Source of the DNA: Rhizophlyctis rosea | Lineage: Eukaryota > Chytridiomycota > Chytridiomycetes > Rhizophlyctidales > Rhizophlyctidaceae | NCBI GenBank assembly: GCA_027596075.1 | Contig: JADGJC010000083.1 | Span: 62,001-126,000 of the forward strand | Direction: 5' to 3' | DNA: 64,000 nucleotides | Program-made: the position numbers and the translations under genes | Shown: positions 1 through 64,000 of the stretch, in pieces | How the letters are laid out: each line of letters begins with the position of its first letter | How positions within the stretch are numbered: position 1 is the stretch's first letter | The notes under the pieces: generated by a model | What the model saw: only the letters and a program-made list of their open reading frames with translations | What the model was told of the DNA's origin: nothing | Databases searched by the model: none

Positions 1-2
1 AT

Positions 3-335
3 CGATACTTCCAAACCTGCGAGCCATGGGCGGTCGCCAAAGCCGCGAAAAAGGAAGGAAGCGTTGAAGCCCAGCGGCGGTTACAGACGATTTTGTTCTT
101 CACGTTTGAGACGGTGCGGATAGCGGCTTTGTTGCTCCAGTCGGTCGTGCCTAGTAAGATGCAGAGGTTGTTGGGTGATTTGGGAGTTGATGAGGGGGAA
201 AGGACGTGGGAGAATGCGGTGGTTGGAAAGAGGTGGCGGGGGGATGTGGCGGGGAGGATGGGGGGAACGAAGATTGCGAAGATGGAACCTTTGTTCCCGC
301 CGTTGGCTGAGGAGGAGGGGGATGAGGACGTTTAA
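3..335 (+). CDS. Mitochondrial methionyl-tRNA synthetase, C-terminal fragment (gene starts before the window)
   Basis: The frame is open from the window edge and ends at TAA 333-335; the true start lies upstream. It encodes the last ~110 residues of a class I methionyl-tRNA synthetase, which charges tRNA-Met. What I see is the start of the anticodon-binding helical domain: an aromatic-x(4)-EPW motif followed by a Lys-rich turn (EPWAVAKAAKKEG), then the helix ending FETVRIAALLLQSVVPSKM and a LLGDLGV segment ahead of R-x-W. This is the pattern of the monomeric mitochondrial/bacterial enzyme, with no C-terminal dimerisation domain. A mitochondrial location is inferred from family resemblance, because the N-terminus is not visible. 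An internal TTG at 93 is not a real start. Confidence 0.8.
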   Translation, partial: RYFQTCEPWAVAKAAKKEGSVEAQRRLQTILFFTFETVRIAALLLQSVVPSKMQRLLGDLGVDEGERTWENAVVGKRWRGDVAGRMGGTKIAKMEPLFPPLAEEEGDEDV

Positions 336-435
336 CTTTCCGGTTGACTTTCACGATCTTCTGATTCAATCAGTACATAGAGGTTCGTTATGTGCACACG
401 TGAAAATATATATATTGAAAATAAATTAAAATAGT

Positions 436-1200
436 CTATTCGAGAACGACGGTGGCCCCCAATGCTTCCAGTTGCTTCTTTATCTTCTCTGCCTCCTCCT
501 TGGGTACGTTTTCTCTGACTACTTTTGGCACACTCTCTACGAACTTCTTCGCCTGTGATGGGAGAGTTTTTTTTGTTTGAACTGATTTGACATGAGTTTT
601 GTTTACATTCACATACCTCCACCAAGTTCGCCCCTGGAATCAAACCCTTGATCTCCTTGATAATCTTTGCCTTTGCGGCGGCATCGAACTTCTCTAGCTT
701 GACCTTGAACTCAGTTTGTGCCTTTGCCTGTGCGTGTATGTGATGATAAGTCCGCTTGACAGAATCAAAATGATACAGTGTTTGGCAAACGTACTTCCTT
801 GGCGGGAGCAGCGTCGGCAGCCGGCGCAGCGGCCGCAGCAGTGGCGGGAGCGGCAGCGGCAGCGACGGGCATGGCGATGTCCTTGATATTTAGCCGCACC
901 TGCACCAATCATGACGTTTCCATCAGAATTTGCGGTAGCGAAGTCCCTCGACCGGTCCATAATTCACACCTTCAGGGCATCCACCAACGCTGCCGTTTCT
1001 AATAGGTTCAAAGTACCAATCTGGTCGACGATCTGAGCGATTTTGGGATCCACTTGTTGCTGTCGTGCGGAAGGGGTGGAGGTGAAGGCGCGAGCGGTGC
1101 ATTGTTGAACATTTGTGCGGATGCTATGTAGGGTGTGTGGGCGGTGAGCGTCGGTTGATCTTACATCCTAACGAAAGTTCCCCTCGACACCGCTCTGAAA
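436..1200 (-). CDS. MRPL12: Mitochondrial ribosomal protein bL12m (L7/L12)
   Basis: bL12m forms the large-subunit stalk of the mitochondrial ribosome and recruits translation GTPases. Supported exons, in transcription order, are ..1165, 1123-970, 899-795, 727-617 and 552-436 (TAG), each with GT-AG borders. They encode a basic presequence ([17 protein letters not shown]), the dimerisation helices ([20 protein letters not shown]), an Ala-rich hinge ([14 protein letters not shown]...) and the classic C-terminal domain ([42 protein letters not shown]) ending GATVVLE. The start is not resolved: the presequence frame runs up to an in-frame TGA near 1209 with no ATG, so another 5' exon or an unusual start must exist. 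The upper coordinate is approximate. The product assignment is very secure; the 5' end is not. Confidence 0.9.
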
Positions 1201-2505
1201 GCAAGTAGTCACCTAGATCTTTGCAATTGCCTTTGTGCGCATCGGGCGGCCAGGCAGGTGGTGCGAGTTATGGAGGGCTATAAATATCACGTAAACAAAC
1301 CAGTCGGTTAGATGTGATAGTCAGAAATTTGGAATTGAGCGAGCCAGAACCGAAGGGCAGTTGCGACTCTCACTGCAGTCCTTTTGCCTGAGGGTGTTGC
1401 TGCTCACCATTATGATTCTCCAGATCTACGCGGGTGGGAAGCGTTGTTTTGACGGGTTGTAATGGGGATCTGGTGGGAAAGTTGACGTCGAAGTTTGGGT
1501 CTGAGTTTGGGTCATCGAATCTGTTTGTGGGCGAGGCTTGGGATGGCTGAGTGGGTTTACGTAAGCAATAGCAACAACCAAAGGGTCCAAGATTGTTATA
1601 TTGCTTCCACTAATATTTTCAACCCGACGAACATAAAGGACACTAGCTCCCAGATATGTCAAAGGCGCAAAGCTAATGAAGTCGAGAAAGCAAAGGCGAA
1701 GGGAAAACCGTCTGAATGCAGAATTGGTCCCTTCCTCAGGCATCAATAAAGGGCTTAGCAATGATGGCCCGGAAAAACATATCAGAGAACGCTCATATCG
1801 CACCTGTGTCAACTAAGAACAGGAATGCTGTAATCCAGAAGGTATGCCTCGAAAATGACAATGACTACGAGTTGATAAAGCAGGTTGTGCGATATGTGTC
1901 CCACCCGAGCTCGTGTAATGGAACATCAGATGAGGGGCAACAATAATGCGGTAAGGCTCTTTGGATAATGCTGGGCGTCTGGGAAAGCAACATGCGCCAC
2001 ACACTCTACATTTTGCAATGATACTTCGCGGACAACTTGGGAAGTGGACAATTCCTTTAGTACGACACACTCTTCACTTGCACTGCGTCGATTGAGAAGA
2101 ATGAGCATTATGGAATAATTTCAAGCCATTTCACCCGAAGTTCGTGTGCACCTAGGCCCATACTGCCCGTGCACTTGCCACTCATAGTGGTGACAAAAAT
2201 TCTCAGATGGCGCGGTTGTCATTTATCAGCATCGCGATCGCGCCGCTCAAAACACGCACCCCACTGCGTCATGCTTTGACCTGCCGAACCCAAAATTTAC
2301 ATTACAAGCCGCAACGCCTCACATGAAAATGGACCCCGCCGTCTTTCACTCAGGTCGGGTACTGTACGCTGTCCATCAGTATTGCTGTTTGACATATAGT
2401 GACTAAATTATGGAATATTCGAGTGTTCAGATTTTATAAAGCTCGGGTTGTCTCCCCCGTGGCCCCCTTCATCAGGCCGGATGCGATCAGACGAGTTTGA
2501 ATACT
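1201..2505. other. Intergenic region between bL12m and the glycosyltransferase-like gene
   Basis: No convincing gene. A minus-strand frame at 1426-1812 (128 codons, starting at a non-ATG codon) has no recognisable domain; it could be a 5' exon or chance. The unresolved first exon of bL12m should lie in the left part. A TATAAA-like element (ttataaag, about 2435) is roughly 65 bp upstream of the ATG at 2506 and is the likely core promoter of the plus-strand gene. Confidence 0.5.
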
Positions 2506-3973
2506 ATGGGCTCCTTGATACAATACCACTCTCCGGGTTCCTACAAGAGTGGACGTTTCTCGTCAAACCCCATGCGCACGCTTATCCTTTCTCCTTTCTG
2601 CTTCAGAATCATCGTCGTTACCACCCTTACCCTCCTCGCGTGCACAGCCTACTATAAGTTCCAAACGTCCACCACCCCTCAAAAGCCGTACATATACTCC
2701 GACCCAAACGCATCTCGCTTTGTCCCCATCACCAACTCACCACCAAACCCCGCTCCCAAAATCGCACTCGAAACCTCCTCGCGCCACACACCTCCCTTCA
2801 TACCAAACTCCGTCACCCACCCCTATCCAAGCCCCATTCGCGGCCGCGTCGACGTAGCCTACCGCGCAGTGAACAAAAACCTCTCCGCCGTATCTGCTTT
2901 CGACCTTATCACGAAGTATAACGGTACGAGCTTGACCGCTCACACAGATCCCGACGCTAATATACCCACAAAACGCTACGCCCTCTTCTCCTCCACTGCA
3001 TCATACCAGTACGCGTTCTTCATTGCCCTGACGAGCCTAATATGGGTACACATGGGCTTCACTCCCGTCGTGCTACTGACAGGAAGCGACGAAGAATGGG
3101 CTGGGGAGTTGGGGCAGTTCATCCTGACGAAAACGTGGGAAGTCGGTGCGAGGGTGATTAGAGTTGGGAAAGTGGAAGGAATGGACGACGCGTATGCTGC
3201 GCAGATTTCGAGAATTTGTGTTGGGTTGGTGGATTTTGGATGGGAAGAGAAGGATGAAGGTATGGGTCCGTGGGTTGTCACGACGGATGTGGATGTTTGG
3301 CCGATGTGGAGTGAATTCTTTGATAATGTGGATTATCAGAAGGATATCGTGATCTTCGGTATGGTGTTCACTCTCAATAAATCTTGCCAAAAGCTGATCC
3401 TCCAAACCCACCTCAGAATCACAAAAACACCCCCCCTCAACCGCCCCACTCTCCTCCCGCACCCGCTACCCCTTCACCTACTACGGCGCCCACCTCAAAA
3501 CCTGGACAACAATCTTCCCCTTCCCACCCCGCCCCCTCACCATCCCCTACGCCCTCCACTACCTAACCAACGCCCACCAAGATCTCTACACCACAGACCC
3601 ATTCACATTCGACGAACGAATCTCAACACACTACCTAAAACTCCACCCCTCCTGGCCCCACAACGTCCAATTCATCACTCGCTGGACAAACCGCGACCGC
3701 CTGGGTCGTCGCATACGGTCTGCGGCGTGGGATGAAGTCGGTGCGGGGTATGTTAGACCCGAGTTTGTGGATGTGCATGTTGGGGTTGGGGAGGCGCAGG
3801 ATGCGCAGTATGGGAATTGGGGGGCTTTGAGGGTTTTGGTGGAGCATGTTGTTGGGGAGGCGAATATGGGTTGGGTTGATGAGTACTATAAAGTGGTGAG
3901 TGGGTTGGCGGAGAAGGCTGGGATGGAGAGGCCGAAGAAGGTGTATGGTGGGTTCAAGAAAGTTGATCGATAG
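2506..3973 (+). CDS. Type II membrane protein resembling a glycosyltransferase
   Basis: Two exons (2506-3358, 3417-3973; intron gtatgg...ctcag) encode 469 aa. A short cytosolic N-terminus is followed by one membrane span (residues ~29-50, FRIIVVTTLTLLACTAYY), then a Pro-rich stem and a globular region, the layout of Golgi type II enzymes. The core begins RYALFSSTASYQYAFFIALT and IWVHMGFTPVVLLTGSDEEW, and later carries TTDVDVWPMWSEF, a DxD-type motif that in nucleotide-sugar transferases binds metal and donor. A second block (WPHNVQFITRWTNRDR, then EFVDVHVGVGEAQDAQYGNW) follows. The ATG at 2506 is the first in frame; the upstream TTG at 2497 is ignored. The exact family and substrate are not recognised, so transferase activity is inference from topology and the DxD motif. 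Confidence 0.65.
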
Positions 3974-4336
3974 ATGTGTTATTGTTCGTTTTTCACTTGT
4001 GCTTATTAGGTACACAGTAAGATAGATCAGAGTAGCATGTATACGTTTAAAGTCATAGTGCAGAAAGTGTCTAATGTTTAAGCTATTACAAATCATCACT
4101 CTCAACTTATGGGCGCTCAGAGTTTTACGTCTTGCGCAAACTGCAAATTAACTAAAATTCACTCGCAAGTTGCTATCAAAAATCTCACCCGTTGGATTAT
4201 ATACACAAAATACACAAGGACATATATACACAAGAAATAAAGGAAACATTTTTCACCCCGCTCGTCAAAGAGCCGGTTTTTTGCTATAAAACCAAGTCAA
4301 CATAAACTCTGCATCCAAAGCTTCTCAGCGCACCAC
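3974..4336. other. Convergent 3' flanks; possible extra last exon of the VHS-GAT gene
   Basis: A+T-rich 3' flanks of two convergent genes. On the minus strand, the codon before the VHS-GAT stop overlaps a good donor (GGGTGAGT), and 57 bases later there is an acceptor (TTTTATAG). Splicing there would replace the stop with a six-residue tail and move the stop to 4265-4267. Confidence 0.4.
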
Positions 4337-5911
4337 TCACCCTAACGCTTTCTCAGACGGAATATAATAAGGTTCAACTGAGGGCGGTCTGGAGGGTCCA
4401 GCACCATTTTCGTCCGCAAACGGATCGTGTGTATGCCCACCACTTGACGAGAAATCCAAACCTTGCAGATCGTTGAAGGCGTTGGTAGGCCCTTGTGCTG
4501 ATGGCGGTCGGGATGCTTGGATTGTCTGAAATGTATTGTTTAGTTGCATCGAAAATTGTGCTCTTGAATCATAGGTTCATACCTTGCTGACGTCACTATC
4601 AAGCCGCCGCTGATCAATCACTTCCCAATAGTGTTGGAGGACATCATCGACTTCTTCCTTGACTTTGATTAACCTTCCTGAATGTTTCCGATGTGGCGTT
4701 ACGGAAATAATCCAATTACTCACAGACTCGCGGAAGGTATACAGTACCTAAAAGGTCAGGATCGTCGATATCATTTATCAACGCTACCACTCTCTCATTG
4801 ATCCTTATACATTGACCGCGGAACTCCTGGAAATGAAGATCATTTAGTCTACGTGAACCCTACTCACAAGAAAGAACGACATGACCCACCTGCACCAACT
4901 GATTCGCCGCCACATCTTCCTGCGGATCCAAATTTGCCAGAATATCCATAAACATGGTGATGTTGTTTTTAGCAGTGACGATATCCGCCTCGATTGCTCT
5001 TTTTCTTTCTTCGAAAGTTACGACGTTTTGCTGCTACAGCCACCAAATATCAGAATGTGAGCAATCTCCATGTTCACTTCCTAGTCAACTCACTGGCCGG
5101 TTGGGTTGTCCTGCTGCTCCTAGCGACGTTGTCCGTGGCGCAACGTTTGCCATGTAACCTATAGGCAGTAAGTCGTCAATACGACGCCGTAGTGCAAGTA
5201 TTTCAAGCATCCCTACCCAGTTGTGCAAATTCGCCTTCCAACCCTTCTACAAACAATGCCATACCCGGATCCAGCAACTTCCATGCTTGTGTCATGCTAA
5301 CAAGGAATTGGATGTTGTCTTGGTATGCCTCCTGCAACGGAAATACGTGCGTTAACACCTAGGATGTTCTCACAGCTCACAATCATTGTGGCTACTAACT
5401 CGACTCGCCACCCAGTTCTTCAATATATCGTCCTGTTCCATCAATTCTACTCGGAAGCGGGCGCCGCAGGTGCGTATGCAGTGGTCGAGCAGTAGGAGGG
5501 TGTAGTTCTGAACGACTAAAGATTGACGGTGTTGGACGATTTTACGATACCGACTCATGAAAGCTATACTGCCATACTTGGATTCTCATGCTTCAGTCTT
5601 TTCTTTATGGCTTTCAAGCATTCCTTTGAACTTGTAGCAATATCAGAACAGGAGTAAAGCGGCTGATACGCGTTCCCACGTTACTGCACATACCCCGCAG
5701 TGGGATTTTCCAGAATAATAGAGGTCACGATTGTGGCTAGACTTTCGTTGAATTCCGGTGCGGTTTTATCGGTTATGGTGTCTATTTTTAGGTGTGGGTG
5801 TCAACAAATCAGATGCGCGTGCTCTGGTGTCGGCGAATGACACTCACCAACGTGTGACGTAATGCCCGTCTGCACGGGCAACGCTTTGCCAAAGTTCAGA
5901 AACTTCTTCAT
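4337..5911 (-). CDS. VHS-GAT domain trafficking adaptor (TOM1/LSB5/GGA type)
   Basis: A multi-exon minus-strand gene from ATG 5911 (MKKFLNFGKALPVQTG) to TGA 4337-4339. The N-terminal half reads as a VHS domain: EFNESLATIVTSII, then KECLKAIKKRLKHENPSMAV, spliced to VQNYTLLLLDHCIRTCG and FRVELMEQDDILKNWVASR. The middle (NVVTFEERKRAIEADIV, NNITMFMDILANLDP, EFRGQCIRINERVVALINDI, LLGTVYTFRE) matches a GAT three-helix domain, which binds ubiquitin and ARF or similar partners. The tail is Pro/Ser-rich with FNDLQGLDFSSSG and DPFADENG, peptides of the kind that bind clathrin and adaptor ears. Such proteins sort ubiquitinated cargo at endosomes or the Golgi. No gamma-ear domain is seen, so TOM1/LSB5 fits better than GGA. 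Alternative splicing could extend the C-terminus slightly. Confidence 0.8.
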
Positions 5912-6338
5912 CTTTGAGTCAGTGAATGAGATCGGTCCTTTCGTTTACAGTTTTGACGTTCACAAAAGCGTGGGAAAATGGAATTGCCTAAGTGAAAGAA
6001 GTGGAGAAGCAGACTGCATTCTTCGAGTCTTGGCGCCACGGCCCATGCGTTCGGAATTTCACATGCAGGGGCTGGTGATACAAATCAACGACAAAGGGTC
6101 CTTCAGTTCGAAATGGGTGCGTGCATTGTAGATCGGAAAAACCATGGACTTTCACCATCTATGAGCCCACAATGCAACCAATTGATAGTTTAGACAACTC
6201 CGGCTGGAGACAATGGAGGCCGATTTCTAGGATCCAGGAAGAACAGTGCCTCTCCCCGAGACAGCGTAGCATTATAACAGCAAGCTCATGTTTGTATATG
6301 TAACGCAAAGTTCTATTTCCCCCAGTCTTTACCACTTC
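5912..6338. other. Intergenic: 5' flank of the VHS-GAT gene
   Basis: Between the ATG of the VHS-GAT gene (minus strand) and the stop of the oxidoreductase gene (minus strand). Plus-strand frames here overlap the VHS-GAT first exon and show no domain. It presumably holds the VHS-GAT promoter; no clear TATA element was recognised. Confidence 0.4.
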
Positions 6339-7657
6339 TTAGAGAATACGAGCCACCTCCACCGGAACACCATCTTTCTGGCCACTGGTCAGCACCGCCT
6401 CAATCAATGCAACGTCCGCCAATGCCTCCTGTGGAGTGTTGATGAACGGCTCCACCACCTTTGATTGTGCGGTAATCCCAGGTAAAGCAGCGGTATGCTC
6501 AAGCCCCGCAAGGTCCCTCGCCCATCCCAAAATCTCCTCCGCAACACCGCCGTTCTCGTGGAAGGTCATCCGTGGTTCCCGGCCGGGGTAATTTTCGACC
6601 ACAACCCATCCGTTCCGCCCTTGTTCGTCATTGCCCAAACCAACCGTGACCATCCCTCCAGGACCAGTTGCTCCAGCAGACACTGTAACACTGAGTTCAA
6701 TCTGTGCACCCTTTTGTGGAGCACAGAAGTAGCACACCCATGTTCCCAAAGCCCCGTTCCTCATTTTGATGGCGGCAGAGACAGAGTCAACTGGTGCCAA
6801 ATGAGGTTCTGTTAACCGTGTGAAAGCAGTCACTTTGTCCGCTTCCAAACCAGTGACAGCACGAAGGAGGGCAATGAAGTGAACTCCACCATCCAAGATG
6901 TAACCTCCTTGGAATTGTGCGTTTGCCCGCCATTCCGTCTTGCAGTACTTGTTCTCCGCGGTATTGTAGAAGTAGGTACGTAAATCGAATGCCCGAACGG
7001 CCGAACCAGCACCAGAGGCAGCAATAAGGTCTTTCACAACACGTTGTCCATGACGGGTGGCACCTACCGCCCGGTAGTTTTCAGCAACTGAAAAGCACAC
7101 ATTAGTTAAGTGATTGCTGTGTCTTCGACTGAAGATGGTGCATACCCTGCCAGATGAGGCCTTTTGACTGGTATACCTCATAGGCCTGGAGCAAGGCCAG
7201 CCCATCAGCCACAGCTGGAGCTTGAGGTTTCTCTGACAAAACATGCTTGCCAGCTGCAAGTGCAGAGGTGATGACCTTTGGCTGGATGAGGATGGGAAGT
7301 GCAACAATAACTGCCTTGATTTCAGAATGAACAAGGAGTGCGTCCAGGTTATTGGTGGGGGCGGCATCATGGTAGACTTGGGGCTTTGGATGTGGGTGTC
7401 CTTGAGGAATCAAGCTAACGACATTCTGAGCTGAAGCTTCCGATTTGGAATATACTGCAACAAGTCGGAAAACCCCTAAGATGAAAAGTTGCGTCAGTAT
7501 TCCTAAGTACGTCTTCTCTTCACCACACGCCGCGGTGTTCCAATCATTGAGATCATTGCGAACCTGGGTTGGAGATGATGACGGGAAGGTGTGCCTCCTT
7601 GGCAAAGATGCCGGCGCCCAAAAGAGCAATGTTTATGGGGAACGACAAGCTGGGCAT
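6339..7657 (-). CDS. GFO/IDH/MocA family NAD(P)-dependent oxidoreductase
   Basis: Three exons (7657-7564, 7475-7146, 7087-6339) encode 390 aa. The family oxidises or reduces sugars, inositols and related alcohols with NAD(P). The N-terminus has a Rossmann glycine motif (INIALLGAGIFAKEAHLPVI). A second strand and helix (RLVAVYSKSEASAQNVVSLI) is followed by VHSEIKAVIVALPILIQPKV and the family hallmark around AGKHVLSEKPQAPAVADG, where EKP contains the conserved Lys. The C-terminal alpha/beta domain includes YILDGGVHFIALLRAVTG with the DGG-H catalytic segment, and ends VALIEAVLTSGQKDGVPVEV. The first donor (GTTCGC) is weak, but reading frame and homology both need it. The gene is divergent from calcineurin A with 464 bp between the two ATGs. 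The substrate cannot be predicted. Confidence 0.88.
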
Positions 7658-8121
7658 ACTTTTTGATGAAGTCGGAATTCTAGATCTGATGGGGGATGTA
7701 ATGAAGATCCCGAAACCACGACCCACAAAATTGGGAGTGATTTTGATGGGCGTTGGCTTGCCGAATGACGTCGTGATGTAACCAGGCTTGATCCTGTCGT
7801 GGTTGGAGTGAGTATACTTGTCACTGCGTCTTGTACCACCAACAGTGTGGCAGTGGTCTGGCCAGCCAGGCCTGGTCGGGTGGCCCAATTTTGACAAACT
7901 TCTCTCGTCATTTTTGGCCTTCCTCCCCCCAAACACAATCTCAAGATTCGTTTCCCACCGCGCAAAATTATAGTTCGCTTTTCAAGTTCATGTAAGAAAG
8001 CTTCTCCCAACTTGCTCAATATTGGTGACTGCTCATAGAGCTAACATACGACCTGCCTGCAGCTCAGAGCGTCATACTTAACTCAAGCACAACCAAATCC
8101 ACTTGCTCGCGAATCGACGTC
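7658..8121. other. Bidirectional promoter region, oxidoreductase / calcineurin A
   Basis: 464 bp separate two divergent start codons, so both promoters lie here. Stretches of ORF in this interval are extensions of the first oxidoreductase exon past its ATG and carry no domain. Confidence 0.5.
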
Positions 8122-10556
<2,435 letters not shown>

Positions 10557-11192
10557 TTATGATGAGCAGACTGGTGGATGGAGGAGTGGCATATAAGGGG
10601 TGGTTCTTGTGTGGGGATCGGCTTTGCCTGATGAGCTCACAGCTTGATGATTTTATTTTTTGTACCAAAATGGCTTCAGATGACTTGTATCAAATGACTT
10701 TAGCGCTCTTGAATTCTTCGAAATTTTGAGGCGGTTGTCTATATGAGGTTGAGCAATCCTGCTCCGAAGTGTGCAGCCATATGAGATTGGTGAATTCCAA
10801 CATGTGTGAGTGGGGGGCCTGAGGATGTCTCGCGGGTGGCCGAAGCGGTTTTTCCGTTTCCCGCTCTTGCGCCTTTGTCCTTGGCAAAGACACAGCCAGC
10901 TCCGAAATTTTGGGACGCGTCACACTGCCACTCCCTCCTCCACACCTCCGAAGGCCGGCAAATTGAGTGCTTCCACGTCCCTCCTTCACTCCTTCAGTCC
11001 CTTCCAAATTCTGCCCGGGCCTGCCAAGCTGAAATCATCCCCCCCAACCCCAGTTCCCAAGCTTGCTGGAATATATATAAAACACCCAGGTCCTGTCCGA
11101 CGAACCTTTATCATCCAAGACCCATCGGAGAAGTTCAACCATCGGCATACATACTGTAGTAGTCAAATTCACCCCAATTCAATTCAACAATC
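10557..11192. other. Calcineurin 3' flank and promoter of the KHGS-repeat gene
   Basis: No gene recognised; plus- and minus-strand frames here have no domain. A strong TATA-like run (aatatatataaaac, about 11071-11084) lies ~115 bp upstream of ATG 11193, in a pyrimidine-rich promoter. Confidence 0.5.
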
Positions 11193-11957
11193 ATGACCTG
11201 CTGCGAGAAACATCGTGCCGGCTACACCAAACACGAGAAGCGTCAACTCAAACGTGAACACCGTCAAGCCGCTAAATCCCTCCACCACGCCGACGACAGA
11301 ATCAAAGTCAAGCACGGCAAATCCGTCGACATTTCTTCCATCCTCCCAAATCCCACTCAACCTTCCGCCCTGACCTCCCTCTCCATAGTCGTAGCTCACG
11401 GCTCAACACTCTTCGGTCCCGTTTCCCACCCCCGTCTTCACCTTTACCTCGTCGCCAAACATGGGTCGGAGATACAGCTTAGTGGTGTCGTTGGCAGCGT
11501 GACGGTCGTGAAGTGTAAACATGGGAGTAAGATCGATTTGAGTAGGATGGTGTATGGGCAGTTGTTTGTTGGGAAAGTCAAGTGTGGGAGTACGCTTTTG
11601 GAGGGAAGGGTTGACAAGGGTGTTGAGGCTGGATATAGGGTGGGTGGTCCAGCGATGGTCGCACCGGCGTTCCCGCCAACTCCGTTCCCACCTTCTGCTT
11701 TCCCGAGTTTTCCGCCTATGGCCCAGCAACCACCAGCTGCACCCGCCTATCAGCAGCCCATGCCATCCAGTTCCTCTGGCTGGGGACCTCAAGTACCGTT
11801 GATTATCAACCCTGTCTTGGTAGAGAACTGCGGACTCCCATCCTCTGCTGCAAGCTCCTCAACTTCAGCAGTCCCTTCCATGCCACCCCCAAGTTATGAT
11901 GAGATTGACGGGCGCAAGCCTGAAGTCTTGGACTTGAAGCCTGTTGCCGCAAAATAG
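11193..11957 (+). CDS. Uncharacterised 254-aa protein with KHGS-type repeats and a PPxY motif
   Basis: A single-exon ORF with no recognised family. The N-terminus is Cys/His/Lys-rich (MTCCEKHRAGYTKHEKRQLK). Residues ~38-140 hold about four degenerate repeats with the core K-H/C-G-S followed by a short beta-like stretch: IKVKHGKSVDISSI, VVAHGSTLF, LVAKHGSEIQLSG, KCKHGSKIDLSRM and KVKCGSTLLEG. The regular spacing suggests a small beta-solenoid or adhesin-like fold (inference). The C-terminal ~110 residues are Pro/Ser/Ala-rich and include PPPSYDEID, a PPxY motif of the kind bound by WW domains of NEDD4/Rsp5 ubiquitin ligases. There is no signal peptide or membrane span, so it is probably cytosolic. 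The upstream TATA box supports the start. Confidence 0.7.
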   Translation: MTCCEKHRAGYTKHEKRQLKREHRQAAKSLHHADDRIKVKHGKSVDISSILPNPTQPSALTSLSIVVAHGSTLFGPVSHPRLHLYLVAKHGSEIQLSGVVGSVTVVKCKHGSKIDLSRMVYGQLFVGKVKCGSTLLEGRVDKGVEAGYRVGGPAMVAPAFPPTPFPPSAFPSFPPMAQQPPAAPAYQQPMPSSSSGWGPQVPLIINPVLVENCGLPSSAASSSTSAVPSMPPPSYDEIDGRKPEVLDLKPVAAK

Positions 11958-12275
11958 TTGATTAAGTGGCTAGAGGCAGATACCCCTTGTTTGTAGTGTG
12001 CATTGTTTGTATGTATAGTATATAGTATGTTTTGCAAGTTTGTATGATAAGTGTGTGAACAAGAGCTCACTAGTTCGCAATGTACTCAAATCAATGAATC
12101 CCGGATTGGATGTAGTGAACTCTGCATGTTCTGCCCAATGCGCTGCCATGGAACATGGCGTTGTAACAATTTGGATTTGGTACATTTATACCAGAGCTCT
12201 CCATTACTCACATTTGAACGATATTCGATTATTGTGAGTGGCTTGTACATCCCCCCCTGGTCGCCCCCATGCCCC
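11958..12275. other. Intergenic
   Basis: Contains the 3' flank of the KHGS-repeat gene and the promoter of the acetyltransferase gene. An open frame runs through the right part in phase with the downstream gene, but the first ATG with good coding character is 12276. No RNA gene seen. Confidence 0.4.
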
Positions 12276-13502
12276 ATGCAGGACTCGTCGCCCGTCCATC
12301 TTGACTATCTAAGCAATGCTCAAAACTCAACTTGCCCTTTCACACACACAACCACCGTCAGTCAATCAATCATCCAGAGCTTGACACCCACCCAAGCACC
12401 CGAGTCTCCCTTCCGTTTGCACGAAGCATCTTCTGAACAGATTCATCAAACATATTTGAACTCCTACCCTTGCTGGGGTGCGCCGCACCTGTCACTTGAA
12501 GATTACGTGGGCAGAGAAAACACCCTTCTGTCCACCGCATTTGGGTCCACCCGCAAGACTTGGATTTTCCTCCTACCAAACCAACCTTCGACATCCCTCG
12601 ACTTTCCTTCCTCCTGCGAAACATACCAGCGCCCGGCCGTGGTGTCCAACCCAGACGGAGTCGTGACTGCTCGAGATTGCGTCAGCATCGCAAGTGTGTT
12701 CACGCGTGAAGATGCACGGGGAAAGGGCTACGCTAGCAAAATGATGGAAATGCTACTGGAGATGCTGATATCTGATCTGGACTTGGATGCGTCAGTCCTG
12801 TATTCGGATATTGGGAAGGAGTTTTACGGAAGGATGGGGTGGAAGTGCGATACGGCAGGACTACAGACAGTCACACTATCTACTTCTAGTGACTTAGCAC
12901 AGAAGTGGAGCACTGAGGTTCCCACCTCGACCACTGAACCTATCAGCTCCGCGGACATTGATGATATCCTACGATCCGACGCAAATCTCCTGGAAACTGA
13001 GCTTTCCCGCTACTCCTCCAAACCTGCCACTTCAGCCTTCCTCGTGTGCCCAACGGAAGCAGCAATGTCCTGGCATCACCGCAACAGTGACTTCTACGTC
13101 GAACGTTTACGAAGCCATCCACCTCCATCCATACGCGGTGCCAAAATCCCTTCTTCCAGTTCATCTACACCGGATTCACTGGCATTCACAATCTGGAACC
13201 ACGACTGGCGCTCAAACAGTTTGATCATCCTCCGCTTCCGTGCATCCAACTCGGAGCATGCCAAGTTGCTTTTGGCAGCAGCGGTCAATGAGGCTCGTAG
13301 CTACAATTTTCAGCAGGTTGTTTTATGGGATCCTTCTTCAGCAGTGCTGAGGGCTTTGCAAGACGTGGATGGGCATAGTGATGGGGTTTTGGTGGAGGAA
13401 CGGAGCGACTCGTTGTCTAGCATTGCATTTTGGGGCTTTGGTCCAACTGTAGGGGAGGGGAACCTGAAATGGATTTGTAATGAGAAATATGCTTGGGTAT
13501 GA
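12276..13502 (+). CDS. LYC1-like GNAT-family N-acetyltransferase
   Basis: An intron-free ORF of 408 aa. The first third carries a GNAT fold: CVSIASVFTREDARGKGYAS is the acetyl-CoA-binding motif A (R-G-K-G-Y/A), followed by VLYSDIGKEFYGRMGWK, the usual F/Y-Y-x-R-x-G-W element. The C-terminal half (DSLAFTIWNHDWRSNSLIIL; VNEARSYNFQQVVLWDP; ending LKWICNEKYAWV) matches the fungal LYC1 protein, an acetyl-CoA:L-lysine N6-acetyltransferase in lysine breakdown by some yeasts. The closing W-x(4)-KYAW is typical of that family. Other fungal members have no proven substrate, so lysine acetylation is inference. The ATG at 12276 is chosen; an in-frame open stretch extends upstream to ~12051 without plausible coding content. 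Confidence 0.82.
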   Translation: MQDSSPVHLDYLSNAQNSTCPFTHTTTVSQSIIQSLTPTQAPESPFRLHEASSEQIHQTYLNSYPCWGAPHLSLEDYVGRENTLLSTAFGSTRKTWIFLLPNQPSTSLDFPSSCETYQRPAVVSNPDGVVTARDCVSIASVFTREDARGKGYASKMMEMLLEMLISDLDLDASVLYSDIGKEFYGRMGWKCDTAGLQTVTLSTSSDLAQKWSTEVPTSTTEPISSADIDDILRSDANLLETELSRYSSKPATSAFLVCPTEAAMSWHHRNSDFYVERLRSHPPPSIRGAKIPSSSSSTPDSLAFTIWNHDWRSNSLIILRFRASNSEHAKLLLAAAVNEARSYNFQQVVLWDPSSAVLRALQDVDGHSDGVLVEERSDSLSSIAFWGFGPTVGEGNLKWICNEKYAWV

Positions 13503-13796
13503 GCAATGCACAATTTGCTGTCCTGGGTGTTTCATCATGCTGAAGTTGAGCACCGAAGGCGACCAAGTCAGTAATTATATAACTGCAGTGATGGCCGTTG
13601 GAGTGTTTCCAATTTGATGAGGAGGAAATGACATGTCATCATCTCCTGCCAGACATTATGTGCGTAAATGATTGGTGAGATTGTGCCATATGGACTACTC
13701 ATGGTAGTTGGTCCCGTAGATACATTGCCCTTTTTTTGCTGGCCCTCTAGATTGGCTGCTCCTGAAGGAGCAGTTGACGGAGATAGGAGCAGACTA

Positions 13797-13915
13797 CTGA
13801 TCCTCTGATCAACCAAAGTTTTGGAGGTGGCGAAAAAGTCGATCCACTGATCAACCAAAGTTTTGGAGGTGGCGAAAAAGTCGATCCACTGATCAACCAA
13901 AGTTTTGGAGGTGGC
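13797..13915. repeat. 42-bp tandem repeat, about 2.8 copies
   Basis: The unit begins ctgatcaaccaaagtttt, continues ggaggtggcgaaaaagtcgatcca, and repeats head to tail almost perfectly. The leftmost copy is partial (a TGATCAACCAAAG variant) and the rightmost breaks off at ggtggcaattg. Each unit has the palindromic core TGATCA. It sits 47 bp from the tRNA-Asp gene. It could be a minisatellite or the relic of an element inserted next to the tRNA. Confidence 0.85.
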
Positions 13916-13961
13916 AATTGGTGAGGTGATTAAAAAGAGAGAAAAGGACAGAATAGCTCAG

Positions 13962-14033
13962 CTCTCAGTCCGGGAATTGAACCCGGGTCTCCCGCGTGAC
14001 AGGCGGGGATACTAGCCACTATACTAACTGAGA
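13962..14033 (-). tRNA. tRNA-Asp (anticodon GTC)
   Basis: The minus-strand sequence folds as a 72-nt canonical cloverleaf without intron. Acceptor stem TCTCAGT pairs with ACTGAGA, with discriminator G. The A box is TAGTATAGTGGCTAGTAT and the anticodon arm is CCGCC-TGTCACG-CGGG with anticodon GTC. The T arm is CCCGG-GTTCAATTC-CCGG with the B-box sequence GGTTCAATTCC. The body closely matches other eukaryotic tRNA-Asp genes. Confidence 0.96.
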
Positions 14034-14606
14034 CTTGTTGAGCACCCAAGGACAACTGGTGTATATATATATAAACAGAGCCGGAAGCACTGGAAAAAAT
14101 GGAAACCAGTGAAGTGGTTATTTTGATGGATTGGTATGACTGCAAAGAGTTTGGTCCACCATCGATGCTTTTTGAGCTGTGTGAGAAGTCAGTGACCACA
14201 CAAAAATCGAACTGAGAACGAGAAGTTTACATCGGAGGGTTGAGCACCTTGCCTCCGCGACCTCCGACGTGGCACATCCGTTGTGTTTGTTTGTCTGATG
14301 TGGGATTCCGACAAATTGCTCCCTATGAACAAATCCCTTTTATATTTTGAAGTTGCAAGTATGGACCAAGAGTGTTCGTACGATAATTCTTCGATGTTAC
14401 AGATGTGGGATGATTTGCAAAGTGCAACCGTCACACTTTGAAGTTTGATGGTTGATAGCGATCCTGCCTCTTGTATCACCCACAAGGACAAACTCGGATC
14501 CGTGTTGGTGCTCCAACATCGTTTCAAACTTTTAAAAACATCATTTTCTTTTGATTCTCCATTTTCCGTCTCCAGTATCTACGTGGGACATTTGAGGAAC
14601 AGCAAC

Positions 14607-15612
14607 ATGGTGTCCGCTGCCGAAGTATGGGCGGAGAACAAGGCCGCCATACTCACTTACATCATACCCATCCCCGTCTGCTTCCTCCTCAACTCCATCT
14701 TCTCCCGCCTCTTCATCATACCCAAACGCCCCTCCCTCGTCCCATCGGCCGAAGCAGCTCTTGGCATCGGACTATCCATAGCCGGTTTCGTCGGTCACAT
14801 CCTCTTCATCCTAGAGGCAAACGAAAAGCACTTAGAAGGCCTAAACACCTTACCCATCCTAATAGCAGCATCCTTCTTCCTCTGCCTAAACTCCTTCATC
14901 GCTATCATCTCTCCCCTGCTGCAACTCCAAATTTTCACCACCCTCTGGCTTGCTGTCATCACAGTCCGAACATGCTACCAATCCCTGCACGCCATGGCTG
15001 CCGCACGGTCACCAACGTGTTTGTCATGGACATATTCTCGGCTAATGAGATCGGGCGTTATTGTGGGCATTCTCTTCGAAGACATCCCCCAGTTCATCAT
15101 CTCCCTGATATACACCATCAACTTTGAGTTGAAGGGAACGAGTGTGGGGTTGGCGGTCATTGCGTGCTTGAAGATCCTGTACACTATCTACACCGTCACC
15201 CAAATCCGCAGCAAGCAAATCCGCAAAGATGTTACATTTCAATTGTCGCTGAGTATCATCCCAAGGTAGGCCCACATATTGTACGGAGAGACTCGAGACA
15301 GCACCTTGGTGTTCTCAGATCTGATGTCTTGGCATCACACCCAGAGAAACGCCGCGCTTCGCATACACAACCCTGCTCAACCACAACTTTACCCCGGACG
15401 AAGCGTTCCAATGGGTAGTCGAAATGGCCCTTGACGGGTCCTCAAACGTAGAATTCCCGGAAGGCATGTTGCTCCATCCAGAAGGTCTTCTGGGTGGAAT
15501 CGCAGACGCGATCACGGGCGAAGAGCACGGAGAGATGCTAGACGAACTCCGTCAAATGCTGTTCGATATGGCAGGGAATGGGAAGTTGCGGCCTGCAAAG
15601 ACTGAAGCATGA
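14607..15612 (+). CDS. Uncharacterised polytopic membrane protein (about six spans)
   Basis: Two exons (14607-15265 and 15345-15612) encode 308 aa. The acceptor was placed at cacacccag because the earlier AG would enter a stop codon; the join reads IPRETPRFAY. Hydrophobic segments fall near residues 14-38 (ILTYIIPIPVCFLLNSIFSR), 50-69, 80-105, 110-125, 150-173 and 180-200. The fifth contains GILFEDIPQFIISLIY; the E-D-x-P-Q-x-x-[IL] motif is common in several eukaryotic polytopic membrane families, but I do not recognise a specific one. The C-terminal ~85 residues are soluble and acidic (DELRQMLFDMAGNG). Function unknown. Confidence 0.72.
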
Positions 15613-15999
15613 TTCCGTGATGCATCATTTTGTATCACCCTTACCTGTATATACCCAAAGGAGTTGTACTTCGACCGTAGAGATTGATATCCATCTTTGA
15701 AAGGTTCCCACCCTTCAAAAAAAAAATGCGTCTGTCGGAGAGTGAGACACGGTCAGTACATCGCACATGTCTGTGATGTAAACAAACAAAGAAGCGCAAA
15801 CAATGTCTTCTCGTCCTTTGCTCATCTTACCTGCAAAACACACATGTCGCTCGTTCCAAGAGCTCACAAGTTCAGACACTCCACAACCTGTTTAACTTGC
15901 ATCATATTACAGCACTTTATATACAGAATGTACTATTTATACACATGTGAGCACAGCAAACACCGCCAATGCCTTACACATCCGCCACCACCACCACTT
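15613..15999. other. Convergent 3' flanks
   Basis: 3' flanks of the membrane protein gene (plus) and the HCF-like gene (minus). An A-run (aaaaaaaa, about 15718) is a possible polyadenylation-associated tract. No gene recognised. Confidence 0.4.
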
Positions 16000-18900
16000 T
16001 CAACGCCCAGCCCCTTTCCCTTCCCCCTCTCCCTCCCCATACACATGCACCGTCTCGATCTTCCTCTTAATCTTCCCCTCCACCACCACAATGCATTTAC
16101 CCGTCGCGAACGCCGCCTTAGTCTCCTGACTCGTCAGCACCACCTTATGAGCCCCAGCCTTCTTCGGATCCCAATCCCAAGCAGGCTTCTTCCTGCTCCT
16201 CTCATATGGATCTTCATCTAAGTCTTGCCCGCTGAACATTTCCATCTTTAGGTATTCCGATTCCACAAGCGGGATGGCCTCCTCCGACACCTTGCCCGTG
16301 AACCCGTCATAATACACCTTTAGCGCCCATTCTTTCTCACCGTGCGGGGTGTAGTAGAGCGCGTGCGCGGAGTAGTAGAGTGCCGTGGGTTGGACCAGCG
16401 AGATCAGCTGGATGTGTGTTCCGTAGGGGAGGTTGAAGTGGAAGGAGTTGTCTTCGCCTCCGAGAACAGGTCGCCCGGCCGCATCGCGTACTTTGACCTC
16501 GATTGGTGGACCTTCGCGAACACGGACTTCTGGGATCTCAATCTTTGGCGTAGACTTCTTCTTGGTAGACGAAGATGAAGTAGCCGACGCCGCGTCAGAT
16601 GGCTTTCTGGGACGGGACGGTGTCGGGGATTCTTCAGTTTTGGTCGGTGACGTAGGCACATCGAATGGGTCTCCTGTCGACGAGATTTTTTGGGCATGTC
16701 GTTTTATGGACGCAGCAGAAGATTTACCAGCTTTAGCACTGACTGGTCCGTCCTTTGCACTCTCCTTCCGTTTTGCCGAGCTTTTCTGCTTTTCCGTGCT
16801 CGTTTCTCCCTGGGTCCCTCCCAATGATGTCCTAGCTTTACTCTTGGCTGCCTTTGCTGAAGACCCATCACCCTTCTGCCGCGACGCCGATGTCGCAGGT
16901 TTGGATGGTTGTGATGGTGTGGCCGCAACTGCTGTGCCCGAAATTATGCCTCCTTGCTGAAGCGCGACCCAAGGTTGGACTGAACCACTGGCAACATCTT
17001 CCTCTTCCTCTTCCTCTTCCTCGTCCATGAATGCGGGACTCATATTCTGCGGCACGGCGCGATCAATGGGAGAGCGAGGTGTAAATCCTTCGATATCAAG
17101 ATCGCCCTTCGCAACAAGGAGAAGTCGTATGAGTTGATGCCTGTGAACATAATACCTATGCATATACATTGCAAATACCTCTTGGCTAATCGACCGACCG
17201 GCCTTCCGTTTTGTACCAGTCGTAGTTGGTGTAGTAATGGGCGAGTACGACGGTGCTTTGATGGATCCTGCTTGAGAATCGGCCGGGCTCATAGGCCGAT
17301 ATGACGTGCTTGCAAGGAAAGGGTTCAATGATTCACCGTCAAAGGCAAGATCTGATTCTGAGTGATAATCACATTCAGTGAAACCGCAAGCGATGCCTCC
17401 AAAAATTGTGACATACCTGAGAGGAAGTCCTGCGGACGGATGGCAACGGGCACAGCTGCCGGATGTTCGTACCAGTCCGACACAAGTCCGTGCGCCCTCG
17501 CTCTGATCCGGAACCGATATTCTGCAGTGTACGAGTTGTTCTCTTCCCCTCGCTTCCGCTTATTTGTGTGGCGCCAGTCTTGCAGCCAGCCCTGCCGACT
17601 TGTTTGTGCAGCAGCAACTTCTCGATGAACCTCCGACATGACTTTGCCAAACCGCCGACTGTTCCCCACCCAGATCTGCTTCCAACCCGGGACATCGTCT
17701 GCACCGGAGGACTCCATCGACCCATTAGATGCCGATTTTGTCTCGCCGTGACCGTATGTGGACGATGAATTGTAAGGCTCTTGCGGCGAATTGTTGACCG
17801 AGATTACCAATGCATCTTGTTGCTTCCGACGCTTGATCACCCGCTCCGAATTTTCCTTCACACCTCCCTCTTTTGAGAAATGACAGGCGGCCTGAACTTC
17901 GAAGAACACTCCCTCCTGAGCGTCATGCTCCCATTCAAAACAAAGGCATCCGCTAGATGGGCCCGACGTGGAGTTCGCCACGAATTCTGATCCGCCGAAC
18001 TCCTTAGGAATGTAGGGCACAACGACGGCGTTCGTAGAAGTGGGCGCACGGGGCGATGCTAAATCACACAACGTTAGTTGTTGGTAGAAATGAATGACCT
18101 TTTCAAGCTCAATTACCATGAGGGACGATGATCTCGTTGCCATGTTGGAACGCTTCCTGAGCAGAACTTTCCGCAGCACCATTGAATGCCACCAACCTAA
18201 CAGTGTATTCTTCGTCGGCCACCATGGCAATGCGTTGTTCGGACGACTCGAAGTCTGTCAACGTTATTTCCATATCCGATCCCTTATATGCAAGGTCCCA
18301 GGCGGTCTGGTCGGCCCCATTTTTCCTCACGTACACTCGGTATTGCCGCCAACCGTCCCAGGATTGCGCATCACTCCATGCCAATTTCATTGGAATTCCA
18401 GGGGAAAGTATCAATAAAGGCCCGGGTGATAACGGAGGACCAACATCCAACCGCCATTGATCGCCCAAGGTGGTCTTGCCGCTTGTATCGTATATGACAC
18501 CCCCGAAAATGTACATGACATGATCCAGCTGCGATGGCGCGGGTTAGGTCCCATGCATGGTCCCATGCATGCCTCACTTCACCAAGGAAGCATACCTGAC
18601 ATGCGCCGAAGTTTGCCCGTTCCAAGGGATGCGGTCCTTCAGCTGGCGCTTCAATCATGTTCCATTTCCATGAATCTTTTCATACGAGTCAGAGAGTCGG
18701 TTGCAAATGAGATGGAGTTTATCGCTTACCAAGATCCAAAGTGTATAAATCGTCGGTCGTTCTGAAGATCTTCAAGCCCTCCATTTCGGCCGCCGTTGCA
18801 AAGGAGTGTAGTTCGTACGCGTCGTCCCAAAGCTCGGCCTCCTTTCGCACTACCACTCCCCCGAAAATGTACAACTTTTGATTGACCAGGCATGCCGTAT

Positions 18901-20005
18901 GCAGAGATCGTCCGCTGGGCTGGATTCCGCTGATTTTAGGGTGTACCCATTGCATGCCATCTACAAGTTCGTTTGAATACCGAATCAGCCCGACGCTATT
19001 ATTGCAATGCACATACCCAGATCAAGCACCGCGACATCGTTCAACCTCCCATATTCAGGCGGCTTCCGCCAATCATCATTCATGCCCCCGAAAATCACAA
19101 TCTTGCTCTCTTTGCCTGACTTCCCACGCCACAAGTCGGCAGAATGGGACTCGCGCGGGGTTGGCGGCTTGCCTTTGACAGCAAGCGTTTCCCATCGGCC
19201 GCGTCGAATGTTGAACAAATACGTATCATTCAAAGTCTTTCGGTTGGGTGTTATTCCTCCAAACAGGATGAGTGCCGGCCCCGTCCGCCAATCAGGTATG
19301 TAAGTCAAGCTGGCCCCCAACCGTGGGCCCAGTTGAACACCGTGTTGTAAAAGAATGTGCAGTGTTCGTGTTGGAGCATTGAAGCGTGCCAGCTGTTAAA
19401 TGAGAGGTATATTAAGATGCGAAGGCGCTTTGTCATACATTCATGTATTTCATACCGAATTCGAGATCTGGAGATGACACTCATCATTATCGGAGACTCC
19501 ACCGAAAATGTAAATATCTTCTCCGGCAGCTGCGATAGACGGATGAGCGGCGACGATTGTTTGTTGAACAAGCTGAGCATCATGTAGGTTGGATTCATTC
19601 CCACGAACGTCAATCACTTTAACTTGCAGTTCACTCCAGTGCGAAGTCTCTGCGGAAAAATGTTACATCGATTGACAGGTTGATGAAAAAGTGCATGCGC
19701 ATACTTGGATCAAATGAATATACATCATGCAGGATCGTATGGTCGGATCCAAAGAGCACGATGACTTCAACCACTTCTTCCGAATTTGCGCTTGCTGAAG
19801 TCGGTCCGGGTACATTCGACGTTGCCCCCTCATCGATGCCAGTGGTGACGGGGGAGTCTCCGTTTTGCTGTAAGCGAGAACGTGGGTACCGCACGAGAGC
19901 AACGGCATGGCCATAGCGTTTTCTTGGCACATCTCCGTTCCCGTTGACTTCCCGCCAACAATTTGACTCTGCAAGAGATGTGTCCGCTTCTGTAGTTGGT
20001 CCCAT
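16000..20005 (-). CDS. Host cell factor (HCF)-like protein: kelch propeller plus fibronectin III domains
   Basis: A long multi-exon gene from ATG 20005 (MGPTTEADTSLAESNCWREV) to TGA 16000-16002. At least six kelch blades are visible: RKRYGHAVALV...VIVLFGS, AAGEDIYIFGGVSDN, ASLTYIP...ALILFGG, ESHSADLW...KIVIFGG, LHTACLVNQKLYIFGG and LDHVMYIFGGV. After the propeller come fibronectin III-like stretches (LAWSDAQSWDGWRQYRVYV, DEEYTVRLVAFNGAAES; later YRFRIRARAHGLVSDWYEHP). The C-terminal half is low-complexity Ser/Thr/Lys-rich with an acidic run (DEEEEEEEED), then a conserved-looking block (SFHFNLPYGTHIQLISLVQP; WALKVYYDGFTGKVSEEAIP). In animals HCF proteins scaffold histone-modifying complexes and transcription factors. 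The order kelch then FN3 is the HCF layout. Gene boundaries are firm; not every intron was resolved. Confidence 0.8.
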
Positions 20006-20585
20006 CTTGACGTCGAGCTGAGTCAGGCGCAGATCTCCGTCCTGGTCGTCAAACGGACAGTCTGTCTGTATCGATTGCGATGCCTATACTATCATATACT
20101 ATGTGTCACGGAATATGCATCAAAAGGTTGTAATCTCGGTGCGTTTGTTTTTAGATCATCGCGAAACGGACATAAACAAACACTTGGGGAACGATCCACA
20201 AAATCTGTCCAGACGAAGCCACATGTGGACCCACGGGTGCACCCATGATTTACATGGTCAGGTCTCACTCGGTCTTCACTGCGATGGAACTCATGTAAGC
20301 CGTGTTCACGTCCGTCTCACGATTCAGAAAATATGAATAAGCTGGGGATCTGCTCAGGCCATTGAGATCACTTGGTAATATGCCCGTCAGCTGAGAGCTT
20401 CGTCAATGTGACCCTAAAGAAGGGAGCGACTACGGAGAGCATTTGGCCGCATGACCTCAACAAACTCGGAGTGTATCATTGTTACTTGTCCAGTGGAACC
20501 GTTCAAAAGCAAAGTATATTCATAAAATTGACAGATGATCAACATCATGTAGCTTCTCACCCGCAAGTCATCCCATCCGGTGATT
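20006..20585. other. Intergenic: 5' flank of the HCF-like gene
   Basis: Holds the HCF-like promoter and the 3' flank of the small membrane protein (both minus strand). No RNA gene or repeat seen. The plus-strand frame at 20372-20671 runs antisense to the last exon of the neighbouring gene. Confidence 0.4.
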
Positions 20586-21245
20586 TTACACAGGTGGTGA
20601 CTCTTCAGTTTGTGTTGGCAACGGCTCGGAGGTCTTACGACCATGCTGTGGCCAACGCAGAGAAGACATAGATGGAGGTGGACTGGATGGTGAAGCTTCC
20701 TGATGGGCAAGGGCTGGAGAGTTGTCAGCAGCCCATTCTACATTCATAAAGTAACAACATAACATTATTTAAGCCTTACCGATGCCATATGACGGCATCT
20801 CACAGAAGAGAGAGAAAGGCACGCTGGCATCCTGACGAGGGCTGCTACTTGACAGGTAGGTAACATACATTGTTTATCACATGGCTCTTTGCATAAAAGC
20901 CTGAATATTGACCATTCGAAATGACACGTGGCTGTTAAAAACTTACCTGTCAAGCGAGTTGGCTCTACTGAACTTATTTCTGCTGCTATTCTCCCATGAT
21001 TGAGGTCTAAAATAGTCGCTGTCATCAGGAGATTCACTCAGCGGGGATGTGACGGGTGAGATGGGGCCGTCTCGTGCATTTTGAATGAAAGATCTTGTTC
21101 GCAGTCGCATAGGGTTAACCGGCGAGGAGCCCAAAGATGACGGGGGAGAGGAAGTAATTTGATTGAGGGAGGAGCGACGGTGCAATGTGTAAACCGCGGC
21201 CGCTCCTGCGACCGTTGCTGATGTTATGATAATTGGTGTTGACAT
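20586..21245 (-). CDS. Small membrane-anchored Ser/Pro-rich protein, unknown function
   Basis: Three exons (21245-20947, 20844-20780, 20737-20586) give 171 aa with matching phases. The N-terminus is a short hydrophobic segment, PIIITSATVAGAAAVYTLHR (residues 4-23), followed by Arg, consistent with a signal anchor. The rest is hydrophilic and Ser/Pro/Arg-rich (SSPPSSLGSSPVNPMRLR; GPISPVTSPLSESPDDSDYF; HQEASPSSPPPSMSSLRWP) with many SP sites for proline-directed kinases. I do not recognise a family. The exon 2 acceptor (TCAAGTAG) was preferred because it gives a continuous Ser/Pro-rich frame ending at TAA; a second acceptor upstream (ATATTCAG) would also keep an open frame within exon 2. A TATAAA element at about 21320-21330 fits its promoter. 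Confidence 0.6.
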
Positions 21246-21747
21246 GTTGAAATGATGTGGACACAACGGATGGAGTTCGATGCTGGATAACTCTAACCAG
21301 GCGGAGAGGTGGGAGTCCTTGCAAAGTTTTTATAGTAATTTTTTTTCATCAAGAAATCCCTTGATATGGTTGGGAACGAAAGTGAGACAGGGCGATAAGG
21401 GGCAGGAATGGGGAGGCAGGGAAGCCGCCTGCACGTCAGGCGACACCCCCTTTCGCCATCACGACGCGAGATGCGCATTGCATTGGTTCGACTTGGCGGG
21501 CCAAGGGCCCAGTAAACAGGGGCACAACGCCAATCGCGTCAAATCAGGGTCCGAACTTCCGCGTTGGCCAAGCCACTCCCGATTTGAGCGATCAGCCACA
21601 GCAAGCCTCACTTCCTGTCCGTAAGGTTCGGACGTGGGGTCGGTGCTATTTTTGACCCTTCCACCACAATTGTCCTGCAAATCTTCCAACTCCGTTTTCC
21701 CGCGCTCCCTACTCTCTTCTCTTGATGTGGATCTACTCAAAAGCAAA
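21246..21747. other. Bidirectional promoter region
   Basis: Lies between two divergent starts (small Ser/Pro protein, minus; TXNL4B-like, plus). The minus-strand TATA (ctataaaa, about 21320-21330) is ~80 bp from its ATG. Frames in the interval show no domain. Confidence 0.5.
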
Positions 21748-22398
21748 ATGAGCTACATCCTCCCCTCCCTCAGCACAAAACAAGACATCGACAACGCAAT
21801 CCGCCAAACCCAAGACCGCGTCGTAGTCCTCCGCTTCGGCCGCGCAACCGACACAGCATGCATGCAACAAGACCACACCGTACGCCTGACCTCCAAAATT
21901 CTTTCCCGTAACCCAATAGCAAAGGATAACCAAAAACGTTTTTCATCCACCAGCTCTCCAAAGCCCACGAAGAACTTCGTAAAATGGCCGCAATATGGAC
22001 GGTTGAAGTAGACTCCGTCCAAGAATACCCTCGCTACTTCGATATCTCCCTCATCCCCGCTACCATCTTTTTCTTCAACGCCCAGCACATGAAAGTGGAC
22101 TACGGGTATGCTTAATCCCTTCATTCACTATAGCTCCCCTCTGGGGAACGCCCAGTCACTAATGCCTCCTACTATCACCATGGATCATCTAACCTCTGCA
22201 TTGATACTTATTACCCGGCACACCCACATCAGCACTCCAGACCACACAAAATGGATCGGCGCCTTCGCATCAAAACAAGACTTCATCGACCTAGTTGAAG
22301 TCATCTACCGCGGCGCAATGCGAGGCAAACTGATCGTCACATGTCCCATCGACAAAGACCGAATACCCAAGTACCAGCTAATATACCAAGACATCTGA
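21748..22398 (+). CDS. DIM1-family thioredoxin-like splicing factor (TXNL4B/Dim2 type)
   Basis: Three exons (21748-21879, 21954-22105, 22233-22398) give 149 aa, the normal length for the family. Signature segments are [94 protein letters not shown] and [20 protein letters not shown], ending [11 protein letters not shown]. It has the thioredoxin fold without a CxxC active site. DIM1 is a core U5 snRNP protein. The RFGR-x(4)-AC region, the conserved [10 protein letters not shown] and the YQDI end match TXNL4B (DLP) better than TXNL4A, which points to a role in pre-mRNA splicing and cell-cycle progression. The paralog assignment is from remembered sequence, not a search. Confidence 0.92.
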
Positions 22399-22589
22399 AG
22401 ACAGACAACGGTCAGCGTTCCGCAGCCCTTCCCACTTTGCCGACACCTGTCACAAACTCATAGAAGGTATGTCCATCTACATAACATCCCAGCCCATGCA
22501 ACAGCACCTCATGTATTGTATACACCTCCCACCAGCCCGGAGCAGCAAAAAAGCAGCAAAAATGCAAATATGTACATATGGAAAATCAC

Positions 22590-22671
22590 CGCATGCAAAA
22601 TACAGTGTAACATGCAAAATACAGTGCAACGTGCAAAAATGCAGTGCAACATGCAAAATAAAATGCCGTAC
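22590..22671. repeat. Short A-rich tandem repeat in the 3' flank
   Basis: Four imperfect copies of a ~17-20 bp unit built on atgcaaaatacagtg-taac (gcatgcaaaatacagtgtaac / atgcaaaatacagtgcaac / gtgcaaaaatgcagtgcaac / atgcaaaataaaatg). It lies in the short gap between the convergent TXNL4B-like and WAPL genes. Confidence 0.8.
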
Positions 22672-22693
22672 CTCCTTAACCCCATACTAAGCC

Positions 22694-25600
22694 TTATACC
22701 CCATCCTCCGTCACCTCCGCCTCCTTCAAAATAGCAATGGCATCAAGCAAAGACCGTGCAGCACTGCTAGCCTGTGACGCCGCCTCTGGATCTGCTTCTC
22801 CCCCTTCCCCACCCACACCAGCACCAGGAAGTCTGTCCTGATGTTTTTGCACAAAATCGGTCAAACCATCAATGGCCGACTTGAATGACTTTGACGGCAT
22901 GCGCTCCTTGATGAAGCGACGATTTGCCGGGTTGTCCTTGGTAAGACACCCGAGCAGAATGGCTAGGTAGGCCACGGCTTCATCTCCATTTGCGTCCTGA
23001 GGAAAATTGGTGAATTTAGTCTCTCCGGCCTCCCATGTGCCACTGCGTCCGCTGAAAAGAAAGACCCTCCCTCCATTACCATACCTCTGGACTGATAACC
23101 TTCCTCTTCGCTGCAATATCCACAATCAAGGCCAACGCCGACTCTTTGTCCCCACAACTGCACTCCTTTGACCACTCCCCGAATCCCTTACATCTCGTGC
23201 TAAGCTCTACAATCGACAAAAAGGTCAGCCCAAACGCTTCTCACCATCACAAAAATTTTAAACCAAACAAAAAAACTCACCGACCCTCCTAACCCTCTCC
23301 CTATTCCCCGCATTAAACTCGACAATATTAATCAAAAGCCCCCAACTAGAAAGCAAAAGCGCCATCCCCAATTCATCCCTCCCCGGTCTCCCTTCATCCC
23401 CCCCACCATCCTCCCCCATCATCTCCCCCTCATGCCTCCTAAACATCGCATCCCCCTCCGCATCCTTAGCCCAAAGCGGAACAATCGCCAACCGCAAAAG
23501 GATATCCAAAAACGGAGATGTCCCCAATATGTTGGAACACGCTTCGTGGTGGTTGGTGAAGTTCATTAGGAAGGTCGTGGCGTGGAGAGTTGTTCTGCTT
23601 GCTGGATTGGGAAGGTGCGTCTTAGTGCGTTCTCGCGTATGCGTGGTCTGTAAATGGTGCAAGATACCTGCAAGCATCTCATCTGCATCGGTCAGGGTAT
23701 CGGCCGAGACTATTTACAAAACAGTCAGTCGACACTAGCAAAGTTGCTAAACGGCAATCAAAGAAACCGTACCTCGACAAAAGACAATAGCATCCATCAC
23801 ACTCTCCACAAAGCCCTCCACACCCGTCAACTCCGCCTGATTCGGAACGTCCCCATATATAGCGTAATCCAGCGCCCGCATGCATTTGTTGACATGATCG
23901 AATGGGAATCCGCCTGACGAGGTCTTCCGGAAAGTTTTCGTGTAATCAGCGAATGAAAACGGACTAGTCAATGTTGCAATGAAAACCACACCTGATCATC
24001 CACACTCGTCGCAGCAACCTGCTTGGCCCGTTGTCCCAACCCAATAACAATTTTTCCCAACAGCACCAACAAACCCGATTCGCGCAGTTTGCCGCGGATG
24101 TAAGGACTGTGGCCTGATGCCAGCAACTCATCCAAACACATGACAACAGCGATGTCCAGCCCTAACTAAGAACACCGCCATCGTCAAAGTCTCGCAACAT
24201 TCAATCAATTCTCATACCCACTTACAGGTCTCGGAGCATCTTCCAACACATCCGCCGAAGCAAAGATTTCCGCCACATCCTGTGCCTGCACCCCAGAAAC
24301 AAAAACAGTCAGCAATTCAACACCCAATCCATGATGCAGATGCCAAGACCAATATCACCATCCGCTTCTCAAACTTCGTTGATCCCCATTCGCCCTTCAA
24401 AGGATCTGCCGTCAGTCCAAGAACGCGAGCCAGAACTTCAAACAAATCCGGCTCGCGCAACAGGACTTCAATGTTCCTCTTTTCTTGTGCAAGCAGCAGT
24501 AGCATTAGCGTGAGCAGTGCGAGGAGGATCTGTGACGCAGCGTAAGACGTTGGCACTTCAACAAATTCCACTTCAATGAAGTACCGCATCGGTTTCAGAA
24601 TGAAGAAGACCGTATAGACGAGGCACATAGTCATGAGATCGGACTTTCGCAATGTACTTTGATGAAAGCATTTTCTTCATGAGTTCCAAGCAGCTGCATA
24701 GTAGGATGCATCAGATCCCAGTGAATCATCCCACGTTCAGCATCAAAGCCCAAAAACCCACCTCGATCTCCTCACCCCAACAGGCTGTTCACCTCGCAAC
24801 CCATCCAAAAAATAATCCATCTCATCCGTAAACCGCCTCGCCTCCCCCGACTCCCGAATCTCATGCAAACTCTTCACCTCCTTCCGCTCCTCATCCTCAC
24901 TACTCGTCTCCAACTCCTCCTCCCGTCTCCTCCGTACCTCCGACTCGTACTGGTCGCTATGGTCTTCCGGCGCATCTTCCAGGAAACTGCGAGTTCGGCC
25001 GTAGGTGATCCCGACGGTGGTTTGCACCGAGACTGCGGTGTAGGAGTTTGTGCGGTCGAGCGGTGGGGCTGTTAGAGTGGAGTTTGTAGGTGATGTAGGC
25101 ATGCTATCGCTGGATAGGGCGCGTCGGGCGTATGTGCGGACGATGCGACTTCCGGGTGTTAGAGCGGCTGGTGTCGTTGTTGATGATGATGATTGCAAGG
25201 TTGATGCCGTGACAACAGTTTCGGAGGATTGGAGTTGTATCTGATCGGATTTTATTTGGGCAAACAAGTTGGAAGAGGGCGCAGAAGCTTTCACACTTTC
25301 TTCGGCAAGCACATTGAAGGACACAGTCCTTCGCACTGCTGTAGGACTATTTCCCGGTTGGCCTGCCTTCATTCGTGCGACACGGCTGCCGGGTCGAGCG
25401 ACTGCTGCGAACTTGTTTGGACTGTTGATGAAAGAATTTTCCTCTTCAGTAAAGCTTATGGCTCGCCGTATAGGGGTACTGGACCCAGTGCCACTTTCAG
25501 TCGGGCTACTACCCTCCATGCCCTGAACATCAATATCCTGCTTGACCTCCTTCCCACCCACATCACCCACCACAGTTCCTGACAAGTCAGACGCTGAACA

Positions 25601-26446
25601 TTCGGTCGCATGCACATCGATTTCCATATCATCCGGCAATGACGGGCCTAATCCTTCATCCAGATCCGTACTGAGGTTGGACTTGGAGCGACTCTTGTTA
25701 CGTCCTACGGCTTGTGGTTGATGACGTTTTGCCGGGGTTGATGCTTGTTCCTCTATATGCTTATTGGAACTTTTCGGTGTACCGATGATGTCTCCCCCTA
25801 TCCGCGAATCTACCGTAGAATCTTTCACCCGCTTGGGTGTTCTTTTCACAATCGCGACTTCCTGACGGTAACCCCCATTTGCGGTGGAATCGAAGTCGAA
25901 AATATCGTGACTGATATCCATTTGATTGTTGTCGACGGATGTGGATAGCTGTGCGGGCGAAGGGCGATACTTTTTGAAGTCGAACAATGCGCGCTTTGGT
26001 GACGGACTTGGCGGTTCTTTGGGACGTGGAAGACCGATACTACGGATACGATTCGTGGGAGGTGAGGGAGAAGAACTACTGGATGCTGAAGGTACGTCCC
26101 GCTTGATTCTCTTAGGAGAACTTGGAGGTATTTCGACAACAGGACTGTTCTTCTGCATCGTAGCTCGTTTCCGCTTTACCGACTGTGCGGGAAGGCGTTC
26201 AGGTGAAGGCGACAAGCCCGATTCCACTTCTTCGGCTCGTTCATCGGAGGCAAAGGCAAAAGGATCTTCGGAATTTACTGTCTCTTCCTGAGAGTATTCT
26301 CTGTTCGCTACGTTGCTGTTGGTGGAAAAAGATGACGGCGAACCCCGTTCTGGGGAAGGACTCAAAAGAGAGAAAGTAGGGGCAGGTCGTCGGGCAGGTC
26401 GCCGGCTGTAAGTGACCAGCTTTTTGGCCGAGTTGTTGGATTGCAT
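22694..26446 (-). CDS. WAPL-like cohesin release factor
   Basis: A large minus-strand gene. Exon 1 (26446-24762) encodes 561 residues and the last exon (22996-22694) ends in TAA; several short exons lie between. The N-terminus has a K-x-TY motif (KKLVTYSRRPARR), then a long Ser/Pro/basic disordered region with further TY motifs (RIVRTYARRALSS, VGITYGRTRSFLED). Exon 1 ends in the start of the helical WAPL domain, DEMDYFLDGLRGEQPVGVRR, very like the entry to that domain in known WAPL proteins. Later exons add CLELMKKMLSSKYIAKVRSH, LALLTLMLLLLAQEKRN, MCLDELLASGHSPYIRGKLR, LINIVEFNAGNRERVRR and YLAILLGCLTKDNPANRRFI. WAPL opens the SMC3-kleisin gate to release cohesin. The ATG at 26446 is used; an in-frame TTG at 26515 is not considered a start. 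Internal exon ends were not all fixed. Confidence 0.85.
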
Positions 26447-27092
26447 GACAGAGGGATCTGAGATGATTGTGTGAGTGTGAAACAGGTCAGGAACTGTAGT
26501 TACTTCGTGCCCCAATTATTTAATAACGCAGAGACCGAACAACGTGACAACACGGGAAGATTTCCATGAAGGGGATGCTATGAAAGCGATGATTACCTTG
26601 ATCAGTTACACGTGGGAACACATCTGTACGATGATCGCAAAGTATATATATATGGGTGCAGTAACGTGGGAAAGTGCTGATGGAGGGTGCCCGTGACGGA
26701 AGCCTCGGTATTCAGTGAAAGAAGCTTCTGTGTGAAAGTGTGAAAGTGTGATGAAAGTGTGCGCCAAATCGCGAGTCGGACGCGATCGGACATCTACAAG
26801 CCATACGCCACATGCAAGTGCAAGCCACCATTTCTTGCGTACTCTTGTGTTCAATTCCCCAGGTTCGGACCTTGCAGCTCTCCATTCACTCCCGCATACG
26901 CAGCCAACAGCCGGGCCAAAAGTGGGGCGGTGTGGGGCGAGTTCGATTCTCTCCTGTCAACAAGCTTTTTCATCGAAGACCTCTTTTGGACCTCTTCGCA
27001 ATGGAACTCTAGTTGAACTGACCGTTTAGGCCACCTATTCCTGGCGAGTCGAGGAGGTTTCCACCGCAGATAGCGCGGCAACACCGAGGGAG
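26447..27092. other. Bidirectional promoter region, WAPL / mucin-like gene
   Basis: Separates two divergent starts. A tatatatata run at about 26642-26651 may serve as a core promoter element. A signal-peptide exon for the downstream gene might be expected here, but none was convincingly found. Confidence 0.4.
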
Positions 27093-28243
27093 ATGAGCTC
27101 AAACTCAACGACCACCAAAATGTCTAGCGCACAACCCCTCACCACAACGACGCTGCCACAAGCAACGTCAAGACCCACCACTAATCCACCTTCCACCACC
27201 CGAACCACACAACCACCCCCGACCACCACCACCACACAACCTCCTACAACCACAGACGCACCCCCACCCACTACACAACCTCCAACAACATCCAGCCTGC
27301 CGTCTTCGTCAACATCAACCCAACCACCCACAACAACCGTTCAAGCTGCAGCAACCGTCCAGCCAACAGCCGCGACTGTTCCACCCCTCGTCACCGGCGC
27401 TACCACCGTACTTCCGCTCCCCGCGCCCACCGCAACACTCGCAACATCTCCTACCGCACCCATAGACCCAACCAGCACTGCAACAGCAGAATCGTCAGGC
27501 GGCAGAGGCGTCAGTGCGCCGGCTGTAGCCGGCGGAATAATTGCTGGACTGATTTTGTTAGGTCTTGTGTCATTGATAGTGTTTGCCAACTATCGCCGTA
27601 AGAGACGAGAGAAGGGCTTGAGTCCGGACCTACCGTGGGGATCGGATGACGCTCAAAACCCATATGCGGCAAGGTATATTTTTGTCTGAATTTTGCACAG
27701 CATTGGGATGACTTTCATAACAGGAATCATCCCAAAGTTACAGTGGCGGCTCAATGCGTCGCACATACCTAAGCGACGCCGTCGAACCAGCACTCCCTCC
27801 CTTCGACACCCGTCCAACCAGCCCATACGGCGGAGCCCTGCCGAGATCCCCATCAGCATACAGCAGAAACGACTATGGCTCCGACGCTGGATATGGTCAA
27901 CAACCGATCCAAAGTGGTTGGGTAGACGCAGCTCCAACAGCAACATACACATTGAATCCTCGGTCTCAAACACGCTCGCCTTATCCAAATACACTCGAAC
28001 GCAGCGATCCGCTAGCAGCCATGGGCTTCGATACCCGTGAGTCCCTCGTCTCGTCCCCATCATACAGAACGTCCAATGTTGGATCGCCTGTGCCCATGAT
28101 GCAGTCCAGCCGGGTAGAGAGTCCGTATGGCGGATACGAGTTTGATAGAGTGCCGGTTAGTTGGACGATATTGATGATTTGTTTACATCGCAGTTGACCC
28201 TAATTTCACTTGAACATAGACACGCCAGACTTACTACTCTTGA
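27093..28243 (+). CDS. Mucin-like Thr/Pro-rich single-span membrane protein
   Basis: Three exons (27093-27673, 27738-28155, 28220-28243) encode 340 aa. Residues ~10-110 are almost wholly Thr and Pro (runs of TTT and PPTT), the pattern of O-glycosylated mucin or wall-sensor ectodomains. One membrane span follows at residues ~150-170 (AVAGGIIAGLILLGLVSLIV), then a basic stop-transfer (NYRRKRREKG). The cytosolic tail of ~160 residues is rich in Ser/Tyr/Pro (YGGALPRSPSAYSRNDYGSD; RVESPYGGYEFDRVP). The acceptor of exon 2 (catcccaaag) was chosen because only it keeps the tail frame. The layout is like fungal surface stress sensors, but no signal peptide is visible at the chosen ATG, so an upstream exon may be missing. 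Function inferred only. Confidence 0.65.
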
Positions 28244-28737
28244 GGCCGGGCATCAAAAACGATTAAGTGCAGTTCACTAGAAAAGTAGAACCGAAGACCT
28301 TTTTACAGTAAAACATACAATAAGACAATGTGTAGATAGATTGTATGTAATTGGGCTATTAGAAGTACAATAGCGTCATGAGCCATCTCAACGGCCATAT
28401 CGCAGTCGTAAGACAGCCCTCTTGATTAATGAAATAGATGTTTGAAAAAGGATCATTTGTTGAATTTAGTGGTTGATAGTGCTGTTTCATATCAATCTTT
28501 ATACCGAAACGCGTATGACTTCCCGCTTTTGCCACGCTATGATTCATGGCCAGCAAGAAAAATGGTATTGTAATATGTATCTATAGAACATGGCCTTCAC
28601 CAGCTAGCTGCACTTGCAGCCAATAAGTCCGCATCCTCCATTCAACCGCCATCCAAATAGCTGCAAATCTGGACCCTCAATGAGTAAGCCATCGCCAACT
28701 GAACTGCCAATGACCCAGATCAAGAAAAACCCACCAT
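28244..28737. other. Convergent 3' flanks
   Basis: Lies between the stop of the mucin-like gene (plus) and the stop of the eight-cysteine gene (minus). A+T-rich with no convincing frame or RNA gene. Confidence 0.4.
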
Positions 28738-29138
28738 CTAGACCGCAACAGCACCACCCTGGTTATCCTTGATGCACTGCGTCAACTCAGGCGTCTGGAC
28801 CCAACCGCATTGTCCCTTAACAGAGGTGCAAGTAGCGTTGGCGTAGCACGCATACTCGGGACGGTAGATGCAGGTGGTGTACATAGTCTGGTTGGCGCAG
28901 ACTTCGCCGCTGCAGCCGGTGCGCCTGCAGACGCCGCCGACCTTTGAGTGGAGGAGGAAATCATTGGTTGAAGGGCATGGTTATTTTCGAACATGCAAGA
29001 TGAGAAAGATGGTTTTCTGAAGCAACAGCTGTGGATTGTCAGGTAAACTTCCTTTATTTACAGTACCTTTTGGGCGGGGACGGCCATAGCGGTAGCGAAG
29101 AGGGCGAAGAGGGCGATGATGGTGGCGTGCATGGTCAT
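28738..29138 (-). CDS. Small secreted eight-cysteine protein
   Basis: Two exons (29138-29067 and 28941-28738) encode 91 aa. The first exon is exactly a signal peptide (MTMHATIIALFALFATAMAVPAQK, shown in pieces: hydrophobic core IIALFALFATAM, cleavage region AVPAQ). The mature part is ~68 residues with eight cysteines: VCRRTGC, GEVC, YTTC, YACYANATC, GQC and LTQC. The pattern C-x4-TGCSGEVC...C-x(2)-RPEYAC...C...GQCGW matches the eight-cysteine-cluster domain known from small secreted bacterial and eukaryotic proteins, presumably four disulfides. The role is unknown; secretion is inferred from the signal peptide. A minus-strand TATAAAA (about 29221-29228) lies ~85 bp upstream of the start and supports it. 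A second Met at 29132 is an alternative start. Confidence 0.82.
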
Positions 29139-29936
29139 TGAAATTTGGGGTTGGTGGACTTGGAAGGTCGATGAGGTTGCTTGAGGGGTAAGAGACAACA
29201 ATATGGGGGCGGGAGGTGGATTTTATAACTTTTATAGTTTAGTAGTTGTTTGTAAACAAGGAGGAGGATGCCGAGACGGAGAGGAAGGTAAAACAAATAC
29301 CGTGGGAACGAGACATCCACCAATCCATGTGTTGGACCATAATCGGAATGGAACGCGACAAACTTTTTGGATGCGTGGAAACGGACGCAGTCGGAGCAAA
29401 ACACGCGGTGGCGTTGTGGCCTTGTTTCGCGACGTGCATCATTTTGCGCAGCAGGGTTACCCAACCCCACCTTTTCCAAGTCATCGTTCGGTTTGGTTGG
29501 GATGGTGCATAGGAGCGCAACTTCCAAGTGAGTTCATCAAGTCTCATGTTGGCAATAACGATTTTTCACTGTCCCGTCTGTTTTTTTTGTGACTTTCAAC
29601 AATGGCAAGCACGTGCTGGCGGTAAGTTTCTTCCATTTTATCTATCAATACGATCTCCCAGCTTTACGCAAAGCTCTGTAAGATATCCATGACAATCCAT
29701 TATCGTGACGTTTCCATCAGGGCGGGTCGTTGAAGGTCCCCAGATCATCCTTCGCGTCAAAACAAGAAATAGCTTCACCCCGCAGCTTCAAGCACACAAC
29801 CACACGAGCGAAAGTATTCGTGAATAAACAAATGCAGAAGGGTATATTGAAACGAAAATGATTTTGCTAAGACTAAATACTTTACAAATTTACATGCATG
29901 CCCTGCTAACCCCTACCCCAAACTCCATCTCCCCGC
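29139..29936. other. Intergenic, eight-cysteine gene promoter
   Basis: About 800 bp with a TATA-like element facing the eight-cysteine gene (29221-29228). Open frames on both strands between 29135 and 29592 lack domains and overlap each other, so they are taken as chance. Confidence 0.4.
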
Positions 29937-31779
29937 TCACACAACAGTAGCACTAACACTCCCATCCGGATTCCGACTAGCAACAACAACAACCTCCTCC
30001 GGCTCAACAGGCACAAACACCTGCTCCGTAACAACAGTTACCGGTGCACTCTCCGCCAAAACGGCTTGATCAGCTTCATACTGCGCCCCAGTATGCGCAG
30101 GAGGTTGCGTCAAATCCCTCGCTTTCTCCGTACCCGCACTAACGACCTGGTTCGTCTTGGTGGCGGCGTAGTCGTACGCCTGGTTTGCATTCGCGCTTGC
30201 AGCGTTGGAGATTTGGGAAGCCTTGTCGCTGGCGGCGTTGTACGTATCCGCAGCCTTGTTGGTGGCAGCATTGTACGTATCAGCAGCCGTAGCACGGGCA
30301 GTTTCAACGGCACTGGTGGTCTTGTCAGCGATGGCGGAGGCGGTGGCGGAAGCTTGTTGTTGGGCAGCAGCAGCGGTAGCCTTGGTTGCTTCGACGGCTT
30401 CAGCGGATTTTTGGGAGACGGTAGCAGCGGCTTCGCGGGTGGTTTGGGCGGATTGGTCGTAGGATTCGGAGGCGGCGGGTTTGGCGTGGTTGATGAATTC
30501 GCTGGCGACGGTGGTGGCTGTGGCGGCCTGTAGATAGACTTCGTTAATGCCGTTCATCACAAGTTTGCTTGAATAATAACTCTATGGTACTCACCAAGCT
30601 CCGCGCAGCAGCGGCAGCAGCGGAAACAGCGCTCATAGTGGTGGCTCCAACGGTGCTAGCAACATTACCAGCAACAGAGGCAGCAGCACCGGCCTTCTCC
30701 GCAGCAACACCCGCCAATTGACGAGTAGTTTCCGACACCTGAGCAACGGTTTGCCTCTGTTGTTATGAAGCAATGTTTTAGCATGAACCGTGGCATTCCA
30801 TAGTATGAAAACAAAACACATACCGTGCTCTCATAGGCAGCATCGTGGGCAGGAGCTGCAGTTTCCCTGGCGTTCGCGGTAAAGTCGGTGGCAGCAGAAC
30901 GAGTGGTGTCGTAGGCGGTGGAAGCCTTGTCGGCAACAACGGAAGCGGTCTCGGACGCCTTCTGAGAAGCGACAGCACCGTATTGTTGAGCAGTCGCCGC
31001 GGCTTCAGAAGCCTTCTGAGAAGCAGCAGCACCGTATTGTTGAGCAGTGGCCGCAGCTTCAGACGCCTTCTGGGAAGCAACAGCACCGTATTGCTGGGCA
31101 GTAGCAGCAGCCTCAGAAGCCTTCTGAGAAGCAGTACTGGCAACCTCCGAAGCCTTCTGCGACGCAACAGCTCCATACTGTTGAGCAGTCCCCGCAACCT
31201 CCGACGCCTTTTGGGAAGCCGCAGATCCCAACTCCGAAGCCTTCTGACTCGCAACCGCCGCAGTCTCCGACGCCCCCTGCTTCAAATCCTGAACCTTCCC
31301 ACTCACAGCCTGCGTCGTCTCCTCGACAGGGGGAAGCGTCTCGTCCACCGGCCGGGCTTGAGTGTACAACTCCGCTGTCCTAACACGAGTAGGAGAGGTG
31401 ATGGCCGCGTCAGAGTCCGTCACTGCATCCGCGACCCAGTCGCCCGATTGAAGTCCAGATGGAGCTTCCTCGACGGCTGTGGCGATGATGGGGGTGGTAG
31501 GGGCGGCCTTGACGGCGTAGACTTCAGCGGTACGGTCGCGGGTGAGGGTGTCGATGTCTTGGCCGTTGAGGGGAAGGGAGGTGTAATTTTCGGCGGAGGG
31601 TTTGAGGGTTACGGGGGTTTCGTTGAGGAGGTTGGTCTGTTGAGGAGTTTGGTAGACGGGTGAATACTTTGGATGTGGGGATTCAACGATGACATTTCCA
31701 AAATGGATTTTAGAACGTTGATGTTCGCAGCTTAGCTTACCTGCCAGTTATAGTTTACGTTGTGGCTTTCGTGGGTCAT
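29937..31779 (-). CDS. LEA-like Ala-rich repeat protein (hydrophilin-type)
   Basis: Starts at ATG 31779 (MTHESHNVNYNWQ, a short first exon) and ends at TGA 29937-29939, with about three introns. The central part (30955-31215) holds an 18-residue repeat of the type ASQKASEAAATAQQYGAV, present about five times with variants (ASQKASEVASTASQKASE). The C-terminal half continues with ATKATAAAAQQQASATASAI and DTYNAATNKAADTYNAASDK. It is Ala/Lys/Glu/Gln/Ser/Thr-rich with almost no bulky hydrophobics, Cys or Trp in the repeats, and predicts as amphipathic helix. This resembles group 3 LEA proteins and related hydrophilins that protect membranes and proteins during desiccation. The end (VTVVTEQVFVPVEPEEVVVV) is different and Val/Glu-rich. 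The family match is by composition and repeat style, not a defined domain. Confidence 0.72.
30955..31215. repeat. 54-bp coding tandem repeat
   Basis: Near-identical 54-bp units (gccttctgagaagcagcagc ... accgtattgttgagcagtgg) inside the LEA-like gene, each encoding the 18-residue repeat. The high nucleotide identity between central units suggests recent expansion or gene conversion. Confidence 0.85.
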
Positions 31780-32350
31780 GGTTGCTGTGTTTAGTGTGTG
31801 ATTGGGGAAGATGTGATGTGTTTTTGGTATTGAAAGCTGATGCACGGTATTGATGTTTGAATTTGTATGATATGTGTGTTGCAGTTATGTGAGTGAGTAG
31901 CGGAAGGGCGACAGCCTATGATAGTTTTATATTTGCGGGTTCGATTAGGCCGCTAGAAGCTCGATGCAATCACATGCATGCCATATGTGACGTCAAGGTC
32001 GCAATCGGCAGTGCTCACATCATCATGAATGGGTGGGTCCATTTTGGGGCTGAGAGGCTCCAAAACGCGGGTTCACATGGACCCTTGCCGTCATCCTGAT
32101 CAGAAGCGATATCTGTGGCGCAGCCACGTGACAATGACATCACAGTCGAGCATTCAATTCCAAAAGCTTCTAATATCGCCAATAGTACAGCTATCGACTT
32201 GACAGAAATTGTAATTTGTGGAGTCGCAATTAGGATCACGTGACGTCCTTGTCCGTCAATGTCAGATGCAGGATGAGAGCAAATCATAGGTATAATCTTA
32301 TACAAGATAGGTATTAACATGCAACCTCGAACGTTGAACCATCGAAACTC
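31780..32350. other. Intergenic: LEA-like promoter and PEX13 3' flank
   Basis: 571 bp between two minus-strand genes. An A+T-rich element (gttttatatttg, about 31923-31934) lies ~150 bp upstream of the LEA-like start. No open frame with coding character. Confidence 0.4.
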
Positions 32351-33631
32351 CTAATTGAACCCATCCTTGGGCACCGCTATTGCGTCCGGATCATATGTGG
32401 CCGGATCTAAACTCAAACTCGGTTTGGGCTTCTCAAGCTCAGCGGATGCGGGTGCGGATGCGGGTGCGGGTATGGGTATCACCTCAACATAATTGGCAGG
32501 AAACACCCCCATCGCCCCATTCTCATGCACTCCCCTCCACCACCCATCATCTTTAGCCAGCACTCTAATAACATCCCCTCTCCGAAGCGTCAATTCCGCC
32601 GGTGATGTCCCCCGAAAATCGTACAGCGCCCGACAATGCTGAAGCTGCTCCTGATGTGGATGTGGCTCCGCATTCCGTCCAAGATGCGCCGCCGCAGCCG
32701 CTGCTTCCAACCGCCGTTGTTGCATCCTCTTCATCAATTTAGCAACCATGTACGGTATTCCGACCACCAGCACCACGAACAACCACATCGGTCCACGAGA
32801 TTTCCGCCGATCGGTGCTGCTCTGACGTGCAAACTCGTCCGCATTCAACCCTCCATCGGGCCCGCTCCCCGCCTGCGGTCCGCCATCGACTTTCCTTCCC
32901 GTCACCCAATCCCTAACACCCCTAATCAACCACATCATTGACAACGCCGATCCCAGATAATTCCTCAACTGCCCCAAATGCTCCGCAACCCCGACCATGG
33001 CCATGAACGATGAATGCGTCGCGAAGAACGTTGACTCGAGCATCTGTGCGAAACCACCGAACGCTTGAACGATGGAGTCGAGCAGGTGGAATGTGGATTG
33101 TGTTGATTGTTCAAGGCGCGCGGACAGGGGCATTGGGCCTTCCCCGAGCTCATTGTGTTGAGGATTGTAAGCGGCGTAAGGAGAGTAGCGGTTGTAGGGA
33201 GATGTGTTGTATGGTGATGAGTTGTAGGGCGATGAGTAGCGGTTATAGGGTGACGAGTAGGAGGAATATGGTGAAAACCGGTTATATCCACCCCCGTACG
33301 CGTTGTATCCGCTACCGTATGAGTTGTATGTGCTGCCATACGAGTTGTAACCGCCACCGTATGAATTATATGTACCGTACCCTATGTCCGGTGTGAGCGA
33401 GAGTCACAAGAGGATTCAAGCGAGCACAACTGCCATACCTGGTCTTGCGTATGGTGATTGACCGGCAGTTGCCAGGGTGGCAGGACGTGGTGGGACTGGT
33501 GGTGCTGCGGAGGTGGCGGCGGATATTTGCATTGGTGTACTCTGACCGGTAGAAGGCATATTGGAAGACGATGGTATGGGAGGCACCGGAGTGTTTGCGG
33601 AGCGTTCCCATGGTTTGGCAGGAGACGGCAT
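32351..33631 (-). CDS. PEX13: Peroxin-13, peroxisomal protein import docking factor
   Basis: Two exons (33631-33439, 33381-32351) encode 407 aa. The N-terminus is Pro/Ser-rich (PSPAKPWERSANTPVPPIPS), followed by a YNSYG/YNRYS repeat region characteristic of PEX13 (YGGGYNSYGSTYNSYGSGYN...). The hydrophobic PEX13 core follows: STQSTFHLLDSIVQAFGGFA, MLESTFFATHSSFMAMVGVA, EHLGQLRNYLGSALSMMWLI. A membrane span comes next (GPMWLFVVLVVGIPYMVAKL), then a C-terminal SH3 domain (CRALYDFRGTSPAELTLRRG, DDGWWRGVHENGAMGVFPAN, YVEVIP). PEX13 sits in the peroxisomal membrane; its YG-rich region and SH3 domain receive PEX5 and PEX14 during cargo import. All expected domains are present at normal length. Confidence 0.97.
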
Positions 33632-33862
33632 GGTGTTCTTCAGGTGCTCAGTTAAGTATTTGATACAAGAGAGAGTGATGGGGTGTGGAGAGTTCGGAAG
33701 GAACACCAGAACAAGCGCTGTGACCACATTTGTGTGGGTCAGGCAGTGGCACAGCCGATGAGAGCGAAGCCACATTCCTCTGATTTGCGGGTTTTGACGG
33801 CCCCAAATTCAATTCAACAGAGTAAACATGCAACCAGTCATATTTTTGTACATTCAAACTTA

Positions 33863-34782
33863 CTATGTCCGGCCGTTCTGCACGGTAAACTCAAAATCTT
33901 GTCCGCCATCATTCTCAAACCCTCCTCCTCCAACCCCACCTTTCCCACCTTTCAACCAAGTCTTCAATGCTTCCCCACCCCTCTTCCTCTCCTGATACTT
34001 TTGCAATCCCTCCAGAAACTTCACCAAAGTCGTACCCGTCCGCCCAACATCGATACAGGTCACACCCAACTTCCCCACCGACACTATGTTCCGTCTTTCA
34101 TCGTCAAAAAACAGCATATTCTCTAATGGGACGCCCGTCTTTTTGTGAATGGATTTGAAATGCGCTTGTTTATCGGAAGGATAGATCTGTAATATTGGTC
34201 TTTAGCTGAGAGTCAAGGTGTCCCGACATTACAAATACTCCGTACCTCAAATACATGGAAATACGATCGAAGAGGAGGGTGCGAGATCGGATTGACTTCA
34301 ACCGCTGATCCTCGTCTCCGTTTCGAAACAACGCCTCCTCCCCGATGATCTGCAGGTGCAACATGGAGCATATCTAATATCTCATCGGCATATTCTGGTG
34401 CGTGCGTGCGAGACGCAATGGCTGTAAGGGAAATGGATTAGCATGTGAAGCAAAAGATGCGGTCAAAGGACGGTTTCAAACCGGTACCAAGTTTGATTTC
34501 GGGGTGGTGTTCCCTTAGTCGTCGTAGAATTGCAGGTATGTCATCATAAAGGGAAACTCCGTTGCCGGAGCAATCTACTACACTAAACCCCTCTGTTGAG
34601 AAGGGTGGTCCATTCAAATGCGTATCTATCCAACTGAAGCATGGTGAGAAGCTGGAAAGTAAACGTCCAACGGTAATTGGTATATCAAACAAGACAACTT
34701 ACAGCGGCCACAAGGTGTAGTCCAAATCGAAGGCTATGAGTGAGGGCAAATGTGTGAAACGAGAGAAGTCTACTTCGGCCAT
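33863..34782 (-). CDS. Magnesium-dependent phosphatase 1 (MDP-1), HAD superfamily
   Basis: Four exons with consistent phases (34782-34703, 34633-34488, 34421-34246, 34186-33863) give 241 aa. HAD motif I is LIAFDLDYTLWP, with the nucleophilic first Asp. WIDTHLNGPPF and VSLYDDIPAILRRLREHHPE follow; motif II is AIASRTHAP; the last motif is ENMLFFDDERRNIVSVGKLG with the acidic Mg ligands. The block IYPSDKQAHFKSIHKKTGVP is typical of MDP-1. Animal MDP-1 is a small Mg-dependent phosphatase acting on phosphotyrosine and fructosamine-6-phosphates. Here there is an inserted basic loop (residues ~100-130, VVSKRRRGSAVEVNPISHPP) and a Gly-rich C-terminal extension (GGKGGVGGGGFENDGG) beyond the usual ~165 aa. 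Confidence 0.9.
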
Positions 34783-35439
34783 TTCAGCAGAGGTATCCAA
34801 GGTTGAGGTGTGGGAAAGCGGAACGAAGAGGAAAGGGGTTCCGATTTTGACGGGTGGGATTCGTGGATGTGGCTTGGGTGTGCTGCGCCCGGTGTGTTTA
34901 TAAATGGCAGTTTATCCCGAAGGGGCGTTATTGTCATACCAAGTTGCTGGACCATTTCCCCGCAGTGTGGCATTGCAAACATGGGGCATTGTCTGTGCAC
35001 CCCATTTGCATATAGACCCCAATACGCGGCATTGCTGGAACCCGAGTCCCTTTGGAGGCACAGACTTGCATCACTCCCAACCCACAAGGCTGCGGAAAGG
35101 AGGATGCAGGAGCTGGGAGAACTTCCTTTTCAACGGGTGGGTCCTACGCGGGTCCGTACTGAACGCCTATCTGTCAACTCAAAAATATATTTTATGGTCA
35201 CTATCTGCCGCTGGGATACCAGTATTTATACGCAGGCATACTGCTCACCTTCCCGTAGCAGTACCGCGCGTTCGCAGGCCGAGTACCTGCTATGTCGACA
35301 GTTTTGAGGTAGGGTGTCCGCTGCTGGAACTGAATTTGGAAGGCAAAGCAGCTGACCAGCATCACTCGCACGTAGAAAACCTATTCAGACCATCCGCTTT
35401 TGTGGTTTACCAGCCCCCCGCTCTGATTGGCAGGCGAAG
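34783..35439. other. Intergenic: divergent promoter region
   Basis: Between MDP-1 (minus) and a single-span protein gene (plus). A 188-codon plus-strand frame at 34904 has no domain, is Cys/His/Trp-rich in a random way and is judged non-coding. No RNA gene seen. Confidence 0.4.
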
Positions 35440-36299
35440 ATGTCCGATCTACATAAGCGTCAGAATGTGACATTACCAATTCCTGAAACTCTCACTTCTA
35501 CTCCCGCACCCACTATATTCACGTCGCCAAGTCCTTATCCATCTCCAAAATCAGAGAACAGTGACGAGTCAAATTGGTTCAAAACACCTCTTCTTATTTT
35601 AGGTATGAAGTCAATGTTTACATCCCTATCTCCGTAAACAAATGTAAACAAACAAAATAACCCAACCCTCAAAATACAGCTCTCGTCATATCTATCTCCG
35701 TTATCTTTTACCTAATCTTCCGTCACTGCCGCCGCCGCAATTTCGGAAACTTCGACGAGTCCGTAGCATATCTACCAACTCGCGATGGCCGACTCGTCAC
35801 AAGTGCAGACGGATCTATACGATTCGTTTCGGCAAATGGGATACCCTTGGAATGGACACCGCGCGGATTTAGGCCCTTTAATTCGGACGTGATGAATACA
35901 CCATTGGAAACAGCAACGGTAGTGGAGGTCGAACCTTTACCTAAGTACGAACCACCCGCACCGACGTATCAGCCGGCTGTTGTGGAAACAGGAGGTGGGA
36001 ATGTGCCGATGCGGTTTGGAGAGGGAGCGGGCAACAATGGGAACGAGCTGGTGGGAAGGGGAGGGGGAGGAGGAGGGGTGGGTGGTGGTGGGGACGGAGC
36101 GGTGTTGACTATTCCATTACCCGAGCGAGCGCCTTCATATCGAACATATCGATCATCATACGTAGGATCGGTCGCCGGGTCAGAAGGGGGAAGATCCGAT
36201 ACCACACATGGCGGCCCACCGCGCGGAACACCTTCACCAGTCCCACCAGTCCCGCCAATAAACCAGCGAGCGTCGGCTCAGAGTCGGGATGCGGGGTAG
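35440..36299 (+). CDS. Single-span membrane protein with Gly-rich cytosolic tail, unknown
   Basis: Two exons (35440-35602, 35680-36299) encode 260 aa. After a Ser/Pro/Thr-rich N-terminus of ~48 residues (a likely glycosylated ectodomain, NVTLPIPETLTSTPAPTIFT) comes one membrane span, LLILALVISISVIFYLIF, split by the intron and followed by a strong basic stop (RHCRRRN). The tail includes LPTRDGRLVTSADGSIRFVS, LEWTPRGFRPFNSDVMN, a Pro-rich LPKYEPPAPTYQP and a Gly-rich run around residues 195-215. There is no signal peptide, so it is probably a type III-like protein. I do not recognise a family. Fungal wall-sensor proteins have a similar layout, which is only a weak hint. Confidence 0.62.
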
Positions 36300-36726
36300 A
36301 ATCGATCACACACATCTATTGCATCCGTCTTTCACACTAATTCCGCAAAGCAAGAAAGAGCATTCAGCGCATTCATTGCAACAGCTATACACCTGTAGAT
36401 CAGCATGGGAGTTTTGCAACAGAGGCTTGTGGGATCCTTGTGGTAGTCCCCTGTGAAGGATTCTTGTCCGAATCCATGCTCTGTTGAAGGCGAATGTTTA
36501 CAGCCACACTTTTCAGTCATGACAATGAACAGGATGTTCCGTTGGATGCAAATGCTTAGATCACCTACAAGAAGCGAAGACGACGAAAAGAGAATATGGA
36601 GTCTCCAGTCAACGTTTTTCGGGTCTAGTCAAGGTTCCAGGTGCCACTCTCCAGCAGCTGATTCCAAATTTTCAGAGTCATGTTTGCTGATGTTGCACTA
36701 CATACAATGCGGACCTGAGCTTTTGT
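36300..36726. other. Convergent 3' flanks
   Basis: 3' regions of the single-span gene (plus) and the FKBP gene (minus). The plus-strand frame at 36453-36803 overlaps the last FKBP exon in antisense and has no domain. Confidence 0.4.
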
Positions 36727-38067
36727 TTACTCTATGGAAAACAGCTCGACCTCAAAGATCAGTGGACAGTTGGGCGGTATCCTACGGAAAGCGCAGGCAT
36801 TAGAAATGAATGACATCAGGACCGAATGTGAGGAGAACGCAAAACTCAGCTCCCCCCACCTCCCCATGGCGGAATATGTAAAATCACAGCAATGATAGAA
36901 ACACATACTTAGCATCCGGCAACCCCTTCTTCCCATATGCCCATTCACTTTCTATTGTCAATTTCGCTTTCTCCCCTTTGGACATTGTCAGAAGACCTTC
37001 ATCCCAGCCCTTGATCACCCGGCCGACTCCAACTGTTGTTTTGAAGATGAGGAGTGTTAGTACACCTGGCGGTAAATTGGCAAAAAGGTATGACAACAGA
37101 CCCTTGAACTTCAGTGGAACTGGCTTCTTCTTCCCCAAGTTAGTGTCAAACACCTTTCCGTCCGGTAGTGTGCCTGTGTAGAAGCATGCCACGGTGTCAC
37201 CCTTCTTTGGGAAATTGGTGTTGTCGCCCTTTTTGAGGACTTGTTTGGTGTATTTTGGTGATTCTGGTGGTGTGTCGTCCTGGAGATATAAGACGGTTCA
37301 GATGGGCGAGTCAGGGGTAAATTTAGAACATGCACTAGTCGAAAATGATAGAATGGCAGGAATCTGGAACCAATGACGACAACCACTTCCTCAGATTGAC
37401 AACTTATTCCATCACTCGGTTTGAATACAATTGGAATTGTTTGATATTTACATGACAGAAGATAGACCTCAGCCACAACTTCCCGTCAATCCCCACTCCG
37501 GCGCGATGCCCTCCACTGTCTCTACGCCCGACTGCCCAATATATGCATGTACGATGATCGATCACACTAACCTTCTTCGTCTCCTTCTTGACATCAGCTA
37601 CAGGGGCACTCGCTGCGGCTTCCGCAACAGCAGCAGCCGCCTGCTCCTCCAACGATTCACCTTCAGCGCGGAATGCGCCTGATTCAAACAAGGCATTGTA
37701 TGCAGCGATCAGGTCCGGCTTTTTGGCGGTTTTTGTGACGTTTGCAAGTTTTCCGTATAATTTTCGATCTTTGAGGAACTATTATGTGAATGATTTAGCG
37801 TCTTTCGAAGGACAAGATACTGGTATGTGTAATTTTTTACTATGGTGTTTACGTACCTGGTAGGTGGCATGATCGTGCAAGAAGGACACCAAGTCTGAGA
37901 ACGTTTAAGAGATTGGGACAGAGGTGATCGGTTATGAAAAAAAAAGCCCATTTCTAAATCAGTGCGACCAAGCGTGGGAGATCAGAACAAGTCATGGCCA
38001 TACCCTTTTTGGAGACGTTGTCTGTCTCCAGTTCTGCAGCTGTCCAAGGCGGAGTTGGTTGGGTCAT
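36727..38067 (-). CDS. FKBP25-like peptidyl-prolyl isomerase with N-terminal BTHB domain
   Basis: A multi-exon minus gene from ATG 38067 (MTQPTPPWTAAELETDNVSK) to TAA 36727. The first part forms the basic tilted helical bundle domain of FKBP3/FKBP25 (DLVSFLHDHATYQ, LYGKLANVTKTAKKPDLIAA, YNALFESGAFRAEGESL), which binds DNA/RNA in animal FKBP25. An acidic/Ala linker follows, then YTKQVLKKGDNTNFPKKGDT and the FKBP catalytic domain: VACFYTGTLPDGKVFDTN, KPVPLKFK, VGVGRVIKGWDEGLLTMSKG, KAKLTIESEWAYGKKGLPDA, IPPNCPLIFEVELFSIE. The FKBP pocket motif (GWDEGLL, AYG, IPPN) is intact. The protein is predicted nuclear and a rapamycin/FK506 binder by family. The domain order and the LKKGD-x-TNFPKKGD linker are diagnostic. 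Confidence 0.93.
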
Positions 38068-38272
38068 TGTTGCCGGTGGATGTTTGCAAACAAATTGTGA
38101 AAGATGAGAGCGAAGTAGGAGCGAAGGGCCAATCTTAGAAACTTCTTGGATGGGCAAACCCCGAGCCGCGAGCCGAACTTTTGGGTGGTCGTGCGGCTAA
38201 ATTCACACAGGCAAATCGCGTCACGCAAGCCACCTCTTGTGCTGTCGTTCCCACAAGATCTTGTTCCAAAAT

Positions 38273-38280
38273 ATAAAAGG
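38273..38280 (+). promoter_or_regulatory. TATA box of the aldo-keto reductase gene
   Basis: The sequence atataaaa sits 40 bp upstream of ATG 38314 and 150 bp upstream of the in-frame ATG 38422. Its closeness to the first ATG makes the choice of transcription start relevant to which protein form is made. Confidence 0.6.
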
Positions 38281-38313
38281 GACTCCACCCCTCTACTGTC
38301 GTCCCTGAAGACG

Positions 38314-39396
38314 ATGGTTAGCCGTCTTCTCTCAAACTTAATTTTCGCTCAAAGCAAACATTCAGTTGCTTGTCATACCATCCATTCTGTCAATCTTCCA
38401 TCATTGATTCGCAAAAGAACCATGTCATCCATCCCAACCACCACACTCTCGAATGGCAAGACCATTCCCGTTCTGGCTTTCGGAACCGGCACTCGCTGGT
38501 ACAAAGGTCCCAACGCTGACGGTCCATTGGACCAAGCCCTCATCACCAGCATTGAACACGCCTTGGAAGCTGGCTTCACTCACATCGACGGTGCAGAGGT
38601 ATATCCGCGTCTCTCGCAATGAAAAACACCCACCAAACCAAACTCACACCATCCCCCCTCCCAGACCTACGGCACAGAACGCGAAATCGGCGCCGCGATC
38701 CAAAACTACCTCTCCAAATCCTCCACTCCCCGCTCAACCCTCTTCATAACCACCAAAGCCTACCAATCCCTCCCAGACCCCTACACAGGTCTCCAAAATT
38801 CCCTGAAACGCCTCAACCTCACCTACGTAGACCTCTACCTCGTCCATGCTCCCTTCTTCGACCGTTCCAAAACGTCTCTTACAACCGTCTGGCGCGCCCT
38901 CGAACGTGCCGTCGATGATGGCTTGACGCATTCTATTGGTGTATCGAATTTCCGGAAGGAGGATTTGGAGGAGTTGTATGCGATAGAGGGGGGCTTGAAG
39001 TACGAACCCGTCGTAAACCAAATCGAGTACCACCCGTACCTCCTCTCAACTTCAACAATCCAACACCTCACACCCTACCAAACAACACACAACGTAAAGA
39101 TCGAGTCATACTCTCCACTCCTCCCACTTACCAAAGCCTCCGGCGGACCACTCGACAGTGTCGTTGAGGAAATCGCGAAAGCAAAAGGAAAGACCACCGC
39201 TCAAATATTGTTGAAATGGAACTTGCAACAGGGAAATGTGGTGGTGACGAGTTCGGATAAGGTTGAACGGTTGAGGGAGTATGTTGATGCGACGGCGGGG
39301 TGGGAGTTGAGTGAGGAGGAGGTAGGGAGGATCGAGAGTGCGGGGAGGGAGAAGAAGGTTAGGCAGTATTGGGGGAAGGAGTTTGGGGATGTGTGA
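38314..39396 (+). CDS. Aldo-keto reductase (AKR) with possible mitochondrial and cytosolic forms
   Basis: Two exons (38314-38598, 38665-39396) encode 338 aa. AKR landmarks are all present: GKTIPVLAFGTGTRWYKG, catalytic tetrad Asp/Tyr in HIDGAETYGTEREIGAAI (split by the intron), Lys in LFITTKAY and His in DLYLVHAP. SIGVSNFRKEDLEEL and PVVNQIEYHPYLLS follow, then the NADPH-binding KTTAQILLKWNLQQGNVVV. Two in-frame ATGs compete: 38314 adds 36 residues rich in Ser/Arg/Leu with little acidity (VSRLLSNLIFAQSKHSVACH), like a mitochondrial presequence; 38422 starts the compact enzyme. A TATAAAA box at 38273-38279 lies only 40 bp before 38314, so transcripts may start between the two. It reduces aldehydes or ketones with NADPH; substrate unknown. 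Confidence 0.9.
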
Positions 39397-39732
39397 AGGA
39401 ATGGGAGGTGGTCGTGAGGCCGATTGTATTTAGCTTGTGATTCTGTAATTTATATGGGCGATCTGTTCACACATCTTAGGTGACAAGAGCCGCCAGGGTG
39501 TTTCCTACATGAAGTTTACATGTGCCAAATTTCTGCATTTCTTCAATTCTATCTGCAATTCAGAAGAACGGCAGAACATGTTCCTCATCACATGGTCAAA
39601 AAATCTGATGCAAGCCATGTCTGACCATTTCAAGTGTGCAACCTATAAACATGTGTTATTCTTTACATACTAGGGTATACAATCATTTACACGCACGATA
39701 TATTGCTCAAGCGAAAACCGGGACCCCGTGCG
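39397..39732. other. Convergent 3' flanks
   Basis: Between the aldo-keto reductase stop (plus) and the CK1-like kinase stop (minus). A+T-rich; nothing recognised. Confidence 0.4.
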
Positions 39733-41916
39733 TTAGTCTCGGTCATTTCTCCATCGATGACCAGCCTCACCGGCCCTCCGATAAAACTCCCCACTGGACC
39801 TCCCATATCCTTCGCCCCCACCCTGACCTCCACGACCCCGCCCCCTCGCATCGCCTCTCGACCCACCCCCTCCGCGATGCCATCCCCGCCCACCGTACCC
39901 CCCGCCATCCCCATCGCTCTTACCCCCTCCCCTGTTCGCCCGCCCAGGACTCCCATCGCCCCCTCTCCATCCCCGCCCGTCCCCGTCCCATCTGCCAATT
40001 TCATCGCTCCTCCGGGTATACCCAGCCAATCCCCCACCATCTCTACCCTGCGGACTACCTCCAACCCCATCGTGTCGCCGCCACTCAGGAGGAGTTCCTC
40101 CTCCGCTCGCACCTCTAGACTGGCTCCGACTCCTAGGCGTCCCTTCAGTCGGCCACTGAGCCGCATCATCCCTTCGCTCGCCCCACCGGTTCGGCTCACC
40201 CCATCCGTCCGTCACCTTCCCTCCCCAGCCTTCATACGGGCTGGGCGCGCCCCATCCGTTCGTATGTATATCGTCAGAAGGATGTTTCTTCTGGTCTTCA
40301 GAAGGCTTTTCGCCCGATCCCCACGCGTCCGGTTGGTAGGTCAAGTGGTGTTGCGAAGAGGGAGCTTCTTGACCAGTTGCATGGGCTGACGACTGAGGCT
40401 TCTGCCCAGTCGGCGCATGCGAGCTGCTATCCAACTCCGCCCGGGCACCGTACTGCGTCTCCCCTTCACTCCATGCAATGACGCTCTCATCGCCCTCTCT
40501 TCGTAGGTCGTCCCACAACTTCCGGAACAACTCTGATGATGGACGCGTTAGTATTGATATACTCCAAGAAACAGTGGACATTAATCACCTTTGCAGTACG
40601 CGTAATCCGGCTCCTCCGTGAAACTGAGATCCCGCGTATACTCCAAAAATATGGAAAACTCTGCCGGCATCCCCGAAGTAAGATCGGCAGTAAGGGTATC
40701 TGACTTACACTCGCCGATTTTACGCCATCCTTCTGTTGACGTCAGCGCACGCATTCCGACCCATGGCAAAGACCTACAGGCACCGAGTTATTAAAACTTT
40801 ATGAGAAGGATTGAACGCTTGAGCGATACTTGCCCCCTCAGAAACTCGATCAGAATATACGCGAGACTCTCCAGATCGTCCCTGCGCGTATGCTCGCTCC
40901 CTTTGTGGACATTGACGCTCGCGTATCGAGCAGTCCCCGTCTTGTGTTTAGGCTTTTTACTTCTTCGACTCGCATTCCTGATATGGCGCCCATCTTCACG
41001 GTAAAAGGCCGCAAGACCGAAGTCGATAACATATATCTTTGGGTTACGTGTCATGTCTTCGCCGAACTGACCAACGCAGAACTGGTCGGGTTTCTGTATG
41101 TCGCTCGTCAGTTTTATGGGTTCCGCAATACCGTTAGATGCAGAGCGCACATACCACGTCCCGAAAGACAACGCCAGCGCGATGAATATCACACAATCTA
41201 TCCAGCATCTGAATAGCACAGTATGCGACAGTTCGGACAGGGATAGTATGTGAAGGCGACGCGTTCAACATCTGCTTGAGCGATGGGCCCAACCGATCCA
41301 TCACTAAAATCTTGAATGACCCGTCGTCTCCAAAGTGGTGGATGCGAGGAAGTCCACTGATCCCGGAAAGTGCCTGGTACATTTTATCTGAGAGTAAGGA
41401 CGTGAGCTGGGGCAGAGAGTTGTAAGGAAGTGAAACGCAACTTCGGGCATACATTCATGTTCTAGGTTATGTCCTGAGGACTTCAGCTCTCGTTTGACGG
41501 CTACCGGTGCTTGCGTCTGTATGTCTGCGCCTGTCGAAAAGATGTTGAGCGTCTGGTGCTTTTGCAAGTCGAGAACATATGTGTTAGCGCGACATACCTC
41601 CAAACACTTCCCCAAAGCTGCCAGCACCGATCTTCCCCTGGGCAGAAGATTAGTACTTGCCACGAAAGGTTTTGCCAAATTATGAAGCGCAAAGCCCGTA
41701 ACTTACATCAATTTCCCATTTATCACAGACTATTTTCGGCATTGGCGCACCCGTTTCAGGTGGGGCCGACAAGGAAGTCGAAGCGCTGCCGTGAAAGCTT
41801 GTAGGGGAAGGGTCCCAGTTGCTGGACCATGCCGATACTGCTGTTTCCGATGAAGGGGAAGGTGATAGCGTGGATTGTTGGAAGCGGGCTACTGGACGTT
41901 TGTCAGGAGTTGACAT
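39733..41916 (-). CDS. CK1-family protein kinase with altered catalytic loop and Gly/Arg-rich tail
   Basis: A multi-exon minus gene from ATG 41916 (MSTPDKRPVARFQQSTLSPS) to TAA 39733. Kinase landmarks: glycine loop GKIGAGSFGEVFG, VAIK-type Lys in APVAVKRELKSSG, LPRIHHFGDDGSFKILVMDR, DFG motif VIDFGLAAFYRED, and the CK1-specific KHKTGTARYASVNVHKGSEH plus RRDDLESLAYILIEFLRG and LPWVGMRA. The catalytic loop reads FRDV then KPDQF across an intron, where CK1 enzymes have HRDIKPDNF: the His is Phe and the metal-binding Asn is Gln. The C-terminal ~250 residues are disordered, first Ser/Gln/Trp-rich with WG motifs (NGWGAPSPYEGWGG, DGWGEPNRWGE) and then a Gly/Arg-rich RGG-type run. It may be low-activity or a pseudokinase; RNA binding by the tail is inference. 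Confidence 0.85.
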
Positions 41917-42022
41917 AAGTATGTTGTTTGAGTTCAAAAGATTTACTCCGAGAAAGGACGAGAAAACAAGGCAAAGCAATTGTGGGAAAGCGAAGGGAAA
42001 GTGGGGTTTTGGACGCGTCGAA

Positions 42023-43009
42023 ATGACTCGCGCGCAGCCCTGTCCAAAATCTGTTTTGAACCCCACTTCAGCAACTTTATTCTGCCTTCACTTTCCCACA
42101 TCACTTATCGCCAATCTCACGAAAGGCCAAGAAGAAAAAAGACAACACCGAAACGCCTGCCGTTCAATCCAAAACCCTTTCTATGCCTTGTACAAGCGAC
42201 CTGATGTGATTGCTCGTCGCAGGCCACAGAGTGGCATCTATTCCATATCGGACGTCTTTGAAGTCGTCTACGAGAGATGGGGCACGGGCGACGGTATTAC
42301 TCAGACAGTCAACAGGCCAGGAATCATATGCGGCCATTGGGTAACGGAGTGGGAGAAGGGCACGGGCGATGTGACCATCATAACATTAGATAATAGCATC
42401 TCCCAATCCGCGAAGCGCACGCGTATCCGCCCAAACCCCGCTTTCTTCGACATCAACGAGACTGCCTTGGCGTACACCGTTTATGTTCCAGAACCTGAGG
42501 CTCCCTATCGCGCTCTACTTAACGTTGTACGTCTCGTTGACGACACGCAGATGGCCTCTCATGTTCTCCCCGATGCGTCAAAATGCCGCCACCTTACCGT
42601 CACCCGCCTCAACGTTCTGCTACATTACGGCACGGAATGTGAGGTTTTTGATCTCAAACTGACTTCTTCCTACAACCTGCCACTTCTCAGCGACCTTTTC
42701 GGGCTTGATCGCCGCCATCCTCATGATTGGCAGTTTAATGACTGGTTGGGAATTCACAATCCGACTCGGAGAGCCTGGGGAACTGCCGATGCCGGTCTAC
42801 ATCTACTGGACCCGAAAACCAGAACACGTCAATTCTTCACACCCTTGGGCCGCTGTTTTTACAATGATGGGCGTGCTTCGCCGGAGGGTCCGTATGACGA
42901 TGGATATTGTTTCACCACAATTGAATATCCTGTCGATGAGGCGGGGAGCAGGACGGGAGCAGGGGGCCATTTACGGCATTATTGGCGGTGGTTGGAACGG
43001 GTTTCCTAA
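42023..43009 (+). CDS. Uncharacterised protein A; paralog of the gene at 44236-44956
   Basis: The frame ends at TAA 43007-43009; the coding character is convincing from about 42220. Characteristic segments are GIICGHWVTEWEKGTGDVTI, FFDINETALAYTVYVPEPEA, LLNVVRLVDDTQMASHVLPD, LTVTRLNVLLHYGTECEVFD, LHLLDPKTRTRQF, CFTTIEYPVDEAGSRTGAGG and HYWRW. The same motifs occur in the same order in the gene at 44236-44956, so this is a two-member local family. No known domain is recognised; the alternating short hydrophobic strands look like a beta-propeller-type repeat (inference only). The start is uncertain: ATG 42023 is in frame but the first ~65 residues lack any counterpart in the paralog, and an acceptor at 42222 could mean an upstream exon. 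It is divergent from the CK1-like gene. Confidence 0.55.
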   Translation: MTRAQPCPKSVLNPTSATLFCLHFPTSLIANLTKGQEEKRQHRNACRSIQNPFYALYKRPDVIARRRPQSGIYSISDVFEVVYERWGTGDGITQTVNRPGIICGHWVTEWEKGTGDVTIITLDNSISQSAKRTRIRPNPAFFDINETALAYTVYVPEPEAPYRALLNVVRLVDDTQMASHVLPDASKCRHLTVTRLNVLLHYGTECEVFDLKLTSSYNLPLLSDLFGLDRRHPHDWQFNDWLGIHNPTRRAWGTADAGLHLLDPKTRTRQFFTPLGRCFYNDGRASPEGPYDDGYCFTTIEYPVDEAGSRTGAGGHLRHYWRWLERVS

Positions 43010-43150
43010 AGTGATGCGGCATTCTGCAGGTTACGGGAGTTGGATATAAAGTTGCGTCATCTAGATAGCTGTACCCTTCTTCAAGCCGAGATATTTAAGG
43101 TAGAAAGTGATGCATGAGTCTGAAGTTCATATAATGTCGTATGTGAGAAT
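43010..43150. other. Spacer between gene A and the inverted Fanzor remnant
   Basis: 141 bp with no feature. Its right edge at 43151 is where homology with the Fanzor 3' flank begins abruptly. Confidence 0.4.
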
Positions 43151-43467
43151 GTATTTTCTACACACCCCTCTCCGGGGTTATGCATACGAATCAGTATGCC
43201 AGAGTAAATTACAGTGCTCGTGCTACCTAATGAGCGGAGAGTATAGACTAGACATATCTAAACTATACAATGTGCAACTGAAATCTGAGGGGAACGCCGA
43301 TGACAGACGCAATGACAGAAAGACGGGGTACGTATTTTACAGGAAGATGGGGAATGCAGGTATTCAACGGGAAGGCTCGGCCCTCATAAACTCGTCGTCT
43401 GCAGTTCCGCCCAGTATTCTGTCGGGGGCTCATACTTGTACTCGTTGGGTGGTGGCAAGTTCCATTC
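43151..43467 (-). mobile_element. Inverted, truncated copy of the Fanzor gene 3' end plus conserved 3' flank
   Basis: Read on the minus strand, 43467-43384 encodes the last ~27 residues of a Fanzor (EWNLPPPNEYKYEPPTEYWA, ELQTTSL, TGA), differing by a single residue (N for D) from the same stretch of the gene ending at 46474. The following ~230 bp match the 3' flank of that gene, including an ATTTCAGTTG-x-TCATTGTA-type block (tcagttgcacattgtatagt here), CTATACTCTCCGCTC, the GCATAC...GTATGC hairpin and the ACCCC...GGGGT hairpin, and stop at GTAGAAAATAC. A segment of about 65 bp (roughly 43288-43368) is present here and absent from the other copy. Nothing upstream of the final codons is kept, so it is a 3'-end fragment or a short non-autonomous derivative. 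Confidence 0.85.
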
Positions 43468-44235
43468 TGCAGTAGTTGGAGAGCGCGTCCGGCTGATCAT
43501 GAGGGACTCGTAGTCAGGGGAGACAACCGTCGGGAGACAACCGTCAACTTTGAGCACCTCCCTGTAGCTGAGCCATTGCGTTCGTCATGCTGCCGGGAGC
43601 CACTAACTTCTACATGCGTCCACGACTCTGTGCTCCTCTTTTCATTTTCGTATTGGTTCCCGGAGCATTTTCACTTTTTCTTTTCTTTCCAGATTCATTT
43701 AGATGGCAGCTCTTGTTGGTATCCGCAAACAGAGCAGCTAGCTGGCTCCGGTCCCTTGGGGGAATCGCATCCTTGTTGAAGACGCATGGATGCGCGGGAG
43801 GGTTCGAATCCCTCTCGGAGTCATATTGTGATATGGCGTTTGATTGTTTCAATAATATGCGAACGCTTCTCCATTCTCACTTTTTGTTTTCCAATGTAGT
43901 GCTGTGGCTGTGATGGAAGGGAAGTTCAGGGACGTGTATCGGTCGTTGGGTGGATCAGGGTGGAACATATGAATATTGACGAGAGATCGAGGTTTTCATA
44001 GACCGGACCTTGATGTTTGGCCGCAAAAGTCAAGAGGAATTGGGTCGACCAATGGAAGTGTTGGGATTTTGAAAGCAAGGGGATCGAACATCTTTTCATC
44101 TACAAGTCCCGTATTCATTGTCCCATATGATACATAGGCACCAATCAGGCTATTGCCCGACGAAAACTGAGCAATGCATCGTGCTGAACCACACTATTTT
44201 GTAATTGACTCCTATGATATAACAGTCCTAAAGTC
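43468..44235. other. Spacer inside the Fanzor island, with a tRNA-like 3' half
   Basis: No protein gene. A 14-bp direct repeat (gggagacaaccgtc, about 43517-43545) is followed by unique sequence. At about 43741-43825 there is a tRNA-like segment: a hairpin like a long variable arm (gcatggatgc), a perfect T arm (GAGGG-TTCGAAT-CCCTC) and a pairing CGGAGTC tail. A proper D arm and anticodon arm could not be built, so it is not called as a tRNA. Confidence 0.5.
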
Positions 44236-44956
44236 CTAACATACTTTTACGTCGTGACCCACCCACCGCCAATAATGCCCAAACTGACCCCCCGCTCCTC
44301 TCCTGTTCCCCGCTTCATCAACAGGATACTCAATCGTTGTTAAGCAATACCCCGGCACTACCGATCTGCCTTCCCGCAACCGCTTCAGGCACTCAACAAA
44401 TTGCCGGGTTCTGGTTTTCGGATCAAGGATCATCATATGAGTTTGCTGCCACACCATAATGATTGGCATTCTGCACCGCCATCCAGTCCAGAGGGTGCCA
44501 ATCTGCTTCTGGGGAACCGATGATGTCGGAGAGCTTGTAGAGGAAGTTTGAGTGGAAGTCAAAGACCCAGCATTCTTTGCTGAATAGGAGCAGGATGTTG
44601 ATGCGGGTGAGATGAAGCTGATAACAGGTGGAAATGTCAGGTATGGGGTACGAGCTTAGGTGTGTTGCATCGGACAGACGGACAAGGTTGAGTCGAGCCT
44701 TAAATGGTGATTCGGGTTCAGAGGTGAGGGCAACGTAAGCTAGGAAGGTTTCGTTGATGTCGCATAGGCCGTCGTGCAGGTGAAAGTGGTATGGTTTGAA
44801 ATCATTGTCCAATGATAGGATGGTGGCGGTTTCATCGTCCTCCCCCCATTCTTGAAGCTTATGTCCACAGATAGTTCCCATCCAGCTTCCCTTAAGTTCG
44901 GCAATGATTTCACCGCTGTCAACGTCCTGACCAACGATTTTGTAGGTATCTGGCAT
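44236..44956 (-). pseudogene. Frameshifted paralog B of the gene at 42023-43009
   Basis: The frame from ATG 44956 (MPDTYKIVGQDVDSGEIIAE) runs with clear similarity to gene A: MGTICGHKLQEWGEDDETAT, LCDINETFLAYVALTSEPES, ARLNLVRLSDATHLSSYPIP, LTRINILLLFSKECWVFDFH, DWMAVQNANHYG. It then hits a stop (about 44421). One base out of phase, the homology resumes at once: VWQQTHMMILDPKTRTRQF, YCLTTIEYPVDEAGNRRGAG and HYWRWVGH, ending at TAG 44236. The switch lies around 44441-44450 (ttatggtgtggcag), with no room for an intron. Either this copy carries a one-base indel and is a pseudogene, or the assembly has an error there. It is divergent from the Fanzor gene; the two ATGs are 151 bp apart. Confidence 0.7.
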
Positions 44957-45107
44957 GCGGCATGCGATGATATTGGGTCATTTGTAAGTGTAGTGTTGAC
45001 CAAGCCAATGCTGGTTCTCCGCCAAGTGTGAACAGTGCTGCCTACATCTTCTCTTGATTTTGAAACCAACTCGCTCCCTTCCCATCCTTACATCTTGGAA
45101 AACAGAT

Positions 45108-46474
45108 ATGGAAGCATCATATCAACATCAACGAAAAGCGTACTTCGGCGTGACAGAAAGAGATACGTGTATCTTTCTCCACAACAATATCTTTCCGCAC
45201 TATGCTAGGTCGGTCGTCGTGTCTAGATCTCTTCATCGGTGAACATCGCATCCACCCGACTGACAGAAACTCATGCTCACAGTCTCAAAGAATACTATAA
45301 CCGCAAAATCTTTTACAAAAATGGTTTCACCACACGCCAGCAGAACAAACGCTTCCTCACCATGACGGCACGCCATCTCATGCAGCTATCTCCGGTATGA
45401 GAGTCTACCTCTTTTCGCCAAATTGCCGATACTGAACATACAAATTGCAGAGATGGTGTCTCAACCCGGGACGCGCTCACAAAAAGCAGCTCAAGCGAGA
45501 ACATTATTTGCCGTCATCGTATATTGATTCCAACTTCCTGTCAGGTCAGACACGACAACAGAGAAGGTCTGCGGAGGTTGGGGTGGATATGATAGAGTAT
45601 AGGCGTTGGCACCCTCTGCCCAAAGAAGAGCAGCCCCGCCAAGGAGCGCTGTGGGCTTGGGGATGGGGAAACTATGCATGGAACAAACCGTATCCTCCTG
45701 TGCCTAACAAGGTTGGTTAGAAGTTGTTTGCCCATTCTGTGGAGAGATCAGACACTAAACACATTGACAGGCATTGGCGAGGGAAATAGCAGTGCAAGGT
45801 GACACTGTCATCATGATGCCGGAACGAGGCACCACAAAAGGCCAGTGTACTTCAGCCGTGGCCGGCTACGAGTCGCAATTGGTCGGCCCACCGTTTGAGT
45901 TCCGTCCTCATCAACATGCCTTACATTACTTGGTGGCTAATCAGCTTCGATGTGATCACGCGTGAGTGATGTTCATGAATAATTCTTAAGGTAATAACCA
46001 TCATTCTGATACTATCTAATGCTCAATGCAGAAAGACAAAGCTTCGCCGGCACGGCGAACGTCAGAGACATTGCAAGGTGTTGCATTGCTGGGTCCCGGA
46101 AAATCCCCTTCGGAGTGACGACAACATTCCGCGCGGGGAATGGATTCGTACAAAAGATTGTGGCGAACAGGCTCCAAAGCGTAAGTGTCACTGCACCTTG
46201 GAGCAAAAAGCGCACATGTGTTGATCTCCATCTCGTTCCAGTCCTCAAAAACCATCGCCTATTGCTGTGCAAAGATGGTTGCATGGCATTGTGCGCCAAT
46301 CAGCCGGCCATCATAGGACGGGATCAGAATGCATCGGCACTGCTTAGGTACATGCTTGTCAACTGTTGCTGCACGAGGGGACAGCGTCCTGAATGGAACT
46401 TGCCCCCACCCGACGAGTACAAGTATGAGCCCCCGACAGAATACTGGGCGGAACTGCAGACGACGAGTTTATGA
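45108..46474 (+). CDS. Fanzor (TnpB-like) RNA-guided nuclease homolog, short form with Asn at RuvC-I
   Basis: Six exons (45108-45208, 45283-45394, 45451-45711, 45771-45961, 46032-46180, 46242-46474) join in phase to 348 aa. Assignment rests on the C-terminal Fanzor core: LKEYYNRKIFY helix; RuvC-I position RWCLNPGRAHK; ALWAWGWGNYAW (residues 137-148) before a conserved strand; VIMMPERGTTKGQC with Glu176 in the rearranged RuvC-II position described for Fanzors; Cys-rich LLLCKDGCMALC; and RuvC-III GRDQNASALLRYMLV (Asp299) followed by GQRPEWNL. RuvC-I has Asn76 where Asp is expected, and the first zinc-knuckle pair is incomplete (QCTSA instead of CxxC). Known Fanzors are longer, with N-terminal recognition domains absent here, so this is an N-terminally truncated or decayed but frame-intact copy. 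If active, the family cuts DNA guided by an RNA encoded at the element's 3' end. Confidence 0.82.
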
Positions 46475-46641
46475 GGGCCGAGCCTTCCCGTCCGCATTCC
46501 CATCAGATTTCAGTTGCTCATTGTATAGTTTAGATATGTCTAGTCTATACTCTCCGCTCGTTAGGTAGCACGAGCAACTGTAATTTACTCTGGCATACTC
46601 ATTCGTATGCATAACCCCGGAGAGGGGTGTGTAGAAAATAC
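46475..46641 (+). ncRNA. Candidate omega-RNA / element 3' end downstream of the Fanzor gene
   Basis: Starts directly after the Fanzor stop codon. 167 bp that recur, with small differences and one ~65-bp indel, in the inverted copy at 43151-43383. Two stems are kept in both: GCATAC (46593-46598) with GTATGC (46605-46610), and ACCCC (46614-46618) with GGGGT (46624-46628). The loop of the first stem varies while the arms do not. Homology ends sharply at 46641 (GAAAATAC). In TnpB/Fanzor systems the guide RNA scaffold overlaps the nuclease 3' end and stops at the element border, which fits. That it is transcribed as a guide RNA is inference. Confidence 0.5.
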
Positions 46642-46651
46642 ACTACTTCTT

Positions 46652-46795
46652 GCGTGCGGGAGATGTGCAATTCCTCAGGTGTGGTAAGACGTGCATCACT
46701 CTGCTATTCCTCTGGTGCGGTAGACGTGCATCGCGCTGCTATTCCTCTAGTGCGGTAGACGTGCATCGCTCTGCTGTTCCCCAGGTGCGGAGTGC
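46652..46795. repeat. 35-bp minisatellite adjoining the Fanzor 3' end
   Basis: About four tandem copies of a 35-36 bp unit, gtgcggtagacgtgcatc / gctctgctattcctctg, beginning 11 bp after the end of the Fanzor homology. Central copies are nearly identical; the first is shortened. No counterpart is found beside the inverted copy at 43151. Confidence 0.85.
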
Positions 46796-48175
46796 AGGCG
46801 TCCGAATACCTGATAGCAACTGCAGTGAGTACGCGAAGCTGCACGTCCAAACGAGGTGGTGGGGATACTCACAGCTTTCGTTTGGATAAGATTGGGTTGA
46901 ATAGTTGAGGTCCGGCAGAACGGCAGCTCTTGACCGGCACCATGAGAAAAAGAAAGAAAGTTCACCAGTCGAGATCCTTGAGCCGACCCGCTCGTGTTGA
47001 ACGTGGTACGGAGCAAAAGAGAAGTCTGATGGTGGGTTTGATGAGAGTTTTGACGAGAGACACCTGCATGACGTTTAGATGCATGATGTGTCATGAGTCA
47101 TGTCAGCCGCGATCCGCAATTTTGTGGCCCCTGCGGGATGAGCTCAACATGGCTTAGACTGGTGGACTGTAACTTGGTTCTTTGGCCCGCAGAAAGCATA
47201 CAGTGGGATCACCAAACTCAATGGTATCATGACATGTTTGTGTAGCAAGTCCATCTGCCCAAATTTCGGTAATGGTGTCAGCAGTGTAACCAAATTCGAC
47301 CAATAAGATTCGACTGACCTGCCAGTCAGTAGCTTCCGAGTCTCTTCGGGCTTTTACGCAGGACTATTCACTGTGCAACTTATGGCTGCGGAGTTGGCTT
47401 ACTAGTCCAATTTGATGAGTGATTGATTGATCGGACCCAAAAAAGCTGCTCGGCCCATCGGTCGTGAGCGAGCTGTGTACACCGGCGAAGGTGGAAAACT
47501 GGAAAATTGAACATGCCCTTTCAATCGCACCTTGTTCACGGTATTGCTGGTCCTCCCCCTTACAACCTGCTAGCCAGCCAGCCAAACTTGCATCGCGGCG
47601 CACTACTTCGCTTCATTCGTGCCCAATAATATTCCACTAGTTTGAATAGTAGCAGTTCGGCATATGACGAGTGGGAGTGTATGTTATCACTTTCTAGCTC
47701 CTCTTGTAAGCTGAATATCTTTCACACGCGTTCAGTGTCCAGAGACTGGTTAGGTGTCGAGACGAACCCAGCTTCTATAGGTCGGTCCACACACTTTTGG
47801 TGGGCGTTGACACCTCGCTACCGCAGAAGATCCCTTCGAGATTGAACTTTCAACTCGTGTTTTCGCTCACTTGCAAAGTGCTTTGAGGGCTTGCGTCAAC
47901 CCATTCCTGCGTGGCCCTCGGCTTTGACACGCGAGGTGGCCCAATTTTCCCACACTTCCAATACGTTCCTTACAAACTCATGTCCTTGGCGAAGTACCTA
48001 TGAACCAGTAGTCATACTCCACATTCGTCAGAGCCCAAACACTGTTCCTTTTACTTCCACGGCGAGCCAAGCATTTCACACGCAAGCAGCTCACAGATCT
48101 GACCAGACTTCTCGTGTTGAGCCTGCAGTTCCTGCAGTTTCAGGTCCTGCACTTTTGTGTGTTGTCTATTGAACG
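46796..48175. other. Long intergenic region
   Basis: Nearly 1.4 kb without a recognisable gene. Short frames on both strands lack domains. The right part is pyrimidine-rich and should contain the promoter and 5' leader of the polyQ gene; cctgcagtt-type repeats (cctgcagttcctgcagtttc) lie just upstream of ATG 48176. Confidence 0.4.
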
Positions 48176-51009
48176 ATGAACGGCGCTACGGTTAGCACTC
48201 AGCATGGGACCATCAATGCAGCCTATATCCCGCAGGTGGCTGCCCCACCCGCCTCATACTTCCCGCCCTCATTACCAACCTCGCAAACTGGGTTGCACAC
48301 CTACGACGTAACGCCCACCCCGCCCCCCCACCACCCCGCAACACTTCCGAACATTCCCCAGCCATACCCCCTACCCAGCTCCTCCGATCCCTTGCTCCGT
48401 GTTCAACAACAGTTGGTCAATCCAGTTGGAATCGGCTCTCCCACAGACAATGACTCTGGATCGACTTATTCAGGCGTGGATTGGGAGGCACCGAGCATTC
48501 CCACCATGCGTGATATGGAAGGAGGAGGATCATCATTGACACGCCGACCGTCTTACGTGCGTAAACCGCGGCATGGGACGACTTTGTTCAAATTTCAGCA
48601 GGAGCGGTTCCCACGATCAACAAGAGATAACCGATACCCAGCGTTCTTAGAAAGACTATTGAACACGCTAGAATATGTCAGAGCGAGCATAGCTAGTGAC
48701 GCGGCAGCTGCAGCGGTTGCGGCTGCCGGAGCAGCAGTGGCTGCTGCAAAAGCGGGGAACGATGGGAATGGTGGCGATATGGATATTGACGCAAGTGATG
48801 GGATGTCGGAAAGAACACCGGATACAGCGATGTCCAAAGATAGTGGGCCTTCGGAACTTTCTTCGGCAGGCACATCAGCTGGGTCCGGATTGGGTGGCCC
48901 TCGTTCCGTTTGCTTCCATCCCCAAGCAATTGCAACGGTCCGCTCTCGCATTCATGACAAGGTTGATCAGAAGGTGCGTCATTGACCGCGAGATTTGGAT
49001 GCTAAAGACACGTTGCTGACCATTCACTGCAGCAAGAGTGGCGGATTTGGCTAGCAGAACCTTTATGGTCGAAGTTCCATGAATTGAAAGACGCATGTAC
49101 ACCACCGGGAACCACTCACGCTGAGTTTGTGGAATTGATGCTGGATTTGGTGTCTTGCGAGGCGGGGGGAGTTTGTCATGGCATTCAGGAGCATTTGTTG
49201 GTTCCTCGGGAAGTTCTGGTGTCCCATATCCTTCCCAGTCATGAGGTAATTCCGACCCTTTTAGACGATACATAGAGCAATTTTGCTAACTCATTACAAC
49301 AGTCCGAATCTGCACTCGGCGCAGAGACAGCAACTGACGCACCCCCACTCCACCACGCACCCCAAATTTCCCCTGACCAATTTCTTGCATCCTTGGAAAC
49401 AGAACTGGGCCTTCCGCAGATCAGCGAGGATTCGGCTGTTGCCGATGTAGAAAAGCAACCAGTGATGGATTGGGCCATTTCAGCATTATCTGAACCGGAT
49501 TTGGAGGGATCGCAGATGGAGGGTGTGGAAGGAGACCAGGCGGGGATGTCGTCTCTGGGACAGAGCGCTTTCTTGCCGGCGCCAGATTCGGTGATCACAA
49601 TGACGGAGCAGCCGCCAAAGATGGAAGATGATTGGGCTTGGAATGATGGGGCATCCGGTATTGCACAACGGGATCTGAGGCGGACCATGTCTACGCCCGG
49701 ATTCCAAGCGGAGGTCGGTCTTATACCATCGGTTGAGTACCCCACCACTACATTGTCCAACGAAAGTTCTCGCTCCCTACCTCGCGTGCACCGCACTCAT
49801 TCCACGGGAGGATCCTTCCGGCGTCGTGCCACGGAGAATTCTCGCGACCCGTATCGCCGCACTGGTGCTGATGGGTCGTTGAGGAGACGGCCCAGTGTGT
49901 CGAGCGTGGCGTCATCAATTGAATCGTCGCGCACTCATCAACGCACCTTGAGTAGTGGCTCACCCATGGTGATACCGATGGGTCCACTTGGTTCGGAGGG
50001 CTTGTCCAATGGGATAGGTTTACTGTCTATGGATGGAGGTATCCAGCCTGAATTTGGACTAGGCATACCTGCCGGAATGTTGACAACCCATCCATCTTTG
50101 GATCGTGCTACTACTCCACACCAACATGCCCTCGGCAGAAGCTTATCCATGAGAGTATCATCCTCCACCTCCCACAATCCCCCGATCTTCCAATCTCAAC
50201 AACGCTTCGATCACACACTCCCTCGTGCCCCACGCCACCCTTCCCCCAACATGCCCTTCACCTTCCCGCCCACGCAACCCTACGAAGACATCCCACCGCC
50301 CCCAACCGGCGCGCCGGTCCTACCTCATACCAACAACCTACAAAACGGCGCCATACAGCAAGTACCGGACGTCGATCTTCGCACGAAGAAAGAGCATGAG
50401 CTGCATGAGATTTTGAGACAGCAGAGCGAGGAGTTGGAGCGGTTGAAGCGGCAGCATGAGCAGCAGAAGCTTATTTTGGAGATGCAGGCGCAGCAGTTGG
50501 AGGAACAGAGGAGGTTGAGGGAGGAGAGGGAGAGGCGTGAGATGGCGGTTCGGCAGGGTCAGCAGCAGGCGCAACAACATCATGTACAGCAACAGCAACA
50601 GCAGCAACAGCAGCAACAGCAACAGCAAGCAATGGGCCAAGGGATGGGACATTTGGGAATGGGAATGGGTATCCTCAATGGACTACCCCAACAACCCAAC
50701 CATCATCACCCCCATACATACCAACAACACCAACACCCACACCAATACCCACAACAACTCCCCTCCCACGTCCCCACAACCCTCCAGATACCCCTCATAC
50801 CGCAACCCGCACACCAACAACAGCAGCAATCACCACTCTCACCGTCGCCAGACACGTCCATGTCCCCGATTACGAGCAGCAACCATTCTGGAGGGTTGTA
50901 CCATGACCCGGCGAGTCCGAGCCCGACGAGTTCTGGGGGGTCGGCGGGGAAGATGAAGTTCTTTAAGACTTGGAAGTTTAGTACGAAGGTATTTGGGAAG
51001 AAGGAGTAG
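48176..51009 (+). CDS. 905-aa disordered polyQ protein, unknown function
   Basis: Three exons (48176-48973, 49033-49245, 49303-51009) join in phase. The N-terminal third is Pro/Ser-rich with an Ala run (SDAAAAAVAAAGAAVAAAKA). A compact, conserved-looking segment spans residues ~245-335 (VCFHPQAIATVRSRIHDKVD, EWRIWLAEPLWSKFHELKDA, HAEFVELMLDLVSCEAGG, HLLVPREVLVSHILPSHE), with Trp/Leu/His spacing of a folded domain that I cannot name. The region after it is Ser/Arg-rich. A coiled coil at ~700-755 (LHEILRQQSEELERLKRQHE, QQKLILEMQAQQLEEQRRLR) leads into a pure Gln run of 14 and a His/Gln/Pro-rich stretch. The end is basic (KMKFFKTWKFSTKVFGKKE). Such architecture is common in fungal transcription or signalling regulators; nothing more specific is supported. 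Confidence 0.75.
50583..50631. repeat. CAG/CAA trinucleotide run (polyglutamine)
   Basis: An uninterrupted mix of cag and caa codons encoding 14 consecutive glutamines after a His-Val-Gln start. Interleaved CAA codons reduce slippage, but the tract is still a likely length-polymorphic site. Confidence 0.9.
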
Positions 51010-51845
51010 GGTGGGTGGGAGGGTGGGAGATGGGTATGGGGAGGAGGAGGGGGTGGAAGGGGGGAGAGGGAGGAGGTTGGTGCCATGTATGCCAGTGAGA
51101 ATGTATGGGTTGGTAAATATGGTAGGTTTAATGGGAAAACAGATATGTACATAACATATAATATGTAGTATTTTTTTGCTCTCTTTGCGTATCTTTGTTT
51201 GAGATTGAAAGTCCGTGACATCAAACCTTAGGGAGATTAACACATTCCTGATCAGGAAGGTGCTATTGCCACTCGAACTAAGCCACCACTCTATGGCTCA
51301 CTCGAGTGATTTCTGGTCAGGATTCCAAGCCGGCAAAATTGGCTGTCAGCAAGATTTGATGTCACGGACTTTGATGGGAGGATGGTTTTTTGTGGGTTGA
51401 TGTGATCGAAACGCATTGGTCGTGATTGCAGTTTTTGCGTTCGGGTTCGATGTTCAGGTCAGATGCGGGGCAAGGAGGATGAACATCACAATATCGCGCT
51501 TGAAGAAGAGGGCAGAAGAATGTGAAGGAAACGTGGCCGGTCTGACGGCTTGAGTCTGTCAGCTGGACTTCACTAATTTGTGCTTTTGTCGAAGGGGATG
51601 AAAAGGGAAAAGACAAAGGACCCTCGAGTTTTTGTGGCCTTCTCAATTCGTCACCGTGCCACCAGTCTCATCATCAAGCCCCTTCATCACGACCATCTCC
51701 CACGTCACCCGTGTCATCATAAAATCCCCAGGGGCTCGGAACCCTCTTTCATCGCAGAAAACCCTTCAAAATGAGGTTCCCACCCGATTGTCCAACTCAG
51801 CTCTGGGAGCGACTTTCACCAGCTTCGACAATCTCGTAACGCAGA
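51010..51845. other. Intergenic, polyQ gene 3' flank and transporter promoter
   Basis: About 840 bp. The left part is G-rich on the plus strand (ggaggaggagggggtgg). No gene or RNA recognised; open frames lack domains. Confidence 0.4.
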
Positions 51846-53360
51846 ATGGAAGTACATTCTCAACACAACGTGGATTCGTATGAACTGTCGTATGATCTGC
51901 AAAGCGGGGTGGACGAGGGCATTGCCTCACGAAGCGATGAGCCATACGCCGTGACTGAAGTATCGGAATTCTCGTTACCTCCAACAGATACGGGCAAAGA
52001 TGCTTGGTTGGTGCTGCTGGGATGTTCGTTGATACAAATACCTGTATGGGGTCTGTACTACTAGTCGTGCTCTTTCTCGCTGCGCCAAAGCCATACTAAC
52101 ATTCGTAAACAAACAAACCCCGCAGGATTCTCTCTCTACTTCGGTGTCCTCCAAGAATACTACTCTACCCACGCGGACGAACTCAACCTCGGCGGCTCTC
52201 CATCCTACTTTGCCGTCATCGGCCCAACAGCAACGGGGCTACTATACCTTTGTTCCCCAATAACATTCACCCTCCTAGCCCGATGGCCCTACCTCCGTCG
52301 CTGGTGTGGACCGCTAGGTCTCGTCCTCCTAATCCTAGCCTTCGGTCTCTCCACCCTCGCTACATCCATCAATCACCTTATCGCAACACAAGGCATCTTA
52401 TCCGCCCTTGGGAGCGGACTCCTCTTTGCGCCATCAACGCTCTACCTAGACGAATGGTTTGTTCAGAAAAAGGGACTGGCGACAGCGATTATGTGGAGTG
52501 GCAAGAACGTTGCGGGGGTGGTGTTGCCTTTTGCTGCTGATGCGGTGTTGAGGAGGTGGGGTGTTCAGACTATGTTGTGGGCGTGGACGGTGGCGGTTTG
52601 TGTGTGCACGGTGCCGGTGTTGGGGGTTTTGAAGCCTAGGGTTCCGGTGTCGAGGGTTAGTGCTGCTAGGCCGGTTGATGTGGGGTTTTTGAAGATGAGG
52701 ACTTTTTGGATGTTGCAGATTGGTATGTGTGTTGATTGTGGACTTGATGATGAACTGGTTTTCAATTGTCTTTGTGTAGGGAACATCCTTCAAAGTCTTG
52801 GGTACTTCCTTCCCTCATCGTACCTTCCTTCCTACGCTTCAAAGTTAGGCCGGTCCCCCCTTCTCGGCTCCCTGCTGCTGGCCATGATGAATACCTGCTC
52901 CATCCCGGGCGGTCTCATCATGGGCATGTTGGTGGATCGCTTTTCGGTGACCAATGTGATCATGGTTTCCACCATTGGTTCCACATTAGCAGTCTTCCTG
53001 TTCTGGGGACTTGCTTCCCGCTTATCCTTACTCATCATCTTCACCATATCATACGGCTTCTTTGCTGGCGGTTTTTCATCTACATGGTCTGGTATCCAGA
53101 GAGAGCTGCAGAAGGAATCTCCTGGCCTTGACACCGGGTTGATGTTTGGAGTTTTAGCTGGTGGAAGGGGAATTGGGAATGCTATTAGCGGGCCGCTGAG
53201 TGTGGCGCTTGTTAGTGGGACGAGTTGGATGGGGGCTAGTGCGGGTGGGGAGAGATGGGGTTATAGAACTGAGTATGGGCCATTGATCCTGTTTACTGGG
53301 TGTACGGCATTACTGGGCGGATGGAGTTGGGTGTGGCAGAGGTGGCCTTGGTCTAGGTAA
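51846..53360 (+). CDS. MFS transporter, monocarboxylate (MCT) type
   Basis: Three exons (51846-52050, 52126-52722, 52780-53360) encode 460 aa. After a soluble N-terminus of ~55 residues, the first span (DAWLVLLGCSLIQIPVWG) leads into FSLYFGVLQEYYSTH, typical of MCT-like proteins (the W-G-x(2)-x-S-x-G-V-F/L-x-x-x-Y pattern). Later elements: SPSYFAVIGPTATGLLYL, LGSGLLFAPSTLYLDEWFVQ, KKGLATAIMWSGKNVAGVVL, and in the second half FLPSSYLPSYASKLG, GGLIMGMLVDRFSVTNVIMV, GFFAGGFSSTWSGIQRELQK and GVLAGGRGIGNAISGPLSVA. Twelve spans are expected and roughly fit. Fungal members of this subfamily move monocarboxylates, siderophores or riboflavin, so the substrate is open. Confidence 0.87.
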
Positions 53361-53722
53361 TGATGGATTCAATTGTTCACATGATGAATGGAGTGATTTG
53401 GAGTATTTACAAATTCAGGAAAGTCATGCTCTTAGAAGAGCAAGTTTATCATCCGCGGACCATTTTGTTGCAGAAATGATCTAGTCCCGTTGCAAAGTTT
53501 GCGATGGTCTGATGGGGGGGAGTTTGATTATGTAATACAATTATACAAGTCCATCTTGCACGTGATCCAGTGCCTATAAATAGGGCCCAAGTTCCAACAG
53601 CGTTCCGTCATCACGGCTTCCTCACCACTCATCTTCATCTACATCGGCTTCTTTCACAGATCAAGCGGGAAGTATCGCACATCCAGTACCCAAAACACAA
53701 CGTCAGAAATACACAATCAAAG
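53361..53722. promoter_or_regulatory. Intergenic with TATA box
   Basis: Contains the transporter 3' flank and a strong core promoter, ctataaatagggccc at about 53575-53589, ~140 bp upstream of ATG 53723. Confidence 0.55.
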
Positions 53723-55076
53723 ATGGAGGTAATTTCTCGATGTATCAGCGTGTTTTGCTGAACTTCTTACTGAACATGTTGGCCTTAGGACAGTCGTTTG
53801 AGACCATCTTCTCCAGAGTCAGAGGTATTAGCTTCCAAACGCTCACCCAGTGCGACTACCTCAATAGCACTACTACATACAGGGCTCTGAAGACGTGTCT
53901 GACCAGTCTGAGGACATGTCTCCTCATGGCAACAGCTTGTGGTATCTAGCCAGCGGTGCAATCTACCAAACGTGGTTCCTGGAAACATTCCAAATCGTCA
54001 AAAACAAGACCTCCCACCTGCTGTCCAAACTCGCGAACCTCAGTCCCTTTTCGGCGAAGGAGCTCTTTTTGGGCTTTGTGAACTTCATCTTCTTCATCCT
54101 CGGCGTGGCGCAAACTTGTTACTTCCTGTACGATGGCAGCACTCTCTTCCACAGCATCGCGGTACCGCTTGCACTTACCGGTTTGCTCTTCACCCATCAA
54201 ACGCGCTATTGCTACATCGTCGTCACCTTTGCGCTCCTTGTACCCTATCTGCTCATTCCGATCTTCACGCGCCCATACACTGGTGGTGTGTATTTCGGGG
54301 ACTTCTACACAAAGGGCCAGCGTGTTTCATTTGCCGTAGGAGTCGCCAGGGACTGCAAGGAACCTCGCTATAGTGTGCAGGCGGCTGAGCCCCTTCGTTG
54401 GGCAAGTCTCGGTGCATCAATCCAACTCTTCGACGCTCCCCTTTTCGCGGACTTTCGGGTCATTGCTTTCTGCCGTAACCACAAGGAAGTCAGGGCGTCC
54501 AATGTCTATTTCACGGATGGGTTGACTGTGTATTTCGCCGGGGCAAATTTGCCTGGGATCAAGTCGGACGGCACCGTGATGGACGAGCTGGACCATCGCA
54601 CGCTGAAAATCAGTGTTCCGTCCGCCAATCCGTACTACGACCCACCTTACATCTCCGACGAAAAGGTGCTGTTGGTGCTGATTGCGGAGTTTGTGATCTG
54701 CAACCTTGCATGGCATCATGTACCGGCTCTCCTCAACTCCGAACGCGAACCAACTCCATGCAACATCAACAAGTCTCCCCAACCTGGCGTTCAAAATGTT
54801 CAGCCCAATTCCCGGATTCAAGTCAGTCAGCATGCTGTGGGGCCGGCTCTTCACCATCGGGCCCACTTCGATGAGAAATCTCCACTTGTCAATTCCGTTC
54901 CACTGCCGGCCGAAGATTTTGGTGAGGGGTTCAGGAACAATGGTTGGGATGGCTGGGCCGATGACAGGGGTCGTGAACGTGACGGAAGGGACGAGAGTGA
55001 CTTCACCTTGCGTCTCAGGAGATCCGTGGGTGATGGGAGTGGGACTCGCCATGCTCGTGCGAGCTCTCTGTATTGA
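53723..55076 (+). CDS. Uncharacterised membrane protein, about four spans, 411 aa
   Basis: The first exon is only ATG GAG (53723-53728), the second encodes 12 residues (53789-53824) and the third 398 codons (53883-55076); phases agree and the joins read MEDSRLRPSSPES then EGSEDVSDQSEDM. Hydrophobic segments: LFLGFVNFIFFILGVAQTCY, FHSIAVPLALTGLLF, YCYIVVTFALLVPYLLIPIF and VLLVLIAEFVICNLAWHHV. Between the third and fourth lies a ~150-residue soluble domain (YFGDFYTKGQRVSFAVGVAR; FADFRVIAFCRNHKEVRASN; YFTDGLTVYFAGANLPGIKS) that looks beta-rich and lumenal or extracellular. The C-terminal ~130 residues are disordered. No family recognised. An apparent GTG start at 53895 in the same frame is not needed once the tiny 5' exons are included. 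Confidence 0.68.
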
Positions 55077-55470
55077 TGGCAGCTTCGAAAGGTCTTTGGT
55101 GTCGGCTGGGTTGTCTGGGCATTCCGCAATGTAAATAATCACTTTTTGTTACACAGTACAATAGTAATGCAATCATTTCATGCCATAGTTAGACGTGCCC
55201 ACTCGTGATTGGCGCGACTGTCTGGCAGCTTCGTTATTGACGATGAAATTATTGTGCGGGAGTTGGCCGCTCGAATGTTCGCGTTTTCATGGAATGCAAC
55301 ACATATTATTTGCAAGTTCGAATACAAGAGTATGTAATACAGGAAGCAACCAATTCCTTCACCATCCCATATTCCTTGAACAGCATGCATCAGCCACTAA
55401 GCATCCCATCCCGCCTTACAACCTTCCCTTCCCATCCCCCCACTCCTCCCCCCCGACCCCCCCACCACAC
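55077..55470. other. Convergent 3' flanks
   Basis: Between the four-span membrane protein (plus) and the LD/LIM protein (minus). The right part is extremely C-rich on the plus strand (cccccccgacccccccacca). No gene recognised. Confidence 0.4.
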
Positions 55471-56821
55471 TCACCCATACAACTTCACAAAACACCCCGA
55501 ACAATACGGCTTCCCCCCATGCGCCCTAAACCCCTGCCCCGCCTTCCCCTCCCCCAAAAACCCATTCGTCCACCCATCCCCGCTCTCCACCTCCAACTTC
55601 TTCCGACAAAAACTGCACACAAAACACTGCACGTGGTAGCGTTTGTTGACTGCATTGATGCATTTACCGCTGATGGGCTTCTCGCATGTCGCGCATGTGG
55701 AGGCGTTGAGGGTGTGGTAGCATTTTTCGCAGTATGGGAGGGAGTCGTGCGGGAAGTAGCCTTCTTTTGCTAGAGATTTTTGGCAGCGCTGTTTGTGGGG
55801 GTCGTGGATTGGTGGTAGTTGGGGGTAGGCCGATGAGATATTGTTTTCAAATCACGGATAGGGAAAGCCCTCAGTCATGAAGATACCCACAAAAACACTC
55901 ACCGCACACTGGAAACAATCTCTATGCCACGCTCCCAACCCAGCCGCCTCGACATAATCATCCACAAGCGGTTGGGAGCACTTCGTACACGCCGCTGCGA
56001 ACAGCGCTTTATAGTCGTCTTCGCAATATGCCATTCCGTTGTATTCCATGAAGGGTTCATCTGTACCCAGCGTTTTACCGCATTGCGAGCAGAAGAAATG
56101 TTCCGGGTGGAAGGATTGGGAGAGGGCGTTTATTATGCGCTGCAAGTCCATAAAGGGGGTTTTAGAGTTGTGCGACCACCAGAGAGAAGAGATGAAGAAT
56201 GGAAACTTACATCCTTAATAACCTCCTGACAATACCCACACTTCGGACTAAACATATCGTGAAAACAAACTTCACAAAACAACGTCTCGTCCTTTTCGTA
56301 ATATATACTATGCAGTAAATTCCGATTACAATGTCCACAGAACAGGTGGTCTGGATGGAATTTCCGCCCCGAAATGGTAGAAATGAAGTTCCCTTCCACC
56401 AATTCATGACATGTCGGACAATGATCCGGACTTAGGGGTGTTGAGGAGGGGGCAAAGGGCGAGCGGGCGGGTTGGGACCATGCTGATGCTGTGGTGTTCC
56501 CGCCGCTAGGTTGGGCGAAGGGGGAAGTTGGGGAAGTGGAAGATTGTCGTTGGGCAAAGGGGGAGACGGGGGATTGTGGGGGTTTGTTGTCGAACGGGGA
56601 TTTGGATGTTGTGGAGATGGGTTGGAGGGAGGGTTTTTGGGTTTCGCTGGGACGACGGGCTTGGCTGGGTCTGCGGACTTGGGATTGACGACGGGGTTGT
56701 TGGGTTGGTATGTCGTCTGTTAGGTCGTTTAGGAGGGCGTCTGATGGGAGTGAAGAAATGTATAAGTAGGCGAACTAGAACTTGTTGATACCATCAGAGC
56801 ATTCTTACCTAGTTCGTCCAT
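55471..56821 (-). CDS. Paxillin-like protein: LD motif plus three or more LIM domains
   Basis: Exon 1 (56821-56809) gives MDEL plus one base; after the intron the frame continues from 56740, so the N-terminus reads MDELDALLNDLTDDIPTQQP. This is an LD motif (consensus LDxLLxxL) at the very N-terminus, as in paxillin. A Pro/Ser/Gln linker follows (repeated SPFAQ), then LIM domains: CPTCHELVEGNFISTISGRK, FHPDHLFCGHCNRNLLHSIY, CEVCFHDMFSPKCGYCQEVI; then FHPEHFFCSQCGKTLGTDEP, YCEDDYKALFAAACTKCSQP, AWHRDCFQCA; and finally YCEKCYHTLNASTCATCEKP, YHVQCFVCSFCRKKLEVESG, CSGCFVKLYG at the stop (TGA 55471). Each has the Cys/His zinc ligands. In animals paxillin links integrins to FAK and vinculin; yeast Pxl1 acts in cytokinesis and Rho signalling. 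Confidence 0.9.
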
Positions 56822-57112
56822 TTTGGTTGAAAATCCACAAAGGAATCACAGGCTTTCCGTAGAGATTACAAGAGTTCCCTAGCAAATGAAACTCGATCTA
56901 TGCGAGATTCATCGGTATCGGAGAGTGAGATTTGAAATCCCTTCTTGGGACCCTCTTAGTTATCAGATCATAATCGGAGCCCTTATTTCTGGAATGTTTA
57001 CATTGGTGTTGAGCGATCACTGGGCACCGCCACATGATCGCCCGTTTGATATATTAACTGCTCATTCCAAATGAGACATTCCCTCGGCAACTAATCGCTG
57101 ACTCTTTGCCTC

Positions 57113-58691
57113 CTACTGTTTTCGCCGCTCAAGCTCACATGAGCAGAGTCCCTTCCGTCTAGGTCGTCTCCGCCCACACCTCATTCCCTCCTCCAACGCA
57201 TCAAACTCGCGCACCTCCTCCCCCAACTCTGCATCCATGCGCTGACATCCATCACAGCAATACACCCCTTCCTTCGTCCCCTTCGCATTGTCAAAACACG
57301 ATCGACAACAGACTATGAGCAAATGGCATCCAGCAGCTACACACTTCACCAGCCTGTCTTCTCCCTGTCCACAAAACTGACAATTCGAAACCGTCTCATT
57401 CCCACCTTCCTTCCCTTCAACGCTCCCACCACCCTCCCCATCCCCACCATCAACACCCAACGACTGCCTCGCATCAAACACATAATTCCTCCCCTTAAAT
57501 AAACTCCCCTCCCCCCCTCCCTCTTCCTTCACCCACTCCAAATACTGATGAATGCCCCCTTCCAGCATATAAACATCACACCCAATTTCCTCCATCAACC
57601 ACGCGCTAGCCTTCTCGCACCGGATCCCGCCTGTGCAGTACGTTAGAACTTCCGGGCGGTTGGAGAAGAGTGTTGGATTGGAGCGGACGTAGGATGGCAA
57701 AGAGCTGAATTTGCGTATTGGGGGGAGGTGGGCGGAGGAGAAGTGGCCGATTTTGGATTCGTAGTAGTTGCGGACGTCGAGGATTAGGGGTTGTGATGAT
57801 GAGGACGAGGAGGGGTCTTGTTCGGATTGGAGGGTTTGCTTCAGCTTTTGGTGGAATTCGGCAGGTGTGAGGGCATGGAGACGAGTAGAAGATAGAATTG
57901 AAGATGTGGATGTGGAAGAGGAGGAGGGAGAGTGATGTGATAGATGACGCATAGATCGGGGATCCCAATCTTTCACACCGAATGGACAGATTTCGTCGAC
58001 CAATTTGACGGACAGGTTTTCGAAAACTATCAATGAGCGAAGTTCAGCCCAAATTTCGGCGTCCTCACAATAAACAGAAATTACCATGAGAACAACCAGG
58101 GCTCGGCTTGAAAAAGTCCTTTCTTCTCTTCCCAACAAAATTTAAGTCTTGCTCTTGCGACTCGTTCAACCCTAAGTTTGCCAACACCTCATGCCTCGAA
58201 AATTCATCCATGTATTCCTCAACCGCTGCAACGCTTCCCGCTACGGTAACATTAACACCCTCTGCCGCAACTCTGATCTTCCCCGTCAGCTCCAATCGTT
58301 CCGCAAGTTGCTGCTGCCAAATCGCCACACCGCGAGGATCGGCAATGCTTGTATATCGATAAAATAGCAGGACTCGTCCGTCCGGACAGGCACAGGTTGT
58401 TTTGATAGAGTCAGAAGTTCCCTTTGGTGCGCGACGGGACCGGAGGGCGGCTTCTGGTGAAGATGAACCAGGCTCAATTGTAGGGACTGTTTGACTATGT
58501 AGTTCGGACTCCAAACGTTCTGCTATTTGGTCCACTTCTGCTGTGTGTGTGGCATTTGCGTGCCGGTGAATGGCTTCCAGGGTTGAAAACGTTTCCCCGC
58601 AACATGCCCAGTGACTGTCTTTCAACGCAAGCGGTTGTATGAACTCTGACACAGCACGCTTCCGTATGAGCTTTCTCGCTTTCGTCGTCAT
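57113..58691 (-). CDS. TSTD2/TrhO-like rhodanese-domain protein with N-terminal C2H2-type finger
   Basis: Two exons (58691-58097, 58026-57113) encode 502 aa. Near the N-terminus is a single zinc-finger-like segment, WACCGETFSTLEAIHRHANA followed by TH. The middle matches the UPF0176/TrhO N-terminal domain: LLFYRYTSIADP, LELTGKIRVAAEGVNVTVAG, AVEEYMDEFSRHE, LSVKLVDEICPFG. The rhodanese domain follows with LILDVRNYYESKIGHF and catalytic-loop YCTGGIRCEKASAWLMEEIG, with the active Cys in the TGGIRC motif region. A Cys-rich end (NCQFCGQGEDRLVKCVAAGC, CCRSCFDNAKG, YCCDGCQRM) is also seen in TSTD2. Bacterial TrhO hydroxylates tRNA wobble uridine-34 with molecular oxygen; the role of eukaryotic members is less clear. 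The assignment to the family is firm, the reaction inferred. Confidence 0.88.
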
Positions 58692-59122
58692 GATTGCCTG
58701 ACAGGTTACAGGAGAAGGCGGCGGTAGAAGGAAGATAGGTATTGGAGGAGAGAGAAGCGGAGAAGGGCTGAGAATAAACATTGTGCCGAATTGGGCCCGG
58801 ACCCGATTCCAGCCGGATCTACACGGAGACTATTTTTGGATGCCCTTACGTGATCCAAGATGTGGCTTATCCCTGCGGACAGTTTGACTGGCTAAACACC
58901 AACCACACCACCCATCACATGTCGCATGTCGCCCGATGTAAACATGCCGCTCAAAACCAAGCTCCCCCCTTCTTCCTCACCCTCATCTCCGATCTCGGCA
59001 GTAGCCGACCCGCCCCCTAAAACCTATCCCCGCGCGACAATAAGAAGAACCACCAAAGGTACCCAATGAAAGACTGTCCCTGCAAAGACGCACTCGCATC
59101 TCACCTCGCAAAACACTCCAAG
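58692..59122. other. Bidirectional promoter region, TSTD2-like / EBP
   Basis: Lies between divergent starts. An in-frame upstream ATG at 59066 could extend EBP by 19 residues. No TATA box recognised. Confidence 0.4.
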
Positions 59123-59882
59123 ATGTCCTCCCTCAAAGACTCCGTCATCCCGCACCCATACTACCCCCTCGCCCTCTCCCTCCCACACTACACCCTCCCA
59201 GTATGGTCAATGTCCTCAATCCTCACAATATTCTTCTCCTCAGTCGGTCTCATCCTCCTCGTCGCCTACATCCTCATCTCCCGCAAACCTTACCCCTTTT
59301 CCCGGCGGTTGATCTTCCTCTGGTTCCTCCTCTGCGGGTTCATCCACTTCGTCGTTGAGGGTTACTTTGCGTACAACCATGTCAGTATTGCTGGACAGAC
59401 GACCTTTTTGGCGGATTTGTGGAAAGAGTATGCGTTGGGGGATAGTAGGTATATGAGTGCAGACCCGTTTGTGGTTGTTATGGAGAGCTTTACTGCTGTG
59501 AGTATCGGGCATATGCCTTTTTGCACTTTCGCATCATCCATCTCCCATCCTACCGCGAACCGCTTAACCACTGATCCCATAGGTTTTCTGGGGCTTGGGC
59601 TCATTCCTGACCGCTTACACAATCTACATCAACCACCCCATCCGTCACATTCTCCAATTCCTCATCTCAATGGGACAAATGTACGGTGACGTCCTCTATT
59701 ACGCTACAACCCTTTTCGAGGGATCCCCGCACTGCTCCCCGCACCCCTTCCACTTCTGGTTCTACTTCATCACCTTGAACGGATTCTGGATCGTCATTCC
59801 CTTGGCTGTCATGTACAGCAGTGGAAAAGTCATGTACCATGCGCTCGTGAAGGAGGAGAGGAGCAAGTCAAAGAAGAACTAG
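59123..59882 (+). CDS. EBP-type sterol delta8-delta7 isomerase (EXPERA domain)
   Basis: Two exons (59123-59497, 59583-59882) encode 224 aa. It isomerises the C8 to C7 double bond in sterol synthesis in the ER membrane. The EBP signature is strong: HPYYPLALSLPHY, LCGFIHFVVEGYF with His/Glu catalytic residues, LADLWKEYALGDSRYMSADP, VVVMESFTAVFWG (second Glu), NHPIRHILQFLISMGQMYGD, VLYYAT, HPFHFWFYFITLNGFWIVIP, and a KSKKN tail like an ER-retrieval signal. Spans: ILTIFFSSVGLILLVAYILI, RLIFLWFLLCGFIHFVVEGY and two in the second exon. Most Dikarya use the unrelated ERG2 enzyme for this step, so EBP points to an early-diverging fungus. ATG 59123 is preferred over 59066 because it gives the normal family length. 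Confidence 0.93.
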
Positions 59883-60019
59883 GCGTGGGGTATAGAGGTT
59901 GAACGTCGCTAGAGGACTGTACATTGGCTCTAGAGGTGTAATGAACACGTAGACCATCATCTTGAACAGGTGTCGTGTTATGAAGCGGTGACAGGAAGGG
60001 GAGCATGGATGTGAAGACT
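59883..60019. other. Short convergent gap
   Basis: 137 bp between the EBP stop (plus) and the LAS1 stop (minus). No feature seen. Confidence 0.4.
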
Positions 60020-62310
60020 TTAGAAAAGTGCAACGCGTGCTGTGGGTGTTGCTGGGACTGCAGGATAATCCTCCGTTGCCACATCAATATCCTGACTATC
60101 GTTGTCCAAACCGTCATCCTGATCAACATCCATGCTGGAATAACCTTCAGTCAGAACGCGTAAGATGGGATTCGAGGGAAGCGAAGCCGCACGTACCTCT
60201 GGTCCGCAAAGTCCACTTCTTCCGGTTGATAGAAAGGATGTTGTAGTACTCCTATGAAAAAATCATCAGTCCGGAGCTTCAGTGATCGTTAAGACGCAGG
60301 CCCTACCAATACTCGTTGCATATCCATAATCATCCAACTGTAGGGTTAGATCAAGTTGTGGAAGGATGCCACTCGACAAACATCCTATCGGTGCAGGGCG
60401 CCATTCAGAATTGGTCATCTTTCTCCATACAGATTGGCTTGGAGCAGCGATGTTTGTCGGCTCAGAAGGGGCTATTGTCTGAAGATTCACGATTAATGGC
60501 CAGGAAGTGTGCACCAGCAAACATAATGAAAGTTACCTGATGTGTGAGTAGAGCGGAGTTTTGTTTGATGGCAAGGGTTCTTGCGCGTAGCTCTTGTGCT
60601 TCTGGGTCGGCACCTGCTAGGACCTCAAAATCTGCTTCTTGTAACTGTAATCTCATTAGATTTTTGCGAGCTCCACACATGTCCTGGCATGCACCTTACC
60701 TGTGTCCCTCCGTCCTCTTCCACTGCGTTGCGCTGCTTCAAATAACCCAACAGAGGTTGCAACGAACTTGACAAATGGGGACAAAGCTCCACCAAATCCT
60801 TCGCTAGCAATTGCAAGCTATAAAACGAAGATGTCGTCAATCGGAATATCCGAATCAAAAATCTCGACGTTGCAAGCACCCACTGCTTCTTTGGCTGTCT
60901 GAGACACAAGTCCAAACAACTCGTCAGGTCCATTTTTGCAGCATAGGTTCTGCATATGTGGCGTGCCCAGGCAACTAAAGATTTGCAGTTAGAGCAACGA
61001 AGAATGGTATGGAGAACCCGTTCCACTTACCAAGAGTAGCAATATAAGAAGGATTCAGTACGACCGGTTCCGTTCCATCAACTGAAGTTCCGCCAGCTGC
61101 TTGCAACATGTTCAGCAAACTATCGCCCGCCATCAAACCATTTCGCCACCGACCAACTATCGTCGCAATCACTCGCGCAAATAGTTCATCAAAGAACTCC
61201 GGCCACGCCCTGTCAAAGTGCTCTAAGGCTGGCGTCCAGAGTTGTTTGAGTGGTTCAGGAAGGACTAAATCCGGAAAAGCAGATCGTTTCCTGGAGAAAA
61301 TGCCTGATGTAAACGCTTTTGAACACTTGATCCAGCAACTGCCGGATTCGCTCGAGTGGGCTTACTTTTTGGCGGTCGGAACCAAGAATCCTTGTTCAAT
61401 CAATAAAGGTATTGAAATGTCACGGTAGGTGTCTGCGGTGATGATGGTTGTTAAGTCGTTGAGAATGCGCTCTGTTTCGTCATTCGTCCTGACTTTCGCT
61501 ATGCGATTGTTGTTATTCAAAAGTTGCTGACATCATGCATAATGCCAGACCTACCCTTTCCCACGCTTTTCCGTTCTTCTTTGTATTTTAGCAAGAGTTC
61601 CCGCGACTCGTTCGCCGTGTCAGATAAATAACTTTTTTGGAGATTCCAATAATTCTCCTTCAGCCAACCGAGAGCCTTTATTGATGGAATGCGTTTAGCG
61701 TTTCTAGTCTATACATTGACACATGCATGACTTCTCACCTGCTGGCAACCACTTCTCAAAATCTGTAACGCTGGAAGTTGGTCATGTGTTCCGGCATGAC
61801 GCAGCTCGACAAACCAACCCGGAAGACCCAGCTGCTCAGCCACGGATGCAGCACTGGCGGCATACATTCCACGCTGAGCTTGATCGACAAAGCCATTGAC
61901 GAATCTTCCCATGGAGAATGAGAACCGTGGGATATTGATATGCAGTCATTGATTAAGCTCACCTGATGAAAGCCATTGAATACAGTAATCGAACCTCATG
62001 CTCTGATATTGGCGCAGGCGGTACATACACACCGCCACACCCGTCTCGAAGCCATACTTCTACCAGTGATACTGTCGCTTCTATTGCAGGAGGAACTTTG
62101 CCTCTACTCGCCCAAGCTTTTGCCTAGGAGTTCATTGGTTAGTCCCAAACCTGTGAACCCCCACATATCGCAGGCAACGCATACACGCTTTACTCCAAGT
62201 TCCCGCATCCAGAGGCTTTCAAACTCATCAGGGGCATAGAGCCAGTTATTCACTTGCTCCCATTCTTCTTGGGTGATCCACGGCACCACTCGCGGTAGGG
62301 GCGCCGGCAT
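60020..62310 (-). CDS. LAS1: LAS1-like pre-rRNA (ITS2) endonuclease
   Basis: A multi-exon minus gene from ATG 62310 (MPAPLPRVVPWITQEEWEQV) to TAA 60020. Exon joins give PRVVPWITQEEWEQVNNWLY, AKAWASRGKVPPAIEATVSL, EHEVRLLYSMAFIR, FVNGFVDQAQRGMYAASAAS, VAEQLGLPGWFVELRHAGTH and DQLPALQILRSG. These are the conserved blocks of the LAS1 HEPN domain; R-H-A-G-T-H is the RxxxxH nuclease motif. LAS1 pairs with the kinase GRC3 to cut and trim ITS2 of pre-rRNA in the nucleolus. Later exons are poorly conserved, and the last ones are acidic (SMDVDQDDGLDNDSQDIDVA), as common in LAS1 tails. The final acceptor (gttattccag) was picked to keep this frame. Middle exon borders were not all fixed. Confidence 0.88.
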
Positions 62311-62695
62311 GGTCTCTTCGCTCGACTTGGAATGAAATGAGGGAATGTAGTTCTCACTGCGCACCAGTACGTCCAGCGTGTGGTCGGCGAAGTTAGATGG
62401 ATAAGAATTGACCAAGTGGGATGGGGTAAAAGGAGAGTGTGGGAAGGGAATGGAGGAGAGGGGAGAGGTCTGCAATGGATGAAGTAAACAAATGGAGGAG
62501 ATATTTTGGGAGCGTGTCTGTGACGCATCATGTGTCACGCGTTTCCAATGAATACGAATCCAGCTAAATTAAACGGACAGCCAATATAAACCCCTTTGGA
62601 GCAAAGCACTCTCAACTTTCCAGTTTCTCTTTGTTCTTTCCAACGAAATTTGTAAAAGGGACTGGGTACTCAGTACTTAAGCTTTGGAACAGAAT
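62311..62695. other. Bidirectional promoter region, LAS1 / PP2C
   Basis: 385 bp between divergent starts. A TATA-like atataaac (about 62584-62591) lies ~105 bp upstream of ATG 62696. Minus-strand ORF sequence here is the LAS1 frame extended past its ATG. Confidence 0.5.
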
Positions 62696-64000
62696 ATGGA
62701 ACCCCCCGTAACGGAAGTGGCTCTACGTCGATCAACCCGCAAACGCAGTGCAGTCGCCGTCGAGAAGGGGCAATCCCCTCCAGCATCTCCAAAACGGCGG
62801 AAAGTCGACACCACCTCCCTGGTCCTCGCGCCCGCTTTTGCCGCAGAGAGTGTAGATGTAGTTCAATGTATCGGTTATTTTAAGGAGCTTGGGTTGGCGA
62901 GCGCTGTACGGGTCTGGGTTTTGGAGATCACTGGCGGGAATATAGGTGCAGGGACGGCGAGCGAGGCAGGGAATGGGGTTGGGATAGGAGTCGTGGGAAC
63001 AGGTGCACAGGGTGGGAAAGCAGTAGTACCCTCTCTCATATGGCAGAACGATCACGCTACAGCAACACGTCACCTTGCGAAATGTTATCGAAGCATACGA
63101 AGGTTGGAATGCGTTCACACATTGCAGTTTATTGGAACCATCCTGGAGTCATGGACGGCGCGACCGTTCTCAATAGCACGGGACGTTTGGAACAATAAGC
63201 TTCGCAACGCTGATCCTAGGGTCTTTCTCACGGAGGATCGGCAAACTGGGAATGAAGGGGATGGCGGAGTTAGCGGTGGCAGGCGAATCAGATGGGCGGC
63301 GGCAGGGGCTGCTGGTTGGACAGAGAACGGCAATGGAGGGCGCGAACCTTTGCATCCATATGTAGAGGTATGATAGCAAGTGTGCTCGTCTGCTCTTGCA
63401 TATACTCATACGCGATCTTAGGATGTGTTCTATATACCACTCCAAAGACGCGTCCTGATTCATCGCGACAGCAAATCTCCAATCCCCATCTTTGCTCTGG
63501 CGGACGGTCATGGTGGGCGATACGCGGCGGAATGGTTTATCAAACGCCTTCCAGCACGTGTGAAAGAGCTTTTGGTTAATCATAAGGAATGGAACTTCGA
63601 CGACGAATCTCATCGCCGCGACTTATCGGCGGCGCTACAGGACACCTTCATCCAAATGGACAGGGAGTTTTGCAACAATCGGAAAGCGGAATACGAAGCA
63701 TTTCAGCAGCGAAAGACGTCGCCAAACTCAAAATTCAATACCTCCAATTCGACAACGCCATGGGATGACGGATGCACGCTGAACTTGGTGGTCATTATGG
63801 ACGGTTGGTTCATCTCAGCGCATGTGGGGGATTCCAGGACGGTTTTGGGTCAAGCAAGGCAGGCGGAAGCAGTTGAAGATGAACGCAACATCTTGAATGA
63901 TGTCTATGATATGAAGTTCGCCACAACAGATCACTCACCCGCACATCCCGAACGCGCGCTTGCGATACATAAAGCTGGTGGTGTCTTCAAGGAATGGAAA
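62696..64000 (+). CDS. PP2C-family protein phosphatase (PPM), 5' part; runs off the window
   Basis: Exon 1 (62696-63367) and exon 2 (63422 to the window end) are in phase. The first ~60 residues are basic and Ser/Pro-rich with a likely nuclear localisation signal (RRSTRKRS; SPKRRKVD). The next ~160 residues carry a Gly-rich insert without a known domain. The catalytic domain starts late, in exon 2: IPIFALADGHGGRYAAEWFI (metal-binding DGHGG), DDGCTLNLVVIMDGWFISAH with the GCT strand, HVGDSRTVLG (GDSR motif), and TTDHSPAHPERALAIHKAGG before the sequence ends. PP2C enzymes are Mg/Mn-dependent Ser/Thr phosphatases. The missing 3' part should hold the remaining metal-binding Asp residues. Confidence 0.9.

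Follow-up and report, generated by a model that had tools for sequence, protein, structure and literature searches.

According to the available text of PMC11423790, the catalytic residues of the chytrid Fanzor1 SpuFz1 are D383, E541 and D606, and the first Asp stands 158 residues before the Glu. Published search patterns, as given in the excerpts at hand, describe similar spacings: Yoon et al. searched Fanzors with DPG followed after 120–160 residues by E (PMC10711439), and Bao and Jurka used D-X(125,275)-[TS]-[TS] (PMC3627910). In two further papers, SpuFz1 ghost loci of Spizellomyces punctatus are right ends without a Fanzor gene (PMC10432273), and TldRs are nuclease-dead regulators of the TnpB family from bacteria and phages (PMC13418256). 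Our literature search returned no nuclease-dead Fanzor gene by title and no work on Fanzor in Rhizophlyctis.

The genome of Rhizophlyctis rosea contains known Fanzors. On contig C391 (8157–8792 and upstream), a Fanzor1 of canonical appearance has DPG; Gly stands at its RuvC-II Glu position (VDGFRTS), and its reading is split by one stop in frame. On contig C89, the readings 2111–3418 and 1919–2107 (minus strand) represent a nearly open, SpuFz1-like Fanzor1, and the C89 reading is identical, over 431/431 residues, to the annotated R. rosea protein HDV00_003153.

We analyzed a stretch of 64,000 nucleotides of R. rosea DNA, called the window below. According to our in silico analysis, the gene at 45108–46474 is probably a copy, shortened by a recent truncation, of a divergent Fanzor1-like mobile gene of this species. 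As the original prediction had stated, its six exons join in phase; they give 1047 nt, corresponding to 348 residues and a stop. The five introns, which had been called intact together with the frame, are all GT-AG, with lengths of 74, 56, 59, 70, and 61 nt. The quoted motifs PERGTTKGQC (E176), GRDQNA (D299), WGWG, and GQRP were all found in the spliced protein, where E176 and D299 are 123 residues apart, and the quoted codons were found at 45457–45474. The parts of the gene are listed here; C165 is the contig that carries its closest paralogue.

45108–45208, plus strand: exon 1, residues 1–33 and two bases; its counterpart is an internal exon of C165
45147–45164, plus strand: GVTERD in exon 1, the favoured RuvC-I position, with T16 instead of Asp
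45283–45394, plus strand: exon 2, which starts with SLKEYY (from residue 34), similar to the Fanzor1 segment after RuvC-I
45451–45711, plus strand: exon 3, containing CLNPGR, WGWG, and PPVPNK
45457–45474, plus strand: CLNPGR in exon 3, codons TGT CTC AAC CCG GGA CGC, probably not RuvC-I
45771–45961, plus strand: exon 4, a RuvC-II-like strand with E176 (45822–45824) and TTKGQC
46032–46180, plus strand: exon 5, a Cys/His-rich part resembling a zinc region
46242–46474, plus strand: exon 6, with GRDQNA including D299 (46322–46324, RuvC-III-like), GQRP, and the stop codon

Six different joins of exon 1 keep the frame open, and among them we chose the junction 45208/45283 because the C165 paralogue has a matching one. 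By eye, the intron after VPNK is present in all five copies of the family, and the gene structure in the window is therefore not a chance reading. These copies (the window gene and those on C165, C463, C150, and C175) were obtained by searching the R. rosea assembly itself, which comprises 44.1 Mb in 634 contigs of this one strain. Over the aligned parts, the window protein is 63% identical to C165, 52% to C463, 44% to C150, and 37% to C175. Decay, truncation, or a contig end has affected each of these four: C165 is broken by frame breaks and an in-frame stop, C463 is truncated by the end of its contig, C150 can be recognised only from its WGWG strand onward (from where it appears open by eye), and C175 is seemingly interrupted after RuvC-III. 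The original prediction had proposed a search of the same genome for full-length copies; among the five copies in the assembly, none is both full-length and open. The C165 reading extends, by eye, upstream of its exon 1 counterpart and across an acceptor site, and the Met at the ATG of the window gene has an internal counterpart in C165. Since C165 reads on in this way, the window copy is 5′-truncated and starts at an internal exon, in line with the absence of N-terminal domains that had been predicted. One query with the deeper upstream readings of C165 gave no second genomic copy.

Kinship of the family with Fanzor/TnpB proteins is highly likely, mostly on ordered motifs. All five rows of the alignment share the RuvC-II Glu, and all four copies that reach the RuvC-III segment have its Asp; in the window, this Asp belongs to the Arg-Asp of GRDQNA (D299), near the C terminus. 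The alignment of the RuvC-III/GERP block scored 30.8 compared to a shuffle mean of 4.8, with 0/150 shuffles as good, and that of the RuvC-II block was equalled by 3/150. An ordered chain of E..[TS][TS].{2,3}C then RD.N arose 10 (window) and 15 (C150) times per 100,000 shuffles, and 0 times in 100,000 for each when a subsequent G..RP was included, with an expression that had been loosened after the sequences had been seen. When the whole domain of the family profile was aligned with Fanzor1, 0/150 shuffles were as good in one run, and 1 or 37 of 400 in another, depending on gap costs; with the window alone, 7 or 33 shuffles out of 400 did as well, and with C165 alone, 63 or 176, again by gap costs. 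An earlier overlap-type alignment with free ends was uninformative, being no better than shuffles (56, 49, and 48 of 150). In C150, C463, and C175, the rearranged Glu stands exactly six residues before the first zinc-finger Cys. The window has seven, with one extra residue between E176 and C184 compared to these paralogues, and C165 is frame-broken in this stretch. Only the first Cys of the C4 finger CxxC...CxxC was found, and the window, C150, C463, and C175 all lack a second Cys three residues beyond it.

The C-terminal Fanzor core that was originally read in this protein is probable from the motif chain, the RuvC-III block, and sub-threshold matches to TNB (PF07282), but in the profile check against Fanzor that had been proposed with it, no profile reaches its cut-off. 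Searches of Pfam (E up to 10) and of NCBIfam and PHROGs (E up to 1) gave no match to the window protein. For TNB, the curated cut-off of which is 26.3 bits, the window protein had no match above that value. Two of the five members matched it below threshold, C463 with 12.5 bits (E 0.17) and C150 with 11.3 bits (E 0.39); both matches fall at the expected RuvC-II/zinc position, and no other Pfam family was hit by two or more members. A Fanzor1 HMM built in this work gave −0.8 bits for the window (55/1000 shuffles as good; not significant) and −0.6 bits for C165 (52/1000). With an HMM of the closest Fanzor subgroup, the window reached 3.0 bits (2/1000; not significant) and C165 1.0 bit (16/1000). 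A six-frame HMM scan recovered the known Fanzors of the genome and gave nothing better than E 0.34 at the family loci. Protein database searches with the spliced protein carrying an alternative exon 1 (437 candidates) or with a padded five-row alignment (5068 candidates) returned nothing at E <= 0.01. A PDB search gave a single match at E 0.6 for the spliced protein and none for the five-row alignment, and the 39 stretches of viral contigs that fit a pattern included no relative.

The original prediction located the replaced RuvC-I Asp at CLNPGR. This is probably the wrong position, although an Asp is absent at the exon 1 position as well. CLNPGR is probably not RuvC-I because N76 stands 100 residues before E176, C165 reads PLNPNR at the same position, and the S of SLKEYY, a segment resembling the MSRKEYY that follows RuvC-I in canonical Fanzor1, precedes N76 by 42 residues. 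In the C391 Fanzor1, the DPG Asp comes 24 positions before the S of SRKEYY (one stop codon counted). T16 of GVTERD is 160 residues before E176, and the alignments lead us to favour, but do not prove, a RuvC-I register in exon 1. When the Asp column was forced onto each of 48 window residues (5–40 and 71–82), T16 came out on top, with a block score of 9.1 and a total of 5.1, and N76 came seventh, with a block score of 1.3 and a total of −10.8. Six alignments were left unforced: T16 was the choice of the family profile and the equivalent Thr that of C165 alone, each in both settings, while the window alone chose N76 at gaps 10/0.5 and K46 at gaps 8/0.3; the Glu column fell on E176 in 0/6. Taken on its own, the exon 1 block was matched by 7/150 shuffles. 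Both the window and C165 read GVTER at the favoured position. The Asp is missing at both candidates, T16 and N76, and the window reading has no DPG 120–160 residues before the RuvC-II Glu; the RuvC-I Asp could have been in a lost upstream exon. We also considered a Val-Asp-Ile-Gly upstream in C165 as RuvC-I and set it aside, as it precedes the Glu by about 240 residues and its surroundings are helix-like.

Three features adjoin the gene.

46475–46642, plus strand: stop-to-right-end region, which ends in the shared terminus GCATAACCCC...GTGTGTAGAAAATAC
43150–43467, minus strand: inverted protein-less stub, which repeats the right end and the final ~100 bp of the coding sequence and includes an insert of 66 bp at 43301–43366
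44426–44977, minus strand: 184-aa reading, head-to-head with the gene, which belongs, possibly as a fragment, to a multicopy gene family of the host that has no Pfam match

The stop-to-right-end region would be the expected site of a guide RNA if the gene is Fanzor-like. The predicted RNA fold of 46481–46642 (−44.9 kcal/mol, z −2.84, 2/200 shuffles as good) is compatible with a putative guide scaffold. With up to 2 mismatches, the pattern GCATAACCCNNNNANNGGGTGTGTAGAAA occurs at 6 genomic places, compared to 0 for a backward control: window 43155 (minus strand) and 46609 (plus strand), two around C165, and two on C112. Downstream of the stop, C150 and C175 have similar ends. Inspection by eye of the ends of the window copy and of C165 showed no target-site duplication. 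Protein-less stubs were seen three times in all, each one-ended and retaining a coding tail of ~70–100 bp. The stub in the window is 95.4% identical over 152 bp and 98.0% over 101 bp to the right end/coding tail of the window gene, and the stub at C112:96755–97039 is 94.4% identical to it over 285 bp, insert included. Compared to the right end at the window gene, C112:89152–89304 shows 98.7% identity over 153 bp and the other C112 stub 96.7% over 151 bp.

Members of the host gene family flank the inverted stub in opposite orientation, at 41795–43006 (plus strand) and 44426–44977 (minus strand). The family has at least 38 genomic matches, self included, and is without a Pfam match; its 44426–44977 member occupies the place where upstream Fanzor-like exons are expected. 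Between the stub and the gene, at ~43490–43830, lies a dispersed repeat with at least 3 matches over ~330 bp at 70–77% and, among the 42 matches listed, at least 31 further ones confined to ~43708–43835. A sub-threshold tRNA-Sec match at 43744–43822 hints at a tRNA-derived repeat; ARAGORN found no tRNA there, and the two Rfam matches over 42500–47500 are both under gathering score. Beside the right end, at 46641–46791, there are short repeat units that recur in the genome, and 38/45 matches of the right-end query fall on them. At C112:89152–96597, inverted family end motifs stand ~7.4 kb apart around long readings that look by eye like ordinary genes; these may be either chance stubs or a captured host segment. 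The interval 43150–46642 was considered as one clean inverted-repeat transposon and set aside, because it holds the dispersed repeat and the host gene family member. That C112 has the same ends ~7.4 kb apart also disfavours this reading.

A recently truncated copy would have retained the RuvC-II, zinc-region, and RuvC-III part together with the right end of the element, and would have lost everything upstream of one intron, namely the WED/REC portion along with a working RuvC-I, if there was one. A member of the host gene family lies at that place in opposite orientation. With WED/REC and a working RuvC-I absent, no guide-directed nuclease action would be expected. The open frame would then reflect the youth of the copy rather than retention by the host. 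That the truncated C-terminal half was adopted by the host, expressed, and kept for a non-nuclease function is very improbable, even though 348 codons are open and five introns intact while C165 is broken. Over 328 codons compared between the window and C165, dN is 0.26 and dS is saturated (not estimable), 57/88 fourfold sites differ, and the differences by codon position are 0.28, 0.19, and 0.57. These figures show that the lineage was under protein-level constraint, which might be taken for adoption but is expected because the lineage was an active transposon. The outgroup copies agree with one another at 71 columns; the window gene agrees with them at 47 of these and C165 at 42, so that the window copy has no clear lead in preservation. 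Between the right end and the stubs, the divergence is 1.3–4.6%, split between two branches. In a neutral simulation, the gene stayed intact in 34–56% of runs at 0.5% divergence, in 11–33% at 1%, in 1–9% at 2%, and in 0–3% at 3% or more, the ranges reflecting the indel rate. The ends being 95–99% identical, the intact frame therefore needs no host selection if the copy is young; at the old end of the age range, it would be lucky, and its rarity at 3–5% neutral divergence (0–3% of runs) speaks against a young Fanzor-like copy, as do the non-significant profile scores, the dependence of the whole-domain alignments on gap costs, and the target-site duplication not seen at the ends. No annotated or predicted relative was found at E <= 0.01, and we found nothing in support of domestication. 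The original prediction left two options. Its guide-binding domain kept by the host is disfavoured, as the WED/REC region itself is missing and no selection on the copy was found, and its recently decayed copy is the better one.

The other alternatives concern the nature of the family. A different mobile-element protein, outside Fanzor/TnpB and alike by chance in a few motifs, would agree with the lack of any profile above cut-off, with the 1% probability given by profile-profile comparison to Fanzor (hhalign), and with the absent CxxC...CxxC finger. It would also fit the E176–D299 distance, 123 residues versus 65 in SpuFz1 (from the available text of PMC11423790), and the fact that in C150 the unrelated Pfam family NPHP3 (E 0.12) is slightly ahead of TNB (E 0.39). 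We nevertheless consider it unlikely, since the RuvC-III/GERP block (0/150 shuffles), the motif chain (0/100,000, with an expression relaxed afterwards), and the TNB matches of 2/5 members at the expected place argue against it, and the protein-less end stubs resemble those of a known Fanzor. It is quite doubtful that a Fanzor-like lineage was already nuclease-dead before its copies spread, with T-E-R for D-P-G and with the RuvC-II Glu and RuvC-III Asp kept. The window and C165 share GVTER at the favoured RuvC-I and are 63% identical, and the Glu (five rows) and the RuvC-III Asp (four copies reaching it) are conserved; however, the RuvC-I register is uncertain (7/150 shuffles for the exon 1 block) and the region is held by just two copies, C165 being broken and the window truncated. 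Moreover, no full-length open copy was found in the assembly, and the Asp could be in an upstream exon. If the lineage is nuclease-dead, full-length members might still bind guide RNA and DNA. A chytrid Fanzor-like lineage that had lost both the RuvC-I Asp and the classical zinc finger, and that consisted as a whole of nuclease-dead RNA-guided DNA binders with protein-less guide loci, seems to us improbable.

The window copy itself, as a truncated remnant, is most likely a fossil. The family would be a divergent Fanzor-like lineage with unusual zinc and RuvC-I regions, with no predicted protein at E <= 0.01. Should full-length members lack the catalytic Asp, they would constitute a eukaryotic nuclease-dead TnpB-family protein, of which our literature search found none. 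The likeness to TldR is limited to the notion of a nuclease-inactive member of the TnpB family; TldR is an RNA-guided transcription factor, whereas guide binding and a regulatory role of the window protein would be hypothetical. The Fanzor2/IS607-like elements of the same genome (C21 and C270, with PF07282 matches) would belong to the same superfamily if the kinship holds. Both have TNB above cut-off and, by eye, an adjoining serine-resolvase-like reading, neither of which was seen at the window gene. Like the SpuFz1 ghost loci, as far as the accessible text on them goes, the C112 copies and the one at 43150–43467 are protein-less and keep the stop-to-right-end region and the terminus; unlike them, they are one-ended, carry ~70–100 bp of coding tail, and have a guide that is putative. 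The window gene differs from Fanzor1 in having no DPG, no CxxC...CxxC finger, no N-terminal half, and no significant profile score. It resembles the chytrid Fanzor1 proteins (SpuFz1, PDB 8gkh; C391 and C89) in the order of segments after RuvC-I, in E followed by [TS][TS], in RD.N and G-E/Q-R-P at the end, and in belonging to an element with shared ends.
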